Part shown: positions 1 through 64,000 of the stretch, one piece after another
Layout of the letters: every line of letters begins with the position of its first letter
Numbering within the stretch: the first letter of the stretch is position 1
Assembly: GCF_024970185.1 (NCBI RefSeq)
Contig: NZ_CP103965.1
Location: 1,732,001 to 1,796,000 of the forward strand
Source: Pseudomonas sp. N3-W
GTDB lineage: Bacteria > Pseudomonadota > Gammaproteobacteria > Pseudomonadales > Pseudomonadaceae
Reading direction: 5' to 3'
DNA: 64,000 nt
The notes under the pieces: model-generated
The model's input: the letters and a program-made list of their open reading frames with translations, nothing else
What the model was told of the DNA's origin: nothing
Database searches by the model: none
Position numbers and translations under genes: made by a program

Positions 1-2
1 GC

Positions 3-755
3 AACGTCATGGGCACCCTGAACCTGCTCGAAGCGATTCGCCAGGTCGGCTGCGTCCGCGCCTGTGTGCTGGTGACCACCGACAAGGTCTACGCCAACAA
101 GGAATGGCTGTGGCCGTACCGCGAAGACGAAGCCCTGGGCGGTCACGATCCCTACAGCAGCAGCAAGGCCTGCTGTGAATTGCTGGCGCAGTCCTATGCC
201 GCGTCATTCTTTGCCGCCGATCGTTATGACGAGCACGGCTTGGCGCTGGCAACGGCTCGCGCCGGCAACGTGCTGGGTGGCGGCGACTTCGCCCCGGAAC
301 GGCTGATCCCGGATGTGCTCAAGGCCTGGTCTGCCGACGAACCCGTGACGTTGCGCTACCCGCAAGCCGTGCGCCCATGGCAGCACGCGCTGGAGCCGCT
401 GGCCGGTTACCTGCAACTGGCTGCCGGCCTCTACGAGCAGGGTCCGGATTTTGCCGGTGCGTGGAACTTCGGCCCCAGCGAAGCGGACATGTGCAGCGTC
501 GGCGAAGTGGTCGAACTGCTCGCCAGCCGCTGGCCGCAAGCCCGTGGTTTGCGCATCGAACCGAGCGACCTGCATGAGGCGGGCTTGTTGCGTCTGGACA
601 GCAGCCGTGCCCGCCAGCTGCTGGCCTGGCAGCCGCGCTGGTCGTTGCAGCAATGCCTGACCCAGACCCTTGACTGGCACCTGGCGTGGCAAAACGGTGA
701 CGACATGCGCGCCGTCACCCTGAACCAGTTGAACCTGTACCGAGGCGCGCTGTGA
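3..755 (+). CDS. rfbG: CDP-glucose 4,6-dehydratase, 3' part (5' end outside window)
   Basis: This is the C-terminal ~250 residues of an extended short-chain dehydrogenase that converts CDP-glucose to CDP-4-keto-6-deoxyglucose with bound NAD. The frame is open to the window edge and reads NVMGTLNLLEA, a typical internal helix of the family, so the true start lies upstream. The sequence TTDKVYANKEW followed by DPYSSSKACCELL supplies the TDKVY motif and the catalytic Tyr-x3-Lys. GNVLGGGDFAPERLIPD matches the substrate-binding segment of CDP-glucose dehydratases better than dTDP-glucose dehydratases. Its stop overlaps the GTG start of the next gene. The cytidylyltransferase rfbF is probably just upstream, which is inference. 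Confidence 0.88.
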   Translation, partial: NVMGTLNLLEAIRQVGCVRACVLVTTDKVYANKEWLWPYREDEALGGHDPYSSSKACCELLAQSYAASFFAADRYDEHGLALATARAGNVLGGGDFAPERLIPDVLKAWSADEPVTLRYPQAVRPWQHALEPLAGYLQLAAGLYEQGPDFAGAWNFGPSEADMCSVGEVVELLASRWPQARGLRIEPSDLHEAGLLRLDSSRARQLLAWQPRWSLQQCLTQTLDWHLAWQNGDDMRAVTLNQLNLYRGAL

Positions 756-1312
756 GCGAATTCCTGTTACAGGCATTGCCGCTGAACGGTTTGTTCAGCG
801 TGCAGCACAAGCGTTTCGAAGACGAGCGCGGGCATTTCGCCCGGCTGTTTTGCGAGGGCAGCCTGAGCGCCTTCGGCCAGGCGTTTCATATTCGTCAGAT
901 CAACCATTCGTGCACTCGCGAGCGCGGCAGTGTGCGCGGTCTGCATTACCAGGACGCCGATGCGCCGGAAGCCAAGCTGATTACCTGCCTGCGCGGCGAA
1001 GTCTGGGACGTGGCGGTGGATCTGCGCCCCGGCTCCGAGACGTTCCTGCACTGGCACGCCGAGCACCTGCGGGCCGGCGACGGTCGCAGCCTGTTGATCC
1101 CGGCCGGGTTCGCCCACGGCTTCCAGACGCTGACCGACGATGCCGAGCTGCTTTACTTGCACAGCGCCGACTACACGCCTGCCCACGAGGGTGGTTTGTC
1201 GGTGAACGATCCACGGCTGGCGATTGCCTGGCCGTTGTCTGTCAAAAATCTGTCAGCCAGGGACGCCAGCCATTCCTTGCTCGATCAACACTTTGCTGGA
1301 GTGCGTGTATGA
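752..1312 (+). CDS. rfbC: dTDP-4-dehydrorhamnose 3,5-epimerase-like cupin
   Basis: A 186-residue RmlC-family cupin that would epimerise the 4-keto-6-deoxy-sugar nucleotide made by the preceding dehydratase. The diagnostic segment QINHSCTRERGSVRGLHYQ gives the conserved strand with the HxQ metal and substrate region. GEVWDVAVDLRPGS and LIPAGFAHGFQTL follow in the usual order. The GTG start at 752 overlaps the previous stop, and the stop overlaps the next ATG, so the genes look translationally coupled. The neighbouring dehydratase is of the CDP-glucose type, so the real substrate is probably a CDP-sugar. The rfbC symbol reflects family membership only. Confidence 0.85.
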   Translation: MSEFLLQALPLNGLFSVQHKRFEDERGHFARLFCEGSLSAFGQAFHIRQINHSCTRERGSVRGLHYQDADAPEAKLITCLRGEVWDVAVDLRPGSETFLHWHAEHLRAGDGRSLLIPAGFAHGFQTLTDDAELLYLHSADYTPAHEGGLSVNDPRLAIAWPLSVKNLSARDASHSLLDQHFAGVRV

Positions 1313-2535
1313 ACTGCCGTGGTTGCGGGACTTCGCTGGCGTTGCCGCTGATCGATCTGGGCACCTCGCCGCCGTCCAATGCTTACGTACGCGCCGATCA
1401 GCTGGAGCAAGCCGAGCAATGGGTGCCGCTCAAGGTTGCCGTGTGCCAGCAATGCTGGCTGGTGCAGACCGAGGACTACACCCGCGCCGACAGCCTGTTC
1501 GACGCCGAGTACGCCTATTTCAGTTCGTTCTCCAGCACCTGGCTGGCCCACGCCGAGCGTTATGTGGCCGAGATGGTCGAGCGCTTCGGCCTGAACGCCG
1601 ACAGCCGCGTGGTGGAAATCGCCGCCAACGATGGCTACCTGTTGCAGTACGTGGCCGGGCGCGGCATTGCGTGCCTGGGCGTCGAGCCGACCCGCAGCAC
1701 CGCGCAAGCGGCCCGGGAAAAAGGCCTGGAAATTCGCGAGCTGTTCTTCGGTCGCGAAACCGCCTCGCAACTGGTCAGCGAAGGCTGGTCCGCCGACCTG
1801 ATGGCCGCCAACAACGTGCTGGCCCATGTGCCGGACATCAATGATTTCCTTGCCGGTTTTGCCACTCTGCTCAAACCCACCGGCGTGGCGACTTTCGAGT
1901 TTCCGCAATTGCTGACGCTGATGGCCGGCCAGCAATTCGACACCCTGTATCACGAGCACTATTCCTATCTGTCCCTGACTGCCGTGCAGACCTTATGCGA
2001 GCGCAATGGCCTGCAAGTGTTCGACGTCAGCCCGCTCTCGACCCATGGCGGCTCGTTGCGGGTGTTTGTGCAGCGCATGGACGGCGAACGCCGTGACGTA
2101 CAGCCAGCGGTGCAGCAACAGTTGCACGCCGAATTGGCGGCAGGTGTGAAAACCGCCGAGTACTACGCGACCCTCGCGCCTGCCGCCGAACGCATCAAGC
2201 ACGATCTGCTGCGTTTCCTGTTGCAGGCCAAGGCTGATGGCAAGCGCGTGGTCGGCTATGGCGCTGCGGCCAAGGGCAACACCTTGCTCAACTATGCCGG
2301 GGTCAAGCCGGATCTGCTGGCCTGGGTCGCCGATGCCAACCCGCACAAGCAGGGCAAGTACTTGCCGGGCAGTCGTATTCCGATTGTGTCGCCCGCGCTG
2401 ATCAATCTGGAAAAGCCCGATTACGTGCTGGTGCTGCCGTGGAACCTGTTGCACGAAGTCAGTCAGCAATTGGCCCAGGTGCGCGAATGGGGCGCTCGCT
2501 TCGTGATCGCCGTGCCCGAGTTGACCGTCCTGTGA
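1309..2535 (+). CDS. zinc-finger C-methyltransferase for deoxysugar nucleotide
   Basis: A 408-residue protein with three recognisable parts. The N-terminal zinc-binding domain starts MNCRGCG and has a second pair near CQQCWLVQTEDYT. The central SAM-binding methyltransferase has VVEIAANDGYLLQYV as its motif I. The C-terminal domain, VVGYGAAAKGNTLLNYAG to ADANPHKQGKYLPG, is typical of NDP-hexose C-methyltransferases such as the TylC3 type. It would add a methyl group to carbon 3 of a 4-keto-deoxysugar. The ATG at 1309 overlaps the preceding stop and gives the cysteine motif right at the N-terminus, so I prefer it to longer readings of the frame. Substrate identity is inferred from context. Confidence 0.85.
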   Translation: MNCRGCGTSLALPLIDLGTSPPSNAYVRADQLEQAEQWVPLKVAVCQQCWLVQTEDYTRADSLFDAEYAYFSSFSSTWLAHAERYVAEMVERFGLNADSRVVEIAANDGYLLQYVAGRGIACLGVEPTRSTAQAAREKGLEIRELFFGRETASQLVSEGWSADLMAANNVLAHVPDINDFLAGFATLLKPTGVATFEFPQLLTLMAGQQFDTLYHEHYSYLSLTAVQTLCERNGLQVFDVSPLSTHGGSLRVFVQRMDGERRDVQPAVQQQLHAELAAGVKTAEYYATLAPAAERIKHDLLRFLLQAKADGKRVVGYGAAAKGNTLLNYAGVKPDLLAWVADANPHKQGKYLPGSRIPIVSPALINLEKPDYVLVLPWNLLHEVSQQLAQVREWGARFVIAVPELTVL

Positions 2536-3389
2536 AGGTGCTGGTCACCGGTGCTACCGGGTTTGTCGGGCGGCATCTGGTCGCGGCGCTGCTCGCCCGT
2601 GGCTGCGAAGTGCGTGCTGTGGCACGGAATGCCGAAACGGCGGCGAGCCTGCCGTGGATCAATGCCGTGGAATTCATGGCGGCGGATATTCACGCCGCCG
2701 ACCTGGACATCACCGCGCTCGCTGATGGCATTGATGTGCTCGCGCACCTGGCGTGGCCCGGTTTGCCGAATTATCAGGCGCTGTTTCATTTCGAACACAA
2801 CCTGATGGCCGACTACCGGTTCATCAAAGGGGCGGTCGAGGCGGGCGTGTCGCAGGTACTGGTCACCGGCACCTGTTTCGAATACGGCATGCAGAGTGGA
2901 CCGCTCACCGAGCAGACCTCGCCGCAGCCGGCCAATCCCTATGGCTTGGCTAAAAATACGCTACGTCTTTTCCTGGAAAATTTGCAGCGTGTGCAACCGT
3001 TCACCTTGCAATGGGCGCGGCTGTTTTACCTGCATGGCGAGGGCCAGAACCCCAACAGTTTGCTGGCCGCGCTGGATCGGGCGATTGATGCCGGTGACGC
3101 CACCTTCAACATGTCGGCGGGTGAACAACTGCGTGATTATCTGGCGATCGGCACCGCTGCCGCTCACCTCGGCGCCATCGTGCAACAACGGGATTTCAAC
3201 GGGCTGGTCAATTGTTCCAGCGGTCAGCCGATATCGGTCAGGGCACTGGTGGAACAACGCCTGCGTGAGCGCGGCGCTTCGATCAGTCTGAACCTGGGCC
3301 ACTACCCATACCCGACCCACGAACCGATGGCGTTCTGGGGCGTGGCGGACCGTTTGCAACAGCTACTGGGAGCAGAGCATGAGGCATGA
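2532..3389 (+). CDS. NAD-dependent epimerase/dehydratase family sugar reductase
   Basis: A 285-residue extended SDR protein. The GTG start at 2532 overlaps the previous stop and places the Rossmann motif VTGATGFVGRHLV at the N-terminus as expected. TCFEYG and NPYGLAKNTLRLF provide the catalytic Ser/Thr region and the Tyr-x3-Lys pair. At 285 residues it is a little short for sugar 4,6-dehydratases, which fits a 4-keto reductase or epimerase acting late in the deoxysugar pathway. It lies between two C-methyltransferase-like genes and overlaps the next gene by 11 bases. The exact reaction cannot be deduced. Confidence 0.8.
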   Translation: MKVLVTGATGFVGRHLVAALLARGCEVRAVARNAETAASLPWINAVEFMAADIHAADLDITALADGIDVLAHLAWPGLPNYQALFHFEHNLMADYRFIKGAVEAGVSQVLVTGTCFEYGMQSGPLTEQTSPQPANPYGLAKNTLRLFLENLQRVQPFTLQWARLFYLHGEGQNPNSLLAALDRAIDAGDATFNMSAGEQLRDYLAIGTAAAHLGAIVQQRDFNGLVNCSSGQPISVRALVEQRLRERGASISLNLGHYPYPTHEPMAFWGVADRLQQLLGAEHEA

Positions 3390-4449
3390 ACTGTATCGGG
3401 TCGCCGACCTGCCGGTGTTGCAGAATCGCACCTTCGCCGACCCGCAGTCGGCCAGGGCGTCGGCCAGCGCCGACATGGTGCTGGTGCAGGATGAAACCAG
3501 CGGGCTGATCTTCAATCAGGCATTCGATGCCGACAAGCTCAGCTATGACGCCGACTACCAGAACGAGCAGGCGCATTCCGGCCAGTTCCAGCAGCACCTG
3601 AACGATGTGGAAGGGATTATCGCCCGCCACTTCAAGGGCCGGGAACTGATTGAAGTCGGCTGCGGCAAAGGCTATTTCCTGGAGTTGTTGAAGGACCGTG
3701 GCTACGCCATCACCGGCATCGACCCTGCTTACGAAGGCGACAACGCCGACGTGATCAAGGCGCCGTTCACCCGTGGCCTGGGCCTGGCGGCGGACGCCAT
3801 CGTCCTGCGCCATGTGCTGGAACATATTCAGGACCCGGTGAGTTTTCTGGTGTCGATGGCCGAAGCCAATCAGGGCGGGCAGATCTACATCGAAGTACCG
3901 TGTTTGGACTGGATCCTCGACCATCGCGCCTGGTTCGACCTGTTCTACGAACACGTCAATTATTTCCGCCTCGATGACCTGCGCCGGATGTTCGGCACCG
4001 TGCACGAGGCCGGCCATCTGTTCGGTGGCCAATACCTGTACATCGTCGCCGACCTTTCGACCTTGCGCCTGACCCCGGAGCAGCCGGTGCCGCGCCTGCA
4101 ATTGCCGGATGATTTCACCGCCAGCCTCGAGCGTGCGGTGCAGATCATTCAGGCCGCTCCCGAGCAGGGTTCGGCGATCTGGGGCGCATCGTCCAAAGGC
4201 GTGATTTATTCGCTGTTCCTGCAACGGGCCGGGGTGGCGGTGGATCGCGTGGTGGACATCAATCCGGCCAAGCAGGGGCGTTACCTGCCACTGAGCGGCG
4301 TGCGGGTGTCGTCGCCGCAAGAGGCCATGGATGCGTTGCCCGAAGGCGCCAACCTGTTTGTGATGAACTCCAACTATCTCGAAGAAATCAAGCGGATGAC
4401 CGGTGGACGCTACGTCTATCACGCCGTCGACAGTGCTTCGTTCCAGTGA
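3379..4449 (+). CDS. class I SAM-dependent methyltransferase with C-methyltransferase-type C-terminus
   Basis: A 356-residue protein. The methyltransferase core has LIEVGCGKGYFLELL as motif I and IVLRHVLEHIQDP as the post-I segment. The C-terminal part, AIWGASSKGVIYSLFLQ to VDINPAKQGRYLP, parallels the C-terminal domain of the methyltransferase two genes upstream, so the two are distant paralogues. Unlike that gene it lacks the N-terminal cysteine motif. It probably modifies the same branched deoxysugar or a related glycan residue. Both ends overlap neighbours, which supports one transcription unit. Confidence 0.82.
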   Translation: MRHELYRVADLPVLQNRTFADPQSARASASADMVLVQDETSGLIFNQAFDADKLSYDADYQNEQAHSGQFQQHLNDVEGIIARHFKGRELIEVGCGKGYFLELLKDRGYAITGIDPAYEGDNADVIKAPFTRGLGLAADAIVLRHVLEHIQDPVSFLVSMAEANQGGQIYIEVPCLDWILDHRAWFDLFYEHVNYFRLDDLRRMFGTVHEAGHLFGGQYLYIVADLSTLRLTPEQPVPRLQLPDDFTASLERAVQIIQAAPEQGSAIWGASSKGVIYSLFLQRAGVAVDRVVDINPAKQGRYLPLSGVRVSSPQEAMDALPEGANLFVMNSNYLEEIKRMTGGRYVYHAVDSASFQ

Positions 4450-5204
4450 CTATTGAGACTTTCAAAATGACTGACAACACCATCAATAAAGCTTTCGAAG
4501 CCGAGTGCCAGGCAGAAATCGCCCGTCAGGGCGACGACCAGAAACTGACCGGTCTGGCCCGGGATTTCTTCAACGAGTCGGCCAGACACAAGTACAGCTA
4601 TCACTTCTCGTGGATGGGGCGTCCGATCATCCAGCTGCCCCAAGACATGATGGCGATGCAAGAGATCATCTGGCAGGTCAAGCCGGACCTGGTGATCGAA
4701 TGCGGCATCGCCCACGGCGGCTCGATCATCTACTACGCCTCGCTGCTGGAGCTGCAAGGCCACGGCGAAGTGCTTGGCATCGACCTGGACATCCGCCCGC
4801 ACAACCGCGAAGCCATCGAAAGCCACCCGATGAGCAAGCGCATCAAGATGATCGAAGGTTCGAGCATCGACCCGGCCATCGCCGCTCAAGTGCGTGCCGC
4901 CGCCGAAGGCAAGAAAGTCATTCTGGTGCTCGATTCCAACCACACCCACGACCACGTGCTGGAAGAGCTGCGCCTCTACGCACCCCTGGTGTCGGTGGGC
5001 AGCTATTGCGTGGTGATGGACACCGTCGTTGAAGACATGCCGGCCGACTTCTTTCCGGACCGTCCATGGGGCCCGGGCGACAACCCGAAAACCGCCGTGT
5101 GGAAGTACCTGGAAGAGAACAAGCATTTTGAAATCGACCAGCAGATGCAAAACAAGCTGCTGCTCACCGTGGCACCGGACGGCTACCTGCGTCGCGTTCG
5201 TTGA
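4446..5204 (+). CDS. CmcI-family methyltransferase / cephalosporin hydroxylase-like protein
   Basis: A 252-residue protein of the CmcI or rhamnosyl O-methyltransferase family. This is a SAM-binding fold often annotated as cephalosporin hydroxylase and often found in polysaccharide clusters. The motif LVIECGIAHGGSIIYYASLL is the conserved glycine-rich SAM-binding segment. VLVLDSNHTHDHVLEELRLYAPLVS is typical of the family and carries the metal-binding acidic and histidine residues; only part of it is quoted as key residues D, H, D, H. The GTG at 4446 overlaps the previous stop. An in-frame ATG at 4467 is an equally possible start. A sugar O-methyltransferase role is inferred from the neighbours. 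Confidence 0.8.
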   Translation: MTIETFKMTDNTINKAFEAECQAEIARQGDDQKLTGLARDFFNESARHKYSYHFSWMGRPIIQLPQDMMAMQEIIWQVKPDLVIECGIAHGGSIIYYASLLELQGHGEVLGIDLDIRPHNREAIESHPMSKRIKMIEGSSIDPAIAAQVRAAAEGKKVILVLDSNHTHDHVLEELRLYAPLVSVGSYCVVMDTVVEDMPADFFPDRPWGPGDNPKTAVWKYLEENKHFEIDQQMQNKLLLTVAPDGYLRRVR

Positions 5205-5260
5205 TTCAGCACCATTATTCAAGCGTTAATCAGGCGTTTCGCCGGTTGTGGGGAGAGGTT

Positions 5261-8176
5261 ATGCAAGGCAAGTCCGTTTCTGAGCACACGTTGCCACTCA
5301 ATGAGTTGCTGACGGTGGTGTTGATTTCCCACAACCGTCCGGCTTTCTTGCGCAGGGCGATGAAGTATTACGGTGCCTTTCCTTGCAAAGTGCTGGTACT
5401 GGACTCTGCTACCGAGCATTTCCAGGGCGAACTCCCGGAGGTTGAATACCGGCACGTACCGCAATTTGCCTACAGCGGCTTCCAGGCCAAACTGGCCTAT
5501 GGCGTGGATCAGGTGACCACCCCGTACATGGTGCTGGCGGCCGATGATGACTTTATCCTGCTGGACGCATTGTTCGAGTCGCTGGGCTTCCTGGAAGCCA
5601 ACCAGGACTACGGGATGTGCCACGGCTACTGCCTGATGTACCTGGCGCTCGGCGGCAGCGTGAACTACTACCGCCGCGACAAGAAGGTCTGCGAGGACTA
5701 TGCGTCCGAGCGGCCTCAGGATCGCGTGGTCGACTACATGCGCCAGTACCTGCCGCCGTTCTATGCCGTGACACGCACCACACTGATGAAATCCTGGTAT
5801 TCGCTGTTGCCGCCGGGTACCAGTTTCCAATGGCAGGAAATCGGTCACGTGTATTACATGCTGGCGTGCGCCAAGGCGCGGATCCTGCCGATGGCCTACG
5901 TGGTGCGTGAGATCAACTACGGTAACTCCGAGCACAACACCGAGGTCTATCACACGCTGACCTACACCGATGCCAAATCGGTGGCTGAACGTGAAGCCTT
6001 TGCCCAATTCCTGGGGGCGTTGCCGACCGCCATCAAGGACCTTGACGCCGAGCAAGGCAAGGCGTTTGCCCTGGAAAGCTTCGCGGCCATGGTCGACAGT
6101 CTGCAAACCGGGCGATCGCTGACCGCAGAGCTGATCTTCGAGTCCAACTGGAATCAGTCCCTCAAAGTCCCGGAGCGTCGTTTCGGCCCCAAGCAGTACG
6201 TCGAAATGCCGTTTTACAATCAGACGTTTTTCGATTTCCTGACCCGGCTGGAATTCATGCTGCACGCCATGCCGGCCGGGCGCGTCCAGTTGCAACGCCT
6301 CGAAGGCGTATGGACGCAGCAGGCCCACTTGCTGCGTGCGCGTAACAACGATACGCCGGAAAGTGTGGTCGACCGTTTGTGGCAAGCCCATGACCGCAAC
6401 GCCTTCAACCTGACGGTGGTCAAGCGTCTGGCGGCGCAACTGCAACTGCTGGGCGAGGACGACGAGGCGCAGACCATGGGCGAATGGATCGCACGCCTTG
6501 AGGCGCTGTCGGTCGAGGATCATCCCCCGGCGTTCGACAACATGCAGTCGGGTCGTCTGCTGAAATGGCTGGAGACGCGCGAGCCCGATGCACAGCAGGC
6601 CGAGTTGATTGCCGGGCACCTGGCAGCCAACAATGGCGGTCCGCAGTTCGGTATTTTCCTGCTGGACCTGGACAATGACATCGACAAGTTGCAGGCCACC
6701 CTCGACAGCCTGGTCGAAGGTTGCAGCAAGGCCTTCAAGATCGTCGTGTTCACCACCGGCGAACCACCGGCAGCGACCACCGCGCAAAACACCCTGCACT
6801 TTGTCCGGGTCACGCCAAACAATTTCGTCGACAAGCTGAATCAGAGCGCCCGTCAGTCGCCGTGCGACTGGCTGCTGCTGGCGCAAGCGGGTGACGAGTT
6901 CACCGCCGGCGGCCTGTTGCGCGCCAGCCTGGAGCTGATGTCAGCTGCTGACATTCGCGCCGTGGCCACCGACGAAATCCAGCGCACCGCCGAAGGCGCG
7001 CTGGTAGACGTGTTCCGTCCGGGCTTCAACCTCGACCTGCTGCAAAGCATACCGGCGCTGATGGCGCGCCACTGGCTGATTCGTCGGGACGTGTTGATCG
7101 AGGTCGGTGGTTATCAGGCCGACTTCAGCAAGGCGCTGGAACTGGACTTGCTGCTGCGCATCATCGAGCAGGGCGGCCTTGCCGGCCTGGCGCACCTCGA
7201 CGAACCGCTGCTGATCACTCAGGCACCGGTGCTGGAAGAAAATGCCGACGAACGTCAGGCATTGCTGCGTCACCTGGGCAATCGCGGCTACAAGGCGAAG
7301 ATCACCTCGCAGGAGCCAGGCACCTATCAGGTCGATTACCGTCACGCCGAGCGCCCGATGGTGTCGATCATCGTGCCCGCCGGGGATGACCAGCCTGCGC
7401 TGCAACGCTGCCTGGACGGCGTGCTGCTCAGAACGCGTTACACCCGCTATGAAGTGCTGATTGCGGCTAATCCGAATCAGTCGGCTGCCATCAACGACTG
7501 GTTGGGCACCCTGCACAATGCCAGGGTGCGGGTGCTGTATGCCGATCAACCGTTGAGTGAAGTGGCTTTGTGCAACGCTGTGAGCCAGGAGGCGCAGGGC
7601 GAATACCTGGTGCTGATGGCCGCTGATGCTGAAGTGGTTAACCCGAACTGGATCGAGTCGTTGCTCAACCACGCCCAGCGTCCGGAAGTGGGCATCGTTG
7701 GCGCCAAGCTGGTCAACCGCGACGGCAAGATCGCTCAGGCCGGCCTCATTCTGGGCATGAACGGTGGTGTCGGTTCGGCCTTTGTCGGGGAAAAGCACGA
7801 CGCCAGCGTGTACATGCAACGATTGGCCGTGGAGCAGAACTACAGCGCCGTATCGAAGGTATGCCTGATGGTGCGCAAAGAGCTGTTTGACGCTTTGGGT
7901 GGCCTGGACGAGGTGACTTTCGCTGACGGTTTCAGCGACGTTGATCTGTGCCTCAAGGCCGGTCACGCCGGTTATCTCACGGTGTGGACGCCGCTGGTTC
8001 AGGTCCTTCACAACGGCAACCTGCCGCAAGCGCCAGAGTCGCTCGCTGCACTGCGTGAAAAATGGTCCGCTGCCTTCGCTCAGGACTCTGCCTATAACGC
8101 CAACCTGGCCCTGACCGGCAAAGGTTTCACGCTGGGCGAAAGCACCCCGATCAACTGGGCGCAGTTGCTCGCATAG
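5261..8176 (+). CDS. two-domain glycosyltransferase (TIGR00180-type plus GT2)
   Basis: A 971-residue soluble glycosyltransferase. The N-terminal domain begins VVLISHNRPAFLRRAMKYY and carries the metal-binding acidic cluster LAADDDFILLD, as in TIGR00180 family transferases. The C-terminal domain restarts with VSIIVPAGDDQPALQRCLDG, a GT2 entry motif. It ends with GGLDEVTFADGFSDVDLCLKAG, the acceptor-side motif of rhamnosyl-type transferases. Its own DxD position reads MAADAEVVNPNW, which is weaker than the usual NDD. The ATG at 5261 follows GGGGAGAGG by two bases. A longer TTG reading at 5201 has no comparable ribosome site. It probably extends the O-glycan on flagellin, like the Fgt proteins of P. 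syringae. Confidence 0.83.
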   Translation: MQGKSVSEHTLPLNELLTVVLISHNRPAFLRRAMKYYGAFPCKVLVLDSATEHFQGELPEVEYRHVPQFAYSGFQAKLAYGVDQVTTPYMVLAADDDFILLDALFESLGFLEANQDYGMCHGYCLMYLALGGSVNYYRRDKKVCEDYASERPQDRVVDYMRQYLPPFYAVTRTTLMKSWYSLLPPGTSFQWQEIGHVYYMLACAKARILPMAYVVREINYGNSEHNTEVYHTLTYTDAKSVAEREAFAQFLGALPTAIKDLDAEQGKAFALESFAAMVDSLQTGRSLTAELIFESNWNQSLKVPERRFGPKQYVEMPFYNQTFFDFLTRLEFMLHAMPAGRVQLQRLEGVWTQQAHLLRARNNDTPESVVDRLWQAHDRNAFNLTVVKRLAAQLQLLGEDDEAQTMGEWIARLEALSVEDHPPAFDNMQSGRLLKWLETREPDAQQAELIAGHLAANNGGPQFGIFLLDLDNDIDKLQATLDSLVEGCSKAFKIVVFTTGEPPAATTAQNTLHFVRVTPNNFVDKLNQSARQSPCDWLLLAQAGDEFTAGGLLRASLELMSAADIRAVATDEIQRTAEGALVDVFRPGFNLDLLQSIPALMARHWLIRRDVLIEVGGYQADFSKALELDLLLRIIEQGGLAGLAHLDEPLLITQAPVLEENADERQALLRHLGNRGYKAKITSQEPGTYQVDYRHAERPMVSIIVPAGDDQPALQRCLDGVLLRTRYTRYEVLIAANPNQSAAINDWLGTLHNARVRVLYADQPLSEVALCNAVSQEAQGEYLVLMAADAEVVNPNWIESLLNHAQRPEVGIVGAKLVNRDGKIAQAGLILGMNGGVGSAFVGEKHDASVYMQRLAVEQNYSAVSKVCLMVRKELFDALGGLDEVTFADGFSDVDLCLKAGHAGYLTVWTPLVQVLHNGNLPQAPESLAALREKWSAAFAQDSAYNANLALTGKGFTLGESTPINWAQLLA

Positions 8177-8189
8177 AAGGATTCCCGGC

Positions 8190-9191
8190 ATGTTCAACGG
8201 CAAATCGATTTTCATCTCCGGTGGCACCGGTTCGTTCGGGCGCAATTTCATCCGCCGCTTGCTGGAGCAATACCAGCCCAAGCGGGTGGTGGTGTTCTCC
8301 CGCGACGAGCTCAAGCAGTACGAGATGCAGCAGACGTTCAACGCACCGTGCATGCGCTATTTTCTTGGCGACGTGCGCGACGCCGAGCGTTTGCGCCAGG
8401 CCATGCGCGGTATCGATTACGTGGTGCATGCCGCGGCCCTCAAGCAGGTGCCGGCAGCGGAGTACAACCCCACCGAATGCATTCGCACCAACGTCAATGG
8501 CGCGGAAAACATCATCGCCGCCGCCATCGATAACGGCGTGAAGCAAGTGGTGGCGCTGTCCACCGACAAGGCGGCCAGCCCGATCAATCTGTACGGCGCC
8601 ACCAAGTTGCTGTCGGACAAACTGTTTGTCGCCGCCAATAACATTGCCGGCGAACAGCAGACCCGTTTTGCCGTGGTGCGCTACGGCAACGTGGCGGGTT
8701 CGCGGGGCTCTGTCGTGCCGTTTTTCAGCAAGCTGATCAACGAAGGCGCAACCGAACTGCCCATCACCGACGAGCGCATGACGCGCTTCTGGATCACCCT
8801 CGATCACGGTGTGCAATTTGTCCTCGACAGCTTTGCGCGGATGCACGGTGGTGAAGTGTTCGTGCCGAAAATCCCGTCGATCCGCATCGTCGATCTGGCG
8901 CTGGGCATGGCCGGGCATCTGCCGCACAAGCACGTCGGCATTCGTCCGGGGGAAAAACTCCACGAGCTGATGGTGCCGCTGGACGATGCGCGCATGACTC
9001 TGGAATTCGCCGATCACTACACCATTCAACCGTCGATTCGCTTCACCAGCGTCGACGTGGATTTTGCCGTGGACAAGTTGGGCGAGCAGGGCCGACCGGT
9101 GAGCGAAGATTTTGAATACCGCTCCGACACCAACCCGCAGTTCCTCTCGGTAGGGCAGATTGCGGACCTGCATGCGAGCCTGCCGGCATGA
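8190..9191 (+). CDS. pseB: UDP-N-acetylglucosamine 4,6-dehydratase (inverting) PseB
   Basis: A 333-residue SDR enzyme that starts pseudaminic acid synthesis by dehydrating UDP-GlcNAc with inversion at C5. The NADP-binding loop ISGGTGSFGRNFIRRLL and the phrase FSRDELKQYEMQ are diagnostic of PseB. STDKAASPINLYGATK contains the Ser-Thr-Asp-Lys and Tyr-x3-Lys catalytic residues. VRYGNVAGSRGSVVPFF is also family-typical. It starts 13 bases after the glycosyltransferase, with AGAAGGA just upstream, and overlaps pseC by four bases. Confidence 0.96.
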   Translation: MFNGKSIFISGGTGSFGRNFIRRLLEQYQPKRVVVFSRDELKQYEMQQTFNAPCMRYFLGDVRDAERLRQAMRGIDYVVHAAALKQVPAAEYNPTECIRTNVNGAENIIAAAIDNGVKQVVALSTDKAASPINLYGATKLLSDKLFVAANNIAGEQQTRFAVVRYGNVAGSRGSVVPFFSKLINEGATELPITDERMTRFWITLDHGVQFVLDSFARMHGGEVFVPKIPSIRIVDLALGMAGHLPHKHVGIRPGEKLHELMVPLDDARMTLEFADHYTIQPSIRFTSVDVDFAVDKLGEQGRPVSEDFEYRSDTNPQFLSVGQIADLHASLPA

Positions 9192-10345
9192 TTCCCTATG
9201 GCCGGCAAAGCGTTGATCAAGCGGACATAGACGCAGTGGTCGCGGTGTTGCAGTCCGACTGGCTGACCCAGGGGCCGACCATCGAGCGTTTCGAGCAGGC
9301 CATGGCCGAACGCTGCCAGGCAGACTTCGCGGTGGCGGTGTGCAATGCCACCGCGGCGTTACACATCGCTTGCCTGGCGGCGGGACTTGGCCCAGGTGAT
9401 CGGTTGTGGACCACGCCCAATACCTTTCTCGCTTCGGCCAACTGCGGGCGTTATTGCGGCGCCGACGTGGATTTCGTCGACATCGACCCCCTGACCTGGA
9501 ACCTCGACGCTTATGCGCTGAAAGCCAAGCTGGAAGCGGCCGAAGATAACGGCACGCTGCCCAAAGTGTTGGTGGCGGTGGCGTTTGCCGGGCAGAGCTG
9601 CGACATGCGCATGATCGGCGAACTGGCCGAGCGTTATGGTTTTACCGTGATTGAGGACGCGTCCCACGCGGTCGGTGCGTCTTACGCCGGGCGGCCGGTA
9701 GGCTGTGGTGAGTTCGCGGTGATGACGGTGTTCAGCTTTCACCCGGTGAAGATCATCACCAGCGCCGAGGGCGGCATGGTGCTGACCAATCGCCCCGAGC
9801 TGGCGGAGCGCTTGCAGCGCCTGCGCAGCCACGGCATGACCCGCGACCCGCAGCAGATGACCGAACCCAGCCACGGCCCCTGGTATTACCAGCAAGTGGA
9901 ACTGGGCTTCAATTACCGCATCACCGATCTGCAAGCGGCGCTTGGGCTGTCGCAGTTGGGCAAGCTCGATGATTTCATCGCTCGGCGCCAGGAGCTGGTG
10001 GCGCGTTACGATCGCTTGCTGGCGTACTTGCCGCTGACCTTGCCCAGTGCCCAGCCGGAAGCCGGATCAGCCTGGCATCTGTACGTGGTGCGCTTGCAGC
10101 TGGATCGCATGAGCCTCAGCCATCGTCAGGTATTTGAAGGCTTGCGGGCCGCCGGGGTCGGTGTGAATCTGCACTACATTCCGGTGCATATGCAGCCGTA
10201 TTACCGTGACCTGGGTTTTGCCGACGGTGATTTTCCCGAGGCCGAACGATATTACGCCGAGGCCATTAGCCTGCCGCTGTTTCCGTTCCTCAGCGATGAG
10301 CAGCAGGATTATGTGGTCGAGCAATTGCGGCGGCTGACTGAGTAG
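9188..10345 (+). CDS. pseC: UDP-4-keto-sugar aminotransferase PseC
   Basis: A 385-residue PLP-dependent DegT/DnrJ/EryC1/StrS aminotransferase that aminates the C4 keto group of the PseB product. The N-terminus IPYGRQSVDQADIDAV and LTQGPTIERFEQ are standard for PseC. FSFHPVKIITSAEGGMV supplies the active-site lysine that forms the Schiff base with PLP. GFNYRITDLQAALGLSQL is the conserved C-terminal domain entry. Its ATG overlaps the pseB stop as ATGA-type coupling. Confidence 0.96.
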   Translation: MIPYGRQSVDQADIDAVVAVLQSDWLTQGPTIERFEQAMAERCQADFAVAVCNATAALHIACLAAGLGPGDRLWTTPNTFLASANCGRYCGADVDFVDIDPLTWNLDAYALKAKLEAAEDNGTLPKVLVAVAFAGQSCDMRMIGELAERYGFTVIEDASHAVGASYAGRPVGCGEFAVMTVFSFHPVKIITSAEGGMVLTNRPELAERLQRLRSHGMTRDPQQMTEPSHGPWYYQQVELGFNYRITDLQAALGLSQLGKLDDFIARRQELVARYDRLLAYLPLTLPSAQPEAGSAWHLYVVRLQLDRMSLSHRQVFEGLRAAGVGVNLHYIPVHMQPYYRDLGFADGDFPEAERYYAEAISLPLFPFLSDEQQDYVVEQLRRLTE

Positions 10346-10389
10346 ATATAGGTCCATGTGGCTACTGCTTTAAGTCAGGCTGCAATCCC

Positions 10390-10408
10390 TGTGGGAGCGA
10401 GCCTGACT
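10390..10408. repeat. single REP half-site
   Basis: The 100-base gap between pseC and the methylase gene contains TGTGGGAGCGAGCCTG, the left arm of the REP palindrome found elsewhere in the window. It lacks the partner arm and stops matching after GCCTG. It looks like a decayed REP. Confidence 0.45.
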
Positions 10409-10445
10409 CAAGGCATGTGCCCTGACCGTTGATGAGAGTTGAGTA

Positions 10446-11066
10446 ATGCGTGAACTAAGCGAGCAGGAAACATTCTGGCAGGGCGACTTCGGCAATCAAT
10501 ACGTCGAGCGCAATGTCGGGCAACCGCTGGTGGCGGCTAACCTGGCGATGTTCGCCAAGGCGCTGACCCGGGCCGGGCGTATCGAGAGCCTGGTGGAGCT
10601 GGGCACCAATGCCGGCAATAACCTGCAAGCGTTGCGTCAGTTGCTGCCGCAGTGCGAGCTGTTTGGTGTGGAGATCAATGCCAGCGCTTTTGATCAGGCG
10701 CAGGCGTTGGGGATTGCACAGGTCTGGCACGGCTCGCTGTTCGATTTCCCCCGCGAGCGCACCTACGACCTGACCCTGAGCAAAGGCGTGCTGATTCACC
10801 TGGCACCCGAGCTGCTGGCGGCCGCCTATGCGCAGTTGTATGAGTTGAGCCAGCGCTACATCCTGATCGCCGAGTACTACAATCCGGCACCGGTGGAAGT
10901 GTCTTATCGCGGTAACAGCGGCAAGCTGTTCAAACGCGATTTTGCTGGCGAAATGCTGGATCGCTATCAAGATTTGCAACTGCTCGATTATGGTTTTGGT
11001 TATCACCGCGATCCGCAATTCCCGGTGGACGACATCACCTGGTTTCTTCTGGAAAAACGCCCTTGA
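10446..11066 (+). CDS. pseudaminic acid biosynthesis-associated methylase
   Basis: A 206-residue SAM-dependent methyltransferase of the type that sits inside pse operons (TIGR03587 family by my reading). LVELGTNAGNNLQALRQLL is the SAM-binding motif I with an unusual Asn-Ala-Gly-Asn. LTLSKGVLIHLAPELL is the post-II segment. It may methylate a pseudaminic acid intermediate or the final sugar; the reaction is not established for the family. Its stop overlaps the TTG start of pseF, so expression is coupled. Confidence 0.82.
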   Translation: MRELSEQETFWQGDFGNQYVERNVGQPLVAANLAMFAKALTRAGRIESLVELGTNAGNNLQALRQLLPQCELFGVEINASAFDQAQALGIAQVWHGSLFDFPRERTYDLTLSKGVLIHLAPELLAAAYAQLYELSQRYILIAEYYNPAPVEVSYRGNSGKLFKRDFAGEMLDRYQDLQLLDYGFGYHRDPQFPVDDITWFLLEKRP

Positions 11067-11764
11067 ACAACGTCGCAATCATCCCGGCCCGTGGGGGCAG
11101 CAAACGCATCCCGCGCAAGAACCTCAAGCCGTTCGACGGCGTGCCGATGATTGCCCGTTCGATTCAGGCCGCGCTCGGTTCGGGGCTGTTCGCCCAGGTG
11201 GTGGTCAGTACCGATGATGAAGAAATCGCCGAGGTGGCCCGGGCGTATGGTGCTCAAGTACCGTTCATGCGCCCGTCAGCATTGGCCGATGATTTCACCG
11301 GCACGGCAGCGGTGATCGTTCATGCCCTGCAAACAATGCCGCGTCAGGATTTTGATCTGGCCTGCTGCATCTACGCCACGGCGCCGCTGTTGCAGACCCG
11401 GTTTTTGCGTCAGGGACTGGAACTGCTGGAGCAGCACCCCGACAAGTCCTTTGCATTCTCGGTATGTGACTTTGGCTTTCCCGTGCAGCGCGCCCTGACC
11501 GTTGACGAGCGGGGCGCACTGACGGCGTTGTACCCGCAGTTTCGCGACACCCGCTCCCAGGATCTGCCGCCGGCCTATCAGGACGCCGGGCAATTCTACT
11601 GGGGCCGCCGCGAGGCATGGTTGCGCGCTGATGTGTTGTACTCAAACCAGAGCCTGCCAGTGATCCTGCCGCGTTATCTGGTGCAGGACATCGACACGGT
11701 TGAAGACTGGAAGCGCGCCGAATACCTGTATGCCGCGTTGCGCGCCGGCGGTGAATTGCAATGA
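11063..11764 (+). CDS. pseF: pseudaminic acid cytidylyltransferase PseF
   Basis: A 233-residue CMP-sialic-acid-synthetase-like enzyme that activates pseudaminic acid with CTP. The N-terminal nucleotide-binding loop IIPARGGSKRIPRKN is nearly invariant in the family. VVVSTDDEEIAEVARAYGA, RPSALADDFTG and QDAGQFYWGRREAW follow in order. The start is TTG at 11063, inside the previous stop. This is the only start that keeps the complete NNVAIIPARGG terminus. It overlaps pseG by four bases. Confidence 0.95.
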   Translation: MNNVAIIPARGGSKRIPRKNLKPFDGVPMIARSIQAALGSGLFAQVVVSTDDEEIAEVARAYGAQVPFMRPSALADDFTGTAAVIVHALQTMPRQDFDLACCIYATAPLLQTRFLRQGLELLEQHPDKSFAFSVCDFGFPVQRALTVDERGALTALYPQFRDTRSQDLPPAYQDAGQFYWGRREAWLRADVLYSNQSLPVILPRYLVQDIDTVEDWKRAEYLYAALRAGGELQ

Positions 11765-13254
11765 GAGTGCTGATTCGCGCCGACGCCTCGCCGACCATTG
11801 GCAGCGGCCATATCGCTCGCTGCCTGACCCTGGCCAGGGTCTTGCGTCAGCAGGGCAGCCATGTGGCGTTTGCCTGTCGCCAATTGCCAGGGCATCGCCT
11901 CGACAGTCTGGCGGCTGAAGGTTTCGAGACGTTTGCGCTGCCGGACCGCTATCGCGACGAAGACCCGCAGCAGGCCATCGAGTCGATGTTGCCCTGGCAG
12001 GCGGACATTGCCGCGCTGGGGCAGGCGTTGGATGATCGTCCTGCTTTCGACTGGATCATTGTCGACCACTATGGCCTCGACCATCACTGGCAGACCGCCG
12101 CCCGTCGCTGGGCGCCACGGATCGCTGCCGTGGATGACCTCGCCACCCGCCAGTATCGGGTGGACCTGCTGCTCAACCAGAATTTATCGGGCACCGCACA
12201 AGCCTATGCTTCGCTGCTGGGTGCCGACTGCCGGGCCCTGCTTGGGCCGCGTTTTGCGATGCTGCGTGAGGAGTTCCGCTGCCCGGCAATTGCGATCAAG
12301 CCTCAAGCCCGACGCGTGCTGGTGAACTTCGGTGGTTTTGATGCCGCGATGCAGACTCACCACGCGATGTTGGCGCTGGCGGACTTTGACGCGTTGGAAG
12401 TGGATTTCGTCGCGGGCGCCGACAACCCGGCCTGGGAGCAGATGCAGGTGTTGGCAGCCACACGTCCACACTGGCGTCTGCAGTGTTTCGTCAGTGACTT
12501 TTACCGGTTGATGACCGAGGCCGATCTGTTCATCGGTGCCGGTGGCGGCACCAGCTGGGAGCGGGCGGCCATGGGGCTGCCGACGATCTGCATTGCGGTG
12601 TCGAATAATCAGCAGGCCAACGGCGAGGTGATGGCGGCGGCGGGGGCGCATGTGTTTCTCGGGTCGCGAGAGCAGGTCAGCGTCGAGCAACTGCGCCTGG
12701 CTATTGGTTTTGTCGTGGGTAATCAAGGGTTGCGCCAGAGCCTGGCCGAGCGTTCCCGGCAACTGGTCGACGGCCGTGGTGCGCAGCGCGTCGCTGCAGC
12801 GCTGGCCGGCGCGGTGCTGGCGGTGCGCAAGGCGACGGCTGCGGATGCGCGTCTGTTGTTTGAGGGGCGTAATGCCGAGGCTGTGCGACGGGTTTCCGTG
12901 GACTCGCGGGTGATTGACTGGGCTTCCCATCAAGCGTGGCTGGCCGCCAGTCTGGACAACCCGAAACGATTGCTGTTGATTGCCGAGGCCGATGATGGTC
13001 CGGTGGGCGTGTTGCGCTATGACCTTGAAGGTCAAGCCGCCGAGGTTTCGATTTATCTGTTCGAAGACCGTTTCGGTCTGGGCTGGGGCAGGGCGCTGTT
13101 GGTGCGAGGCGAAGCCTTTGCCCTGGCCCATTGGCCACAGCTGCACACTCTCAACGCTCAGGTTCTGCCCGACAACCAGCCGTCGCTGAAGGTGTTTCGC
13201 GAAGCCGGTTTTACCCAGCATGCCTGCGCGTTCAATCGCGTATTGAAGGATTAA
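11761..13254 (+). CDS. pseG: PseG-PseH fusion: UDP-sugar hydrolase plus N-acetyltransferase
   Basis: A 497-residue bifunctional protein. Residues 1 to about 352 are PseG, the hydrolase that removes UDP from UDP-2,4-diacetamido-trideoxy-altropyranose. It has the N-terminal loop RADASPTIGSGHIARCL with the catalytic-region histidine, IVDHYGLDHHW, and the C-terminal GAGGGTSWERAAMGLPTIC typical of GT-B-fold UDP binding. Residues 353 to 497 are a GNAT acetyltransferase beginning LAVRKATAADARLLFEGRN. Its acetyl-CoA loop is FGLGWGRALL, and its ending VFREAGFTQHA matches PseH. No separate pseH lies in the island, so the tail should supply the 4-N-acetylation step between PseC and PseG. Confidence 0.92.
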   Translation: MRVLIRADASPTIGSGHIARCLTLARVLRQQGSHVAFACRQLPGHRLDSLAAEGFETFALPDRYRDEDPQQAIESMLPWQADIAALGQALDDRPAFDWIIVDHYGLDHHWQTAARRWAPRIAAVDDLATRQYRVDLLLNQNLSGTAQAYASLLGADCRALLGPRFAMLREEFRCPAIAIKPQARRVLVNFGGFDAAMQTHHAMLALADFDALEVDFVAGADNPAWEQMQVLAATRPHWRLQCFVSDFYRLMTEADLFIGAGGGTSWERAAMGLPTICIAVSNNQQANGEVMAAAGAHVFLGSREQVSVEQLRLAIGFVVGNQGLRQSLAERSRQLVDGRGAQRVAAALAGAVLAVRKATAADARLLFEGRNAEAVRRVSVDSRVIDWASHQAWLAASLDNPKRLLLIAEADDGPVGVLRYDLEGQAAEVSIYLFEDRFGLGWGRALLVRGEAFALAHWPQLHTLNAQVLPDNQPSLKVFREAGFTQHACAFNRVLKD

Positions 13255-13258
13255 GTCC

Positions 13259-14311
13259 ATGACCCGTTTCAAGATTGGTGACCGTCTGATCGGTGCCGAC
13301 GCGCCGCCGTTCATCATTGCCGAGATGAGCGGCAACCATAACCAGTCGCTGGAAGTGGCGTTACAGATCGTTGAAGCGGCGGCCAAGGCGGGCGCGCATG
13401 CCTTGAAGCTGCAAACCTATACCGCCGAGACCATGACCCTGGACCTCGACGAAGGCGAGTTCTTCATCAAGGACCCTGGCAGCCTGTGGACCGGCACCTC
13501 GTTGTACGCGCTGTACGAAAAGGCCCACACGCCTTGGGCATGGCATGCGCCCATTTTTGCCCGAGCCAAAGAACTGGGGATGCTCGCCTTTTCGACGCCG
13601 TTCGATGACAGCGCCGTGGATTTTCTCGAAAGTCTCAATGTACCGGCTTACAAGATCGCCAGCTTCGAGAACACCGATTTGCCGTTGATCCGTCGGGTCG
13701 CCGCCACCGGCAAGCCGTTGATCATCTCCACCGGCATGGCCAGCATCGCCGAACTCGACGAAACCGTGCGCGCTGCCCGCGAGGCCGGATGCAGGGATCT
13801 GGTGTTGCTCAAGTGCACCAGCACCTACCCGGCAACACCGGCCAACAGCAACGTGCGCACCATTCCCCATCTGCGCGAACTGTTCGGCTGTGAAGTCGGT
13901 TTGTCCGATCACTCCATGGGCGTTGGTGTGTCCGTGGCCGCCGTGGCGCTGGGGGCGACGGTGGTGGAAAAGCATTTTACCCTTGACCGCGCTGCCGGTG
14001 GCGTGGACGCCAGTTTCTCGCTGGAGCCGGCAGAACTGGCCAGCCTGGTGATTGAAACCGAGCGCGCCTGGCAGGCGATGGGGCAGGTGCATTACGGCGT
14101 CACCGAGGCCGAGCGCAAGTCCCTGGTGTACCGCCGTTCGCTGTACGTCACCCAGGACATGGTCGCTGGTGAGCCCTTCAGCAGCGCCAACCTGCGGGCC
14201 ATTCGCCCAGGCCTCGGGCTTGCCCCCAAGCATGCCGAAAGCGTTCTCGGCCGTGTTGCCAGCAGGGCCATCAAGCGCGGAACCGCGCTGGACTGGTCAT
14301 TGGTCGAATAA
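13259..14311 (+). CDS. pseI: pseudaminic acid synthase PseI
   Basis: A 350-residue NeuB-family synthase that condenses the free diacetamido-trideoxy-altrose with phosphoenolpyruvate. FIIAEMSGNHNQSLEVAL and ALKLQTYTAETMT are N-terminal NeuB/PseI motifs. The barrel continues with AFSTPFDDSAVDFLE and YKIASFENTDLPLI. LSDHSMGVGVSVAAVALGA and VVEKHFTLDRAAGGVDASFS are the metal and substrate motifs. The last ~65 residues form the SAF antifreeze-like domain with RRSLYVTQDMVAGE. It is the last pse gene; a 227-base gap follows. Confidence 0.96.
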   Translation: MTRFKIGDRLIGADAPPFIIAEMSGNHNQSLEVALQIVEAAAKAGAHALKLQTYTAETMTLDLDEGEFFIKDPGSLWTGTSLYALYEKAHTPWAWHAPIFARAKELGMLAFSTPFDDSAVDFLESLNVPAYKIASFENTDLPLIRRVAATGKPLIISTGMASIAELDETVRAAREAGCRDLVLLKCTSTYPATPANSNVRTIPHLRELFGCEVGLSDHSMGVGVSVAAVALGATVVEKHFTLDRAAGGVDASFSLEPAELASLVIETERAWQAMGQVHYGVTEAERKSLVYRRSLYVTQDMVAGEPFSSANLRAIRPGLGLAPKHAESVLGRVASRAIKRGTALDWSLVE

Positions 14312-14443
14312 CCCTTGTCGGGCAGATTCGGCAAAATAGCGTGACCTGTGAGTCATAACGCGCATCTTCACTGTATTGTATTGACCGGGAAGATGGCGCC
14401 TGGCCCTTTATCGGGCTGGTTTTAGCCCTATACGCTTTCCGCT

Positions 14444-14461
14444 GCCGCCCGTACGGGCGGC
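14444..14461. other. GC-rich perfect palindrome downstream of pseI
   Basis: GCCGCCC-GTAC-GGGCGGC is an 18-base perfect palindrome in the pseI to fabH-like gap. It is followed by an A-rich stretch rather than T-rich DNA, so it is not a clear terminator. It could be a hairpin at the end of the pse transcript or an operator. Confidence 0.4.
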
Positions 14462-14495
14462 TGAAAATCTCTGTATGTCGGCGCCCCTCGATTCC

Positions 14496-14524
14496 TTGCG
14501 AGCGGTGGTATTGGGCTGTTTATT
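14496..14524 (+). promoter_or_regulatory. possible sigma-70 promoter for the FabH-like gene
   Basis: TTGCGA and TTTATT are separated by exactly 17 bases and end 14 bases before the ATG at 14539. Each hexamer matches the consensus only partly, and the start point would fall almost on the start codon. This is a weak call. Confidence 0.25.
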
Positions 14525-14538
14525 ATTGGGAAGCCGTA

Positions 14539-15465
14539 ATGATTGGCATAAAAAGCATTGCGAGCTACGTTCCTGTAGCCGGCGTGGACAATTACGCACA
14601 AGGTGCAAAATTCGAGAAGGATGAAGAATTCATCCTGGGCAAGATCGGTTCGGCCTTCCTGCCACGCAAAGACGCTGGCCAGGAAACTTCGGACCTGTGT
14701 GTCGAAGCAGTCAATGCGCTGTTCGCCAACAACCCTGATTTGAAGCGTGAATCGATCGACGTGCTGATCGTCGTCACCCAGAACGGCGATGAAGAAGGCC
14801 TGCCGCACACTGCCGCCATCGTTCAGGACAAACTTGGCCTGCCAACGACCGTTGCAGCGTTCGACATTTCCCTGGGCTGCTCGGGTTACGTCTACGGCAT
14901 CTACGCGATCAAGGGCTTCATGGAAGCCGCCGGCCTGAAAAACGGCCTGCTGGTGACCGCCGATCCGTATTCGAAGATTGTCGACCCCGAAGACCGCAAC
15001 ACCACCATGCTCTTCGGCGATGCCGCCACCGCCACCTGGATGGGCGAAGACGCGCCTTGGCAACTGGGCAAGGCCAAGTTCGGCACCGACGGTTCCGGCG
15101 CGCCGCATCTGAAGGTCACTGATGGCGTGTTCTTCATGAACGGGCGTCAGGTGTTCAACTTCGCGTTGCTCAAAGTCCCGGCGCATCTGCACGAGCTGCT
15201 GGATGAGTCGAGCCTGACCGCCGACGATATCGATGCCTTCTGCATCCATCAGGGGAGTGCGGCGATTGTCGACGCTGTGGCCCGTCGCTTCGAAGGCGCG
15301 CCAGAGAAATTCATCAAGGACATGGTCGAGACCGGTAATACCGTGTCGTCGAGCATTCCATTGCTGCTGGAAAAACATGTGCTCGATTCCAGCTGGAAGC
15401 GCGTGGCGTTGAGCGGATTCGGCGTGGGACTGTCCTGGGGCTCGGCGATTATCTATCGTCCTTGA
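14539..15465 (+). CDS. ketoacyl-ACP synthase III (FabH-like) of the flagellin glycosylation island
   Basis: A 308-residue thiolase-fold condensing enzyme. The catalytic Cys is at 114 in ISLGCSGYVYG, His at 237 in CIHQGSAAIVD, and Asn at 267 in ETGNTVSSSIP, so the triad is complete. Housekeeping FabH genes sit with fatty acid genes, whereas this one sits between pse genes and fliC. An equivalent synthase (orf3) is known in the P. syringae flagellin glycosylation island. It probably makes a short acyl chain, for example a 3-hydroxybutyryl-type group, for N-acylation of the glycan; that is inference. A strong terminator follows. Confidence 0.88.
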   Translation: MIGIKSIASYVPVAGVDNYAQGAKFEKDEEFILGKIGSAFLPRKDAGQETSDLCVEAVNALFANNPDLKRESIDVLIVVTQNGDEEGLPHTAAIVQDKLGLPTTVAAFDISLGCSGYVYGIYAIKGFMEAAGLKNGLLVTADPYSKIVDPEDRNTTMLFGDAATATWMGEDAPWQLGKAKFGTDGSGAPHLKVTDGVFFMNGRQVFNFALLKVPAHLHELLDESSLTADDIDAFCIHQGSAAIVDAVARRFEGAPEKFIKDMVETGNTVSSSIPLLLEKHVLDSSWKRVALSGFGVGLSWGSAIIYRP

Positions 15466-15481
15466 GCCAAGACCGAGATAC

Positions 15482-15523
15482 AAAAATAGCGTTCAAGGGT
15501 TAACCTTGAACGCTATTTTTTTG
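15482..15523 (+). terminator. rho-independent terminator after FabH-like gene
   Basis: AAAAATAGCGTTCAAGG and its perfect reverse complement CCTTGAACGCTATTTTT flank a five-base loop, giving a 17-bp stem ending in a run of seven T. The A-rich left arm would also let it work on the opposite strand. It ends 22 bases before the next start codon. Confidence 0.9.
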
Positions 15524-15545
15524 CCTGTATGAAATGCGAGGCGGC

Positions 15546-16838
15546 ATGAGCGAATGCTTTGACGACAATGCCCAGGTGATCCAGCGGCGCTGGCCGACGC
15601 TGTTTGCGCGATTGCTGAGCGAAGACAGCGCGGCTATCCAGGCTGAACTGACTGAAGGCCTGGGTTCGACCCTGAGCGTGGCCGGGATTCAATTGACCAG
15701 TCGCCATGATCGGGTTCACGAAGCCCGGGTGCAGGCGGCGAGCCTGCCAGTCGACAAGCTCCAACTGCATGTCTACGGCACAGGGCTCGGCGACTTGCCA
15801 ACCGTGCTGCTGGAGCGTGCCGGGCTTGAGCGTTTGTACGTGCACATCCTCAACGGCGCGCTGTTTGCGCTGGTGTTGCAACTGCTCGACCAGCGGCCAT
15901 GGCTCGATGATCCGCGGGTAGAGCTGCTGTACGCCGGGGATCTGCCGGATATCTGCACGCCGTTTTTTGCCTTGCCTGCCGAAATGCTGCTGGCGGATGA
16001 CTTCAACGCCAAGATTCGCGATCGACTGGTCAGCGAAGTGCACATGAGCTTCAACAACCGTGAGTTCGACCCACAGTCGCCATTCATTCAGCAGCGCCTG
16101 CAGGACTGCCTCGATGTGCTGCTCGCCGATGACGATGTGGCGCAATTGTTCGGCACCTGTACTGGCCGTGAAATCTATGTCATTGGCACCGGGCCGACGC
16201 TGGAAGGGCATTTCGAGCAGTTGGCGGCGATTCGCGCGCAGGCCGTGCGGCCACTGTTCATCTGTGTCGATACGGCTTATCGCCCGCTGCGTGAACACGG
16301 GATCGCCCCGGATCTGGTGGTGAGCATCGATCAGCGCATCAGCTTTCGGCACCTGCCCTGCGAGGAGTCGGATGGCATCCCGCTGGTGTACCTGCCCATG
16401 AGCGACCCGGTGGTGCTGAAGGCCTGGAAGGGCAAGCGCTACGGCGGTTACTCCGCCAGCCCGGTCTATGCCGCGCTGCGTCAGCAATATCCACGGGGGC
16501 AACTGCATGTGGGGGGCAGCGTGATTCACCCGGCGGTGGACCTGGCCGTGAAGATGGGTGCCGCGCGCATTACTCTGTTCGGCGCCGATTTCGCCTTTGC
16601 GATGAACAAGACCCACGCCAGCTGGAATGACGGTGACCTGGGGCCTGCCGTGAATCAGGCCCGGCACTGGGTGCGGGACGGACATGGCGAGCGGGTCAGG
16701 ACCCAGCTGAATTTTCGTGGCTATCTGTGTGTGCTGGAACGCTACATCGCCGCGCACCCGCAGGTGCACTTTTTCAACAGCAGCCGGGCAGGGGCGATGA
16801 TTGCCGGGACGCAGTTCAACCAGGAGTTTGTGCAATGA
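15546..16838 (+). CDS. Maf/DUF115-family motility accessory factor (flagellin glycosyltransferase)
   Basis: A 430-residue protein of the motility-associated factor family (DUF115, MptE-like fold). These proteins transfer pseudaminic or related nonulosonic acids to flagellin Ser/Thr before export. IYVIGTGPTLEGHFEQL is the glycine-rich nucleotide-sugar site. VSIDQRISFRHLP and ITLFGADFAFAMNKTHA are family motifs in the central domain. I chose ATG 15546, preceded by GAGG, over an in-frame ATG at 15534. Its position after pseBCFGI and before fliC fits transfer of CMP-Pse to the flagellin. The stop overlaps the next start. Confidence 0.85.
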   Translation: MSECFDDNAQVIQRRWPTLFARLLSEDSAAIQAELTEGLGSTLSVAGIQLTSRHDRVHEARVQAASLPVDKLQLHVYGTGLGDLPTVLLERAGLERLYVHILNGALFALVLQLLDQRPWLDDPRVELLYAGDLPDICTPFFALPAEMLLADDFNAKIRDRLVSEVHMSFNNREFDPQSPFIQQRLQDCLDVLLADDDVAQLFGTCTGREIYVIGTGPTLEGHFEQLAAIRAQAVRPLFICVDTAYRPLREHGIAPDLVVSIDQRISFRHLPCEESDGIPLVYLPMSDPVVLKAWKGKRYGGYSASPVYAALRQQYPRGQLHVGGSVIHPAVDLAVKMGAARITLFGADFAFAMNKTHASWNDGDLGPAVNQARHWVRDGHGERVRTQLNFRGYLCVLERYIAAHPQVHFFNSSRAGAMIAGTQFNQEFVQ

Positions 16839-17101
16839 ATGCGCCGGTGACGTGCGTCAGCCAATGCCGTCAGTGCGCCGGGTTGTTTCGACTGGGGCGC
16901 GATGTCGAGGCTGCGCTGACCATGGTTGATGTATTCGATGAGGCGCAACAGCTTTTAGTGTCTGCGCCAAAAGAGGTTCAACAGTCCTGGGCATCCGTGC
17001 TGACGCAAATGCTCGCCTGCCAGGAGCGCCAGGACTGGTTGGGACTTGCCGATTTCATCGAGTACGAGTTGGTTGAACTGCTGCAAAACGTTCAGGGCTG
17101 A
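16835..17101 (+). CDS. small conserved-looking protein of unknown function beside maf
   Basis: An 88-residue protein that I do not recognise. Its start overlaps the stop of the Maf gene (ATGA), so it is probably made from the same message. It has three closely spaced cysteines near the N-terminus (VTCVSQCRQCAG) and a mainly helical acidic rest, with no signal peptide or membrane segment. The size and helical content would suit a binding partner or chaperone of the Maf enzyme or of flagellin, but that is only a guess from position. Confidence 0.65.
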   Translation: MNAPVTCVSQCRQCAGLFRLGRDVEAALTMVDVFDEAQQLLVSAPKEVQQSWASVLTQMLACQERQDWLGLADFIEYELVELLQNVQG

Positions 17102-17236
17102 AGGCGACCGACGGCCCTGGCGCGCAGGTTGGCGAAGAGGACAGTTTTATGACGTCATTTTTTCGCTGGAGGGAGGGCGCCAAGTCCTTGTTTTTCAGGG
17201 GGTGGCAGGGTGATGGCAAATTTTTTTCAAAAAGCC

Positions 17237-17264
17237 CTCAAGCAACCTGCCAACCCGACGATAA
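17237..17264 (+). promoter_or_regulatory. sigma-28 (FliA) promoter of fliC
   Basis: CTCAA and GACGATAA are separated by 15 bases, matching the FliA pattern CTAAA-N15-GCCGATAA with one change in each box. It lies 80 bases before the fliC ATG, leaving a leader of about 75 bases. It is the only such match in the 243-base gap and agrees with the known FliA control of flagellin genes in Pseudomonas. Confidence 0.8.
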
Positions 17265-17344
17265 CTATTACGAAGGTTCTCTAGGCCATACCCGGCGGTT
17301 GCCAGGGCCGGAAGCCGCAGTACCCAACCAACGAGGAATTCGTC

Positions 17345-18205
17345 ATGGCTTTAACAGTAAACACCAACGTAACGTCTCTGGCAGTTCAGAAAAACCTGAA
17401 CACTGCTGCTGATGCTCTCTCTACCTCGATGACCCGTCTGTCTTCCGGCCTGAAAATCAACAGCGCTAAAGACGACGCTGCCGGCCTGCAGATCGCTACT
17501 CGCATGAGCAGCCAGATCCGTGGTCAGAACGTTGCGGTTAAAAACGCCAACGACGGTATCTCGATGGCTCAGACCGCTGAAGGCGCTCTGCAAGAATCGA
17601 CCAACATTCTGCAACGTATGCGTGAACTGGCTGTACAAGCACGTAACGGCACCAACGGCACTGCTGACCAGACCGCAACCAACGCTGAATTCGCTCAGAT
17701 GTCTGACGAACTGACTCGTATCGCGGCTTCGACCAACCTGAACGGCAAAAACCTGCTGGACGGTTCGGCTGGCACCATGACCCTGCAAGTGGGCGCCAAC
17801 GTTGGTACTGCCAACCACATCGACCTGGTACTGAGCTCCAAGTTCGACGCCGTCAGCATGTCCGTGGACAAGGCTACTCTGGCCCTGACCGGTGCTGCTG
17901 GTACTGGTGCTGGTTCCGCTTCCCTGAACATCGACAACGCGATCACCGCGATCGACGCTGCAATCGCTCAGATCGGCGCAACCCGTGCAAACCTGGGTGC
18001 TTCGCAAAACCGTCTGACCAGCACCATCTCCAACCTGCAAAACATCACTGAAAACGTTACTGCTGCTCAAGGTCGCGTACAAGATACCGACTTCGCCGCA
18101 GAAACCGCTAACCTGACCAAACAGCAAACTCTGCAACAAGCTTCCACCGCTGTTCTGGCCCAGGCTAACCAGCTGCCATCCGCTGTACTGAAACTGCTTC
18201 AGTAA
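17345..18205 (+). CDS. fliC: flagellin FliC
   Basis: A 286-residue filament subunit. The N-terminal D0/D1 region starts ALTVNTNVTSLAVQKNLN and contains the conserved TLR5/FLS2-recognised stretch at residues 30-51 (RLSSGLKINSAKDDAAGLQ). The C-terminal D1/D0 region ends QANQLPSAVLKLLQ. The variable middle is very short, so the protein is of the ~282-residue class known to be O-glycosylated in P. syringae. Several Ser and Thr in residues ~140-200 (SAGTM, SSKFDAVSMS, GSASLN) are candidate glycosylation sites. Codon use is strongly biased, as in a highly expressed gene. FliS is its export chaperone. Confidence 0.97.
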   Translation: MALTVNTNVTSLAVQKNLNTAADALSTSMTRLSSGLKINSAKDDAAGLQIATRMSSQIRGQNVAVKNANDGISMAQTAEGALQESTNILQRMRELAVQARNGTNGTADQTATNAEFAQMSDELTRIAASTNLNGKNLLDGSAGTMTLQVGANVGTANHIDLVLSSKFDAVSMSVDKATLALTGAAGTGAGSASLNIDNAITAIDAAIAQIGATRANLGASQNRLTSTISNLQNITENVTAAQGRVQDTDFAAETANLTKQQTLQQASTAVLAQANQLPSAVLKLLQ

Positions 18206-18278
18206 TATCGGGTCGGGTTTTGGCGGGGGAGTGCGCTTGCGTGCTCTCTCGCTTTTTACTTTCTAAGAGGTGATGGTC

Positions 18279-18641
18279 ATGGACATGAGCGTTAAGCTGA
18301 ATCTGTCTTACCCGGCCGCAAAACCGGCGGTCAATACTACCGATACGCCGACAGATGCGCCTCGTGTAGACGATGCCAAGCCAGCCTCTGCGACAAGTAA
18401 TGGCTCGGATTCGGATAGTTCGGACAAGTTGAAAATGGCCGTTCAGGAGATCGAAAAGTTCGTTCAGTCGGTCAAGCGCAATCTGGAGTTTTCCATTGAC
18501 GAGACGTCCGGTCAGGTCGTTGTCAAAGTCATCGCCAGCGAGTCTGGTGAAGTGGTACGACAGATTCCGTCGGCAGAAGCCTTGAAATTGGCTGAAAGCC
18601 TGCACAACGCCAGTAATGTTTTGTTTGATGCCAAAGCCTGA
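18279..18641 (+). CDS. flaG: flagellar protein FlaG
   Basis: A 120-residue FlaG protein, which influences filament length in pseudomonads. The N-terminal ~55 residues are low-complexity and Ala/Thr/Asp-rich. The C-terminal half has the FlaG domain with VKRNLEFSIDETSGQVVVKV and GEVVRQIPSAEALKLAE. ATG 18279 lies eight bases after AAGAGG; other in-frame starts at 18273 and 18285 are possible. It sits between fliC and fliD as in other pseudomonads. Confidence 0.9.
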   Translation: MDMSVKLNLSYPAAKPAVNTTDTPTDAPRVDDAKPASATSNGSDSDSSDKLKMAVQEIEKFVQSVKRNLEFSIDETSGQVVVKVIASESGEVVRQIPSAEALKLAESLHNASNVLFDAKA

Positions 18642-18723
18642 CACTGGCATGAAACGTGTTTGTACGATCATTGATCGCTGACAGTGGTCAAAAGACCGGC
18701 GACATACAGAGAGGGAGATGCAC

Positions 18724-20148
18724 ATGGCAAGTCCAATTTTACCGGGTACGGGTCTGGGTTCCGGGCTCGATATCGGTTCGATCGTCACGGCGCTCGTCAA
18801 CGCTGACAAGTCAGCCAAGCAGACTCAGATCACCGATCAGACGACTACCACCACCGCGAAGATTTCCGCGACAGGTGCAGTGAAGTCGGCCCTGACGGCT
18901 TTCCAGACGGCCCTGACCACCCTCGGCAGTACTAGTACGCCAGCCTTTGCCGGTTTTTCGGCAACGTCGGGTACGCCCACATCCCTGTCGGTGACTTCGG
19001 ACAATACTGCGGTTAACGGCAGTTACAACGTGCTGGTGACTAAGCTTGCCACTGGCTCGAAAGTGGCCACTGCTGCCTTTTCCGGCGGCGCCAGCAGTGC
19101 CATTCCGACTGGTACCCTGACCATCAGTCAAAATGGTATTGCCTACCCTGTCACCGTTGCAGCCGGCGCGACCTTGCAGTCGACCCGTGATGCGATCAAC
19201 AGCACCCTGCAAACCAAGGGTATTACCGCCAACATTGTGACCGACGCGAACGGTTCGCGGCTGGTCGTGGGTTCGACCACCACCGGTGCCGGCTCTGACA
19301 TTTCCATGAGCGGGATCGCCGGGCTTGAAGTCAACGGCGCTACCCAGATGGACGGTACCGCGACCGGTGCCGGCTACATTGGTGCCTTGGCCCAGGACGC
19401 CTCCTATAGCGTCGATGGTCTGGCGATGACCAGCAAAAGCAATACCATCAGCGGGGCTGTAGGCGGTATCAGCATGACCCTGTTGGCGGCTAATCCGACG
19501 GTACCGGTTGTCGTCACGGTAGGCACCAACTCTGATGGCCTGAAAACCAGTCTTCAGAGCTTTATCGATGCCTACAACAAGGTCATCAGCACGCTGACCG
19601 CCTATACCACGCCAAGCCTGGACAGTGACGGCAATCCGACTGTTTCCAACGCGATGACCGGCGACTCGTTGCCGCGTAACCTGATTCAGGCCATGCGCGA
19701 CCAGCTGACCACCGTTCCCTCCGATGCGGGCGGCAGCCAGTTGGCGGTACTGGCGCAGTTGGGTATCACCACGGATCAGAAAGCCGGGACCTTGAGTCTC
19801 GACACCACCAAGTTCGCCGACGCAATGACGAACAAGGGGATGGGTGGTCAGGTGCAGGCGCTGTTCAGCGGCACCACAAGCACCAATGGCTTGCTCGCGC
19901 GCATGAGCAATGCGGTCAACCCTTACTCTCAGACTGGCGGCATTCTGGATCAGCGGACCACCACTCTGAACATGAATCAGAGCGATCTGACCAATCAGCA
20001 AGCGGCTCTGGACCTGCGTGTCACCAACCTGACCGCCTCCCTGACGGCCAAGTACAACGCGATGGACCTGCTGGTCGGCCAGATGAAGGCGACGGCTGCC
20101 AACATCACCGGCTTCTTTGCGTCGTTGAACGCTCAGAAGTCCAGCTAG
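18724..20148 (+). CDS. fliD: flagellar filament capping protein FliD
   Basis: A 474-residue cap protein that sits at the filament tip and guides flagellin assembly. The N-terminus SPILPGTGLGSGLDIGSIV is the conserved D0 segment. The central part is Thr/Ser/Gly-rich and variable. The C-terminal region (DLTNQQAALDLRVTNLTASL, then LLVGQMKATAANITGFF) forms the closing coiled coil. The ATG at 18724 follows AGAGGGAG at good spacing; an ATG two codons earlier overlaps that ribosome site. A terminator follows the gene. Confidence 0.95.
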   Translation: MASPILPGTGLGSGLDIGSIVTALVNADKSAKQTQITDQTTTTTAKISATGAVKSALTAFQTALTTLGSTSTPAFAGFSATSGTPTSLSVTSDNTAVNGSYNVLVTKLATGSKVATAAFSGGASSAIPTGTLTISQNGIAYPVTVAAGATLQSTRDAINSTLQTKGITANIVTDANGSRLVVGSTTTGAGSDISMSGIAGLEVNGATQMDGTATGAGYIGALAQDASYSVDGLAMTSKSNTISGAVGGISMTLLAANPTVPVVVTVGTNSDGLKTSLQSFIDAYNKVISTLTAYTTPSLDSDGNPTVSNAMTGDSLPRNLIQAMRDQLTTVPSDAGGSQLAVLAQLGITTDQKAGTLSLDTTKFADAMTNKGMGGQVQALFSGTTSTNGLLARMSNAVNPYSQTGGILDQRTTTLNMNQSDLTNQQAALDLRVTNLTASLTAKYNAMDLLVGQMKATAANITGFFASLNAQKSS

Positions 20149-20160
20149 TCATGAGCTGAC

Positions 20161-20205
20161 GACAAAAACCCGGCTACGCTTTTCGGCGTGCGCCGGGTTT
20201 TTGTC
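20161..20205 (+). terminator. rho-independent terminator after fliD
   Basis: GACAAAAACCCGGC pairs with GCCGGGTTTTTGTC, a 14-bp perfect stem around a 17-base loop, with the T run inside the right arm. It begins 13 bases after the fliD stop. Confidence 0.85.
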
Positions 20206-20212
20206 TTCTGAT

Positions 20213-20240
20213 CTAAAGTTTTTTGATTCGCAGGCGATAC
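20213..20240 (+). promoter_or_regulatory. candidate sigma-28 promoter for fliST
   Basis: CTAAA is followed after 15 bases by GGCGATAC, compared with the FliA consensus GCCGATAA. It lies between the fliD terminator and fliS, where a promoter is needed. The -35 box is perfect; the -10 box has two mismatches. Confidence 0.5.
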
Positions 20241-20277
20241 ACTGGTCATACGAGTCATTGTGGCAATGAGGTAGAGC

Positions 20278-20673
20278 ATGAATCCGATGTTAGCCCTTCG
20301 GCAATATCAGAAGGTAGGCGCCCAGGCGCAGACGTCCGAAGCCAGCCCGCACCGTCTGGTGCAGATGCTGATGGAAGGCGGCCTGGATCGCATCGCCCAG
20401 GCCAAAGGCGCCATGGAGCGCAACGACATTCCTGGCAAGGGCGTGTCGATCGGCAAGGCCATCGGCATTATCGGTGGGCTGCGTGAAGGTCTGGATCTTG
20501 AAAAGGCGGCCGAAACGGTCGGCGAACTGGATCGCCTTTATTCGTACATGATGAAGCGCCTCGCCGAGGCGAACATCAAAAGCGATCCGCGAATTCTTGA
20601 TGAAGTCGCTGGTTTGCTGCGCACGGTCAAAGAAGGCTGGGATGCCATCGCCGCGCCAGGTCCGCAGTTCTAA
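20278..20673 (+). CDS. fliS: flagellin export chaperone FliS
   Basis: A 131-residue helical chaperone that binds the C-terminal helix of flagellin and prevents premature polymerisation. ALRQYQKVGAQAQTSEASPH is the typical N-terminal cap, followed by RLVQMLMEGGLDRIAQAKGAM. LDRLYSYMMKRLAEAN is the conserved helix-4 signature. A long terminator-containing gap separates it from fliD. Confidence 0.95.
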   Translation: MNPMLALRQYQKVGAQAQTSEASPHRLVQMLMEGGLDRIAQAKGAMERNDIPGKGVSIGKAIGIIGGLREGLDLEKAAETVGELDRLYSYMMKRLAEANIKSDPRILDEVAGLLRTVKEGWDAIAAPGPQF

Positions 20674-20683
20674 GGAGATCACC

Positions 20684-20980
20684 ATGAGTCTTGTATTGCA
20701 GCGAATCGAACAAACCCGTGAAGCGCTGGTCGGTGCCCTGGCCGAGCGCAACTGGGAGGCGATCGGTCAATTGGACCTGGATTGCCGTTCCTGCATGGAA
20801 GACGTCTTGAGTGAGGCTTCGCTGGACGAGGAGGCGTTACGCGGGAATCTGGAGGAGCTGCTGTATGTCTACAAGCAGCTGCTTGAGGTGGCCATGGGCG
20901 AGAGGCAAGCGATAGTCGACGAGATGTCTCAGATCCAGCAAGCGCGCAACGCCGCAAAGGTTTACCATCTGTTTGGTTAA
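20684..20980 (+). CDS. fliT: FliT-like flagellar chaperone
   Basis: A 98-residue all-helical protein directly after fliS, the usual place of fliT (also called fleP in some pseudomonads). It starts MSLVLQRIEQTREALVGAL, has an acidic middle and ends NAAKVYHLFG. The ATG at 20684 lies behind TAAGGAGATCACC, a strong ribosome site that overlaps the fliS stop. The family caps FliD and export components. Sequence conservation is low, so the assignment rests on size, helicity and position. Confidence 0.8.
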   Translation: MSLVLQRIEQTREALVGALAERNWEAIGQLDLDCRSCMEDVLSEASLDEEALRGNLEELLYVYKQLLEVAMGERQAIVDEMSQIQQARNAAKVYHLFG

Positions 20981-21152
20981 TTGACACTCGGTTAAACCAG
21001 ACATGCGCGCCATAAATTTGACTGTGCACGGTTTTTTGACTTAACTAGTGGCTGGTTACAGATTTCAGGCGTCTACAGGCATAACGTGTCTGCAAGCGTC
21101 TAGCTTGCCCCCTCATTTCGGGCATTGAGTTGACTAGGGAAGTTGCTATTGC

Positions 21153-22628
<1,476 letters not shown>

Positions 22629-22668
22629 CGCCTGTTTTTCAACTAGCTGATTTATAGGCGGTTTTTTT
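22629..22668 (+). terminator. weak terminator-like hairpin after fleQ
   Basis: CGCCT directly after the fleQ stop can pair with AGGCG before a run of seven to eight T. The stem is only five base pairs and the loop exceeds 20 bases, so it may not be functional. Confidence 0.3.
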
Positions 22669-22669
22669 T

Positions 22670-22686
22670 AGGCACGGGTATTGCTA
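22670..22686 (+). promoter_or_regulatory. sigma-54 promoter of fleSR
   Basis: AGGCACGGGTATTGCTA contains GG, exactly ten bases, then GC, matching TGGCACG-N4-TTGC[AT] at all key positions. It lies 54 bases before the fleS start. fleSR is known to be FleQ/RpoN-dependent in Pseudomonas. Confidence 0.85.
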
Positions 22687-22738
22687 CATCACTCGCAACG
22701 TTCCGTTTAACTGACGGTCAGCCAAGCGAGAGACCACG

Positions 22739-23950
22739 ATGCCCCAAGCCGCCCAGATGTCTTCTGTCCCTGACACTTCGGGGCAACCGTCGTCCGTAGA
22801 GCAGGCAAGCCGTCTCGGTCTCGAGCAGGCTTTTGCCCTGTTCAATCAGATGTCGAGCCAATTGACTGACTCCTACAGCATGCTCGAAGCCCGGGTCACC
22901 GAGCTCAAGGGCGAGCTTGCAGTCGTCAGCGCTCAACGTATGCAGGAACTGGCGGAAAAAGAGCGCCTGGCCAACCGTCTGCAAAACCTCCTTGATCTGT
23001 TACCCGGTGGCGTTATCGTCATCGATGCCCAGGGTATGGTGCGCGAAGCCAATCCGGCGGCGTGCGAACTGCTCGGTCTGCCGCTTGAAGGCGAGTTGTG
23101 GCGACACGTTATTGCCCGCTGCTTTGCGCCCCGTGAAGACGACGGCCACGAAATCTCTCTCAAGGACGGTCGCCGCCTGTCGATCGCCACTCGCTCGCTG
23201 GATGCCGAGCCCGGTCAGTTGGTGCTGCTCAACGACCTCACCGAAACTCGTCAGTTGCAAGGCCAACTGGCTCGCCACGAGCGACTGTCGTCGCTGGGGC
23301 GCATGGTTGCGTCCCTGGCTCACCAGATTCGTACACCGCTGTCGGCGGCACTGCTCTACGCCAGTCATTTGACTGAGCAGGCGTTGCCGGTCGAAACCCA
23401 GCAGCGTTTTGCTGGGCGTCTCAAAGAGCGTTTGCACGAGCTTGAGCATCAGGTTCGCGACATGCTGGTGTTTGCGCGTGGGGAACTGCCGCTCACCAAT
23501 CGCGTGACGCCCAAGGCGTTGATGCAGGCGCTGCAAGCAGCGGCGCTGACCCACGTCCAGGAGTTGTCGGTTCGCTGGCAGTGCGACAGTCATTGCGGTG
23601 AGTTGCTGTGCAATCGCGACACCCTGGTCGGCGCCATTCTCAATTTGATCGACAACGCGATTCAGGCCAGCGGCGGCAATGTACGCCTCAAGGTGCACCT
23701 CTATACCCGTGGCAACATCCTGCGCTTGTGCGTCAGTGATAGCGGCAGCGGTATCGAGGCGGCCGTACTGGCGCGCCTGGGCGAACCGTTTTTCACCACC
23801 AAGACCACCGGAACCGGCCTGGGCCTGACCGTGGTCAAGGCAGTGGCCCGCGCTCATCAGGGAGAATTGCAGTTGCGCTCGCGGCTCGGTCGCGGCACCT
23901 GTGCGCTGATGTCCCTGCCGTTGTTTTCCAGCGCTCAGGAAATGGAGTAA
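22739..23950 (+). CDS. fleS: sensor histidine kinase FleS
   Basis: A 403-residue soluble kinase without membrane segments. A PAS domain lies at about residues 84-170 (LDLLPGGVIVIDAQGMV). The HisKA dimerisation domain has the phosphoacceptor His195 in ASLAHQIRTPLSAAL. The HATPase domain shows N box LNLIDNAIQAS, G1 VSDSGSGI and G2 TTGTGLGLTVVKAV. It phosphorylates FleR, which drives class III hook and basal-body genes. It follows its own sigma-54 promoter and ends four bases before fleR. Confidence 0.95.
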   Translation: MPQAAQMSSVPDTSGQPSSVEQASRLGLEQAFALFNQMSSQLTDSYSMLEARVTELKGELAVVSAQRMQELAEKERLANRLQNLLDLLPGGVIVIDAQGMVREANPAACELLGLPLEGELWRHVIARCFAPREDDGHEISLKDGRRLSIATRSLDAEPGQLVLLNDLTETRQLQGQLARHERLSSLGRMVASLAHQIRTPLSAALLYASHLTEQALPVETQQRFAGRLKERLHELEHQVRDMLVFARGELPLTNRVTPKALMQALQAAALTHVQELSVRWQCDSHCGELLCNRDTLVGAILNLIDNAIQASGGNVRLKVHLYTRGNILRLCVSDSGSGIEAAVLARLGEPFFTTKTTGTGLGLTVVKAVARAHQGELQLRSRLGRGTCALMSLPLFSSAQEME

Positions 23951-23954
23951 GGAC

Positions 23955-25340
23955 ATGCCCATCAAGGTTCTACTGGTCGAGGATGACCGTGCGCTGCGCG
24001 AAGCGCTGGCCGATACACTACTGCTTGCGGGACACGACTACACGGCGGTCGGTTCGGCGGAAGAGGCGCTGATGGCGGTGTCTGCCGAGGCGTTCAGCCT
24101 GGTGGTCAGTGATGTCAACATGCCTGGCATGGACGGCCATCAATTGCTCGGCTTGCTGCGCAGTCGCCAGCCGCAATTGCCCGTGTTGTTGATGACCGCG
24201 CACGGCGCGGTCGAACGCGCCGTGGATGCCATGCGTCAAGGCGCATCGGATTATCTGGTCAAGCCGTTTGAGCCCAAGGCGCTGCTGGATCTGGTGGCGC
24301 GTCACGCCTTGGGCGGTCTCGGTGCCGCCGAAGGTGAAGGGCCTGTGGCCTTCGAGCCCGCCAGCGCTCAGTTGCTGGAGCTGGCCGCTCGGGTGGCGCG
24401 CAGCGATTCCACGGTGTTGATCTCCGGCGAGTCCGGCACCGGCAAGGAAGTGCTGGCGCGCTACATCCACCAGCACTCTCATCGCGCCAGTCAGCCATTC
24501 ATTGCGATCAACTGCGCAGCGATCCCTGACAACATGCTCGAAGCCACCTTGTTCGGCCATGAAAAGGGCTCGTTCACCGGAGCGATTGCGGCTCAGGCCG
24601 GCAAGTTCGAGCAGGCCGATGGCGGCACCATTCTGCTCGATGAAATTTCCGAAATGCCCTTGGGGCTGCAAGCCAAGCTCCTGCGCGTTTTGCAGGAGCG
24701 CGAAGTCGAGCGTGTCGGTGCGCGCAAGCCCATCGCCCTGGACATTCGCGTGGTCGCCACCACCAACCGTGATTTGGCCGGTGAAGTGGCGGCGGGGCGC
24801 TTTCGTGAAGATCTTTACTATCGGCTGTCGGTTTTTCCGCTGGCCTGGCGCCCGTTGCGCGAGCGCACCGCCGATATCCTGCCGCTGGCCGAGCGCCTGC
24901 TGGCCAAACACGTCAATAAAATGAAGCATGCTGCCGCCAGGCTGTCGGCCGACGCTCAGGCGTGCCTGATCGCCTACCCATGGCCGGGTAATGTGCGCGA
25001 ACTGGACAACGCCATTCAGCGGGCGCTGATTCTGCAGCAGGGCGGCTTGATTCAGCCGCAGGATTTTTGCCTGTCGGGGACGGTGGTTTGTGCGCCATTG
25101 CCGACCCTGGCGCCTGCATCGGCGCGCGTGGTGGAAGTCGAGACGGAATCCGCCGGGGCTTTGGGCGATGACCTGCGCCGCCGGGAGTTCCAGATGATCA
25201 TCGACACCCTGCGTTCCGAGCGCGGTCGTCGCAAAGAGGCGGCCGAGCGGCTGGGCATCAGCCCGCGTACCTTGCGCTACAAACTGGCGCAGATGCGTGA
25301 CGCCGGCATGGACGTGGAAGCGTATCTGTTCGCCACCTGA
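23955..25340 (+). CDS. fleR: sigma-54-dependent response regulator FleR
   Basis: A 461-residue NtrC-type activator. The receiver domain has phosphoacceptor Asp53 in VVSDVNMPGMDG and a normal acidic pocket. The AAA+ domain carries GESGTGKE (157-164), GSFTGA (204-209, a serine variant of GAFTGA) and TILLDEISEM. The C-terminal Fis-type helix-turn-helix is RKEAAERLGISPRTLRYKL. With FleS it switches on the next tier of flagellar genes. A REP pair separates it from fliE. Confidence 0.95.
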   Translation: MPIKVLLVEDDRALREALADTLLLAGHDYTAVGSAEEALMAVSAEAFSLVVSDVNMPGMDGHQLLGLLRSRQPQLPVLLMTAHGAVERAVDAMRQGASDYLVKPFEPKALLDLVARHALGGLGAAEGEGPVAFEPASAQLLELAARVARSDSTVLISGESGTGKEVLARYIHQHSHRASQPFIAINCAAIPDNMLEATLFGHEKGSFTGAIAAQAGKFEQADGGTILLDEISEMPLGLQAKLLRVLQEREVERVGARKPIALDIRVVATTNRDLAGEVAAGRFREDLYYRLSVFPLAWRPLRERTADILPLAERLLAKHVNKMKHAAARLSADAQACLIAYPWPGNVRELDNAIQRALILQQGGLIQPQDFCLSGTVVCAPLPTLAPASARVVEVETESAGALGDDLRRREFQMIIDTLRSERGRRKEAAERLGISPRTLRYKLAQMRDAGMDVEAYLFAT

Positions 25341-25368
25341 GGCCTGACTGAAACAACCCCGATCCAAA

Positions 25369-25458
25369 TGTGGGCGCGAGCCTGCTCGCGAAAGCGGTGT
25401 GACAGTTACATAAAATTTGACTGACCCGACCGCTTCGCGAGCAGGCTCGCTCCCACAG
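25369..25458. repeat. REP inverted pair (REPIN) between fleR and fliE
   Basis: Two facing REP palindromes, TGTGGGCGCGAGCCTGCTCGCG and CGCGAGCAGGCTCGCTCCCACA, flank an AT-rich spacer of about 30 bases. The same family recurs near 31424, 35511 and 59857. It may act as a transcript-end stabiliser; it is not coding. Confidence 0.85.
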
Positions 25459-25525
25459 TGGTTTGTGGTGATTCACGGTGGAGACAAAGCCCAGGGAAGG
25501 CTTTTGTGAAACAAGGCCACGGAGC

Positions 25526-25541
25526 TGGCACCCTTGTTGCT
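25526..25541 (+). promoter_or_regulatory. sigma-54 promoter of fliEFGHIJ
   Basis: TGGCACCCTTGTTGCT has GG-N10-GC and all six bases of TGGCAC, with TTGCT at -12. It is 77 bases before the fliE start and is the best sigma-54 match in the window. Confidence 0.88.
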
Positions 25542-25617
25542 AACACCTCACTACCCGCCGAGTGAGTGTCAAAAAATTGCGGGTCGTCAAAGACGTAGCT
25601 CGTCAAAGAGAGAAACC

Positions 25618-25947
25618 ATGAGCCAAGGTATTGAATTCAATCGGTTGATGCTGGATATGCGTTCCATGCAAATGGACGCCATGTCGGCACCGAAATCGAC
25701 TGCGGCAGTCCCCGAGTTGGGCGGCAGCAGCTTTGCCGACATGCTCGGTCAGGCCGTCAATAAAGTGAACGACACCCAACAGGCTTCCAATCAGTTGGCC
25801 AGCGCCTTCGAGATTGGCAAGAGCGGCGTCGACCTGACGGACGTAATGATTTCTTCGCAAAAAGCCAGCGTGTCGTTTCAGGCGCTGACGCAAGTGCGTA
25901 ACAAGTTGGTTCAGGCATACCAAGACATCATGCAGATGCCGGTTTAA
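25618..25947 (+). CDS. fliE: flagellar hook-basal body protein FliE
   Basis: A 109-residue adaptor linking the MS ring to the proximal rod. The C-terminal half, [27 protein letters not shown], holds the conserved FliE domain; the N-terminus is a low-complexity Met/Ala region. The ATG at 25618 follows AAAGAGAGAAACC. The same frame is open upstream but has no ribosome site. It heads the fliEFGHIJ operon. Confidence 0.95.
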
Positions 25948-25962
25948 GGACGAGATTGAGTC

Positions 25963-27750
25963 ATGGCAGAAGCAGTCGCCGATAATGTTCCGGCCAAGGG
26001 CACCCCGATAGACGGCAAACCGCCGCTGTTCGGCCTGTCCTTCCTGGAAAACCTCTCCGAGATGACCATGCTGCGTCAGGTGGGCCTGTTGGTCGGCCTG
26101 GCTGCGAGCGTGGCGATTGGCTTTGCCGTGGTGTTGTGGTCGCAGCAGCCGGACTATCGGCCTCTGTACGGCAGTCTTGCCGGTATGGACGCCAAGCAGG
26201 TCATGGAAACCCTGGCCGCCGCCGACATCCCTTATACCGTTGAACCCAATTCCGGTGCCTTGCTGGTCAAGGCCGATGATGTGTCGCGCGCGCGGCTCAA
26301 GCTCGCAGCCGCTGGTGTCACTCCCAGCGACGGCAACATCGGTTTCGAGATCCTCGACAAGGAACAGGGGCTGGGCACCAGCCAGTTCATGGAAGCGACC
26401 CGTTATCGTCGCGGCCTGGAAGGTGAACTGGCGCGGACCATCTCCAGCCTGAACAACGTCAAGGGCGCTCGCGTGCACCTGGCGATTCCGAAAAGTTCGG
26501 TATTTGTGCGCGATGAGCGCAAACCCAGTGCTTCGATTCTGGTTGAACTGTATTCCGGCCGCTCCCTGGAGCCGGGCCAGGTACTGGCGATCATCAATCT
26601 GGTGGCCACCAGCGTTCCCGAGCTGAGCAAGTCGCAGATTACCGTCGTCGACCAGAAGGGCAATCTGCTGTCCGATCAGGCAGAGAACTCCGAACTGACC
26701 ATGGCCGGCAAGCAGTTCGACTACAGCCGCCGCATGGAAAGCATGCTGACTCAGCGCGTACACAACATTCTGCAACCGGTGCTGGGCAACGATCGTTATA
26801 AAGCCGAAGTGTCGGCTGATGTGGATTTCAGCGCCGTCGAATCGACCTCCGAGCAGTTCAACCCGGACCAACCGGCGTTGCGTAGCGAGCAATCGGTCAA
26901 CGAACAGCGTACCGCCAGCAATGGCCCGCAAGGCGTGCCGGGGGCCCTGAGCAACCAGCCACCGTCGCCGGCTTCTGCGCCACAAAAAACCGGTGGTGCG
27001 CCTGCGGCGGCCGGCATGGTGCAGCCCGGTCAGCCCTTGCTCGATGCCAATGGTCAGCAAATCATGGACCCGGCCACCGGCCAGCCTATGCTTGCTCCTT
27101 ACCCGGCGGACAAGCGTCAACAGTCCACCAAGAACTTCGAGCTTGACCGCTCCATCAGCCACACCAAGCAACAGCAGGGGCGTTTGAACCGTCTGTCGGT
27201 GTCGGTGGTGGTCGATGACCAGGTCAAGATCAACCCGGCCAATGGTGAAACCACCCGCTCGCCGTGGAACGCCGACGAATTGGCGCGCTTCACCCGCCTG
27301 GTGCAGGATGCCGTCGGTTTCGACGCCAGTCGTGGTGACAGCGTCAGCGTGATCAACATGCCGTTCTCCGCTGAACGCGGCGAAGTGATTGCCGATATTC
27401 CGTTCTACTCCCAGCCCTGGTTCTGGGACATCGTCAAGCAAGTGCTGGGTGTGTTGTTCATCCTGGTGCTGGTGTTTGGCGTGCTGCGTCCGGTGTTGAA
27501 CAACATCACCGGTGGCGGCAAAGGCAAACAGCTGGCCGGCCTGGGCAGTGACGTCGAGTTGGGTGGCATGGGCGGCCTGGATGGCGAACTGTCCAACGAC
27601 CGCGTCAGCCTCGGCGGCCCGCAAAGCATCCTGCTGCCGAGTCCGAGCGAAGGCTATGACGCACAGTTGAATGCAATCAAGAGTCTGGTGGCAGAAGATC
27701 CGGGTCGCGTGGCCCAGGTCGTGAAAGAGTGGATTAACGCAGATGAGTGA
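25963..27750 (+). CDS. fliF: MS-ring protein FliF
   Basis: A 595-residue inner-membrane ring protein. Membrane segments lie near residues 38-59 and 485-512. The periplasmic ring-building (YscJ-like) domains lie between, with DVSRARLKLAAAGV and SSLNNVKGARVHLAIP. A Pro/Gly/Gln-rich loop occupies ~320-370. The cytoplasmic C-terminus LVAEDPGRVAQVVKEW binds FliG. It overlaps fliG by eight bases. Confidence 0.97.
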   Translation: MAEAVADNVPAKGTPIDGKPPLFGLSFLENLSEMTMLRQVGLLVGLAASVAIGFAVVLWSQQPDYRPLYGSLAGMDAKQVMETLAAADIPYTVEPNSGALLVKADDVSRARLKLAAAGVTPSDGNIGFEILDKEQGLGTSQFMEATRYRRGLEGELARTISSLNNVKGARVHLAIPKSSVFVRDERKPSASILVELYSGRSLEPGQVLAIINLVATSVPELSKSQITVVDQKGNLLSDQAENSELTMAGKQFDYSRRMESMLTQRVHNILQPVLGNDRYKAEVSADVDFSAVESTSEQFNPDQPALRSEQSVNEQRTASNGPQGVPGALSNQPPSPASAPQKTGGAPAAAGMVQPGQPLLDANGQQIMDPATGQPMLAPYPADKRQQSTKNFELDRSISHTKQQQGRLNRLSVSVVVDDQVKINPANGETTRSPWNADELARFTRLVQDAVGFDASRGDSVSVINMPFSAERGEVIADIPFYSQPWFWDIVKQVLGVLFILVLVFGVLRPVLNNITGGGKGKQLAGLGSDVELGGMGGLDGELSNDRVSLGGPQSILLPSPSEGYDAQLNAIKSLVAEDPGRVAQVVKEWINADE

Positions 27751-28762
27751 TAACCGAGCCGCTGTCGCCAAACTGTCCCGGGTCGATAAAGCCGCGATTC
27801 TGCTGCTGTCCCTGGGTTCAACCGATGCCGCGCAAGTGCTGCGCCACATGGGGCCCAAAGAGGTCCAGCGTGTGGGTGTGGCCATGGCCCAGATGGGCAA
27901 CGTGCACCGCGAGCAGGTCGAGCAGGTGATGAGCGAGTTCGTCGACATCGTCGGCGATCAGACCAGCCTGGGCGTCGGTTCCGACGACTACGTGCGCAAA
28001 ATGCTTACCCAGGCCCTGGGCGAAGACAAGGCCAACGGCCTGATCGACCGTATCCTGCTGGGCGGCAACACCAGCGGCCTCGACAGCCTGAAGTGGATGG
28101 AACCGCGCGCCGTCGCCGACGTGATCCGTTACGAGCACCCGCAGATCCAGGCGATAGTCGTGGCCTACCTCGACCCCGACCAGGCCGGTGAAGTGCTGGG
28201 CAACTTCGACCACAAGGTGCGTCTGGACATCATTCTGCGGGTTTCCTCGCTGAACACCGTGCAGCCAGCGGCGCTGAAAGAACTCAACCAGATTCTCGAG
28301 AAGCAGTTCTCCGGCAATTCGAACGCCTCGCGCACCACCCTGGGTGGCATCAAGCGTGCAGCCGACATCATGAACTTCCTCGACAGTTCGATAGAAGGTC
28401 AGCTCATGGACTCGATCCGCGAAGTCGACGAAGACCTGTCCGGTCAGATCGAAGACCTCATGTTCGTGTTCAACAACCTGTCCGATGTCGACGACCGTGG
28501 CATTCAGGCGTTGCTGCGCGAAGTGTCCTCCGACGTGCTGGTGCTGGCCCTCAAGGGTTCGGACGAAGGCGTCAAGGAGAAGATCTTCAAGAACATGTCC
28601 AAGCGGGCGGCCGAACTGTTGCGCGACGACCTGGAGGCCAAAGGCCCGGTGCGTGTCAGCGACGTGGAAACCGCACAGAAAGAAATCCTCACCATTGCCC
28701 GCCGTATGGCCGAAGCCGGAGAAATCGTTCTCGGCGGGAAGGGCGGCGAAGAGATGATCTAA
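27743..28762 (+). CDS. fliG: motor switch protein FliG
   Basis: A 339-residue C-ring protein that generates torque with the stators. The N-terminal domain starts KLSRVDKAAILLLSLG and binds FliF. The EHPQ motif (RYEHPQIQAIV) in the middle domain contacts FliM. The C-terminal domain contains DVDDRGIQALLREV and the charged helix near KNMSKRAAELLRDDLE. It is in the usual order fliF-fliG-fliH. Confidence 0.97.
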   Translation: MSDNRAAVAKLSRVDKAAILLLSLGSTDAAQVLRHMGPKEVQRVGVAMAQMGNVHREQVEQVMSEFVDIVGDQTSLGVGSDDYVRKMLTQALGEDKANGLIDRILLGGNTSGLDSLKWMEPRAVADVIRYEHPQIQAIVVAYLDPDQAGEVLGNFDHKVRLDIILRVSSLNTVQPAALKELNQILEKQFSGNSNASRTTLGGIKRAADIMNFLDSSIEGQLMDSIREVDEDLSGQIEDLMFVFNNLSDVDDRGIQALLREVSSDVLVLALKGSDEGVKEKIFKNMSKRAAELLRDDLEAKGPVRVSDVETAQKEILTIARRMAEAGEIVLGGKGGEEMI

Positions 28763-28769
28763 GGTCACT

Positions 28770-29600
28770 ATGTCGTCCAAACATGATGAGTCCCAGACCG
28801 ACCTGATCCGTGGCAAGGGTGTCGGCACTTTCGACGTCTGGTCGCTGCCCAGTTTCGACCCGTTTGTGCCCGAGCCCGAGCCGGAATCCGAGCCTGAACC
28901 GCCGGAGATGGAAGAAGTGCCGCTGGACGAAGTCCAGCCACTGACCCTCGAAGAGCTCGAAAGCATTCGCCAGGAGGCCTATAACGAAGGCTTCGCCATT
29001 GGCGAAAAAGAAGGCTTTCACAGCGCCACGCTCAAGGTCCGTCAGGAAGCCGATGTGGCCCTGTCGGCCAAGATCGTCGGCCTGGAACAACTGATGGCCA
29101 ACCTGTTCGAGCCCATCGCCGAGCAGGATTCCCAGATCGAAAAGTCGCTGGTCGACCTCGTGCAGCACATCACCAGGCAAGTGATTCAGCGCGAACTGGC
29201 CATCGATTCGACGCAAATCGAACACGTCATGCGCGAGGCTCTCAAGCTGCTGCCGCTGGGCGTGGGCAATGTGCGGCTGTACATCAATCCGCAGGATTTC
29301 GAACAGGTCAAAGCCCTGCGCGAGCGCCATGAAGAAACCTGGCGCATCGTCGAGGACGAAGCGCTGTTGCCGGGCGGTTGCCGGGTCGAGACCGAACACA
29401 GCCGCATCGACGCGACCGTGGAAACCCGCGTGGCGCAGGTCATGGCCAAGCTCTTCGATCAGTTGCACGAACAGGCGCTGCACCCGGCTGAGCCGGACCT
29501 GAGCCTGGAGTTGCCCGAGGCCGCCAAGCCTGAGGTCGACCCTGGCGTCGAAGCCGATGCAGCGCTGCAAACCCCGCCGGACACCCCCGATGCGCCTTGA
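28770..29600 (+). CDS. fliH: flagellar assembly protein FliH
   Basis: A 276-residue regulator of the FliI ATPase and part of the export stalk. The N-terminus is acidic with a run of Pro-Glu pairs. A central coiled coil begins near [18 protein letters not shown] and includes the GxxxG-like [11 protein letters not shown]. The C-terminal domain ([17 protein letters not shown] to [19 protein letters not shown]) matches FliH/HrpE. The C-terminal tail is Ala/Pro-rich. It overlaps fliI by 11 bases. Confidence 0.93.
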
Positions 29601-30948
29601 TCGCACCAGCTTCGCCAAGCGCCTGAGCGGTTACACCGAGGCCGCCACGCTTGCCGGTGCACCGATTCTTGAGGGCCGCTTGCTGCGCATGGTCGGCCTG
29701 ACCCTCGAAGCCGAGGGCTTGCGCGCTGCCATGGGCAGTCGCTGCATGGTCATCAATGACGACAGTTATCACCCGGTGCAGGTCGAAGCCGAAGTCATGG
29801 GCTTCTCCGGCAGCAAGGTATTTCTGATGCCGGTCGGCAGCGTCGCCGGTATCGCCCCCGGCGCCCGCGTGGTGCCACTGGCCGATACCGGCCGCCTGCC
29901 GATGGGCATGAGCATGCTCGGCCGGGTACTCGACGGTGCCGGTCGGGCCCTCGATGGCAAAGGTGGAATGAAGGCCGAAGACTGGGTGCCGATGGACGGC
30001 CCGACCATCAACCCGCTCAAGCGCGAGCCGATCAGCGAGCCGCTGGACGTGGGCATTCGCTGCATCAACGGTTTATTGACGGTCGGTCGCGGCCAGCGTC
30101 TTGGCCTGTTCGCCGGTACGGGTGTCGGTAAATCGGTGTTGCTCGGCATGATGACCCGCTTCACCGAGGCCGACATTATCGTCGTCGGGCTGATCGGTGA
30201 GCGGGGCCGCGAAGTCAAGGAATTCATCGAAAACATTCTCGGTGAAGAAGGCCTCAAGCGCTCGGTGGTCGTCGCGTCCCCGGCGGACGATGCGCCGCTG
30301 ATGCGTTTGCGAGCGGCCATGTACTGCACGCGCATCGCCGAATATTTCCGCGACAAGGGCAAGAACGTCCTGTTGCTGATGGATTCACTGACCCGTTTCG
30401 CCCAGGCCCAGCGGGAAATCGCCTTGGCCATTGGCGAGCCGCCGGCGACCAAGGGTTATCCGCCGTCGGTATTCGCCAAGTTGCCGAAACTGGTGGAGCG
30501 CGCCGGTAACGCCGAGAAGGGGGGTGGTTCGATCACCGCGTTCTACACCGTATTGTCCGAAGGCGATGACCAGCAGGACCCGATCGCCGACTCGGCTCGG
30601 GGCGTACTCGACGGCCACATCGTGCTGTCCCGGCGCCTGGCTGAAGAAGGCCATTACCCGGCCATCGATATCGAGGCGTCCATCAGCCGGGTCATGCCAT
30701 CGGTGGTGTCGCCGGAACACATGGTCCGTGCCCAGTACTTCAAGCAGCTGTGGTCGCGTTATCAGCAGAGTCGCGACCTGATCAGCGTCGGCGCCTACGT
30801 CGCTGGCGGTGACCGGGAAACCGACCTGGCGATTTCGCTGCAACCGCAACTGGCCAAATACCTGCGTCAGGGCCTTAACGACAGCATCAGCATGGGCGAA
30901 AGCGAAGCCTATCTCGGCACGATCTTCGCCCCGGCGGCCGGCGGCTAA
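29590..30948 (+). CDS. fliI: flagellar export ATPase FliI
   Basis: A 452-residue F1-beta-like ATPase. Walker A is AGTGVGKS at residues 175-182 and Walker B is [18 protein letters not shown]. The catalytic glutamate lies in [30 protein letters not shown] is typical of FliI. ATG 29590 overlaps the end of fliH and gives the expected short N-terminus; the frame is open further upstream but has no better start. Confidence 0.97.
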
Positions 30949-30954
30949 CCGGCC

Positions 30955-31404
30955 ATGGCCCAGAGTCGCGCAGGGCGCCTGGCGCCCGTGGTGGAAATGG
31001 CCGAAAAGGCCGAGAAAACCGCGGTTCAGCGTCTGGGGCACTTTCAGGGCCAGGTGCGCCTGGCAGAGAGCAAGCTTGCGGACCTGGAAGCTTACCGCCT
31101 GGATTACCAGGAGCAATGGATCATACGGGGCAGCACTGGCGTTTCCGGGCAGTGGCTGCTCGGTTACCAGGGCTTTCTGGCGCAACTGGGCACCGCCATC
31201 GACCAACAGCGGCAGAGCCTGGTCTGGCATCAAAACAACATGACCAAGGCCCGTGACGCCTGGCAGCAGGCGTTTGCCCGGGTCGAAGGCCTGCGCAAAC
31301 TGGTGCAGCGCTACGCTGACGAGGCGCGGGCGCTTGAAGACCGGCGTGAGCAAAAGTTGCTGGACGAATTGTCCCAGCGCTTGCCGCGTCAGGATCCGTA
31401 TTGA
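30955..31404 (+). CDS. fliJ: flagellar export protein FliJ
   Basis: A 149-residue coiled-coil protein that sits in the FliI hexamer like the gamma subunit of F1. The whole chain is heptad-rich and charged, with VVEMAEKAEKTAVQRLG near the start and EARALEDRREQKLLDELSQR at the end. It starts six bases after fliI and is the last gene of the fliE operon, followed by a REP pair. Confidence 0.92.
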   Translation: MAQSRAGRLAPVVEMAEKAEKTAVQRLGHFQGQVRLAESKLADLEAYRLDYQEQWIIRGSTGVSGQWLLGYQGFLAQLGTAIDQQRQSLVWHQNNMTKARDAWQQAFARVEGLRKLVQRYADEARALEDRREQKLLDELSQRLPRQDPY

Positions 31405-31423
31405 GTCAGTTGCACCGCGTTAT

Positions 31424-31497
31424 CGTTCTTCGCGAGCAGGCTCGCCCCCACATTGGAATGCACGCACCCTGTGGGGGCGAGCCTGCTCGCGAAAACG
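31424..31497. repeat. REP inverted pair after fliJ
   Basis: TTCGCGAGCAGGCTCGCCCCCA faces TGGGGGCGAGCCTGCTCGCGAA across a spacer of about 20 bases. It marks the end of the fliE-fliJ operon and belongs to the same family as the REP pair before fliE. Confidence 0.85.
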
Positions 31498-31607
31498 TCG
31501 GCATGTTCACCGCAAGTTTCACTGACCGTCGGTACTTCACACCTTGCCCGGCTCCTCGCCAGATGCTAAACCTTGTACACGTTCGTCAATGACAAGGAAG
31601 CCGTTCA

Positions 31608-31916
31608 ATGTCAGTCGTTACAGAAGTCTCCCCGGATGGACAAAAGCTGACGATCTCGATCAGGGGGCGATTCGATTTCGCCAAACATCAGGAATTTCGC
31701 GAGTCCTATGAGCGTCCCGACGGCCAGATGCCGAGTTCGGTGGTGGTTGATTTGAAAGACGCCACCTACCTCGACAGCTCGGCCTTGGGCATGTTGCTGT
31801 TGCTGCGTGATCACGCCGGTGGCGACAATTCCGATATTCGCGTCGTCAACAGCAGTTCCGACGTGAAAAAGATCCTGGCCATTTCCAATTTCGACAAGCT
31901 GTTCGACATCAGTTGA
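31608..31916 (+). CDS. STAS-domain anti-sigma factor antagonist (HsbA-like)
   Basis: A 102-residue stand-alone STAS protein. DATYLDSSALGMLLLLRDH has the DSSxLG phosphorylation motif, so Ser57 should be the switch residue. Such proteins bind an anti-sigma kinase when dephosphorylated and are released by phosphorylation. The next gene encodes the matching phosphatase. The pair resembles HsbA/HsbR of P. aeruginosa, where HsbA binds FlgM and frees FliA. That partner is inferred for this locus and has not been shown here. Confidence 0.85.
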   Translation: MSVVTEVSPDGQKLTISIRGRFDFAKHQEFRESYERPDGQMPSSVVVDLKDATYLDSSALGMLLLLRDHAGGDNSDIRVVNSSSDVKKILAISNFDKLFDIS

Positions 31917-31921
31917 CCGCC

Positions 31922-33628
31922 ATGCAGGCGCCCTTCGAGCCGCTGACGATACTGATCGCCGAAGACAGTGCAGCCGACCGGATGCTGCTGTCGAGTATCG
32001 TCCGCCGTCAGGGCCACCAAGTGCTGACCGCCTGTAACGGTGCCGAGGCGGTTGAGGCTTTTCGCCAGCAGGCACCGCAACTGGTGCTGATGGACGCCAT
32101 GATGCCGGTGATGGACGGTTTCGAGGCGGCGCGGCAGATCAAGGCACTGGCCGGGGAAACCCTGGTGCCGATCATCTTTCTGACCTCGCTCACCGAAAGT
32201 GAAGCCTTGGCGCGTTGCCTGGAGGCGGGCGGCGACGATTTTCTGGCAAAGCCCTACAACCAGGTGATTCTGGGTGCAAAGATCAAGGCCATGGACCGCC
32301 TGAGGCGGTTGCAGGCCACCGTGCTGGAGCAGCGTGACCTGATCGCCCGGCATCACGAGTACCTGCTCAACGAGCAGCGGGTGGCCAAGGCGGTGTTCGA
32401 CAAGGTGGCCCACTCCGGTTGCCTGAATGCGCCGAATATCCGCTACCTGCAATCGCCTTATGCGCTGTTCAACGGTGACCTGTTGCTGGCGGCGTTCACC
32501 CCGGCTGGCGACATGCACGTGCTGCTCGGCGACTTTACCGGCCATGGCTTGCCGGCTGCAGTGGGTGCCATGCCGCTGGCCGAGGTGTTCTATGGCATGA
32601 CCGCCAAGGGTTATGGCCTGTCCGAAACCCTGCGGGAGATGAATGCCAAGCTCAAGCGTATCCTGCCGGTCGACATGTTCTGCTGTGCAACCCTGCTGTG
32701 CCTGAGTTTTCAGCGGCGTTCGGTTGAGGTCTGGAATGGCGGCATGCCCGATGGCTACCTGCACTGTGTGGCCAGTGGCGTGCGCACGCCGTTGCCGGCC
32801 CGGCATTTGCCGCTGGGCGTGCTGAGCCCGCAAACGTTCGATGATCGCACCGACGTCTTGACGATGGCCGTGGGCGACCGGGTGTTTCTGTTGTCCGATG
32901 GTGTCATCGATACGTGTGACGCCAACGAGCAGCTGTTTGGCGTGGAGCGGTTGCAGCAGGTGTTTGCTGCCAATCATCAGCCTGCCACCTTGTTCGAGGA
33001 GATCGAGCAGGCCTTGCGGGACTTTCGCGGTGAGGCGCGCGACGATGTGAGCATGGTCGAGGTCAGCCTGCTGGAGGCGGCCAAGCTGACCCCGCCGGCG
33101 CTGGTGTATTCCGACAGCGGCCAGTCCTGTCCGCTGGACTGGTCGGTGAGCTTCGAGTTTCGTGCCGCGACCCTCAAGCGCTTCAATCCGCTGCCGTACA
33201 TGCTGCAACTGTTGCTGGAGGTGCATGGTCTGCGTGCGCAAAGCGGCGCGTTGTACAGTGTATTGGCAGAGTTGTATTCCAATGCGCTGGAACACGGCGT
33301 ATTGGGGCTCGATTCCAGTCTCAAGCGTGATGCGTCGGGTTTTGCGCGCTATTATCAAGAGCGTAACGTCCGTCTGGATGCGTTGCACGATGGCTATGTC
33401 CGGGTGCACATGCAGGTCGTGCCCAAGGGCGAGGGCGGTTGCCTGGCGATCGAGGTGACTGACAGTGGTCAGGGTTTTGATGTAACACGAGTGATGGAGC
33501 GACCGCTGGACGGCGTCCGTTTGTCGGGACGCGGGGTCAGCCTGATCCGCCAGTTGAGCCGTAGCGCGAGTTGGTCCGACGATGGTCGTACTGCCCGCGT
33601 GGAGTTTTACTGGGAGGCTCTGGCATAA
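31922..33628 (+). CDS. response regulator with PP2C-type phosphatase and HATPase domains (HsbR-like)
   Basis: A 568-residue three-domain regulator. Residues ~8-125 are a receiver with phosphoacceptor Asp58 (LVLMDAMMPVMDG). Residues ~170-390 form a SpoIIE/PP2C phosphatase with LLGDFTGHGLPAAVGA, AVGDRVFLLSDGVIDTC and ARDDVSMVEV. Residues ~430-565 are a GHKL kinase domain with ELYSNALEHGVLGLD and EVTDSGQGFDV. It can therefore both phosphorylate and dephosphorylate an STAS antagonist. ATG 31922 is used here; a TTG at 31913 overlapping the STAS stop is possible. It lies with its STAS partner and an Hpt gene. Confidence 0.88.
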   Translation: MQAPFEPLTILIAEDSAADRMLLSSIVRRQGHQVLTACNGAEAVEAFRQQAPQLVLMDAMMPVMDGFEAARQIKALAGETLVPIIFLTSLTESEALARCLEAGGDDFLAKPYNQVILGAKIKAMDRLRRLQATVLEQRDLIARHHEYLLNEQRVAKAVFDKVAHSGCLNAPNIRYLQSPYALFNGDLLLAAFTPAGDMHVLLGDFTGHGLPAAVGAMPLAEVFYGMTAKGYGLSETLREMNAKLKRILPVDMFCCATLLCLSFQRRSVEVWNGGMPDGYLHCVASGVRTPLPARHLPLGVLSPQTFDDRTDVLTMAVGDRVFLLSDGVIDTCDANEQLFGVERLQQVFAANHQPATLFEEIEQALRDFRGEARDDVSMVEVSLLEAAKLTPPALVYSDSGQSCPLDWSVSFEFRAATLKRFNPLPYMLQLLLEVHGLRAQSGALYSVLAELYSNALEHGVLGLDSSLKRDASGFARYYQERNVRLDALHDGYVRVHMQVVPKGEGGCLAIEVTDSGQGFDVTRVMERPLDGVRLSGRGVSLIRQLSRSASWSDDGRTARVEFYWEALA

Positions 33629-33658
33629 TCCGCGAATTCTTGATCAAGGAGTGAGCAA

Positions 33659-34027
33659 GTGGCTGACACACATCTGGACCACAACGTGCTGAGCGCGTTG
33701 CAAGAGGTCATGGAGGATGAATATCCGGCGTTGCTGGATACCTTCATCGTCGATTCCGAAGAACGTTTACGCTTGCTGCGAAAGGCGGATGATGCCGCGC
33801 AGTTGATGAATGCGGCGCACAGCTTCAAGGGCAGCAGCAGTAACATGGGCGCCATCCGCCTGGCCGAGTTGTGCCATGAACTGGAGCAGCGGGCCAAGCA
33901 GCGAAGCCTGAGTGGCATCGAACAACTGGTCGGTGAAATTGACGGTGAATTCGCTCTGGTGCGCCCTCTTTATGAAGCCGAGCGCCTGCGTTCATTGGCG
34001 CTCCATGCCACCGCCCGGCGCTTTTAG
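33659..34027 (+). CDS. Hpt domain phosphotransfer protein
   Basis: A 122-residue histidine phosphotransfer protein. AAHSFKGSSSNMGAIRLAELCHELE is the Hpt signature, with the phosphoacceptor at His54 (core AHSFKGSSSNMGA). It starts at GTG 33659 behind AAGGAGTGAGCAA. It probably passes phosphate to or from the receiver of the upstream phosphatase, linking a hybrid kinase elsewhere in the genome to this partner switch. Confidence 0.88.
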   Translation: MADTHLDHNVLSALQEVMEDEYPALLDTFIVDSEERLRLLRKADDAAQLMNAAHSFKGSSSNMGAIRLAELCHELEQRAKQRSLSGIEQLVGEIDGEFALVRPLYEAERLRSLALHATARRF

Positions 34028-34044
34028 CGCCGCCCCGGCAAACA

Positions 34045-34060
34045 TGGCGCGGCCCTTGCA
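34045..34060 (+). promoter_or_regulatory. sigma-54 promoter of fliK
   Basis: TGGCGCGGCCCTTGCA has GG-N10-GC with TTGCA at -12; only the A of GGCAC is changed. It lies 49 bases before the fliK ATG, just after the Hpt gene. Confidence 0.7.
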
Positions 34061-34108
34061 GTAATCTCTCCAACTGTACCTACGATCCCGTGCAGCGGAG
34101 ACCGCGTC

Positions 34109-35494
34109 ATGTCCGTTACCCCCAATATGCTCCTTCAGGCCGCTTCGAAGGCCAAGGCTCAAGCGGCCCCCGCCAATACCCCGGCGCAGCCTCTAGAGTC
34201 AGGGGTCAAGGCGCCCAGCTTCGCCAAAGTCTACGCCAATCAGGCCCAGAACAAGCCGTCTGCAGTGCCTGATACAGCGCCAAAACCGGTGCGGGATAAA
34301 ACCCCCGAGGGGCATGCAAAGAAGGACGTCAGCCACGACAAGTCTGCCGCTGCGGACCCTGCCGTTGCCGATAGCGGCAATACCTTGCCCGCTGACAATT
34401 CGACGACCGCCGACGACAAGACCGCCAGTGATAGTGACAGCGATACGGATACCACTACCACGCCGGTAGCCGTTGATCCCGCGCCGATTGATCCGACGCT
34501 GGACCCTGCATTGGTTCAGGCGGCTCAGCCAGTGGTTCCAGTGCCAGCGCCACCGGTCGCACCGGTGACGGCCGCCGTTCAGCCGCAAGTCGAGGCCCCG
34601 GTGGCCGCTATCGTGACTGCCGCGCCAGTTCAGGCTGCTGTCGCCGCGACCGATCCTGCTTTCGACCCGCAAGCCGATCCTCTGGACTCGCTGCCGGCAG
34701 TGCGCATGGCCATGGAGCAGAGTGGCCACGTGTCTGCCTCCAGCCAGTCTCAACCCAAGTCCGCACCGACTCAGGACTCGGCTGACAGCAGTGACCTGAC
34801 ATCGGCACAATCCTTTGCTGCCGGCATGGCCAGCATGCTCGACGTGCAAGCCGACAAGGACAGCACCAGCCAGGGTGGCGACAAGGCATTCAGCAGCTTG
34901 ATCGATGGCGGCCTCAAGGATTTGAAGTCCGCCACCAGCGACACCCGTGTTGATGACTTTGCCAGTCGTCTGGCGGCGCTGACCCAGGCTGCCACGCCAA
35001 AAACCGCCAATGCCTTGCCGGTCAATCAGCCGATTGCCATGCATCAAAGCGGCTGGACCGATGAAGTGGTCAATCGGGTCATGTACCTGTCCAGCGCCAA
35101 CCTCAAGGCGGCGGATATCCAGTTGCAGCCGGCTGAGCTGGGGCGCCTGGATATCCGGGTGAACATGGTCCCGGACCAGCAGACTCAAGTGACATTCATG
35201 AGTGCACACCCAAGCGTTCGCGAAGCGCTCGATGGGCAGATGCACCGCCTGCGTGACATGTTCGCGCAGCAGGGCATGGGCCAGGTCGATGTCAGTGTGT
35301 CCGACCAGTCCCGAGGCTGGAATGGCCAGGGGCAGCAGGACCAACAGGCACAGCAACAGGCCCAGAGCGGTCGTACCAGCGCCGGCGGTGGTCGTGTCGA
35401 TGGCATGGAGGAAGAATTGGCGCCAACGGCGGCCGAAGTGGCGGCCAGCACCACTACCGTCATCGGCTCCAGCGCCGTCGACTACTACGCCTGA
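34109..35494 (+). CDS. fliK: flagellar hook-length control protein FliK
   Basis: A 461-residue molecular ruler secreted during hook growth. Most of residues 1-300 are Ala/Pro/Thr/Asp-rich and disordered. The conserved C-terminal domain spans about residues 310-405, with VVNRVMYLSSANLKAADIQ, LQPAELGRLDIRVNM and VREALDGQMHRLRDMF. A Gln-rich tail follows. It makes FlhB switch export from hook to filament substrates. A second, divergent FliK-like protein lies near 61 kb. Confidence 0.93.
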   Translation: MSVTPNMLLQAASKAKAQAAPANTPAQPLESGVKAPSFAKVYANQAQNKPSAVPDTAPKPVRDKTPEGHAKKDVSHDKSAAADPAVADSGNTLPADNSTTADDKTASDSDSDTDTTTTPVAVDPAPIDPTLDPALVQAAQPVVPVPAPPVAPVTAAVQPQVEAPVAAIVTAAPVQAAVAATDPAFDPQADPLDSLPAVRMAMEQSGHVSASSQSQPKSAPTQDSADSSDLTSAQSFAAGMASMLDVQADKDSTSQGGDKAFSSLIDGGLKDLKSATSDTRVDDFASRLAALTQAATPKTANALPVNQPIAMHQSGWTDEVVNRVMYLSSANLKAADIQLQPAELGRLDIRVNMVPDQQTQVTFMSAHPSVREALDGQMHRLRDMFAQQGMGQVDVSVSDQSRGWNGQGQQDQQAQQQAQSGRTSAGGGRVDGMEEELAPTAAEVAASTTTVIGSSAVDYYA

Positions 35495-35510
35495 CTGCAC
35501 ACATTCCCCC

Positions 35511-35600
35511 TGTGGGAGCGAGCCTGCTCGCGAATACGGTTTTACATTCAACATTTATGTCGACTGTCACACCGCATTCGCGAGCAGGCTCGCTCCCACA
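35511..35600. repeat. REP inverted pair between fliK and fliL
   Basis: TGTGGGAGCGAGCCTGCTCGCG faces CGCGAGCAGGCTCGCTCCCACA across an AT-rich spacer of 46 bases. The arms are perfect reverse complements over 22 bases. It ends the fliK transcript region. Confidence 0.88.
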
Positions 35601-35652
35601 TTGGTTTGTGACACCTCGCTCTCTTTCCGCCTGACCCTATTGCCGACACTTC

Positions 35653-35668
35653 TGGCATAACACTTGCT
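35653..35668 (+). promoter_or_regulatory. sigma-54 promoter of fliLMNOPQR-flhB
   Basis: TGGCATAACACTTGCT has GG-N10-GC and TTGCT at -12. It sits 51 bases before the fliL start, between the REP pair and the gene. Confidence 0.8.
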
Positions 35669-35718
35669 CTTGCCTTGCCGTGCGACTGTGAAAACCTGAA
35701 TAGTGACGGATTATTGGC

Positions 35719-36225
35719 ATGGCGAAGAGCGAAGCTGCAGCGGTAGTAAAAGATCCCGCGACCAAAGGCAAAATAAAGCTGATCATTGCAATCGTGGTGG
35801 CTGTGCTGCTGGCGATCGGCTTGTCCGTGGGGGCGACCTGGTACTTCATGCACAGCGCCCAGAGCAAGCCTGCCGAGGCGGCGCAAACAGCCCCTGTCGG
35901 CAAGCAGCCGGCGATCTTCGAGCCAATGGCCCCCGCCTTCGTGGCCAACTACAACCAGGCCGGTCGTCAGCGCTACATGCAGGTGAGCATCACCATGCAG
36001 GGCCGTAATCAGGCCGACATGGACGCGCTCAAGGTGCACATGCCGGTTATCCGCAACAATCTCGTGATGCTGTTCTCCGGTCAGGATTTCGCCACGCTGG
36101 CGACGCCGGTCGGCCAGGAGATGCTGCGTCAGAAGGCCACCGCCAGCGTCCAGGAAGTGGCGCAGAAAGAACTCGGCAAAGTGGTGATCGAACAGTTGCT
36201 TTTCACTAATTTCGTACTGCAGTAG
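35719..36225 (+). CDS. fliL: flagellar basal body-associated protein FliL
   Basis: A 168-residue single-span inner-membrane protein that rings the stators. The membrane helix is at about residues 20-42 (LIIAIVVAVLLAIGLSVGA). The periplasmic domain has YMQVSITMQGRNQADMDAL and VIRNNLVMLFSGQ, the FliL/stomatin-like core. It heads the fliLMNOPQR-flhB run. Confidence 0.95.
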   Translation: MAKSEAAAVVKDPATKGKIKLIIAIVVAVLLAIGLSVGATWYFMHSAQSKPAEAAQTAPVGKQPAIFEPMAPAFVANYNQAGRQRYMQVSITMQGRNQADMDALKVHMPVIRNNLVMLFSGQDFATLATPVGQEMLRQKATASVQEVAQKELGKVVIEQLLFTNFVLQ

Positions 36226-36234
36226 GAACACGAC

Positions 36235-37203
36235 ATGGCCGTGCAGGACCTGCTGTCCCAGGATGAGATCGACGCGCTGTTGCACGGCGTCGACGATGGT
36301 CTGGTACAGACCGATACCGCCGCCGAACCCGGCAGCGTCAAAAGCTACGACCTGACCAGTCAGGATCGCATCGTCCGTGGACGCATGCCGACCCTGGAAA
36401 TGATCAACGAGCGTTTCGCCCGTTACACCCGCATCAGCATGTTCAACATGCTGCGCCGCTCGGCGGACGTTGCTGTCGGTGGTGTGCAGGTGATGAAGTT
36501 CGGCGAATACGTGCACTCGCTGTACGTGCCGACCAGCCTCAACCTGGTCAAGATCAAACCGTTGCGCGGCACCGCGCTGTTCATCCTCGACGCCAAACTG
36601 GTGTTCAAGCTGGTGGACAACTTCTTCGGCGGCGACGGCCGTCACGCGAAGATCGAAGGGCGTGAATTCACCCCCACCGAACTGCGTGTGGTGCGCATGG
36701 TGCTGGAGCAGGCTTTCGTCGATCTGAAAGAAGCCTGGCAGGCGATCATGGAAGTCAATTTCGAGTACATCAACTCGGAAGTGAACCCGGCCATGGCCAA
36801 CATCGTCGGCCCGAGCGAAGCGATTGTGGTCTCCACCTTCCACATCGAACTCGATGGCGGCGGCGGCGACCTGCACGTGACCATGCCGTACTCGATGATC
36901 GAGCCGGTGCGCGAGATGCTCGATGCCGGTTTCCAGTCGGACCTCGACGACCAGGACGAGCGCTGGGTCAACGCCCTGCGTCAGGACGTGCTGGACGTGG
37001 ATGTGCCAATCGGCGCCACTGTTGCCCGTCGCCAGTTGCGTCTGCGCGACATCCTGCACATGCAGCCGGGGGACATCATCCCGGTGGAAATGCCCGAAGA
37101 GATGATCATGCGCGCCAACGGCGTGCCGGCCTTCAAGGTCAAGATGGGCTCGCACAAAGGCAACCTCGCGTTGCAGGTGATCGAGCCGATCGAGCGCCGT
37201 TGA
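36235..37203 (+). CDS. fliM: motor switch protein FliM
   Basis: A 322-residue C-ring protein. The N-terminal LLSQDEIDALLHGV (residues 6-19) is the CheY-P binding motif. The middle CheC-like domain contains NFFGGDGRHAKIEGREFTPTE with the GGxG motif that binds FliG. The C-terminal SPOA domain contains LRLRDILHMQPGDIIPVEMP and pairs with FliN. Confidence 0.97.
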   Translation: MAVQDLLSQDEIDALLHGVDDGLVQTDTAAEPGSVKSYDLTSQDRIVRGRMPTLEMINERFARYTRISMFNMLRRSADVAVGGVQVMKFGEYVHSLYVPTSLNLVKIKPLRGTALFILDAKLVFKLVDNFFGGDGRHAKIEGREFTPTELRVVRMVLEQAFVDLKEAWQAIMEVNFEYINSEVNPAMANIVGPSEAIVVSTFHIELDGGGGDLHVTMPYSMIEPVREMLDAGFQSDLDDQDERWVNALRQDVLDVDVPIGATVARRQLRLRDILHMQPGDIIPVEMPEEMIMRANGVPAFKVKMGSHKGNLALQVIEPIERR

Positions 37204-37267
37204 CCGGCGCTTCAACCCCCATTTAATACTGGCTGCTTCTAGTTGAAGAGCTGCCCGCCGAGGACAC

Positions 37268-37726
37268 ATGATGAACGACGATATGAACGCTCAGGACGAC
37301 CAGGCACTGGCCGATGAATGGGCTGCGGCCCTGGAAGAGACCGGTGACGGCCAAGCCGATATCGACGCCTTGCTGGCGGCGGACACGGGTGGTTCGGCGT
37401 CCAACCGTCTGCCGATGGAAGAGTTTGGCAGCGTGCCGAAAAACAACGACCCAGTGACCCTCGACGGTCCGAACCTGGACGTGATCCTCGATATTCCGGT
37501 GTCGATCTCCATGGAGGTGGGCAGTACCGACATCAACATCCGCAACCTGCTGCAACTCAACCAGGGCTCGGTGATCGAGCTGGATCGCCTGGCCGGTGAG
37601 CCGCTGGATGTGCTGGTCAACGGCACACTCATCGCCCACGGCGAAGTGGTCGTGGTCAACGAAAAGTTCGGCATCCGCCTGACCGACGTGATCAGCCCAA
37701 GCGAACGCATCAAGAAGCTGCGCTAA
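37268..37726 (+). CDS. fliN: motor switch protein FliN
   Basis: A 152-residue C-ring protein. The N-terminal ~65 residues are acidic and variable. The C-terminal SPOA domain (VILDIPVSISMEVGSTDI, NLLQLNQGSVIELDR, VNEKFGIRLTDVISP) is classic FliN. Two ATG codons are adjacent at 37268 and 37271. Its stop is followed immediately by the GTG of fliO. Confidence 0.96.
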   Translation: MMNDDMNAQDDQALADEWAAALEETGDGQADIDALLAADTGGSASNRLPMEEFGSVPKNNDPVTLDGPNLDVILDIPVSISMEVGSTDINIRNLLQLNQGSVIELDRLAGEPLDVLVNGTLIAHGEVVVVNEKFGIRLTDVISPSERIKKLR

Positions 37727-38185
37727 GTGAAAAAGGTTCTGGGTTTTTTGGCGGGATTGGTGTTGGCGCTGCCGCTGAGCGCGATGGCGGCCGAACCGGT
37801 GGCAACGGCGACTGCCGCTGCCGTGCCGGCGGTCAGCAGTGGCGTGGCCGGGCAATTGACGCAACTGGTGTTTGGCCTGCTGCTGGTGCTGGGATTGATC
37901 TTCCTCCTCGCCTGGTTGTTGCGTCGGGTTCAGCAGCACGGTCCTGCCGGCAAAGGGCAGGTCATCGAGCTTATCGGCTCGCGCGCCCTGGGCCCTCGTG
38001 ATCGCCTGATGCTGGTGCAGGTCGGCAACGAGCAGATTCTGCTTGGCCTGAGCCCCGGCTCCATCACCGCGCTGCACGTGCTCAAGGAGCCGGTGCAGGT
38101 GCCCAGCGGCACTGAAAAAGCGACCCCGGAGTTTGCCCAGCGCCTCATGGAGCTGATGGGCAAGGATCATAAGGATAAGAAGTAA
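37727..38185 (+). CDS. fliO: flagellar biosynthetic protein FliO
   Basis: A 152-residue membrane protein that helps assemble the FliP ring. It has an N-terminal signal-like helix ([15 protein letters not shown]), a membrane helix at about residues 45-65 ([19 protein letters not shown]) and a small cytoplasmic domain with [19 protein letters not shown]. The start is GTG directly after the fliN stop. Its stop shares one base with the fliP ATG. Confidence 0.92.
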
Positions 38186-38943
38186 TGGGTGCGTTACGCA
38201 TCGTCTTGACGCTGGCCCTGATGCTGGCCGCGCCACTGGCGTTCGCCGCCGATCCGTTGTCGATCCCGGCGATCACCCTGGGCACCAACGCCAACGGCGC
38301 GCAGGAATACTCGGTCAGCCTGCAGATCCTGCTGATCATGACCGCGCTGAGCTTCATCCCGGCGTTCGTCATGCTGATGACCAGCTTCACGCGAATCATC
38401 ATTGTCTTCTCGATCCTGCGTCAGGCTCTGGGCCTGCAACAGACGCCGTCGAACCAGATCCTTACCGGCATGGCATTGTTCCTCACCATGTTCATCATGG
38501 CACCGGTGTTTGACCGGGTGAACAACGACGCCTTGCAGCCGTACCTGGCGGAAAAACTCACCGCGCAGGACGCCGTGGCCAAGGCCCAGGTGCCGATCAA
38601 GGACTTCATGCTCGCCCAGACCCGCAGCAGCGATCTGGAGCTGTTCATGCGCCTGTCCAAGCGTACCGACATCGCCACCCCGGATCAGGCGCCGCTGACC
38701 ATTCTGGTGCCGGCGTTCGTCACTTCGGAATTGAAAACCGCGTTCCAGATCGGTTTCATGATCTTCATCCCGTTCCTGATCATCGACCTGGTGGTCGCCA
38801 GTGTGCTGATGGCCATGGGGATGATGATGCTCTCGCCGCTGATCATTTCGCTGCCCTTCAAGATCATGCTGTTCGTGCTGGTGGATGGCTGGGCGTTGAT
38901 CATCGGAACATTGGCCAGTAGCTTCGGTGGCGTTTCCCCATGA
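38185..38943 (+). CDS. fliP: flagellar export channel protein FliP
   Basis: A 252-residue core channel protein of the flagellar type III export gate. A cleavable signal peptide ([16 protein letters not shown]) is followed by membrane helices. [35 protein letters not shown] and [19 protein letters not shown] are family signatures. It overlaps fliQ by four bases. Confidence 0.97.
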
Positions 38944-39209
38944 CTCCAGAAGTAGCGGTAGACATCTTTCGCGAGGCGCTCTGGTTGACCACCATGATGG
39001 TCGCCGTGCTGGTGATCCCGAGCCTGCTCGTGGGTTTGCTGGTGGCGATGTTCCAGGCCGCTACCCAGATCAACGAACAGACCCTGAGCTTCCTGCCGCG
39101 TCTTCTGGTGATGCTGGTGACACTGATCGTTGCCGGCCCGTGGCTGATCCAGACTTTCATGGAATACATCCTGCAGTTGTACGGCAGTATTCCTCAGGTC
39201 ATCGGCTAA
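38940..39209 (+). CDS. fliQ: flagellar export channel protein FliQ
   Basis: An 89-residue protein with two membrane helices. The N-terminus is [20 protein letters not shown], and [20 protein letters not shown] is the conserved loop and second-helix entry. Four copies would spiral around FliP-FliR in the gate. It starts inside the fliP stop. Confidence 0.96.
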
Positions 39210-39212
39210 ACC

Positions 39213-39995
39213 ATGTCGCTGTTGCAGCTGACCGATACCCAGATCAGTACCTGGGTGGCGACGTTCATGTTGCCGCTGTTTCGCGTCGGCGCCTTGCTGA
39301 TGGTCATGCCGATTTTCGGCACGACCCTGGTGCCCAAGCGGGTGCGCGCCTACCTCGCCCTGGCGATCACCGTGGTGATTGCGCCGGGGTTGCCGCCGAT
39401 GCCACCGGTCAATCCGCTGGACCTCAGCGGCCTGCTGTTGATTGCCGAGCAGATCCTGGTCGGTGCCGTGCTGGGCTTTTCGTTGCAGTTGTTCTTCCAG
39501 GCGTTCGTGGTCGCCGGGCAGATCGTCGCGATCCAGATGGGCATGGGTTTCGCCTCGATGGTCGACCCCACCAACGGCGTCTCGGTGGCGGTGATCGGGC
39601 AGTTTTTCACCATGCTGGTGACGCTGATGTTCCTGGGCATGAACGGCCATCTGGTGGTCTTCGAAGTGCTGACTGAAAGCTTTACCACGTTGCCGGTGGG
39701 CAGCGGTTTCCTGGTCAATCACTTCTGGGAGCTGGCCGGTAAACTGGGTTGGGTGCTGGGGGCGGCGCTGTTGCTGGTGCTGCCGGCCATCACCGCATTG
39801 CTGGTGGTCAACATCGCGTTTGGTGTGATGACCCGCGCCGCGCCGCAGCTGAACATCTTCTCCATCGGTTTCCCGCTGACCCTGGTGCTCGGGTTGTTCA
39901 TCACCTGGGTCGGGCTGGCGGACATGCTCAACCAGTTTCAACCGCTGGCCGCCGAGGCCTTGCAGCTCTTGCGCGAACTGGCACAGGTGAACTGA
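39213..39995 (+). CDS. fliR: flagellar export channel protein FliR
   Basis: A 260-residue multi-span membrane protein of the export gate. FRVGALLMVMPIFGTTLVPK, QIVAIQMGMGFASMVDPTNG and FGVMTRAAPQLNIFSIGFP are strongly conserved FliR segments. It begins three bases after fliQ and ends three bases before flhB. Confidence 0.96.
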   Translation: MSLLQLTDTQISTWVATFMLPLFRVGALLMVMPIFGTTLVPKRVRAYLALAITVVIAPGLPPMPPVNPLDLSGLLLIAEQILVGAVLGFSLQLFFQAFVVAGQIVAIQMGMGFASMVDPTNGVSVAVIGQFFTMLVTLMFLGMNGHLVVFEVLTESFTTLPVGSGFLVNHFWELAGKLGWVLGAALLLVLPAITALLVVNIAFGVMTRAAPQLNIFSIGFPLTLVLGLFITWVGLADMLNQFQPLAAEALQLLRELAQVN

Positions 39996-39998
39996 GCC

Positions 39999-41138
39999 AT
40001 GGCTGAGAGCGAAAGCGGTCAAGACAAAACAGAAGACCCCACGGACAAAAAGAAAAAGGACGCCCGGGAGAAGGGCGAGGTTGCGCGCTCCAAGGAACTC
40101 AATACCCTGGCAATCATGCTGGTCGGTGCCAGTGCCTTGCTGATTTTTGGCGGCGCCCTGGCCCAGGACCTGATGGAGCTGATGCGCCTGAATTTCTCGC
40201 TGCCGCGAGAGGTGATTCTCGATCAGAAATACATGAGTACCTACCTGATGCATTCGGGGCAGGTCGCGTTGTGGGCGATTCAGCCGATCATGATCTCGTT
40301 GGTGCTGGCGGCGCTGATCGGCCCCATTTCACTGGGTGGCTGGCTGTTCTCCGCGGGCAGCATGGCGCCCAAGTTCAGCCGCATGAACCCGCTCAGCGGC
40401 CTTAAACGAATGTTCTCCAGCAAGGCGCTGGTCGAGCTGCTCAAGGCCCTGGCCAAATTCATCATCATTCTGTTCGTGGCGCTGGCGGTGTTGTCATCCG
40501 ACATCGACGACCTGCTGCGCATCGCCCACGAACCGCTGGACCGGGCCATCATCCACAGCCTGCAAGTGGTGGGCTGGAGTACCTTGTGGATGGCCTGCGG
40601 GCTGATCATCATCGCCGCCGTGGACGTGCCGGTGCAGCTGTGGGAAAGCCACAAGAAACTGCTGATGACCAAGCAGGAAATACGCGACGAACACAAAGAC
40701 CAGGAAGGCCGACCCGAGGTCAAACAGCGGATTCGCCAACTGCAGCGCGAAATGTCCCAGCGCCGCATGATGGCCGCGATCCCCGATGCCGACGTGGTCA
40801 TCACCAACCCGACCCACTACGCCGTTGCGCTCAAGTACGACCCGGAGAAGGGCGGGGCACCCATGCTCATCGCCAAGGGCAGTGACTTCCTGGCGTTGAA
40901 GATCCGTGAAATCGCCGTGGCCAACGAAGTATTGCTGCTTGAGTCCCCGGCGCTGGCGCGTTCGATCTATTACTCGACCGAACTGGATCAGGAAATTCCG
41001 GGTGGGCTCTATCTGGCCGTCGCCCAGGTCCTGGCCTACGTTTACCAGATCCGCCAGCACCGCGCCGGCAAGGGCAAACGCCCGGATCCGCTGAAAGGGG
41101 ATTTGCCGATCCCGCCGGATTTGAGGCGTGATTCCTGA
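39999..41138 (+). CDS. flhB: export switch protein FlhB
   Basis: A 379-residue protein with four membrane helices and a cytoplasmic autocleaving domain. The cleavage motif NPTH is at residues 270-273 (VVITNPTHYAVALKY). The charged N-terminus KTEDPTDKKKKDAREKGEV is typical. The last 88 bases of the gene up to the final serine codon are repeated at 42917-43004, after which foreign-looking DNA separates flhB from flhA. The C-terminus itself appears complete (RRDS stop). Confidence 0.96.
   Translation: MAESESGQDKTEDPTDKKKKDAREKGEVARSKELNTLAIMLVGASALLIFGGALAQDLMELMRLNFSLPREVILDQKYMSTYLMHSGQVALWAIQPIMISLVLAALIGPISLGGWLFSAGSMAPKFSRMNPLSGLKRMFSSKALVELLKALAKFIIILFVALAVLSSDIDDLLRIAHEPLDRAIIHSLQVVGWSTLWMACGLIIIAAVDVPVQLWESHKKLLMTKQEIRDEHKDQEGRPEVKQRIRQLQREMSQRRMMAAIPDADVVITNPTHYAVALKYDPEKGGAPMLIAKGSDFLALKIREIAVANEVLLLESPALARSIYYSTELDQEIPGGLYLAVAQVLAYVYQIRQHRAGKGKRPDPLKGDLPIPPDLRRDS
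41047..41134 (+). repeat. 88-bp direct repeat, copy 1: 3' end of flhB
   Basis: From AGATCCGCCAGCACC to CGTGATTC this stretch recurs at 42917-43004 with a single mismatch (GAAAGGGG versus GAAGGGGG). This copy is the functional flhB 3' end. The two copies bracket the first RHS gene and the transposase remnant. Confidence 0.92.
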
Positions 41139-41175
41139 TCTTTTTTATTGAGTTTGATGCTACGTCAATATGCGG

Positions 41176-42264
41176 CTAAAAAATGTCCTTTTGCACAAAG
41201 TATCTCGTTGCGAGCGCTCGACTCTGGAGTTCGCCTTCTGGTGATCTTATTTTGAGCATTTTATCTCTGTATTGATTGGCTATTTCTCTAAATAGAGGGT
41301 CGCGGGATTTATTTATTTCGCTCGGTAGCAACTGTAGATTGCTGGTGCTGAATATTATCTTTTCAGGGTGTCGACGGTCTCTTAGCAAGCCTAATACTTC
41401 TCTCAGTGTTTCTGCGTTATCAGGTAGTTGCAGGGAGGGAGGAAGTCTGTGTGTCGAAATTTTATTGTCGATTATATTCTGTATTGTCAGGTTTTTTAGA
41501 GAAGGGGGCGAGGTCTTATTGGAGAGGGGGAAGAGCTGGCGGTAGTCAGTTTCAAATATATCTTGTTGAAGAGTGATTGCTTTAGATTTTTGCTTGTCTG
41601 TTTGAAGTATACTTCTAAGGTTAATTGCTTTGTCGCGACTTATTCCTGTGTTTAATGTCAGGAATTGATTGGGTTTGATGCCCTGTATTGTTCGGCTTTC
41701 TATGTACCTCATAAGTGACGCCAGTATAGGGCTGTGTCCTGTGCTGTCGCTCCAGGTTATTGGGTCTCCAAAACAATACGCATAACTATTCAATCCACCC
41801 TGTTCAAACGGACTCAAACTATCCGGACTATTAAACCGCATCAATACCGGATTAAACGCCCGATACCCATTCCCCAATAAATAATGCCCGGTCACCGGGT
41901 CTCGCCGTTCGCCATTGAACCCCAGCAAGCTGGTCAACCCGCTTTCAGCAGGGCGATGGCCATAGGGCGAATAAGCAATAGGTTGTCGCTGTTGGCTGGC
42001 TTCAAGGGTCTGCAGCACCGAACGCTGCTGATCGGTGACCAGCAACGTGGTGTCAATCGCATCATCCTGACGCCGTAGTTGCGCCAGCAGCAGATCATCG
42101 TGCTGCACAATGGAATGCCCGGTCGTCCCCTGTATTTCGGTGGCCAACCGGCTTTTGCAGTAGAAACGCTGAAGCGTGGGTGTGTTCGGCTGAGCGTGGC
42201 CAGTCAGCCGGTCGAGGGGGTCGTAGCGATATTGGCAAAGTAGGGTTTCGCGTGGCGCTGGCAT
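41176..42264 (-). CDS. short RHS-core protein with unique tail 1
   Basis: A 362-residue minus-strand protein. Residues 1-177 are the end of an RHS core: QYRYDPLDRL, YSPYGHRP, LLGFNGERRDPVTGHYLLG and NPVLMRFNSPDSLSPF. The closing motif is DSTGH, where the usual form has DPxG. Residues 178-362 are a unique AT-rich tail, charged and helical-looking, that I cannot assign. There is no long YD-repeat cage, signal peptide or PAAR domain. GGAG lies nine bases before the ATG. The gene ends 37 bases from flhB, leaving no space for an immunity gene. It may be a polymorphic toxin or an RHS remnant. Confidence 0.8.
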   Translation of the reverse strand: MPAPRETLLCQYRYDPLDRLTGHAQPNTPTLQRFYCKSRLATEIQGTTGHSIVQHDDLLLAQLRRQDDAIDTTLLVTDQQRSVLQTLEASQQRQPIAYSPYGHRPAESGLTSLLGFNGERRDPVTGHYLLGNGYRAFNPVLMRFNSPDSLSPFEQGGLNSYAYCFGDPITWSDSTGHSPILASLMRYIESRTIQGIKPNQFLTLNTGISRDKAINLRSILQTDKQKSKAITLQQDIFETDYRQLFPLSNKTSPPSLKNLTIQNIIDNKISTHRLPPSLQLPDNAETLREVLGLLRDRRHPEKIIFSTSNLQLLPSEINKSRDPLFREIANQYRDKMLKIRSPEGELQSRALATRYFVQKDIF

Positions 42265-42280
42265 GAGTGGGTGCTCCGCA

Positions 42281-42522
42281 GGTCTGAAGTGCTGGCGTTC
42301 AGTATTGGCGCGATTGCAGCGGCTGGGTACTAGCAGAACTGTTAGGTTCGCTGTTGTCTGTTCCGCGCTCTATTGCGAGTAGCACCTGTGGCGAGGGAGC
42401 TTGCTCCCGTTCGGCTGCGCAGCAGTCGTTAACCCCCGTAAATGGAGTTTTGTCTGGCAGGCCGCGGTTGCGGGTTTGGGGCCGCTACGCGTCCCAGCGG
42501 GAGCAAGCTCCCTCGCCACAGT
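42281..42522. repeat. 266-bp-family repeat, isolated copy A, with REP pair
   Basis: Starting GGTCTGAAGTGCTGGCG and ending CTCGCCACAGTG, this is a near-identical copy of the unit that is tandemly repeated at 44135-45456. It contains facing REP arms GTGGCGAGGGAGCTTGCTCCC and GGGAGCAAGCTCCCTCGCCAC. It lies just upstream of the first RHS gene, as the tandem copies do for the second. Confidence 0.88.
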
Positions 42523-42541
42523 GTTCGTGGGCGGCACACCC

Positions 42542-42916
42542 AAAAGGGGACAGATTTATTTTGGACGGTCACGTTGGCTAGACTGAGCTTGTTTTGCTTC
42601 GCTAGCAAAAGATGGACATGGTTGGTCATCAAACAATAAGCCTAAACGTTTGCACCCAGAGCTTCTTTTTCAGCTCTCGCAGGTCTGAGAGGTGGTACTC
42701 AAAATCAGCAGGCCCAGCGAACAACTTACCGGTTGTGGCCTCGTTGAACGATGTGGCGGGAGTAGTTGGGCATTACAACTCGTCCTGTTCTGGGCATGTA
42801 TCGTTTTACGTCCATGTAGTGAAAGTGGATGCGTAGCGGGAACGAATGGCTTCGCTCTCGTTTTTTTGTAAATGAGCTTTTCTGTTTTTTAATTTAAATA
42901 AATCTGTCCCTTTTTT
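42542..42916 (-). mobile_element. remnant of REP-associated transposase element with inverted ends
   Basis: The ends are inverted repeats: AAAAGGGGACAGATTTATTT at 42542 and AAATAAATCTGTCCCTTTTT at 42896-42915. Near the left end the minus strand encodes MMTNHVHLLLA (around 42600-42632). This is the HUH catalytic region typical of Y1 REP-associated (IS200-like) transposases. The reading frame then breaks and the remaining ~270 bases show no protein, so only a fragment is left. Its right end touches the flhB duplication exactly, which suggests it took part in the rearrangement. Confidence 0.65.
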
Positions 42917-43004
42917 AGATCCGCCAGCACCGCGCCGGCAAGGGCAAACGCCCGGATCCGCTGAAGGGGGATTTGCCGATCCCGCCGGATTTGAGGCGTG
43001 ATTC
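42917..43004 (+). repeat. 88-bp direct repeat, copy 2: duplicated flhB 3' end
   Basis: A non-functional second copy of the last 29 codons of flhB, one mismatch from copy 1. It is followed by CGTAA instead of CCTGA, so both copies would encode the same final serine and a stop. The stop codons differ, which points to descent from two flhB alleles rather than a recent copy event. Confidence 0.92.
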
Positions 43005-43023
43005 GTAAAGGAATGTGAGAGGG

Positions 43024-44118
43024 TTAACTTTCAAAGTATTTGTATCGGATTCGTTGCGCCTCATTTCTAAGCTCAGCAACGTGTTGATCGGTGACTGATT
43101 TTAGCCGTGCCTTATACGAATCTACGAGTTTCTTATCGAAGGTGTTGAAAAAAGATGGAGTTGTGAGTTTTTCATAAATATTACGGGATCCTTGATTGTT
43201 TAAATTTTGTAATAGCGGTACGTAACTTGCCTGCTCAAATTTTACTGAGTTTTCTATTATCGACGAATGAGGTCGTTGGAATCTACTCGTTATGACTTCC
43301 GGGTTTTCAAATATATTGGAAAAGTCGGGGCGTAATTGTTCGTAAGCGAGTTGTTCAAGTTGCCCAGGGCTATTGGGGCGGGAGTTCTCGGCTGCAAGTG
43401 CAATGCGTTTGTCTTTTTCGAGTGTTGTTGCTTGTATGTGTTTTGTTCGGCCGGATATCGCTTTAAGTATGTTTACTATTTTTTTGTACTTGGCTTGCGC
43501 TTTTTCCGCTGTAATGCCTTTCTTTGACAATAATCCGTGACTAAATAAAAACTGCTTGTCTAGTGTGGTGAAGGTGGGTTTAAACATGTGTCCTGTTGGG
43601 TCTGTGAGATTGATGGGGTCTCCTGAGCAATACGCATAACTATTCAATCCGCCCTTCCCAAACGGACTCAAACTGTCCGGGCTATTAAATCGCATCAACA
43701 CCGGATTAAACGCCCGATACCCATTCCCCAACAAATAATGCCCGGTCACCGGGTCTCGCCGTTCGCCATTGAAGCCTAGCAAGCTGGTCAACCCGTTTTC
43801 ATCAGGGCGATGGCCATAGGGCGAATAAGCAATAGGTTGTCGCTGTTGGCTGGCTTCAAGGGTCTGCAGCACCGAACGCTGCTGATCGGTGGCCAGCAAC
43901 GTGGTGTTAATCGCATCATCCTGACGCCGTAGTTGCGCCAGCAGCAGATCATCGTGCTGCACAATGGAATGCCCGGTCGTCCCCTGTATTTCGGTGGCCA
44001 ACCGGCTTTTGCAATAGAAACGCTGAAGCGTGGGTGTGTTCGGCTGAGCGTGGTCAGTCAGCCGGTCGAGGGGGTCGTAGCGATATTGGCAAAGCAGGGT
44101 TTCGCGTGGGGCTGGCAT
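43024..44118 (-). CDS. short RHS-core protein with unique tail 2
   Basis: A 364-residue minus-strand protein. Residues 1-177 match the other RHS protein at all but about 12 positions, most of them after residue 150, and close with the canonical NLTDPTGH. Residues 178-364 form a different AT-rich tail, Lys/Glu-rich and probably helical, ending IRYKYFES. It has no resemblance I can see to tail 1 or to a known toxin family. GGAG lies eight bases before the ATG. The tail stops 19 bases from the duplicated flhB end, again without room for an immunity gene. Confidence 0.8.
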   Translation of the reverse strand: MPAPRETLLCQYRYDPLDRLTDHAQPNTPTLQRFYCKSRLATEIQGTTGHSIVQHDDLLLAQLRRQDDAINTTLLATDQQRSVLQTLEASQQRQPIAYSPYGHRPDENGLTSLLGFNGERRDPVTGHYLLGNGYRAFNPVLMRFNSPDSLSPFGKGGLNSYAYCSGDPINLTDPTGHMFKPTFTTLDKQFLFSHGLLSKKGITAEKAQAKYKKIVNILKAISGRTKHIQATTLEKDKRIALAAENSRPNSPGQLEQLAYEQLRPDFSNIFENPEVITSRFQRPHSSIIENSVKFEQASYVPLLQNLNNQGSRNIYEKLTTPSFFNTFDKKLVDSYKARLKSVTDQHVAELRNEAQRIRYKYFES

Positions 44119-44134
44119 AAGGGGTGCTCCGCAG

Positions 44135-45456
44135 ATTGAAAGTGCTGGCGTTCAGTATTGGCGCGATTGCAGCGGCTGGGTACTAGCAGAACTGTCAGGT
44201 TCGCTGTTTGTCTGTTCCGCGCTCTATTGCGAGTAGCACCTGTGGCGAGGGAGCTTGCTCCCGTTCGGCTGCGCAGCAGTCGTTAACCTCCGTAAATGGA
44301 GTTTTGTCTGGCAGGCCGCGGTTGCGGGTTTGGGGCCGCTGCGCGTCCCAGCGGGAGCAAGCTCCCTCGCCACAGTGCAGATCGCTTGCAGCTTGCGCAG
44401 GTCTGAAGTGCTGGCGTTCAGTATTGGCGCGATTGCAGCGGCTGGGGACTAGCAGAACTGTCAGGTTCGCTGTTGTCTGTTCCGCGCTCTATTGCGAGTA
44501 GCACCTGTGGCGAGGGAGCTTGCTCCCGTTCGGCTGCGCAGCAGTCGTTAACCCCCGTAAATGGAGTTTTGTCTGGCAGGCCGCGGTTGCGGGTTTAGGG
44601 CCGCTGCGCGTCCCAGCGGGAGCAAGCTCCCTCGCCACAGTGCAGATCGCTTGCAGCTTGCGCAGGTCTGAAGTGCTGGCGTTCAGTATTGGCGCGATTG
44701 CAGCGGCTGGGTACTAGCAGAACTGTCAGGTTCGCTGTTTGTCTGTTCCGCGCTCTATTGCGAGTAGCACCTGTGGCGAGGGCGCTTGCTCCCGTTCGGC
44801 TGCGCAGCAGTCGTTAACCTCCGTAAATGGAGTTTTGTCTGGCAGGCCGCGGTTGCGGGTTTGGGGCCGCTACGCGTCCCAGCGGGAGCAAGCTCCCTCG
44901 CCACAGTGCAGATCGCTTGCAGCTTGCGCAGGTCTGAAGTGCTGGCGTTCAGTATTGGCGCGATTGCAGCGGCTGGGTACTAGCAGAACTGTCAGGTTCG
45001 CTGTTTGTCTGTTCCGCGCTCTATTGCGAGTAGCACCTATGGCGAGGGAGCTTGCTCCCGTTCGGCTGCGCAGCAGTCGTTAACCTCCGTAAATGGAGTT
45101 TTGTCTGGCAGGCCGCGGTTGCGGGTTTGGGGCCGCTGCGCGTCCCAGCGGGAGCAAGCTCCCTCGCCACAGTGCAGATCGCTTGCAGCTTGCGCAGGTC
45201 TGAAGTGCTGGCGTTCAGTATTGGCGCGATTGCAGCGGCTGGGGACTAGCAGAACTGTCAGGTTCGCTGTTTGTCTGTTCCGCGCTCTATTGCGAGTAGC
45301 ACCTGTGGCGAGGGAGCTTGCTCCCGTTCGGCTGCGCAGCAGTCGTTAACCCCCGTAAATGAAATTTTGTCTGGCAGGCCGCGGTTGCGGGTTTGGGGCC
45401 GCTGCGCGTCCCAGCGGGAGCAAGCTCCCTCGCCACAGTGCAGATCGCTTGCAGCT
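44135..45456. repeat. five tandem copies of a ~266-bp REP-containing repeat
   Basis: Unit boundaries at GGTCTGAAGTGCTGG fall at 44400, 44665, 44931 and 45197, giving periods of 265, 266 and 266. A first copy begins near 44135 with a diverged edge, and the last ends at 45456. Copies differ by only a few bases (for example CCTCCG/CCCCCG and CGCTGCGCG/CGCTACGCG). Each carries facing REP arms GAGGGAGCTTGCTCCCG and CGGGAGCAAGCTCCCTC, a different REP class from the operon-end pairs. No gene is credible here; the small open frames simply repeat with the unit. Confidence 0.93.
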
Positions 45457-45484
45457 ACCCACCATTTCCGGTCCGCGTAAAAGT

Positions 45485-45500
45485 TGGAAGGCTTCTTGCA
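45485..45500 (+). promoter_or_regulatory. sigma-54 promoter of flhA
   Basis: TTGGAAGGCTTCTTGCA has GG-N10-GC and TTGCA at -12, with GGAAG in place of GGCAC. It lies only 29 bases after the last tandem repeat and 61 bases before the flhA start. This keeps flhA under FleQ/RpoN control despite the insertion. Confidence 0.7.
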
Positions 45501-45560
45501 GTAGCCGCCCTGCGTCTGCTTCAGGCGTCAAAAGTTTGCTTTAAGGAACGGGGAAAACCG

Positions 45561-47690
45561 GTGGATCGCTCTCAGTTACTCAACAGTGCCCGCACAAACC
45601 TGAATGACCTCTCGCGAGGCAATCTGGGCGTGCCGTTGTTGCTGCTGGTCATGCTGGCAATGATGATGTTGCCCATCCCGCCGTTCCTGCTGGACGTGTT
45701 TTTCACGTTCAACATTGCCTTGTCCATCGTTGTGTTGCTGGTCTGCGTCTACGCCTTGCGGCCGCTGGATTTCGCGGTGTTCCCGACCATATTGCTGGTG
45801 GCGACGTTGATGCGCCTGGCGCTGAACGTGGCCTCCACGCGGGTGGTGATGCTCCACGGGCAGGACGGCCATGCCGCTGCCGGTAAGGTGATTCAGGCCT
45901 TCGGTGAGGTGGTGATCGGCGGCAACTACGTGGTCGGTATCGTGGTGTTCGCGATCTTGATGATCATCAACTTCGTCGTGGTGACCAAGGGCGCCGGGCG
46001 GATTTCCGAGGTGAGCGCACGTTTTACCCTCGATGCGATGCCCGGCAAGCAGATGGCCATCGACGCCGACCTCAACGCCGGCCTGATCGACCAGAACCAG
46101 GCCAAGCTGCGCCGGATGGAAGTGGCCCAGGAGGCCGAGTTCTACGGTTCCATGGACGGTGCCAGCAAGTTCGTCCGGGGTGACGCCATCGCCGGCCTGC
46201 TGATTCTGTTCATCAACCTTATTGGCGGCATGGCGGTCGGCATCTTCCAGCACGGCATGAGCTTCGGCGATGCTGGCAAGGTTTACGCGCTGTTGACCAT
46301 CGGTGACGGTTTGGTGGCGCAATTGCCATCACTGCTGCTGTCCACCGCTGCCGCGATCATGGTGACCCGTGCTTCCGGTTCCGAAGACATGGGCAAGCAG
46401 ATCGGCCGCCAGATGTTCGCCTCGCCCAAGGCGCTGGCCGTCGCGGCCGGGCTGATGGCGGTGATGGGCATCGTGCCCGGCATGCCGCACTTCTCCTTCC
46501 TCAGCATGGCGGCCCTGGCGGCTGGCGGTGCTTACCTGTTCTGGAAGAAGCAGAACGTGGTCAAGGTTCAGGCCTTGCAAGAGGTCAAGCGTCAGCAGGA
46601 GCTGCTGCCTTCCCCGGCCCGCGCTCAGGAAACCAAGGAACTTGGCTGGGATGACGTGACCCCGATCGACATGATCGGCCTGGAAGTGGGCTATCGCCTG
46701 ATTCCGCTGGTGGACCGCAATCAGGGTGGCCAGTTGCTGGCGCGGATCAAGGGCGTGCGCAAGAAGCTGTCCCAGGACCTGGGCTTCCTGATGCCGACGG
46801 TGCATATACGTGACAACCTCGACCTGGCGCCCAGTGCCTATCGCCTCACCCTGATGGGTGTGATCCTTGCCGAAGCGGAGATTTACCCGGACCGCGAGCT
46901 GGCGATCAACCCCGGACAGGTCTACGGCACGCTCAATGGCATTACCGCCAAAGATCCGGCTTTTGGCCTGGAGGCCGTCTGGATCGAAATCAGCCAGCGC
47001 GCCCAGGCTCAGTCCCTCGGTTACACCGTGGTCGATGCCAGTACGGTAGTGGCAACCCACTTGAACCAGATTCTGTACAAGCACTCCAGCGAGCTGATTG
47101 GCCACGAAGAAGTCCAGCAACTCATGCAATTGCTGGCCAAAAGCTCGCCAAAACTGGCGGAGGAGCTGGTGCCGGGCGTGGTGTCGCTGTCGCAATTGCT
47201 CAAGGTCTTGCAGGCGCTGTTGGCCGAACAGGTGCCGGTACGGGACATTCGCAGCATTGCCGAGGCCATCGCCAACAATGCCGCCAAGAGTCAAGATACT
47301 GCCGCTTTGGTGGCCGCGGTGCGCGTCGGCGTATCGCGCGCAATCGTCCAAAGCATTGTAGGGACTGAGTCCGAGCTACCAGTTATCACTCTGGAGCCAA
47401 GGTTGGAACAGATATTGCTCAATAGTCTGCAGAAGGCAGGACAAGGCTCGGAAGAGGGCGTTCTGCTGGAGCCAAGCATGGCAGAGAAGCTGCAGCGTTC
47501 ATTGATCGATGCCGCGCAGCGTCAAGAGATGCAAGGTCAACCGGTGATTCTGCTGGTGGCCGGTCCGGTTCGCGCGATGCTCTCGCGGTTCGGTCGGCTG
47601 GCAGTCCCGGGTTTGCATGTGTTGGCTTATCAGGAAATCCCTGACAACAAGCAAGTGACCATCGTTGCGACAGTAGGGCCCAACGGCTGA
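45561..47690 (+). CDS. flhA: flagellar export gate protein FlhA
   Basis: A 709-residue export gate protein. About eight membrane helices lie in residues 20-330, beginning LGVPLLLLVMLAMMMLPIPP. The FHIPEP loop has GAGRISEVSARFTLDAMPGK. The cytoplasmic domain (LGWDDVTPIDMIGLEVGYRL, EAVWIEISQRAQAQSLGYTV) forms the nonameric substrate ring. The start is GTG 45561 behind AAGGAACGGGGAAAA. The frame is open further upstream, but only into the REP array. Confidence 0.95.
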   Translation: MDRSQLLNSARTNLNDLSRGNLGVPLLLLVMLAMMMLPIPPFLLDVFFTFNIALSIVVLLVCVYALRPLDFAVFPTILLVATLMRLALNVASTRVVMLHGQDGHAAAGKVIQAFGEVVIGGNYVVGIVVFAILMIINFVVVTKGAGRISEVSARFTLDAMPGKQMAIDADLNAGLIDQNQAKLRRMEVAQEAEFYGSMDGASKFVRGDAIAGLLILFINLIGGMAVGIFQHGMSFGDAGKVYALLTIGDGLVAQLPSLLLSTAAAIMVTRASGSEDMGKQIGRQMFASPKALAVAAGLMAVMGIVPGMPHFSFLSMAALAAGGAYLFWKKQNVVKVQALQEVKRQQELLPSPARAQETKELGWDDVTPIDMIGLEVGYRLIPLVDRNQGGQLLARIKGVRKKLSQDLGFLMPTVHIRDNLDLAPSAYRLTLMGVILAEAEIYPDRELAINPGQVYGTLNGITAKDPAFGLEAVWIEISQRAQAQSLGYTVVDASTVVATHLNQILYKHSSELIGHEEVQQLMQLLAKSSPKLAEELVPGVVSLSQLLKVLQALLAEQVPVRDIRSIAEAIANNAAKSQDTAALVAAVRVGVSRAIVQSIVGTESELPVITLEPRLEQILLNSLQKAGQGSEEGVLLEPSMAEKLQRSLIDAAQRQEMQGQPVILLVAGPVRAMLSRFGRLAVPGLHVLAYQEIPDNKQVTIVATVGPNG

Positions 47691-47701
47691 GGTAGTGGTT
47701 T

Positions 47702-49036
47702 ATGCAAGTTAAGCGTTTTTTCGCCGCCGATATGCGTCAGGCCATGAAACTGGTTCGTGATGAGCTGGGCGCTGATGCCGCCATCATTGGCAATCGCCGG
47801 ATTGCCGGTGGTGTCGAGCTGACGGCTGCGCTGGATTACAAATTGTCGGCGCTGGCTCCGCGCGTTCCGAACATGGAACTCGAAGACGAGCTGCGCAAGA
47901 CCCAGTCGCGCATCGTCACCGCCCAGGCCGAACTGAGCCTGCGTGGCGATGGCGAGACCGAGGGTGACCAGACCACCAATCGCCAGCTGTTCGCCGGCCT
48001 GCCGTTGACCGCTGCCGAACCGCTGGTCGAACCGACCTACAGCGCGCCGCGTCGTCCGGCACCGGCCCCTGCACAGTCCTCTGGCGGTGTCGACCCACGG
48101 GCGTTCGACTCGATGCGTTTCGAGCTCAACAGCCTGCGCGAACTGATGGAAGTCCAGCTCGGTTCCCTGGCCTGGAATCAGCTGCAAGGCAGCCGTCCGG
48201 CCCAGGCCAACCTGTGGCGCCGCCTGCAACGCATCGGCCTGTCCGGTCCGTTGTCGCGTGACCTGCTGGCACTGATTAGCGATATTGAAGAGCCTCGTCA
48301 GGCCTGGCGCATGTTGCTGGCGCACCTGGCGCGGATGATTGCCACCCCGGAAGTCGAGCCGCTGGAAGAGGGCGGTGTGATTGCCATGGTCGGCCCTGCC
48401 GGCATGGGCAAGACCACCACCCTGGCCAAGCTCGCCGCCCGTTATGTACTCAAGTACGGCGCACAGAACATCGCGCTGGTGAGCATGGACAGCTATCGCA
48501 TTGGCGCCCAGGAACAGCTGAAAACCCTGGGCCGGATTCTCAATGTGTCGGTGACCCACGTCGATCCGGGGCAGTCCCTGGTGCAGGCGCTGGACCCCCT
48601 GCTGCGCAAGCGCGTGATCCTGATCGATACCGCCGGCCTGCAAGCCAGCGATCCGGCCTTGCGCATGCAGCTCGAAAGCCTGGCCGGTCGTGGCATCAAA
48701 TCGAAGAATTATCTGGTCCTGGCCACTACCAGCCAGAAACAGGTACTGACTGCCGCTTATCACAGTTACAAGCGCTGCGGGCTGGCCGGGTGCATCCTGA
48801 CTAAACTGGATGAAACGGCAAGTCTGGGCGAGGTGTTGAGCCTGGCCATCAGTCATGAGTTGCCAGTGGCTTACCTCACCGATGGCCCGCGGATCCCGGA
48901 TGATTTGCATCTGCCGCGTCGTCATCAGTTGGTCAGTCGCGCCGTAAGCGTGCAAATGCAGGAAGAACCCAGCGAGGAAGCCATGGCTGACATGTTCGCT
49001 GATATTTACCACAGCCCGACCAAGCAGGTTGGCTAA
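47702..49036 (+). CDS. flhF: polar flagellar placement GTPase FlhF
   Basis: A 444-residue SRP-type GTPase that recruits the first flagellar components to the cell pole. The N-terminus MQVKRFFAADMRQAMKLVRDE is the FlhF B domain. The G domain has P loop VGPAGMGKTTTLAKLAARY near residue 232, VSMDSYRIGAQEQL, RVILIDTAGL and LTKLDETASLGEV. It lies next to fleN, its numerical-control partner. Confidence 0.96.
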   Translation: MQVKRFFAADMRQAMKLVRDELGADAAIIGNRRIAGGVELTAALDYKLSALAPRVPNMELEDELRKTQSRIVTAQAELSLRGDGETEGDQTTNRQLFAGLPLTAAEPLVEPTYSAPRRPAPAPAQSSGGVDPRAFDSMRFELNSLRELMEVQLGSLAWNQLQGSRPAQANLWRRLQRIGLSGPLSRDLLALISDIEEPRQAWRMLLAHLARMIATPEVEPLEEGGVIAMVGPAGMGKTTTLAKLAARYVLKYGAQNIALVSMDSYRIGAQEQLKTLGRILNVSVTHVDPGQSLVQALDPLLRKRVILIDTAGLQASDPALRMQLESLAGRGIKSKNYLVLATTSQKQVLTAAYHSYKRCGLAGCILTKLDETASLGEVLSLAISHELPVAYLTDGPRIPDDLHLPRRHQLVSRAVSVQMQEEPSEEAMADMFADIYHSPTKQVG

Positions 49037-49152
49037 GGTAGTAATGAACAGTTTTTGTACCTACATCGATGGTCTGCCATGCATTGTTCCGTTGGTGAAC
49101 GCGCAGCCAGTAATGTGGCCTCCGTCTATGCAAGACAAGGTAAAGAAATAAC

Positions 49153-49983
49153 ATGGGCAGCATGCATCCCGTACAGGTGATCGCGGTGACCGGCGGCAAG
49201 GGTGGCGTCGGGAAGACTAACGTGTCAGTGAATTTGTCCCTGGCTCTGGCTGAGCTTGGCCGCAGGGTCATGCTGCTGGACGCCGATCTGGGGCTGGCGA
49301 ACGTCGACGTCCTGCTCGGACTGACGCCCAAACGCACCCTGGCAGATGTGATCGAAGGCCGCTGTGAGCTGCGCGACGTGCTGTTGCAGGGGCCGGGCGG
49401 AATCCGCATCGTCCCGGCGGCGTCCGGCACCCAGAGCATGGTTCATCTGAGCCCGGCGCAACACGCTGGCCTGATTCAGGCGTTCAGCGACATCGGCGAC
49501 AACCTCGATGTACTGGTGATCGACACCGCTGCGGGTATTGGTGACTCGGTCGTCAGCTTTGTTCGCGCAGCCCAGGAAGTGCTGCTGGTGGTGTGCGACG
49601 AACCGACCTCGATCACCGACGCCTACGCGCTGATCAAACTGCTGAATCGCGATTACGGCATGAACCGCTTCCGCGTCCTGGCCAACATGGCCCAGAGCCC
49701 GCAGGAAGGTCGCAACCTGTTCGCCAAGTTGACCAAGGTCACGGATCGCTTCCTCGATGTCGCCTTACAATACGTCGGTGCGGTGCCTTACGACGAAAGC
49801 GTGCGCAAGGCCGTGCAGAAGCAGCGTGCAGTCTACGAAGCCTTTCCGCGCTCCAAGTGCGCGCTGGCGTTCAAGGCCATTGCACAGAAGGTCGACACCT
49901 GGCCGTTGCCGGCGAACCCGCGCGGGCATCTGGAATTCTTCGTCGAGCGCCTCGTGCAACAGACAGCAGGGCCAGTGGTATGA
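49153..49983 (+). CDS. fleN: flagellar number regulator FleN (FlhG)
   Basis: A 276-residue MinD/ParA-type ATPase that limits flagella to one pole by binding FleQ and blocking its activity. The deviant Walker A TGGKGGVGKTNVS is near residue 14. MLLDADLGLANVDVLLGL and VLVIDTAAGIGDSVVSF are the switch motifs, and the C-terminal amphipathic helix region ends GHLEFFVERLVQ. It is very close to P. aeruginosa FleN. A 116-base gap from flhF has no obvious promoter, and it overlaps fliA by four bases. Confidence 0.97.
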   Translation: MGSMHPVQVIAVTGGKGGVGKTNVSVNLSLALAELGRRVMLLDADLGLANVDVLLGLTPKRTLADVIEGRCELRDVLLQGPGGIRIVPAASGTQSMVHLSPAQHAGLIQAFSDIGDNLDVLVIDTAAGIGDSVVSFVRAAQEVLLVVCDEPTSITDAYALIKLLNRDYGMNRFRVLANMAQSPQEGRNLFAKLTKVTDRFLDVALQYVGAVPYDESVRKAVQKQRAVYEAFPRSKCALAFKAIAQKVDTWPLPANPRGHLEFFVERLVQQTAGPVV

Positions 49984-50720
49984 CAGCCAGCGGTTACAAC
50001 CTCTACAAAAAATCGGCACGTGATGCGCAGTACGAGCTGATCGAGCGTTACGCGCCGCTGGTCAAACGCATTGCCTATCACTTGCTGGCACGTCTGCCGG
50101 CAAGTGTGCAGGTTGAAGATCTTATTCAGGCCGGGATGATCGGCCTGCTGGAAGTCTCGACCAAATACGACGCCAGCAAAGGCGCCAGTTTTGAAACGTA
50201 CGCGGGGATCCGGATCCGCGGCGCGATGCTCGATGAAGTACGCAAAGGGGACTGGGCGCCACGCTCGGTCCACCGCAATACCCGGATGGTCAGCGACGCA
50301 ATTCGCTCTATTGAAGCTAAAACCGGCCGTGACGCTAAAGATCACGAGGTTGCGGCCGAACTCCAATTGAGTCTCGACGATTATTACGGGATTTTGAACG
50401 ATACCTTGGGCAGCCGCCTGTTCAGTTTCGACGACCTGTTGCAGGACGGCGAACACGAAGGGCTGCACGAGGATGGCGCCAGTGCTCATCTTGAGCCGTC
50501 ACGCGATCTGGAAGACGAACGTTTCCAGGCCGCACTGGCGGACGCGATTGCCAATTTGCCGGAGCGTGAGCGACTGGTGTTGGCGCTGTACTACGACGAA
50601 GAGCTGAACCTCAAGGAAATCGGTGAGGTCCTGGGGGTCAGCGAATCGCGGGTCAGCCAGTTACACAGCCAGTGCGCGGCCCGTTTGCGGGGGCGTTTGG
50701 GGGAGTGGCGAGCGCGCTGA
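49980..50720 (+). CDS. fliA: flagellar sigma factor FliA (sigma-28)
   Basis: A 246-residue sigma factor for late flagellar genes including fliC. Region 2 has YAPLVKRIAYHLLARLP, EDLIQAGMIGLLEV and FETYAGIRIRGAMLDEVR. Region 4 has LPERERLVLALYYDEELNLKE and LGVSESRVSQLHSQ for -35 recognition. ATG 49980 overlaps the fleN stop, so the two are coupled. A sigma-28 promoter within this window precedes fliC. Confidence 0.97.
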   Translation: MTASGYNLYKKSARDAQYELIERYAPLVKRIAYHLLARLPASVQVEDLIQAGMIGLLEVSTKYDASKGASFETYAGIRIRGAMLDEVRKGDWAPRSVHRNTRMVSDAIRSIEAKTGRDAKDHEVAAELQLSLDDYYGILNDTLGSRLFSFDDLLQDGEHEGLHEDGASAHLEPSRDLEDERFQAALADAIANLPERERLVLALYYDEELNLKEIGEVLGVSESRVSQLHSQCAARLRGRLGEWRAR

Positions 50721-50830
50721 AGGCAGTGTGGGGACTGCAAACCAGGCTGGTGCGGTTGTGAACGGCACCGGTCTTGTTGTGTTGTGTTCCAGACAGTCAT
50801 TTGAGTGCTTTGCCTGATTGATTGAAATGG

Positions 50831-50854
50831 CGCGTCCAGGTGCTGGACGCGTTT
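50831..50854 (+). terminator. hairpin between fliA and cheY
   Basis: CGCGTCCAG-GTG-CTGGACGCG is a perfect 9-bp stem with a three-base loop, followed by only three T. It could be a weak terminator of the fliA transcript or a structured leader of cheY. Confidence 0.4.
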
Positions 50855-50886
50855 AAGACTGCTTGGAGGTCGAATTGGACAAGAAC

Positions 50887-51258
50887 ATGAAAATCCTCAT
50901 CGTTGATGACTTCTCAACGATGCGGCGGATCATTAAAAACCTGTTGCGTGACCTTGGGTTCACCAACACGGTCGAGGCGGACGATGGCACTACGGCTATC
51001 CCTGTTCTCAACAGCGGGAGCATCGACTTTCTGGTAACGGACTGGAACATGCCTGGCATGACCGGTATCGATTTGCTGCGCCACGTGCGCGCCGATGAAA
51101 AGCTCAAGCACCTGCCGGTATTGATGGTGACCGCTGAAGCCAAGCGCGAACAGATCATCGAAGCGGCCCAGGCCGGTGTTAACGGCTATGTGGTCAAACC
51201 CTTCACGGCCCAGGCGTTGAAAGAAAAAATCGAGAAGATTTTCGAACGCATCGGTTGA
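50887..51258 (+). CDS. cheY: chemotaxis response regulator CheY
   Basis: A 123-residue single-domain receiver that binds FliM when phosphorylated. Asp7-Asp8 and Asp52 ([13 protein letters not shown]) form the acidic pocket, with Thr82 (MVTAEAKRE) and Lys104 (YVVKPFTAQ). ATG 50887 gives the family-standard MKILIVDD start. A TTG four codons upstream (50875) is better spaced from the GGAGG at 50865, so the protein may really begin MDKNMKIL. Confidence 0.96.
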
Positions 51259-51280
51259 GCAACTGCGCCACGGGGGAGCT

Positions 51281-52069
51281 ATGGAGCATAACGAATCTTC
51301 ACAGGGCGATTTTGAATCGACTCTGAAAAAACATGCGGTCGAACTGGTCGAAAGCCTTGAAAAAGGCAGGTTCGGCGATGCGGTGCAACTGATCCATGAG
51401 CTCAACCAGACCCGTGACCGCGGCCTGTATCAGGAAGTGGGCAAGCTCACTCGCGAGCTGCACAGCGCGATCGTCAATTTCCAGATTGACCCGAACATGC
51501 CGCAAGCCGAGGAAGTGTCGCAAATCACCGACGCCACCGAGCGTCTGGGGTATGTGGTCAAGCTGACCGAGGCCGCGGCCAACCGCACCATGGACCTGGT
51601 GGAAAACGCCACGCCGCTGATCAACAGCCTGAGCGAAGAAGCCCAGGCATTGAGCACCGACTGGGGCCGTTTCATGCGCCGCGAAGTCGGGGCTGAAGAG
51701 TTCCGCGAACTGGCCCGTCGGGTCGACGGTTTTCTGACCCGCAGCCGCGAAGACAACCGCGTGGTGTCGAGCAACCTCAACGACATCCTGCTGGCCCAGG
51801 ATTACCAGGACCTCACCGGTCAGGTGATCAAGCGCGTGACCCAATTGGTCACCGAAGTCGAAAGCAACCTGCTCAAGCTCGTACTCATGGCAAGCCAGGT
51901 GGACCGCTTTGCGGGCATCGAACATGACCGTGAAGCGATGCTTGCTGAAAAAGATCCGCAAAAACATCTCTCTCAGGGTGAAGGTCCGCAGATTCATGCC
52001 GATAAAAGAGAAGATGTTGTGTCCGGTCAGGACGATGTGGACGATTTGTTATCCAGCCTAGGATTTTAG
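51281..52069 (+). CDS. cheZ: CheY phosphatase CheZ
   Basis: A 262-residue four-helix protein that dephosphorylates CheY-P. LAQDYQDLTGQVIKRVT carries the catalytic glutamine. The extreme C-terminus DVDDLLSSLGF is the CheY-tethering helix, separated by a disordered linker. It follows cheY by 22 bases, with GGGGGAGC as ribosome site. Confidence 0.96.
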   Translation: MEHNESSQGDFESTLKKHAVELVESLEKGRFGDAVQLIHELNQTRDRGLYQEVGKLTRELHSAIVNFQIDPNMPQAEEVSQITDATERLGYVVKLTEAAANRTMDLVENATPLINSLSEEAQALSTDWGRFMRREVGAEEFRELARRVDGFLTRSREDNRVVSSNLNDILLAQDYQDLTGQVIKRVTQLVTEVESNLLKLVLMASQVDRFAGIEHDREAMLAEKDPQKHLSQGEGPQIHADKREDVVSGQDDVDDLLSSLGF

Positions 52070-52121
52070 AGTTTTAGCATTTTAGGTTTTTTAGGTTTTT
52101 TAGGTTTTTAGACCTGTAGGA
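52061..52121 (+). repeat. T-rich short direct repeats before cheA
   Basis: The cheZ-cheA gap consists of repeated TTTTAGG/TTTTTTAGG units with an 8-9 base period, about five in a row. The array begins over the cheZ stop region and ends just before the cheA ribosome site TAGGAGCACC. Confidence 0.7.
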
Positions 52122-52132
52122 GCACCCCCTTA

Positions 52133-54385
52133 ATGAGCTTCGGCGCCGATGAAGAGATCCTTCAGGATTTCCTGGTTGAGGCCGGCGAGATTCTAGAGCA
52201 ACTGTCCGAGCAACTGGTCGAGCTGGAAAGCCGACCGGATGATGCGGATTTGCTCAATGCAATTTTTCGCGGTTTTCACACTGTAAAAGGGGGCGCCGGC
52301 TTCCTCCAGCTCAATGAGCTGGTGGAGTGCTGTCACATCGCCGAGAACGTGTTCGACATCCTGCGCAAGGGTGAACGTCGCGTCGACTCGGAACTGATGG
52401 ACGTGGTTCTCGAAGCGCTGGACGCGGTGAACGGCATGTTTACCGAAGTCCGTGAGCGCAGCCCGATCACGGCTGCGACGCCAGAGTTGCTCGCGGCACT
52501 GGCCCGTCTGGCCGAGCCGCAATCTGCCGATGTTGCCGCCCCCGTGGCGCAAGCGGTGGAAGAGCCGGCTGCCGAAGCCGAATCGGGCGACATCACCGAT
52601 AACGAATTCGAACAACTGCTGGACTCGCTGAACGCGGTCAAGGCTCAGGCCGCCGCACCGGCTGCTGCGCCTGCGCCTGCGCCTGTTGCCGATGCGACCA
52701 GCGATGAAATCACCGATGCCGAATTCGAGTCGTTGCTCGATCAACTGCACGGCAAAGGTCAGTTTGCGGTCGACGCGGTGGCAGCGCCTGCTGCACCGGC
52801 GGCTCCGAAAGGACCCGGCGACAGCTCCGACATCACCGACGACGAATTTGAAGCACTGCTCGATCAACTGCACGGCAAGGGCAACTTTGCCGTCGATGCG
52901 CTGGAGTCGGCCATTGCTTCGGCCCCGGCCCCGGCTGCGCCAACGGCTAAAGCCGCTGGTGGCGACCTGATCTCCGATCACGAGTTCGAATCGCTGCTCG
53001 ACGAACTGCACGGCAAAGGCAAGTTCACTGAAGTAGGCACGGCTTCTGCGGGTTCTGCCGTAGCGGCACCTGTGGCCAAGGCACCTGCGCCGGTAGCCGC
53101 TCCTGTCGCCAAAGCGCCAGAGCCTAAAGCCGAAGCGCCGAAGCCGGCTGCCGCTGCTGCACCGGCTCCGGCCCGTGCCCCGGCTGCGCCGCCACCGGAA
53201 AAGCCGGCCAGCGAAGCCGAAACCACGGTGCGGGTCGATACCGCCCGTCTCGACGAAATCATGAACATGGTTGGCGAACTGGTGCTGGTGCGTAACCGCC
53301 TGGTCCGTCTGGGCCTCAACAGCGGCGACGAAGCCATGTCCAAGGCCGTGTCGAACCTCGACGTGGTCACCGCCGACCTGCAGACCGCGGTCATGAAGAC
53401 CCGGATGCAACCGATCAAGAAGGTCTTCGGGCGCTTCCCGCGCCTGGTTCGCGACCTGGCTCGCCAGCTCAAGAAAGAGATCAACCTGGAGCTGGTCGGC
53501 GAAGAAACCGACCTCGACAAGAACCTCGTCGAGGCCCTGGCCGATCCGCTGGTCCACTTGGTGCGCAACTCGGTCGATCACGGTATCGAAGAGCCGGCCG
53601 AGCGCGAAGCGATGGGCAAACCTCGCAGCGGCAAGGTGATTCTGTCTGCTGAACAGGAAGGCGACCACATCCTGCTGTCCATCTCTGATGACGGCAAGGG
53701 CATGGACGCTGATGTCCTGCGCGGTATCGCGGTCAAGAAAGGTTTGATGGACAAGGATGCGGCAGACCGTCTCAGCGAGTCCGACTGCTTCAACCTGATC
53801 TTCGCGCCGGGCTTCTCGACCAAGACCGAGATCTCCGACGTGTCCGGTCGTGGCGTGGGCATGGACGTGGTGAAAACCAAGATCGCCCAGCTCAACGGCA
53901 CCATCAATATCTACTCGACCAAGGGCAAGGGTTCGAAGATCGTCATCAAGGTGCCGCTGACCCTGGCGATCATGCCGACGCTGATGGTCATGCTCGGCAA
54001 CCAGGCGTTTGCGTTCCCACTGGTGAACGTCAACGAGATCTTCCACCTCGACCTGTCGCGCACCAACGTGGTAGACGGTCAGGAAGTGGTGATCGTGCGG
54101 GACAAGGCGCTGCCTTTGTTCTATCTCAAGCGCTGGCTGGTCAGCTCCGCCGCTCACGAAGAGCAGCGCGAGGGCCACGTGGTGATCCTTTCGGTGGGCA
54201 CCCAGCGGATCGGCTTTGTCGTCGATCAGTTGGTGGGCCAGGAAGAAGTGGTCATCAAGCCATTGGGCAAAATGCTCCAGGGAACCCCGGGCATGTCCGG
54301 CGCCACCATCACCGGTGACGGCCGCATTGCACTGATTCTCGATGTGCCGAGCATGCTCAAGCGTTACGCCGCACGGCGTATTTGA
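52133..54385 (+). CDS. cheA: chemotaxis histidine kinase CheA
   Basis: A 750-residue kinase. The P1 domain has phosphoacceptor His49 in [14 protein letters not shown]. Residues ~150-300 contain four repeats of the type DITDxEFExLLDxLHGKG (152-167, 191-212, 232-255, 278-300) set in Ala/Pro-rich linkers, where other CheA proteins have P2. P3 starts [20 protein letters not shown]. The P4 ATPase has [25 protein letters not shown] and [11 protein letters not shown]5 is CheW-like. It feeds phosphate to CheY and CheB. Confidence 0.97.
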
Positions 54386-54435
54386 TTCTGGCGCAGCGGG
54401 GCGACAACGCCCCCGCTGCGTCTAACGGAGTGTTT

Positions 54436-55569
54436 ATGGTAGTCAAAGTCCTGGTGGTGGACGATTCGGGGTTCTTCCGCCGCCGCGTCTCGGAAATTCT
54501 TTCAGCGGATTCCAATATCCAGGTTGTCGGTACGGCAACCAACGGCAAAGAGGCGATCGATCAGGCGCTGGCGCTCAAGCCAGACGTGATCACCATGGAC
54601 TACGAGATGCCGATGATGGATGGCATCACGGCCGTGCGGCACATCATGCAGCGCTGCCCGACCCCAGTGTTGATGTTCTCCTCGCTGACGCACGAAGGCG
54701 CCCGGGTCACCCTGGATGCGCTGGACGCCGGCGCGGTGGATTTCCTGCCGAAAAATTTCGAAGACATCTCCCGTAACCCGGAGAAGGTCAAGCAGATGCT
54801 GTGCGAGAAGATCCTCAGCATTTCGCGCAGCAACCGTCGTGCAAGCACTTACAGCGCTCCGGCCCCGGTCGCCGCGCCAGCCCCGACGCATGCGCCTGCG
54901 AGCACCAGCAGCTACACCAGCCATGCGCCCGCGCGCCCGGTACCTGCACCGTTGCCGACCCGTGCGCCAGCCTCGACCGGTCCATCGTCGCCAGCTCCGA
55001 AACGTAAAGCCTACAAGCTGGTGGCCATCGGCACGTCCACCGGCGGTCCGGTTGCGCTGCAACGGGTCCTGACCCAGTTGCCGGCCAACTTCCCGGCGCC
55101 GATCGTGTTGATCCAGCACATGCCGGCGGCCTTCACAAAGGCCTTTGCCGAACGTCTGGACAAGCTCTGCCGCATCAGCGTCAAGGAAGCCGAGGATGGT
55201 GACATCCTGCGTCCGGGCCTGGCGCTGCTGGCACCGGGTGGCAAACAGATGATGATCGATGGCCGTGGCGCGGTGAAAATCCTGCCGGGCGACGAGCGTC
55301 TGAACTACAAACCGTGCGTGGACATCACTTTCGGTTCGGCGGCCAAGTCCTACGGCGACAAAGTTCTGGCGGTGGTGTTGACCGGCATGGGCGCCGACGG
55401 TCGTGAAGGCGCACGTCTGCTCAAGCAGGGCGGCAGTGCGATCTGGGCTCAGGATGAAGCCAGCTGCGTGATCTACGGCATGCCGATGGCCATCGTCAAA
55501 GCGGAACTGGCCGACGCGATCTACAGCCTGGACGATATTGGCAAGCACCTGGTCGAGGCTTGTATCTGA
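54436..55569 (+). CDS. cheB: chemotaxis methylesterase/glutaminase CheB
   Basis: A 377-residue two-domain enzyme. The receiver domain has Asp55 in [14 protein letters not shown] Ser/Pro/Ala-rich linker (about 145-190) follows. The C-terminal esterase has the catalytic Ser in [13 protein letters not shown], His in [13 protein letters not shown] and Asp in [15 protein letters not shown] 54436 lies after CGGAGTGTTT. The stop overlaps the motC ATG by one base. Confidence 0.97.
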
Positions 55570-56309
55570 TGGATGTTCTAAGCCTTATCGGCATCATCAT
55601 GGCGTTCGTCGCCATCATCGGTGGCAACTACCTCGAAGGCGGTCACCTCGGCGCCCTGGCCAATGGCCCGGCGGCGTTGATCGTACTTGGCGGGACCATC
55701 GGTGCGGCGTTGTTGCAATCGCCAATGAGCGCCTTCAAGCGCGCCATGCAGATCCTCGCCTGGATTCTGTTTCCACCTCGCGTGGACCTGGCCGGCGGCA
55801 TCGACCGCGTGGTGAACTGGAGCCTGACCGCCCGCAAGGAAGGCCTGCTGGGACTCGAAGGGGTGGCCGACGCCGAACCCGACAGCTACTCGCGCAAAGG
55901 CCTGCAATTGCTGGTGGACGGCGCCGAGCCGGAAGCGATTCGCAGCATCCTGGAAGTGGATTTCTACACCCAGGAAAGCCGCGACATCGAAGCCGCCAAA
56001 GTCTTCGAAAGCATGGGCGGCTATGCGCCGACCATCGGCATCATCGGTGCGGTGATGGGCCTGATTCACGTCATGGGCAACCTGGCCGATCCGACGCAGC
56101 TTGGTAGCGGCATCGCCGTGGCGTTCGTCGCCACCATCTACGGCGTGGCCAGTGCCAACCTGGTGTTGCTGCCCGTGGCCGCCAAACTCAAGTCAATTGC
56201 GTTGCGGCAGTCGCGTTATCGCGAAATGTTGTTGGAAGGCATTCTGTCGATCGCCGAAGGTGAAAACCCACGCTCTATTGAGTTGAAGCTTCAGGGCTTC
56301 ATGGATTGA
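55569..56309 (+). CDS. motC: flagellar stator subunit MotC (MotA family)
   Basis: A 246-residue membrane protein with four helices that forms the proton-driven stator with MotD. The N-terminal helix is LSLIGIIMAFVAIIGGNYLEGG. The C-terminal half has FESMGGYAPTIGIIGAVMGLI and GIAVAFVATIYGVASANLVLLP, the MotA/TolQ core with the conserved prolines. Its position after cheB matches motC rather than the separate motAB locus. Confidence 0.95.
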   Translation: MDVLSLIGIIMAFVAIIGGNYLEGGHLGALANGPAALIVLGGTIGAALLQSPMSAFKRAMQILAWILFPPRVDLAGGIDRVVNWSLTARKEGLLGLEGVADAEPDSYSRKGLQLLVDGAEPEAIRSILEVDFYTQESRDIEAAKVFESMGGYAPTIGIIGAVMGLIHVMGNLADPTQLGSGIAVAFVATIYGVASANLVLLPVAAKLKSIALRQSRYREMLLEGILSIAEGENPRSIELKLQGFMD

Positions 56310-56324
56310 TGGGAGACATGGATC

Positions 56325-57215
56325 ATGGCACGTCGTCGCCAACCTGAGGAACACGTCAACCACGAACGCTGGCTGGTGTCCTACGCGGACTTCATCACCT
56401 TGCTGTTCGCGTTCTTCGTGGTGATGTACTCGATCTCCTCGATCAACGAAGGCAAGTACAAGGTCATCTCCGAAGCGTTGATCGGCGTATTCACCGACTC
56501 CGATCGCGCCCTCAAGCCAATCCCGATTGGTGACGAACGACCGAAGACCGTGACCCCGGCCAAGCCACTGGTCAAGGACGCCGAGCAGGTCGACGCCGGT
56601 ATTGCCGGGGCCAGCGACCCGCTGAAAAGCATCGCCGATGACATCAGCGCGGCGTTCGGCGACCTGATCGCTTCCAATCAGATGACCGTGCGCGGCAACG
56701 AGTTGTGGGTCGAGATCGAACTCAATTCCAGCCTGTTGTTCGGCAGCGGCGACGCCATGCCCAGCGACATCGCCTTCAACATCATCGACAAGGTCGCGGC
56801 GATCCTGAAGCCGTTCGACAACCCGATCCACGTCGAAGGTTTTACCGACGATCAACCGATCCGCACCGCGCAATACCCGACCAACTGGGAGCTGTCTTCG
56901 GCCCGTTCGGCGAGCATCGTGCGCATGCTGGCGATGCAGGGCGTGAACCCCGGTCGCCTCGCGTCGGTGGGCTACGGTGAATTCCAGCCGGTGGCCAACA
57001 ACGCCACCGCCGAAGGCCGGGCGCGCAATCGCCGGGTGGTGCTGGTGGTGTCGCGAAATCTCGATGTACGCCGCAGCCTGACCGGCACCGGAACCGCCAA
57101 TGCGCAACCGGATGCGGCGTTGAAGCGTGCTGGCACACAAACTGCACCGACCCCGGTCAAGTCGCCGGGACGAGAGAGTGCCGTCAATTCTCCGTCACCC
57201 GCATTAATACGCTGA
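56325..57215 (+). CDS. motD: flagellar stator subunit MotD (MotB family)
   Basis: A 296-residue stator protein. The single membrane helix near the N-terminus (LVSYADFITLLFAFFVVMYS) has the proton-binding Asp22. The OmpA-like peptidoglycan-binding domain has IHVEGFTDDQPIRT, SSARSASIVRML and GRARNRRVVLVVS. The last ~50 residues are a variable Pro/Thr/Ala tail. It follows motC by 15 bases. Confidence 0.95.
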   Translation: MARRRQPEEHVNHERWLVSYADFITLLFAFFVVMYSISSINEGKYKVISEALIGVFTDSDRALKPIPIGDERPKTVTPAKPLVKDAEQVDAGIAGASDPLKSIADDISAAFGDLIASNQMTVRGNELWVEIELNSSLLFGSGDAMPSDIAFNIIDKVAAILKPFDNPIHVEGFTDDQPIRTAQYPTNWELSSARSASIVRMLAMQGVNPGRLASVGYGEFQPVANNATAEGRARNRRVVLVVSRNLDVRRSLTGTGTANAQPDAALKRAGTQTAPTPVKSPGRESAVNSPSPALIR

Positions 57216-57258
57216 GCTATTTCTCGGTCGAGTCATTCGGTCGGGAGGAACAATCTGA

Positions 57259-58047
57259 ATGAGAGTCTGGGCAGTTGCCAATCAAAAGGGTGGTGTTGGT
57301 AAAACCACTTCCTCTATCGCTTTAGCCGGGTTGCTGGCTGAGGCGGGCAAGCGCGTGGTTGTGGTCGATCTCGACCCCCACGGCTCGATGACCAGCTATT
57401 TCGGCTACGACCCCGACAGTCTGGAACACAGCAGCTACGACCTGTTTCTGCACAAGGGCAGCGTGCCGCAAGGCTTGCCCGGCCAGTTGCTGTTGCCCAC
57501 CAGCGATGAACGTATTTCCCTGCTGCCATCGAGCACCGCGCTGGCAACCCTTGAGCGACAGTCGCCGGGGCAGAGTGGCCTGGGGCTGGTGATCGCCAAG
57601 AGTCTGGCGCAATTGTGGCAAGACTTCGATTACGCCGTGATCGACAGCCCGCCGTTGCTGGGCGTGCTGATGGTCAATGCCCTGGCCGCGAGCCAGCAAC
57701 TGGTGATCCCGGTGCAGACCGAACACCTGGCCGTCAAAGGCCTGGAGCGCATGGTCAACACCCTGGCGATGATCAACCGTTCGCGCAAACAGGCGCTGCC
57801 GTTCACCATCGTGCCAACCCTGTTCGACCGCCGTACCCAGGCGTCGCTGGGCACCCTGCGCGTACTGCGCGACAAGTACCCGGAAGAGATCTGGCAGGGC
57901 TACATCCCGGTGGACACCCGCCTGCGCGATGCCAGCCGGGCCGGCGTCACGCCTTCGCAGTTCGACGGCAAGAGCCGTGCTGTCCTGGCCTACCGCGCGT
58001 TGCTCAAGCACTTGCTGACGGCACAACTCGTTCCGCAGGTGGCGTGA
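57259..58047 (+). CDS. ParA-family ATPase of the polar chemotaxis system (ParC-like)
   Basis: A 262-residue deviant Walker-A ATPase. NQKGGVGKTTSSIALAGLLA holds the P loop (KGGVGKTT, residues 10-17). VVVDLDPHGSMTSYFGYD and YAVIDSPPLLGVLMVNALAAS are the other nucleotide motifs. The replication-partition ParA lies elsewhere in pseudomonads; this copy between motD and a CheW-domain gene matches the ParC/ParP pair that places chemotaxis arrays at the pole. It starts after GGGAGGAACAATCTGA. Confidence 0.9.
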   Translation: MRVWAVANQKGGVGKTTSSIALAGLLAEAGKRVVVVDLDPHGSMTSYFGYDPDSLEHSSYDLFLHKGSVPQGLPGQLLLPTSDERISLLPSSTALATLERQSPGQSGLGLVIAKSLAQLWQDFDYAVIDSPPLLGVLMVNALAASQQLVIPVQTEHLAVKGLERMVNTLAMINRSRKQALPFTIVPTLFDRRTQASLGTLRVLRDKYPEEIWQGYIPVDTRLRDASRAGVTPSQFDGKSRAVLAYRALLKHLLTAQLVPQVA

Positions 58048-58048
58048 G

Positions 58049-58918
58049 ATGAATCGCCCGGTAAAAGTCACTTCGCGCCCGCAACTGGCGCTCCAGTCGT
58101 ATCTGGACAACCTGTTGCAGGACGCGACCGAGGAGCTGACGCCCGAGATCGAGGTGCTGCCTGAGGTCGTCGAAGCTGAAGGCGCGCTGGACGAATTTCA
58201 GGCGGCCGTACTCGAAGAACAGGCCCGGGATGCGCGGCAGCCTGCTGCCGTCGCCGCGCCTGTTGCCACACCGATCGTCGTAAAGGCACCTGTAACTGTC
58301 ATCGAAGCCCCGACGCCGGTACTGGCACCGGTCTCGACCATTGCGCCGCTCCTGCAAACGCTGGTGCCGCCAATCGTCGAAGTGCATCTGCCGCCAAGCA
58401 ACACGCCGCCACCGGTAGAAACCGATGGCCGTCCGTCCTGGGCCGCCGAGCCGTTCGAATGCCTGCTGTTCGACGTCGCCGGGCTGACCCTGGCCGTGCC
58501 GCTGGTGTGCCTGGGTTCGATTTACTCGCTGGCGGGTCACGAGCTGACGCCGTTGTTCGGTCAGCCGGAGTGGTTCCTCGGGATCCTGCCAAGCCAGGCC
58601 GGCAACCTGAAAGTGCTGGATACCGCCCGTTGGGTCATGCCCGACCGCTACCGCGATGACTTCCGTCAGGGCCTGCAATACGTTATTTCGGTTCAGGGCT
58701 ACGAGTGGGGACTGGCGGTGCATCAGGTCAGCCGCTCATTGCGCCTGGACCCGAACGAAATCAAGTGGCGCAGTCAGCGGGGCCAGCGGCCATGGCTGGC
58801 GGGCACGGTGATTGAACACATGTGTGCGTTGCTCGATGTGTCGGAACTGGCGGAGTTGATCGCCAGTGGCGGAGCAAAGCACATGGGCGGCACCAAGGCG
58901 CCCCATAAACCTACATAA
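58049..58918 (+). CDS. CheW-domain protein ParP-like, polar array partition partner
   Basis: A 289-residue protein. The first ~125 residues are an acidic, then Pro/Val-rich linker. The C-terminal ~165 residues are a CheW-like domain (ECLLFDVAGLTLAVPLVCLG, FLGILPSQAGNLKVLDTARW, AGTVIEHMCALLDV). The array-localising protein ParP has the same arrangement and binds its ParA partner through the N-terminal part. It starts one base after the ParA-like stop. Confidence 0.85.
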   Translation: MNRPVKVTSRPQLALQSYLDNLLQDATEELTPEIEVLPEVVEAEGALDEFQAAVLEEQARDARQPAAVAAPVATPIVVKAPVTVIEAPTPVLAPVSTIAPLLQTLVPPIVEVHLPPSNTPPPVETDGRPSWAAEPFECLLFDVAGLTLAVPLVCLGSIYSLAGHELTPLFGQPEWFLGILPSQAGNLKVLDTARWVMPDRYRDDFRQGLQYVISVQGYEWGLAVHQVSRSLRLDPNEIKWRSQRGQRPWLAGTVIEHMCALLDVSELAELIASGGAKHMGGTKAPHKPT

Positions 58919-58959
58919 CAGAACACATACCGCCAGGGCGGTTTTTCGAGGGGTCAGAT

Positions 58960-59445
58960 ATGAATAGTCACGCGACGGCTGCAAAGGGTTCCGAGGATCC
59001 GATCCTGCAATGGGTGACCTTCAAGCTGGACAATGAAACCTACGGCATCAACGTGATGCGCGTTCAGGAAGTCCTGCGCTACACCGAAATCGCCCCGGTT
59101 CCGGGTGCCCCGAGCTACGTGCTGGGCATCATCAACCTGCGGGGTAACGTGGTCACCGTGATCGACACCCGCCAGCGCTTCGGCCTGGGCACTGTCGAAG
59201 TCAGCGATAACACCCGTATCGTCATCATCGAAGCCGACAAGCAAGTGGTCGGGATCATGGTCGACAGCGTGGCCGAAGTGGTTTACCTGCGTCAGTCGGA
59301 AATCGAAACCGCGCCAAACGTCGGTAACGAAGAGTCCGCCAAGTTCATCCAGGGCGTGTGCAACAAGAACAACGAACTGCTGATCCTCGTCGAACTGGAC
59401 AAGATGATGAGCGAAGAAGAATGGTCGGATCTGGAGAACATCTGA
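58960..59445 (+). CDS. cheW: chemotaxis coupling protein CheW
   Basis: A 161-residue adaptor linking receptors to CheA. WVTFKLDNETYGINVMRVQEVL, IAPVPGAPSYVLGIINLRGNV and VIDTRQRFGLG are the standard CheW motifs. It ends LDKMMSEEEWSDLENI. A 41-base gap from the ParP-like gene contains GAGGGGTCAGAT as ribosome site. Confidence 0.96.
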   Translation: MNSHATAAKGSEDPILQWVTFKLDNETYGINVMRVQEVLRYTEIAPVPGAPSYVLGIINLRGNVVTVIDTRQRFGLGTVEVSDNTRIVIIEADKQVVGIMVDSVAEVVYLRQSEIETAPNVGNEESAKFIQGVCNKNNELLILVELDKMMSEEEWSDLENI

Positions 59446-59838
59446 TTGATTCTTGAGGTGGCGGTTATTGTCCTGTTCCTCTTTTGGGCAGGCACGCTGG
59501 CGATGTTCCTGGCCTACATTCGTGGTCAGCGACTGATCGCCGCGCAACAGGCCCAGGGTGATGCGCTGCGCGATCAGCGCATCAAGGACCTGGCCAAACG
59601 CGTCGATGACTACCAGAACGGCAACGTACGCATGGGGGAAGACCTGCACGAACTGCGCGCCGTGGTCGGGCCATTGCCGGACAAACTGGCGCAGCTGGAA
59701 CAGCGCGATCCCTCCAGCCTGTCGTTCGCCCAGGCGGCGCGACTGGTGGGCATGGGCGCCAGCGTCGACGAACTGACCCAGTCCTGCGGCTTGACCCAGG
59801 CTGAGGCGGAGTTGATGAGCAAGTTGCACAAGCACTGA
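59446..59838 (+). CDS. DUF2802 membrane-anchored protein
   Basis: A 130-residue protein with one N-terminal membrane helix (VAVIVLFLFWAGTLAMFLAY), a basic and heptad-like middle (RIKDLAKRVDDYQNGNVRMG) and a conserved C-terminal DUF2802-type end (VDELTQSCGLTQAEAELMSKLH). The C-terminal part looks like a small helix-turn-helix but no DNA-binding role is shown. The start is TTG 59446 directly after the cheW stop. It closes the chemotaxis-motility run. Confidence 0.82.
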   Translation: MILEVAVIVLFLFWAGTLAMFLAYIRGQRLIAAQQAQGDALRDQRIKDLAKRVDDYQNGNVRMGEDLHELRAVVGPLPDKLAQLEQRDPSSLSFAQAARLVGMGASVDELTQSCGLTQAEAELMSKLHKH

Positions 59839-59856
59839 CTGTTGCAACTGAGTCGA

Positions 59857-59961
59857 GACCGCTTTCGCGAGCAGGCTCGCTCCCACAGGGGGTTGGTGGT
59901 GGGCACGCAATGTGTGAACGCCGCCAGTTCATTGTGGGAGCGAGCCTGCTCGCGAAGGCGT
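59857..59961. repeat. REP inverted pair after the motility operon
   Basis: GCTTTCGCGAGCAGGCTCGCTCCCACA (key core CGCGAGCAGGCTCGCTCCCA) faces TGTGGGAGCGAGCCTGCTCGCG across about 50 bases. It separates the converging DUF2802 and FlhB-like genes. Confidence 0.85.
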
Positions 59962-59971
59962 CATCCAAACC

Positions 59972-60301
59972 TCAATAATCATCCCCACGATCCGTAACAT
60001 CCTTCTCCACCACCGGTGCATCCGGATCCTGCCCCTGCGGGAATTTGCCCTTCAAATTCCAGGCAAACGCAATAATCTCGGCAATCGTGCGATACAGCTC
60101 CTCGGGGATACTGTCTCCCAGTTCCATCCGTGCCAGCAGTTTCACCAGCTCTGGGTTCTCATATATCGGCACTTCGCATTCGCGGGCAATCTTCAGAATG
60201 GCTTCAGCCAGTTCGTCGTCGCCTTTGGCGGTGAGGGTCGGGGCGTGTGCGCCGTCGTATTTGAGGGCGATGGCCTGGCGGGGGGGATTGGGGTTTCTCA
60301 T
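59972..60301 (-). CDS. stand-alone FlhB C-terminal-domain protein (FhlB-like)
   Basis: A 109-residue minus-strand protein that aligns with the cytoplasmic half of FlhB just after its cleavage site. RQAIALKYDGAHAPTLTAKG parallels FlhB HYAVALKYDPEKGGAP, and CEVPIYENPELVKLL parallels NEVLLLESPALARSI. It has no membrane helices and no NPTH motif, so it resembles the already cleaved FlhB-CC fragment. Such FhlB/FlhX proteins can partly replace the FlhB C-terminus in export switching. It overlaps the upstream FliK-like gene by four bases (ATGA). Confidence 0.85.
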   Translation of the reverse strand: MRNPNPPRQAIALKYDGAHAPTLTAKGDDELAEAILKIARECEVPIYENPELVKLLARMELGDSIPEELYRTIAEIIAFAWNLKGKFPQGQDPDAPVVEKDVTDRGDDY

Positions 60302-61872
60302 GCGGTTTCGTCGACCCAGCGTTGTTCGAGACGGGTTTGTGCGCCTTGGGGCGGGGTGCCGAGGTGACAGTCGATGTCGCCGACGTTCAGGCCGGACGCC
60401 AGCAAGCGCTCGCGCAGGGCGCCCAGATTGTTTTCGATCAGTTGCGCGGTGTAGGGCCGTTCGGCCCACAGCTGGCTGGACAGGTTGCCCTGTATCAGTT
60501 GCGCCTGAACCTGCAATGGCCCCAGCGGCTCCAGGTCGAACGCCAGTTCTACGCGCCACAGCTGTTGCTTGGGTTCGCGTTCGTCGCGGCGCTCGGGTGC
60601 TTGTTCCTTTTCGGGGGCTTCTTCGCGCTGGAACTTGACCTGCAAGGGCACGATGTCTTGCAGGTTACGCATTGGGATTTCCAGCTGCCAGGTGCTCAAC
60701 AGTCGGCCATCGTCGGTAAGGCCGGTCTGTTCCAGGCTCGACAGCTGATGGCTCTGCAGGCGTGAGACCGCCGCCGCCGCGAGCTTTAGCAGTTGTTCCA
60801 GATCGCTTTCACCTTCCGCGCCCTGCATCAGGCGTTCGGGGAGCGGGAAACCGGTCGGCAGCGGTTTGCTGCTGACTTGGCTGAGCATGCCGAGGGCGCT
60901 GCGGATGAAGCTCGGCATCGACTGGGCCAGGGTGTTGGCGGCGATGATGGCGCCCAGGGTGGTGTTGGCTGGCAAGCCTGGGGTCAGTTGCGCGATCAGC
61001 TTGAGCAGATCGGCCTTCATGTCCGGGGCCAATGCCGGGGTCTGTCCGGCGAGCAATTTGGTTTCCAGGAACACGCCACTGCTGAGCAGCGCCTGAGCCA
61101 GGCCTTTGGGTGTGCTCAATTGCTGTACATCCGGCAGACCGGCCAGCAGTTTGTTCACTGCGGCGCGCAGGTCGTCGGAGGTGTCGTCGGACTGCGGCAG
61201 GTTTTGCAGGGCCGTGAGCAGGCTGTCCAGCGAGCCCTGGCGGCTTTGCTGGGTGTTCAATTGTTGGGTGACGGCCAGTTGATCCTGGCGGGTGCTCAGC
61301 GGCAGGAACTTCAGGGTTTGCGTGTCCTGCACCAAGGCGCTGAGCAAGGTGCCGATGCGCAGCGGCTGCGGGCTGTCGATGTTCAGCGTGCTGCCGCTCA
61401 ACGCCGTGTTGAGCAACGTCACCAACGAACGAAACACCGCAGGCTGGCCCGGAGCCTGGGGCATCACCTGGGACGTCAGCACTTTGCCTTGCAGCAAGGT
61501 GCCCACTGGCAGTTGCGCGGTGTCGATGCGGGTGAGGGCGGCGACGCTGGAGGCGATGGCCTGTTGCACAGTGATCGCCAGGTTGCCCGCCGACGGCTGG
61601 GTGATCGCCAGGCTGGTGCCCTGGGGCAACGGTTGCAGGCTGGTGGCCTGGACCGTGGTCTGGCGGCCGTTGTCGAGGGTGACCTTGAGCAGCAGTTGAA
61701 AACTCTGATCCGCCTGCTTGAGCGACAGCACTTCGGCGCTGGCGGTCTGGCCGGCGCTGATCAGGCCGTCCATGGGCGTCAGCAGCTTGAGAAGGTCGCC
61801 GCTGACCACCATCGGGCGCGTCGCCGTCGGCGTGGTCTGGGGGAGCGGGAGGATGTTGATTTCGCCTGACAT
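60298..61872 (-). CDS. second FliK-like hook-length control protein
   Basis: A 524-residue minus-strand protein, Gln/Leu/Ser/Thr-rich over residues 1-330. A C-terminal FliK-type domain lies at about residues 400-505: WQLEIPMRNLQDIVPLQVKF, LWRVELAFDLEPLGPLQVQ and LGALRERLLASGLNVGDID. It is clearly different from the fliK at 34 kb and lies in an operon with the FlhB-like protein, so the pair mirrors the ruler/switch pair of the main system. Whether it is secreted is unknown. Confidence 0.82.
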   Translation of the reverse strand: MSGEINILPLPQTTPTATRPMVVSGDLLKLLTPMDGLISAGQTASAEVLSLKQADQSFQLLLKVTLDNGRQTTVQATSLQPLPQGTSLAITQPSAGNLAITVQQAIASSVAALTRIDTAQLPVGTLLQGKVLTSQVMPQAPGQPAVFRSLVTLLNTALSGSTLNIDSPQPLRIGTLLSALVQDTQTLKFLPLSTRQDQLAVTQQLNTQQSRQGSLDSLLTALQNLPQSDDTSDDLRAAVNKLLAGLPDVQQLSTPKGLAQALLSSGVFLETKLLAGQTPALAPDMKADLLKLIAQLTPGLPANTTLGAIIAANTLAQSMPSFIRSALGMLSQVSSKPLPTGFPLPERLMQGAEGESDLEQLLKLAAAAVSRLQSHQLSSLEQTGLTDDGRLLSTWQLEIPMRNLQDIVPLQVKFQREEAPEKEQAPERRDEREPKQQLWRVELAFDLEPLGPLQVQAQLIQGNLSSQLWAERPYTAQLIENNLGALRERLLASGLNVGDIDCHLGTPPQGAQTRLEQRWVDETA

Positions 61873-61923
61873 ATACGGTCACAACCTGTGGAAATTGCCC
61901 TCTTTAGAGTAGGGCATGGCATG

Positions 61924-61929
61924 TATAAT
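61924..61929 (+). promoter_or_regulatory. possible -10 element upstream of ccmA
   Basis: A perfect TATAAT sits in the 223-base divergent gap between the FliK-like gene and ccmA, about 165 bases before ccmA. No good -35 box is at the right distance. The ccm operon must start in this gap, so this is the best candidate. Confidence 0.3.
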
Positions 61930-62095
61930 GCCGCCCGTCTTTCAGGGAGCGGTGAAAACATTGCAATTGTTTTGACACAGCTCTCTAAAACAGGCTGCCA
62001 ATGCATCTATGCTGCACCTCTTTAGCGGCCGCGCCACTGCCGACTTGAACCGCTGACTTGAAACGCCGATTTGAAACGAAAAGGCCCGTGATCTC

Positions 62096-62731
62096 TTGAA
62101 CAGTCCACTCCTGCAAACCGTCGACCTCGCCTGTGAGCGAGACCTTCGGCTGCTCTTCGAAAATCTCGAATTGAGACTGTCCAGTGGCGAAATGGTGCAG
62201 ATCAGCGGTCCCAATGGCAGTGGCAAAACCAGTCTCCTGCGCCTGTTGTCGGGGTTGATGCAGCCCACCGCGGGTCAGGTGTTGCTCAACGGTCAGCCGT
62301 TGAGCGAACAACGTGACGAGTTGGCGCGCAACCTGTTGTGGATCGGTCATGCGGCCGGGATCAAGGATCTGCTGACGCCGGAAGAGAATCTGAGCTGGCT
62401 TTGCGCTTTGCATCAGCCGGCGTCCCGTGAGGCGATCTGGCAGGCACTGGCGGCAGTCGGCCTGCGCGGTTTCGAAGACGTTCCCTGTCATGCCTTGTCC
62501 GCCGGGCAGCAACGCCGTGTGGCGCTGGCGCGTTTGTACCTCGACAGCCCACCGCTGTGGATTCTCGACGAACCGTTCACCGCCCTCGACAAGCAGGGCG
62601 TGGCGCAACTCGAAGAACACCTGGCTGGCCATTGTGAGCGTGGCGGCATGGTGATTCTGACCACTCACCACACGCTGACCCGCTTGCCGGCCGGCTATCG
62701 CGACATTGATCTGGGGAAGTGGGCCGTATGA
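62096..62731 (+). CDS. ccmA: cytochrome c maturation ATPase CcmA
   Basis: A 211-residue ABC ATPase of the haem-handling CcmAB(C)D complex. Walker A is GPNGSGKT (residues 38-45), the signature is [15 protein letters not shown], Walker B is [13 protein letters not shown], and the H loop is LTTHH. The start is TTG 62096, which gives the usual short N-terminus. Its stop overlaps the ccmB ATG. Confidence 0.95.
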
Positions 62732-63396
62732 GTGTGTTCGGCCTGTTGGTCGCCCGTGAGGCTCGCTTGCTGTTTCGCCGTCCGGCGGAGTTGGCCAATC
62801 CGCTGGTATTTTTCGCTATTGTGGTGGCGCTGTTCCCGCTGGCGGTCGGACCCGAAGCTCAATTGTTGCAAACCTTGTCTCCGGGACTGGTCTGGGTGGC
62901 GGCGCTTTTATCGGTTCTGCTCTCGCTGGACGGGCTTTTCCGCAGTGATTTCGAAGACGGATCGCTTGAACAGTGGGTCCTTTCGCCGCACCCCCTGGCT
63001 CTTCTGGTTTTGGCCAAGGTACTGGCACACTGGGTGTTCTCCGGCCTGGCGCTGGTGTTGCTCTCGCCATTGCTGGCGTTGATGCTCGGTCTGCCTGCCG
63101 CCTGTCTGCCGGTGTTGCTGCTTTCTTTATTGCTGGGTACACCGGTGTTGAGCTTGCTCGGTGCGGTGGGCGCGGCGCTGACGGTGGGATTGAAGCGCGG
63201 TGGCTTGCTGCTGGCGCTGCTGATTCTGCCGCTGTACATCCCGGTGTTGATTCTCGGCAGTGGCGCCTTGCAGGCAGCCTTGCAGGGCATGCCGGCGACC
63301 GGTTATCTCTTGTGGCTTGGTAGCCTGACCGTCCTGGCGATAACCCTGACACCCTTTGCAATAGCTGCTGGCCTGAAGATCAGCGTCGGCGAATAA
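62728..63396 (+). CDS. ccmB: haem exporter permease CcmB
   Basis: A 222-residue membrane protein with about six helices. The N-terminal [21 protein letters not shown] and [20 protein letters not shown] are conserved CcmB segments. [18 protein letters not shown] is the C-terminal signature. It works with CcmA and CcmC to release holo-CcmE. Confidence 0.96.
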
Positions 63397-63471
63397 TGAG
63401 GTCTGGTCAAATATTGATCAGTAAAGACCCTTGGCTCTTCACAGCGAAGAGCAACCGTGATGGAAACAGCA

Positions 63472-64000
63472 ATGAACTGGACCTGGTTTCATAAGCTCGG
63501 CTCGCCCAAATGGTTTTACGGCATCAGTGGCAAACTGCTGCCGTGGCTGAGCAGTGCGGCGTTGCTGCTGATCGGTGTCGGCGTGGTGTGGGGCCTGGCC
63601 TTCGCGCCGCCGGACTATCAGCAAGGCAACAGCTTTCGCATCATCTATATCCACGTTCCCGCCGCGATGCTGGCGCAGTCCTGCTATGTGATGCTGGCGG
63701 TGTGCGGCGTGGTCGGGCTGGTGTGGAAAATGAAACTGGCCGACGTCGCCCTGCAATGCGCGGCGCCCATTGGTGCCTGGATGACCGCCGTGGCGCTGGT
63801 CACCGGGGCGATCTGGGGCAAGCCGACCTGGGGCTCGTGGTGGGTCTGGGATGCGCGCCTGACGTCGATGCTGATCCTGCTGTTTCTGTATTTCGGTCTG
63901 ATTGCCCTGGGCAACGCCATCAGCAATCGCGACAGCGCGGCCAAGGCCTGCGCGGTGCTGGCGATTGTCGGTGTGATCAACATTCCGATCATCAAATATT
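63472..64000 (+). CDS. ccmC: haem transfer protein CcmC, 5' part (continues beyond window)
   Basis: The open frame reads [19 protein letters not shown] and continues without a stop to the window end. [20 protein letters not shown] contains the first conserved histidine, and [20 protein letters not shown] is the tryptophan-rich WWD haem-binding motif. CcmC loads haem on CcmE. An in-frame ATG at 63460 is an alternative start with a slightly better ribosome site. Confidence 0.95.

What the first reader, a model, noticed from the sequence alone, without database searches (positions are those of the whole stretch)
41047..43004. RHS gene cassette inserted between flhB and flhA, bracketed by an 88-bp duplication of the flhB 3' end
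The flhB end (41047-41134) reappears at 42917-43004 with one mismatch and a different stop codon (TGA versus TAA) after the same serine. Between the copies lie a minus-strand RHS-core gene, one 266-bp REP repeat and a transposase remnant. A second RHS gene follows copy 2. This looks like two alleles of a flhB-RHS-flhA locus joined in tandem. That would make the flhB 3' end a landing or exchange point for RHS cassettes inside an otherwise fixed flagellar operon.
Basis: partly seen in the sequence, partly recalled or inferred. Interest (0 to 1): 0.82.

Follow-up and report, generated by a model that had tools for sequence, protein, structure and literature searches.

The report
Toxin-like genes stacked beside flhB
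In this Pseudomonas two variants of a toxin-like (RHS) gene sit one behind the other between two flagellar genes, with a leftover piece of the flagellar gene flhB between them; related species show that this spot repeatedly collects such genes and that an incoming copy can replace the end of flhB without breaking it.

Summary
In detail: flhB's last 88 bp recur 1,870 bp downstream with one mismatch and TAA instead of TGA, and each copy adjoins a minus-strand RHS-core gene (362 and 364 aa) with a different C-terminal tip. Comparison with 116 congeneric flhB loci supports 'two alleles in tandem'. The flhB-flhA interval is 161-7,261 bp in the 91 measured, and holds 0-3 short RHS genes. flhB 3'-end copies of differing length separate RHS genes in four other named genomes, and one more has an flhA 5' copy instead. 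Best case: P. putida ASAD and P. serbica IT-P366, 99.1% identical over 4,977 bp. ASAD's flhB matches for 980 bp, then has a foreign 160-bp end and an extra RHS gene; the resident flhB tail and allele follow. This fits homologous recombination on the flhB side and an illegitimate junction on the other, in some cases at a Y1-element end (4 of 10 junctions). Corrections: the site is an operon boundary (sigma54-like motif before flhA in 105 of 105 intervals), and most cassettes lack an flhB copy. Tip function unknown. New variant of a known kind.

The parts
39999..41138 (+). flhB, intact, stop TGA
   Evidence: ORF 379 aa; matched at 64-93% identity in 117 of 118 same-genus relatives at E<=1e-150
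41047..41134 (+). flhB 3' end, copy 1; by analogy with P. putida ASAD the end brought in with RHS A (inferred)
41176..42264 (-). short RHS gene A, 362 aa: core 41731-42264, variable tip A 41176-41730
   Evidence: TIGR03696 1.3e-21; start position shared with the family; tip relative in L156 at the same site
42277..42523 (.). 247 bp of the 266-bp REP-containing repeat unit, single copy
   Evidence: 97.6-98.4% to four array copies; inverted repeats
42546..42916 (-). remnant of a Y1 (IS200-like) transposase element with inverted ends GGGGACAGATTTATTT / AAATAAATCTGTCCCT; its right end lies 5 nt from flhB copy 2
   Evidence: ends; 73.8% to bases 564-885 of the 885-bp element; family PF01797 shown on a related ORF of L020
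42917..43008 (+). flhB 3' end, copy 2, stop TAA at 43006-43008; fossil of the second allele
   Evidence: 88 bp at 98.9%
43024..44118 (-). short RHS gene B, 364 aa: core about 43588-44118, tip B about 43024-43587
   Evidence: TIGR03696 1.1e-22; tip cluster of 7 proteins, all at this site, in six genomes
44140..45456 (.). about five tandem copies of the 266-bp REP-containing unit, 98-99% identical
45485..45500 (+). sigma54-like promoter motif TGGAAGGCTTCTTGCA in front of flhA
   Evidence: motif in 91 of 91 intervals, 105 of 105 with a slightly different pattern; function inferred from the consensus (recalled)
45561..47690 (+). flhA (start codon inferred)
   Evidence: ORF; start inferred from the conserved GTGGATCGCTC context

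Best explanation
The flhB-flhA boundary of this Pseudomonas group is an insertion-tolerant site where short RHS genes (a constant ~177-aa RHS core followed by a variable ~180-aa tip) and other cargo are exchanged as alleles of flhB-tip-core. The window holds two such alleles in tandem. An incoming allele (flhB 3' end with TGA, RHS A, REP unit, Y1-element remnant) was joined by homologous recombination within flhB on one side, and by an illegitimate junction at the Y1-element end on the other. The resident allele (last 92 bp of flhB with TAA, RHS B, REP array) was pushed downstream. flhB stays intact because the incoming DNA brings its own flhB 3' end, and flhA is unaffected because its own promoter lies beyond the insert. 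SHOWN in a relative: the foreign flhB end, the displaced resident tail and the retained resident allele. INFERRED for the window: which copy is incoming, the one-sided homology mechanism, the source of the DNA (transformation or other transfer), and that the tips are effector or toxin domains.
For: P. putida ASAD (L120) vs P. serbica IT-P366 (L136): 99.1% over 4,977 bp; flhB differs at 2 of the first 980 positions and 35 of the last 160. ASAD's displaced flhB piece is 98.7% to L136 but 83% to its own flhB (own rank 101 of 120) and is followed by the L136 allele (381 bp at 99.2% including the flhB piece, then, after a second insertion, 971 bp at 99.9% to the end of the stretch). flhB 3'-end copies of 78-421 bp separate RHS genes in L113, L120, L137 and L139, and L050 repeats RHS core + flhA promoter motif + flhA 5' end. 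In the window the flhB end (98%) and the core (72% in the block at the tip border, then 90-98%) are shared while tips are 30-43% per 60-bp block. Y1-element right ends lie within 30 nt of 4 of 10 flhB-copy junctions, binomial P 1.5e-7 (4 of 11 with L132 added, 2.4e-7). RHS genes are opposite to flhB in 40 of 42 cases. flhA-flhF gap 10-12 bp in 101 of 101, flhB-flhA interval 161-7,261 bp in 91. Core dN/dS 0.11-0.24 in 13 of 14 hand-picked pairs.
Against: No strain of the window's own species lacking the insert was available, so donor and resident cannot be told apart here. L137 is a plain tandem duplication with an identical tip (1,627 bp at 98.5%), and the window could be such a duplication with a later tip swap. 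In the window, L113, L137, L097 and L066 the copy is closest to its own flhB; in L139, L072, L116 and L111 other genomes match somewhat better, but only in L120 is there a near-identical match elsewhere, so import of a foreign end is shown once. No ATTCGTAA-ending flhB among 117. HFIR's usual ~1-kb recipient deletion is only 82 bp in ASAD, and microhomology could not be tested. 23 of the 28 RHS-bearing loci show no flhB 3'-end copy between RHS genes (three of these, L111, L116 and L132, hold short or degraded flhB fragments). The Y1-end association was noticed before it was tested.
Confidence: 0.7

Rival explanations
1. Tandem duplication inside one lineage (flhB 3' end + RHS + REP) followed by replacement of one tip by recombination between flhB and the RHS core.
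For: L137 is such a duplication with an identical tip (1,627 bp, 98.5%); in the window flhB end, most of the core and the REP unit are 90-99% alike.
Against: Cannot explain ASAD, where the intact flhB end is foreign and the displaced end is the resident one.
Confidence: 0.3
2. A Y1 element first landed in flhB; the broken gene was then rescued by ordinary two-sided homologous recombination with a donor allele of the form flhB-RHS-Y1, using flhB on one side and the Y1 copy on the other. No illegitimate step is needed, and restored motility would select the product.
For: Y1 right ends 5, 7, 14 and 14 nt from 4 of 10 junctions; Y1-type ORFs lie between RHS genes in L020, L023 and L050 (Pfam run on the L020 one only).
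Against: 6 of 10 junctions have no such end, nor has L132; no flhB carrying a Y1 insertion was seen, although I did not search for one specifically.
Confidence: 0.25
3. Site-specific integration of an element using the flhB 3' end as attachment site, the 88 bp being the att repeat.
For: Most copies end at the flhB stop, as with elements that use gene 3' ends.
Against: The left boundary differs in every locus (copies of 43 to 421 bp), and the window interval has no ORF longer than 114 aa besides the RHS genes. Integrase genes were not searched for systematically in the relatives.
Confidence: 0.04
4. Assembly error.
For: Repeats flank the segment.
Against: Single-contig genome; copies differ in stop codon and neighbouring tips; the same architecture recurs in other assemblies.
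Confidence: 0.02

Closest known systems
Rhs C-terminal displacement (Jackson et al. 2009, PMC2935791; passages from abstract, results and discussion seen)
   Same: Constant core, variable tips, new tips added while old ones stay downstream as fragments.
   Different: They propose a circular intermediate and single crossover in the core, with attached and displaced cores always identical within a locus. Here the anchor can be a neighbouring flagellar gene, the cores differ, and the ASAD geometry (displaced flhB starts beyond the crossover point) does not fit a simple circle. Both copies here are complete short genes.
Sequential displacement of T6SS effectors in V. cholerae (Kirchberger et al. 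2017, PMC5361080; passages seen)
   Same: Effector modules added stepwise, older parts retained; homology-facilitated illegitimate recombination discussed.
   Different: Immunity genes are retained within T6SS clusters there; here whole RHS genes plus a fossil of a flagellar gene are retained at a locus unrelated to secretion of effectors, and no immunity gene was recognised.
Homology-facilitated illegitimate recombination (PMC3240628; abstract, outline and introduction read)
   Same: Homologous crossover at one end, illegitimate at the other, linked deletion in the recipient.
   Different: Known from transformation and conjugation assays; here it would act repeatedly at one locus, and element ends are over-represented at the illegitimate side.
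IS200-like Y1 transposases
   Same: PF01797 in a related intact ORF; terminal inverted motif.
   Different: In the window only a remnant remains.

Membership tests
Rhs/YD polymorphic effector | RHS-associated core domain at the core-tip border | tested here: met
   TIGR03696 in both
Rhs/YD polymorphic effector | Long repeat shell and N-terminal delivery domain (PAAR, VgrG or similar) | tested here: not met
   362/364 aa, start about 177 aa before the core end as in the family; no delivery domain in Pfam
Rhs/YD polymorphic effector | Variable C-terminal toxin domain | tested here: inconclusive
   Variable: 71 tip clusters among 131 genes. Toxin: of 70 representatives only three weak single Pfam matches, one each to F-box, Sld5 and TEN_YD-shell, E 0.003-0.009; another tip cluster weakly resembles ADP-ribosyltransferases, best E 0.011; no fold match for RHS B
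Rhs/YD polymorphic effector | Immunity gene directly downstream of the tip | tested here: not met
   Only 37 bp (RHS A) and 15 bp (RHS B) separate the RHS stop from the flhB end; short frames elsewhere in the interval were not tested as immunity genes
Homology-facilitated illegitimate recombination | Homologous crossover at one end | tested here: met
   ASAD flhB breakpoint near position 980; not testable in the window
Homology-facilitated illegitimate recombination | Illegitimate junction at the other end with recipient deletion | tested here: met
   ASAD: junction at flhB position 1063, resident 981-1062 lost; not testable in the window
Homology-facilitated illegitimate recombination | 3-10 bp microhomology at the illegitimate junction | tested here: inconclusive
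   Donor sequence beyond the junction unknown
Homology-facilitated illegitimate recombination | RecA dependence | not testable with these tools
   needs an assay
Rhs tip displacement by circular intermediate | Identical cores in attached and displaced copies | tested here: not met
   Window cores plus upstream and REP unit 94.7% over 793 bp
Site-specific integrative element at a gene 3' end | Constant att repeat | tested here: not met
   Repeat length 43-421 bp among ten loci
Site-specific integrative element at a gene 3' end | Integrase gene in the element | tested here: inconclusive
   No ORF above 114 aa besides RHS in the window interval; relatives not screened for integrases

The most novel reading that the evidence does not exclude
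flhB is a self-healing docking site: polymorphic effector alleles travel with a replacement flhB 3' end as homology arm, and a Y1-type element end supplies the second end of the junction (homology-anchored, one-ended insertion). Whole effector alleles can thus be stacked beside an important motility gene without ever breaking it.
Probability: 0.3. Interest if true: 0.78.

Novelty: new variant of a known kind. Interest (0 to 1): 0.62.

Why it matters
How bacteria gain new polymorphic effector variants while keeping old ones is usually inferred from static arrays. Here the flanking flhB tail works as a tag: it records an addition, its direction and sometimes its foreign origin, and one pair of genomes nearly identical around the site gives before and after states. 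The site also suggests why insertion is tolerated (an operon boundary in front of a promoter), so it gives a testable, selectable system (motility) for homology-anchored gene capture, and a large family of short RHS genes without delivery domain or recognised immunity gene that needs a function.

Tried and rejected
Attachment-site model: rejected because copy lengths and left ends differ in every locus. Assembly artefact: rejected because of recurrence in other assemblies. Simple circle (Campbell) integration for ASAD: rejected because the displaced flhB starts at 1063, beyond the ~980 crossover. Foreign-tail test across close pairs: not decisive, since flhB tails are less alike than bodies even in a pair without inserts (L036/L044, 0.960 vs 0.869). 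Tip function: Pfam on 70 cluster representatives gave three weak single matches; fold search of the RHS B model gave E 0.13 at best, the core part of that model being poor (pLDDT under 50). Tip protein searches returned only the query or one or two near copies, but relatives at about 50% overall identity exist, so that search is too insensitive to call the tips unique. Plasmid and phage collections hold distant RHS relatives: 57 of 59 plasmid records and 8 of 8 phage records under 60% identity. Within-species strains: no collection that I could search holds them.

Sampling caveats: of the 100 unnamed stretches, 86 are from the 88 congeners with FlhB E<=1e-214 among 398 genomes (G329 and G391 were not fetched) and 14 were taken because RHS genes were seen in the genome (G372, G106 and the last twelve). 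Ten had no flhA within the stretch and were dropped from the interval counts. The 76 named loci (best 80 of 324 relatives) were selected for RHS, so RHS counts are not prevalences; 19 of the 76 lie at flhB/flhA. Three loci (L020, L037, L038) were dropped as duplicates of named ones before the counts. Interval lengths run to about 30 bp inside flhA. The ten flhB-copy loci were chosen from BLAST matches; weaker matches were left out, among them L132 (87 bp, 77%, a degraded flhB end), L028 (38 bp) and a second one in L072 (67 bp). Of the 131 RHS genes two (L010, L172) are the ends of long RHS frames.
Full report
OBSERVATION. The 88-bp repeat is real: 41047-41134 and 42917-43004, one mismatch, spacing 1,870 bp. 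The intact flhB ends TCC TGA and the copy TCG TAA. Each copy is followed by a minus-strand gene whose stop lies close to the flhB end (37 bp and 15 bp) and which carries the RHS-associated core (TIGR03696). Aligning the two units in 60-bp blocks shows flhB ends 98% alike, tips 30-43%, and the core 72% in the block at the tip border and 90-98% beyond it; over most of the core, upstream region and REP unit together the match is 94.7% across 793 bp. So constant parts (flhB end, core) bracket a variable part (tip), as expected for two alleles. The interval between RHS A and copy 2 holds most of one 266-bp REP-containing unit and a Y1-element remnant with its terminal motifs, whose right end lies 5 nt from the flhB copy.

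SETTING. A sigma54-like motif (TGGAAGGCTTCTTGCA or close variants; consensus recalled) lies upstream of flhA in all 91 intervals examined, at nearly the same distance in 90 of them (L110 is the exception), and in 105 of 105 when named loci are added. In the window it is about 60 bp before the inferred start, and the inserted genes lie between the flhB stop and this motif. The next gap in the cluster, flhA-flhF, is 10-12 bp in 101 of 101 loci, whereas flhB-flhA ranges from 161 to 7,261 bp, above 400 bp in 60 of 91. The site therefore looks like a boundary between two transcription units. Ten of 100 fetched stretches lacked flhA and were not counted; in one of those genomes flhB and flhA are about 30 kb apart.

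GENUS-WIDE PICTURE. Short RHS genes occur at this boundary 0, 1, 2 or 3 times (80, 15, 7, 3 of 105 intervals with flhA, window included; partly RHS-selected sample), and 40 of 42 are opposite to flhB. 49 of 60 intervals above 400 bp have no RHS core. Of their ORFs I scanned six with Pfam: besides the Y1 transposase, a DUF6124 protein, a peptidase M60-like protein and a PAAR/pyocin-S protein were recognised, two had no match. flhB pieces recur inside the inserts of nine relatives examined in detail: L113, L120, L137, L139 (between RHS genes), L066, L072, L097 (no short RHS gene) and two short remnants, L111 and L116 (the latter internal to flhB). L132 has a degraded tenth (87 bp at 77%). L050 is the mirror case: RHS core, promoter motif and the start of flhA are repeated (1,141 bp at 95%). 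Copy length differs in every locus, which argues against a fixed attachment site.

BEFORE AND AFTER. P. putida ASAD (L120) and P. serbica IT-P366 (L136) are 99.1% identical over 4,977 bp ending with flhB. Within flhB they differ at 2 of 980 positions, then at 35 of 160. ASAD then has an RHS gene, a degenerate Y1-element end, and 78 bp that match the end of L136's flhB at 98.7% but its own at 83% (own rank 101 of 120). These are followed by the L136 downstream DNA (381 bp at 99.2% counted from the flhB piece), a second insertion of about 4.3 kb bracketed by two 885-bp Y1 elements, and L136's RHS allele as far as the stretch reaches (971 bp at 99.9%). The plain reading: an incoming fragment carrying a foreign flhB end and an RHS gene recombined by homology inside flhB, joined illegitimately to resident flhB 78 bp before its end, removed 82 bp in between, and left the resident allele in place. 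The donor is not in the sample; the foreign tail's best matches are 89-90%. This matches the definition of homology-facilitated illegitimate recombination in PMC3240628 (introduction read), except that the deletion is small and microhomology is untestable. By analogy the window's intact flhB end came with RHS A, and copy 2 is the fossil of the RHS B allele. This direction is inferred. In the other loci the copy is either closest to its own flhB (five, window included) or somewhat closer to others but without a near-identical match (four), so they do not add proof of import.

Y1-ELEMENT ENDS. Four of the 10 flhB-copy junctions lie within 30 nt of a Y1-element right end; 0.52% of positions in 84 inserts do (binomial P 1.5e-7; 2.4e-7 for 4 of 11 with L132). 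Positions are not fully independent, and the motif was noticed in these junctions before it was tested. Element ends may therefore supply breaks or homology on the second side. An alternative is that a Y1 insertion in flhB was later repaired by a donor allele through homology at flhB and at the element.

THE RHS GENES. 131 distinct genes (38 at this site, 93 elsewhere; two of them, L010 and L172, are ends of long RHS frames), 130 of them 320-399 aa as started here, share a start about 177 aa before the end of the core; 87 of 131 have GGAG within 20 nt upstream. They fall into 71 tip clusters. Four clusters hold both flhB-site and other-site genes; tip B's cluster (7 proteins, six genomes) is confined to the flhB site, as is tip A's pair with L156. 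In 14 hand-picked pairs dN/dS of the core is 0.11-0.24 in 13 (0.51 in the near-identical L137 pair, few changes); for tips it is 0.11-0.88 in the nine same-cluster pairs where it could be computed. The proteins are therefore under constraint. The own genome has further copies at 0.24, 2.70 and 6.10 Mb. In the window genes no delivery domain was found and no immunity gene was recognised. Tips: three weak single Pfam matches in 70 representatives; one other tip cluster weakly resembles ADP-ribosyltransferases (E 0.011); tip B is predicted mainly helical without a fold match. That they are effectors is an inference from the RHS architecture.

KNOWN OR NEW. Tip displacement in rhs loci (PMC2935791, passages) and stepwise displacement of T6SS effectors, with homology-facilitated illegitimate recombination discussed (PMC5361080, passages), are known. 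No paper describing short RHS genes or tandem alleles at flhB-flhA appeared in the listings, which cover open-licence full texts only; I judged them by the listings and did not read those papers, apart from the passages of PMC5361080. Verdict: a new variant of a known kind, with unusually direct evidence in one relative.

Noticed in passing
window 44140-45456: Tandem array of about five 266-bp REP-containing units, 98-99% identical, directly in front of the flhA promoter motif; a sixth, slightly shortened copy lies behind RHS A.
   Followed up: partly
L120 7272-8156 and 10662-11542 (flhB-forward orientation): Two direct copies of an 885-bp Y1 element bracket a second RHS-containing insertion of about 4.3 kb, like a composite unit.
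   Followed up: partly
G306:C11:981753-1012143: About 30 kb separate flhB from flhA in this congener; only about the first 8 kb were fetched.
   Followed up: no
L187 (G000:C1:6090000-6109999) and L189 (G000:C1:238000-252000): Further short RHS genes of the same genome sit singly or in tandem between other chromosomal genes, far from the genome's long RHS frames at 3.70-3.72 Mb.
   Followed up: partly
L085 2306-3778 (flhB-forward orientation): A PAAR plus S-type pyocin domain protein and a small following ORF occupy the flhB-flhA boundary of another species.
   Followed up: no
L066 2602-3696 (flhB-forward orientation): Peptidase M60-like protein next to an flhB duplicate of 341 bp without any short RHS gene.
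   Followed up: no
L097 1086-2088 and 5363-6363: 1,010-bp direct duplication (91%) starting in flhB and covering DUF6124-type ORFs, so the stacking is not limited to RHS genes.
   Followed up: partly
L111 (UBA8181): flhB appears as two separate matches, possibly a frameshift or a metagenome assembly error.
   Followed up: no
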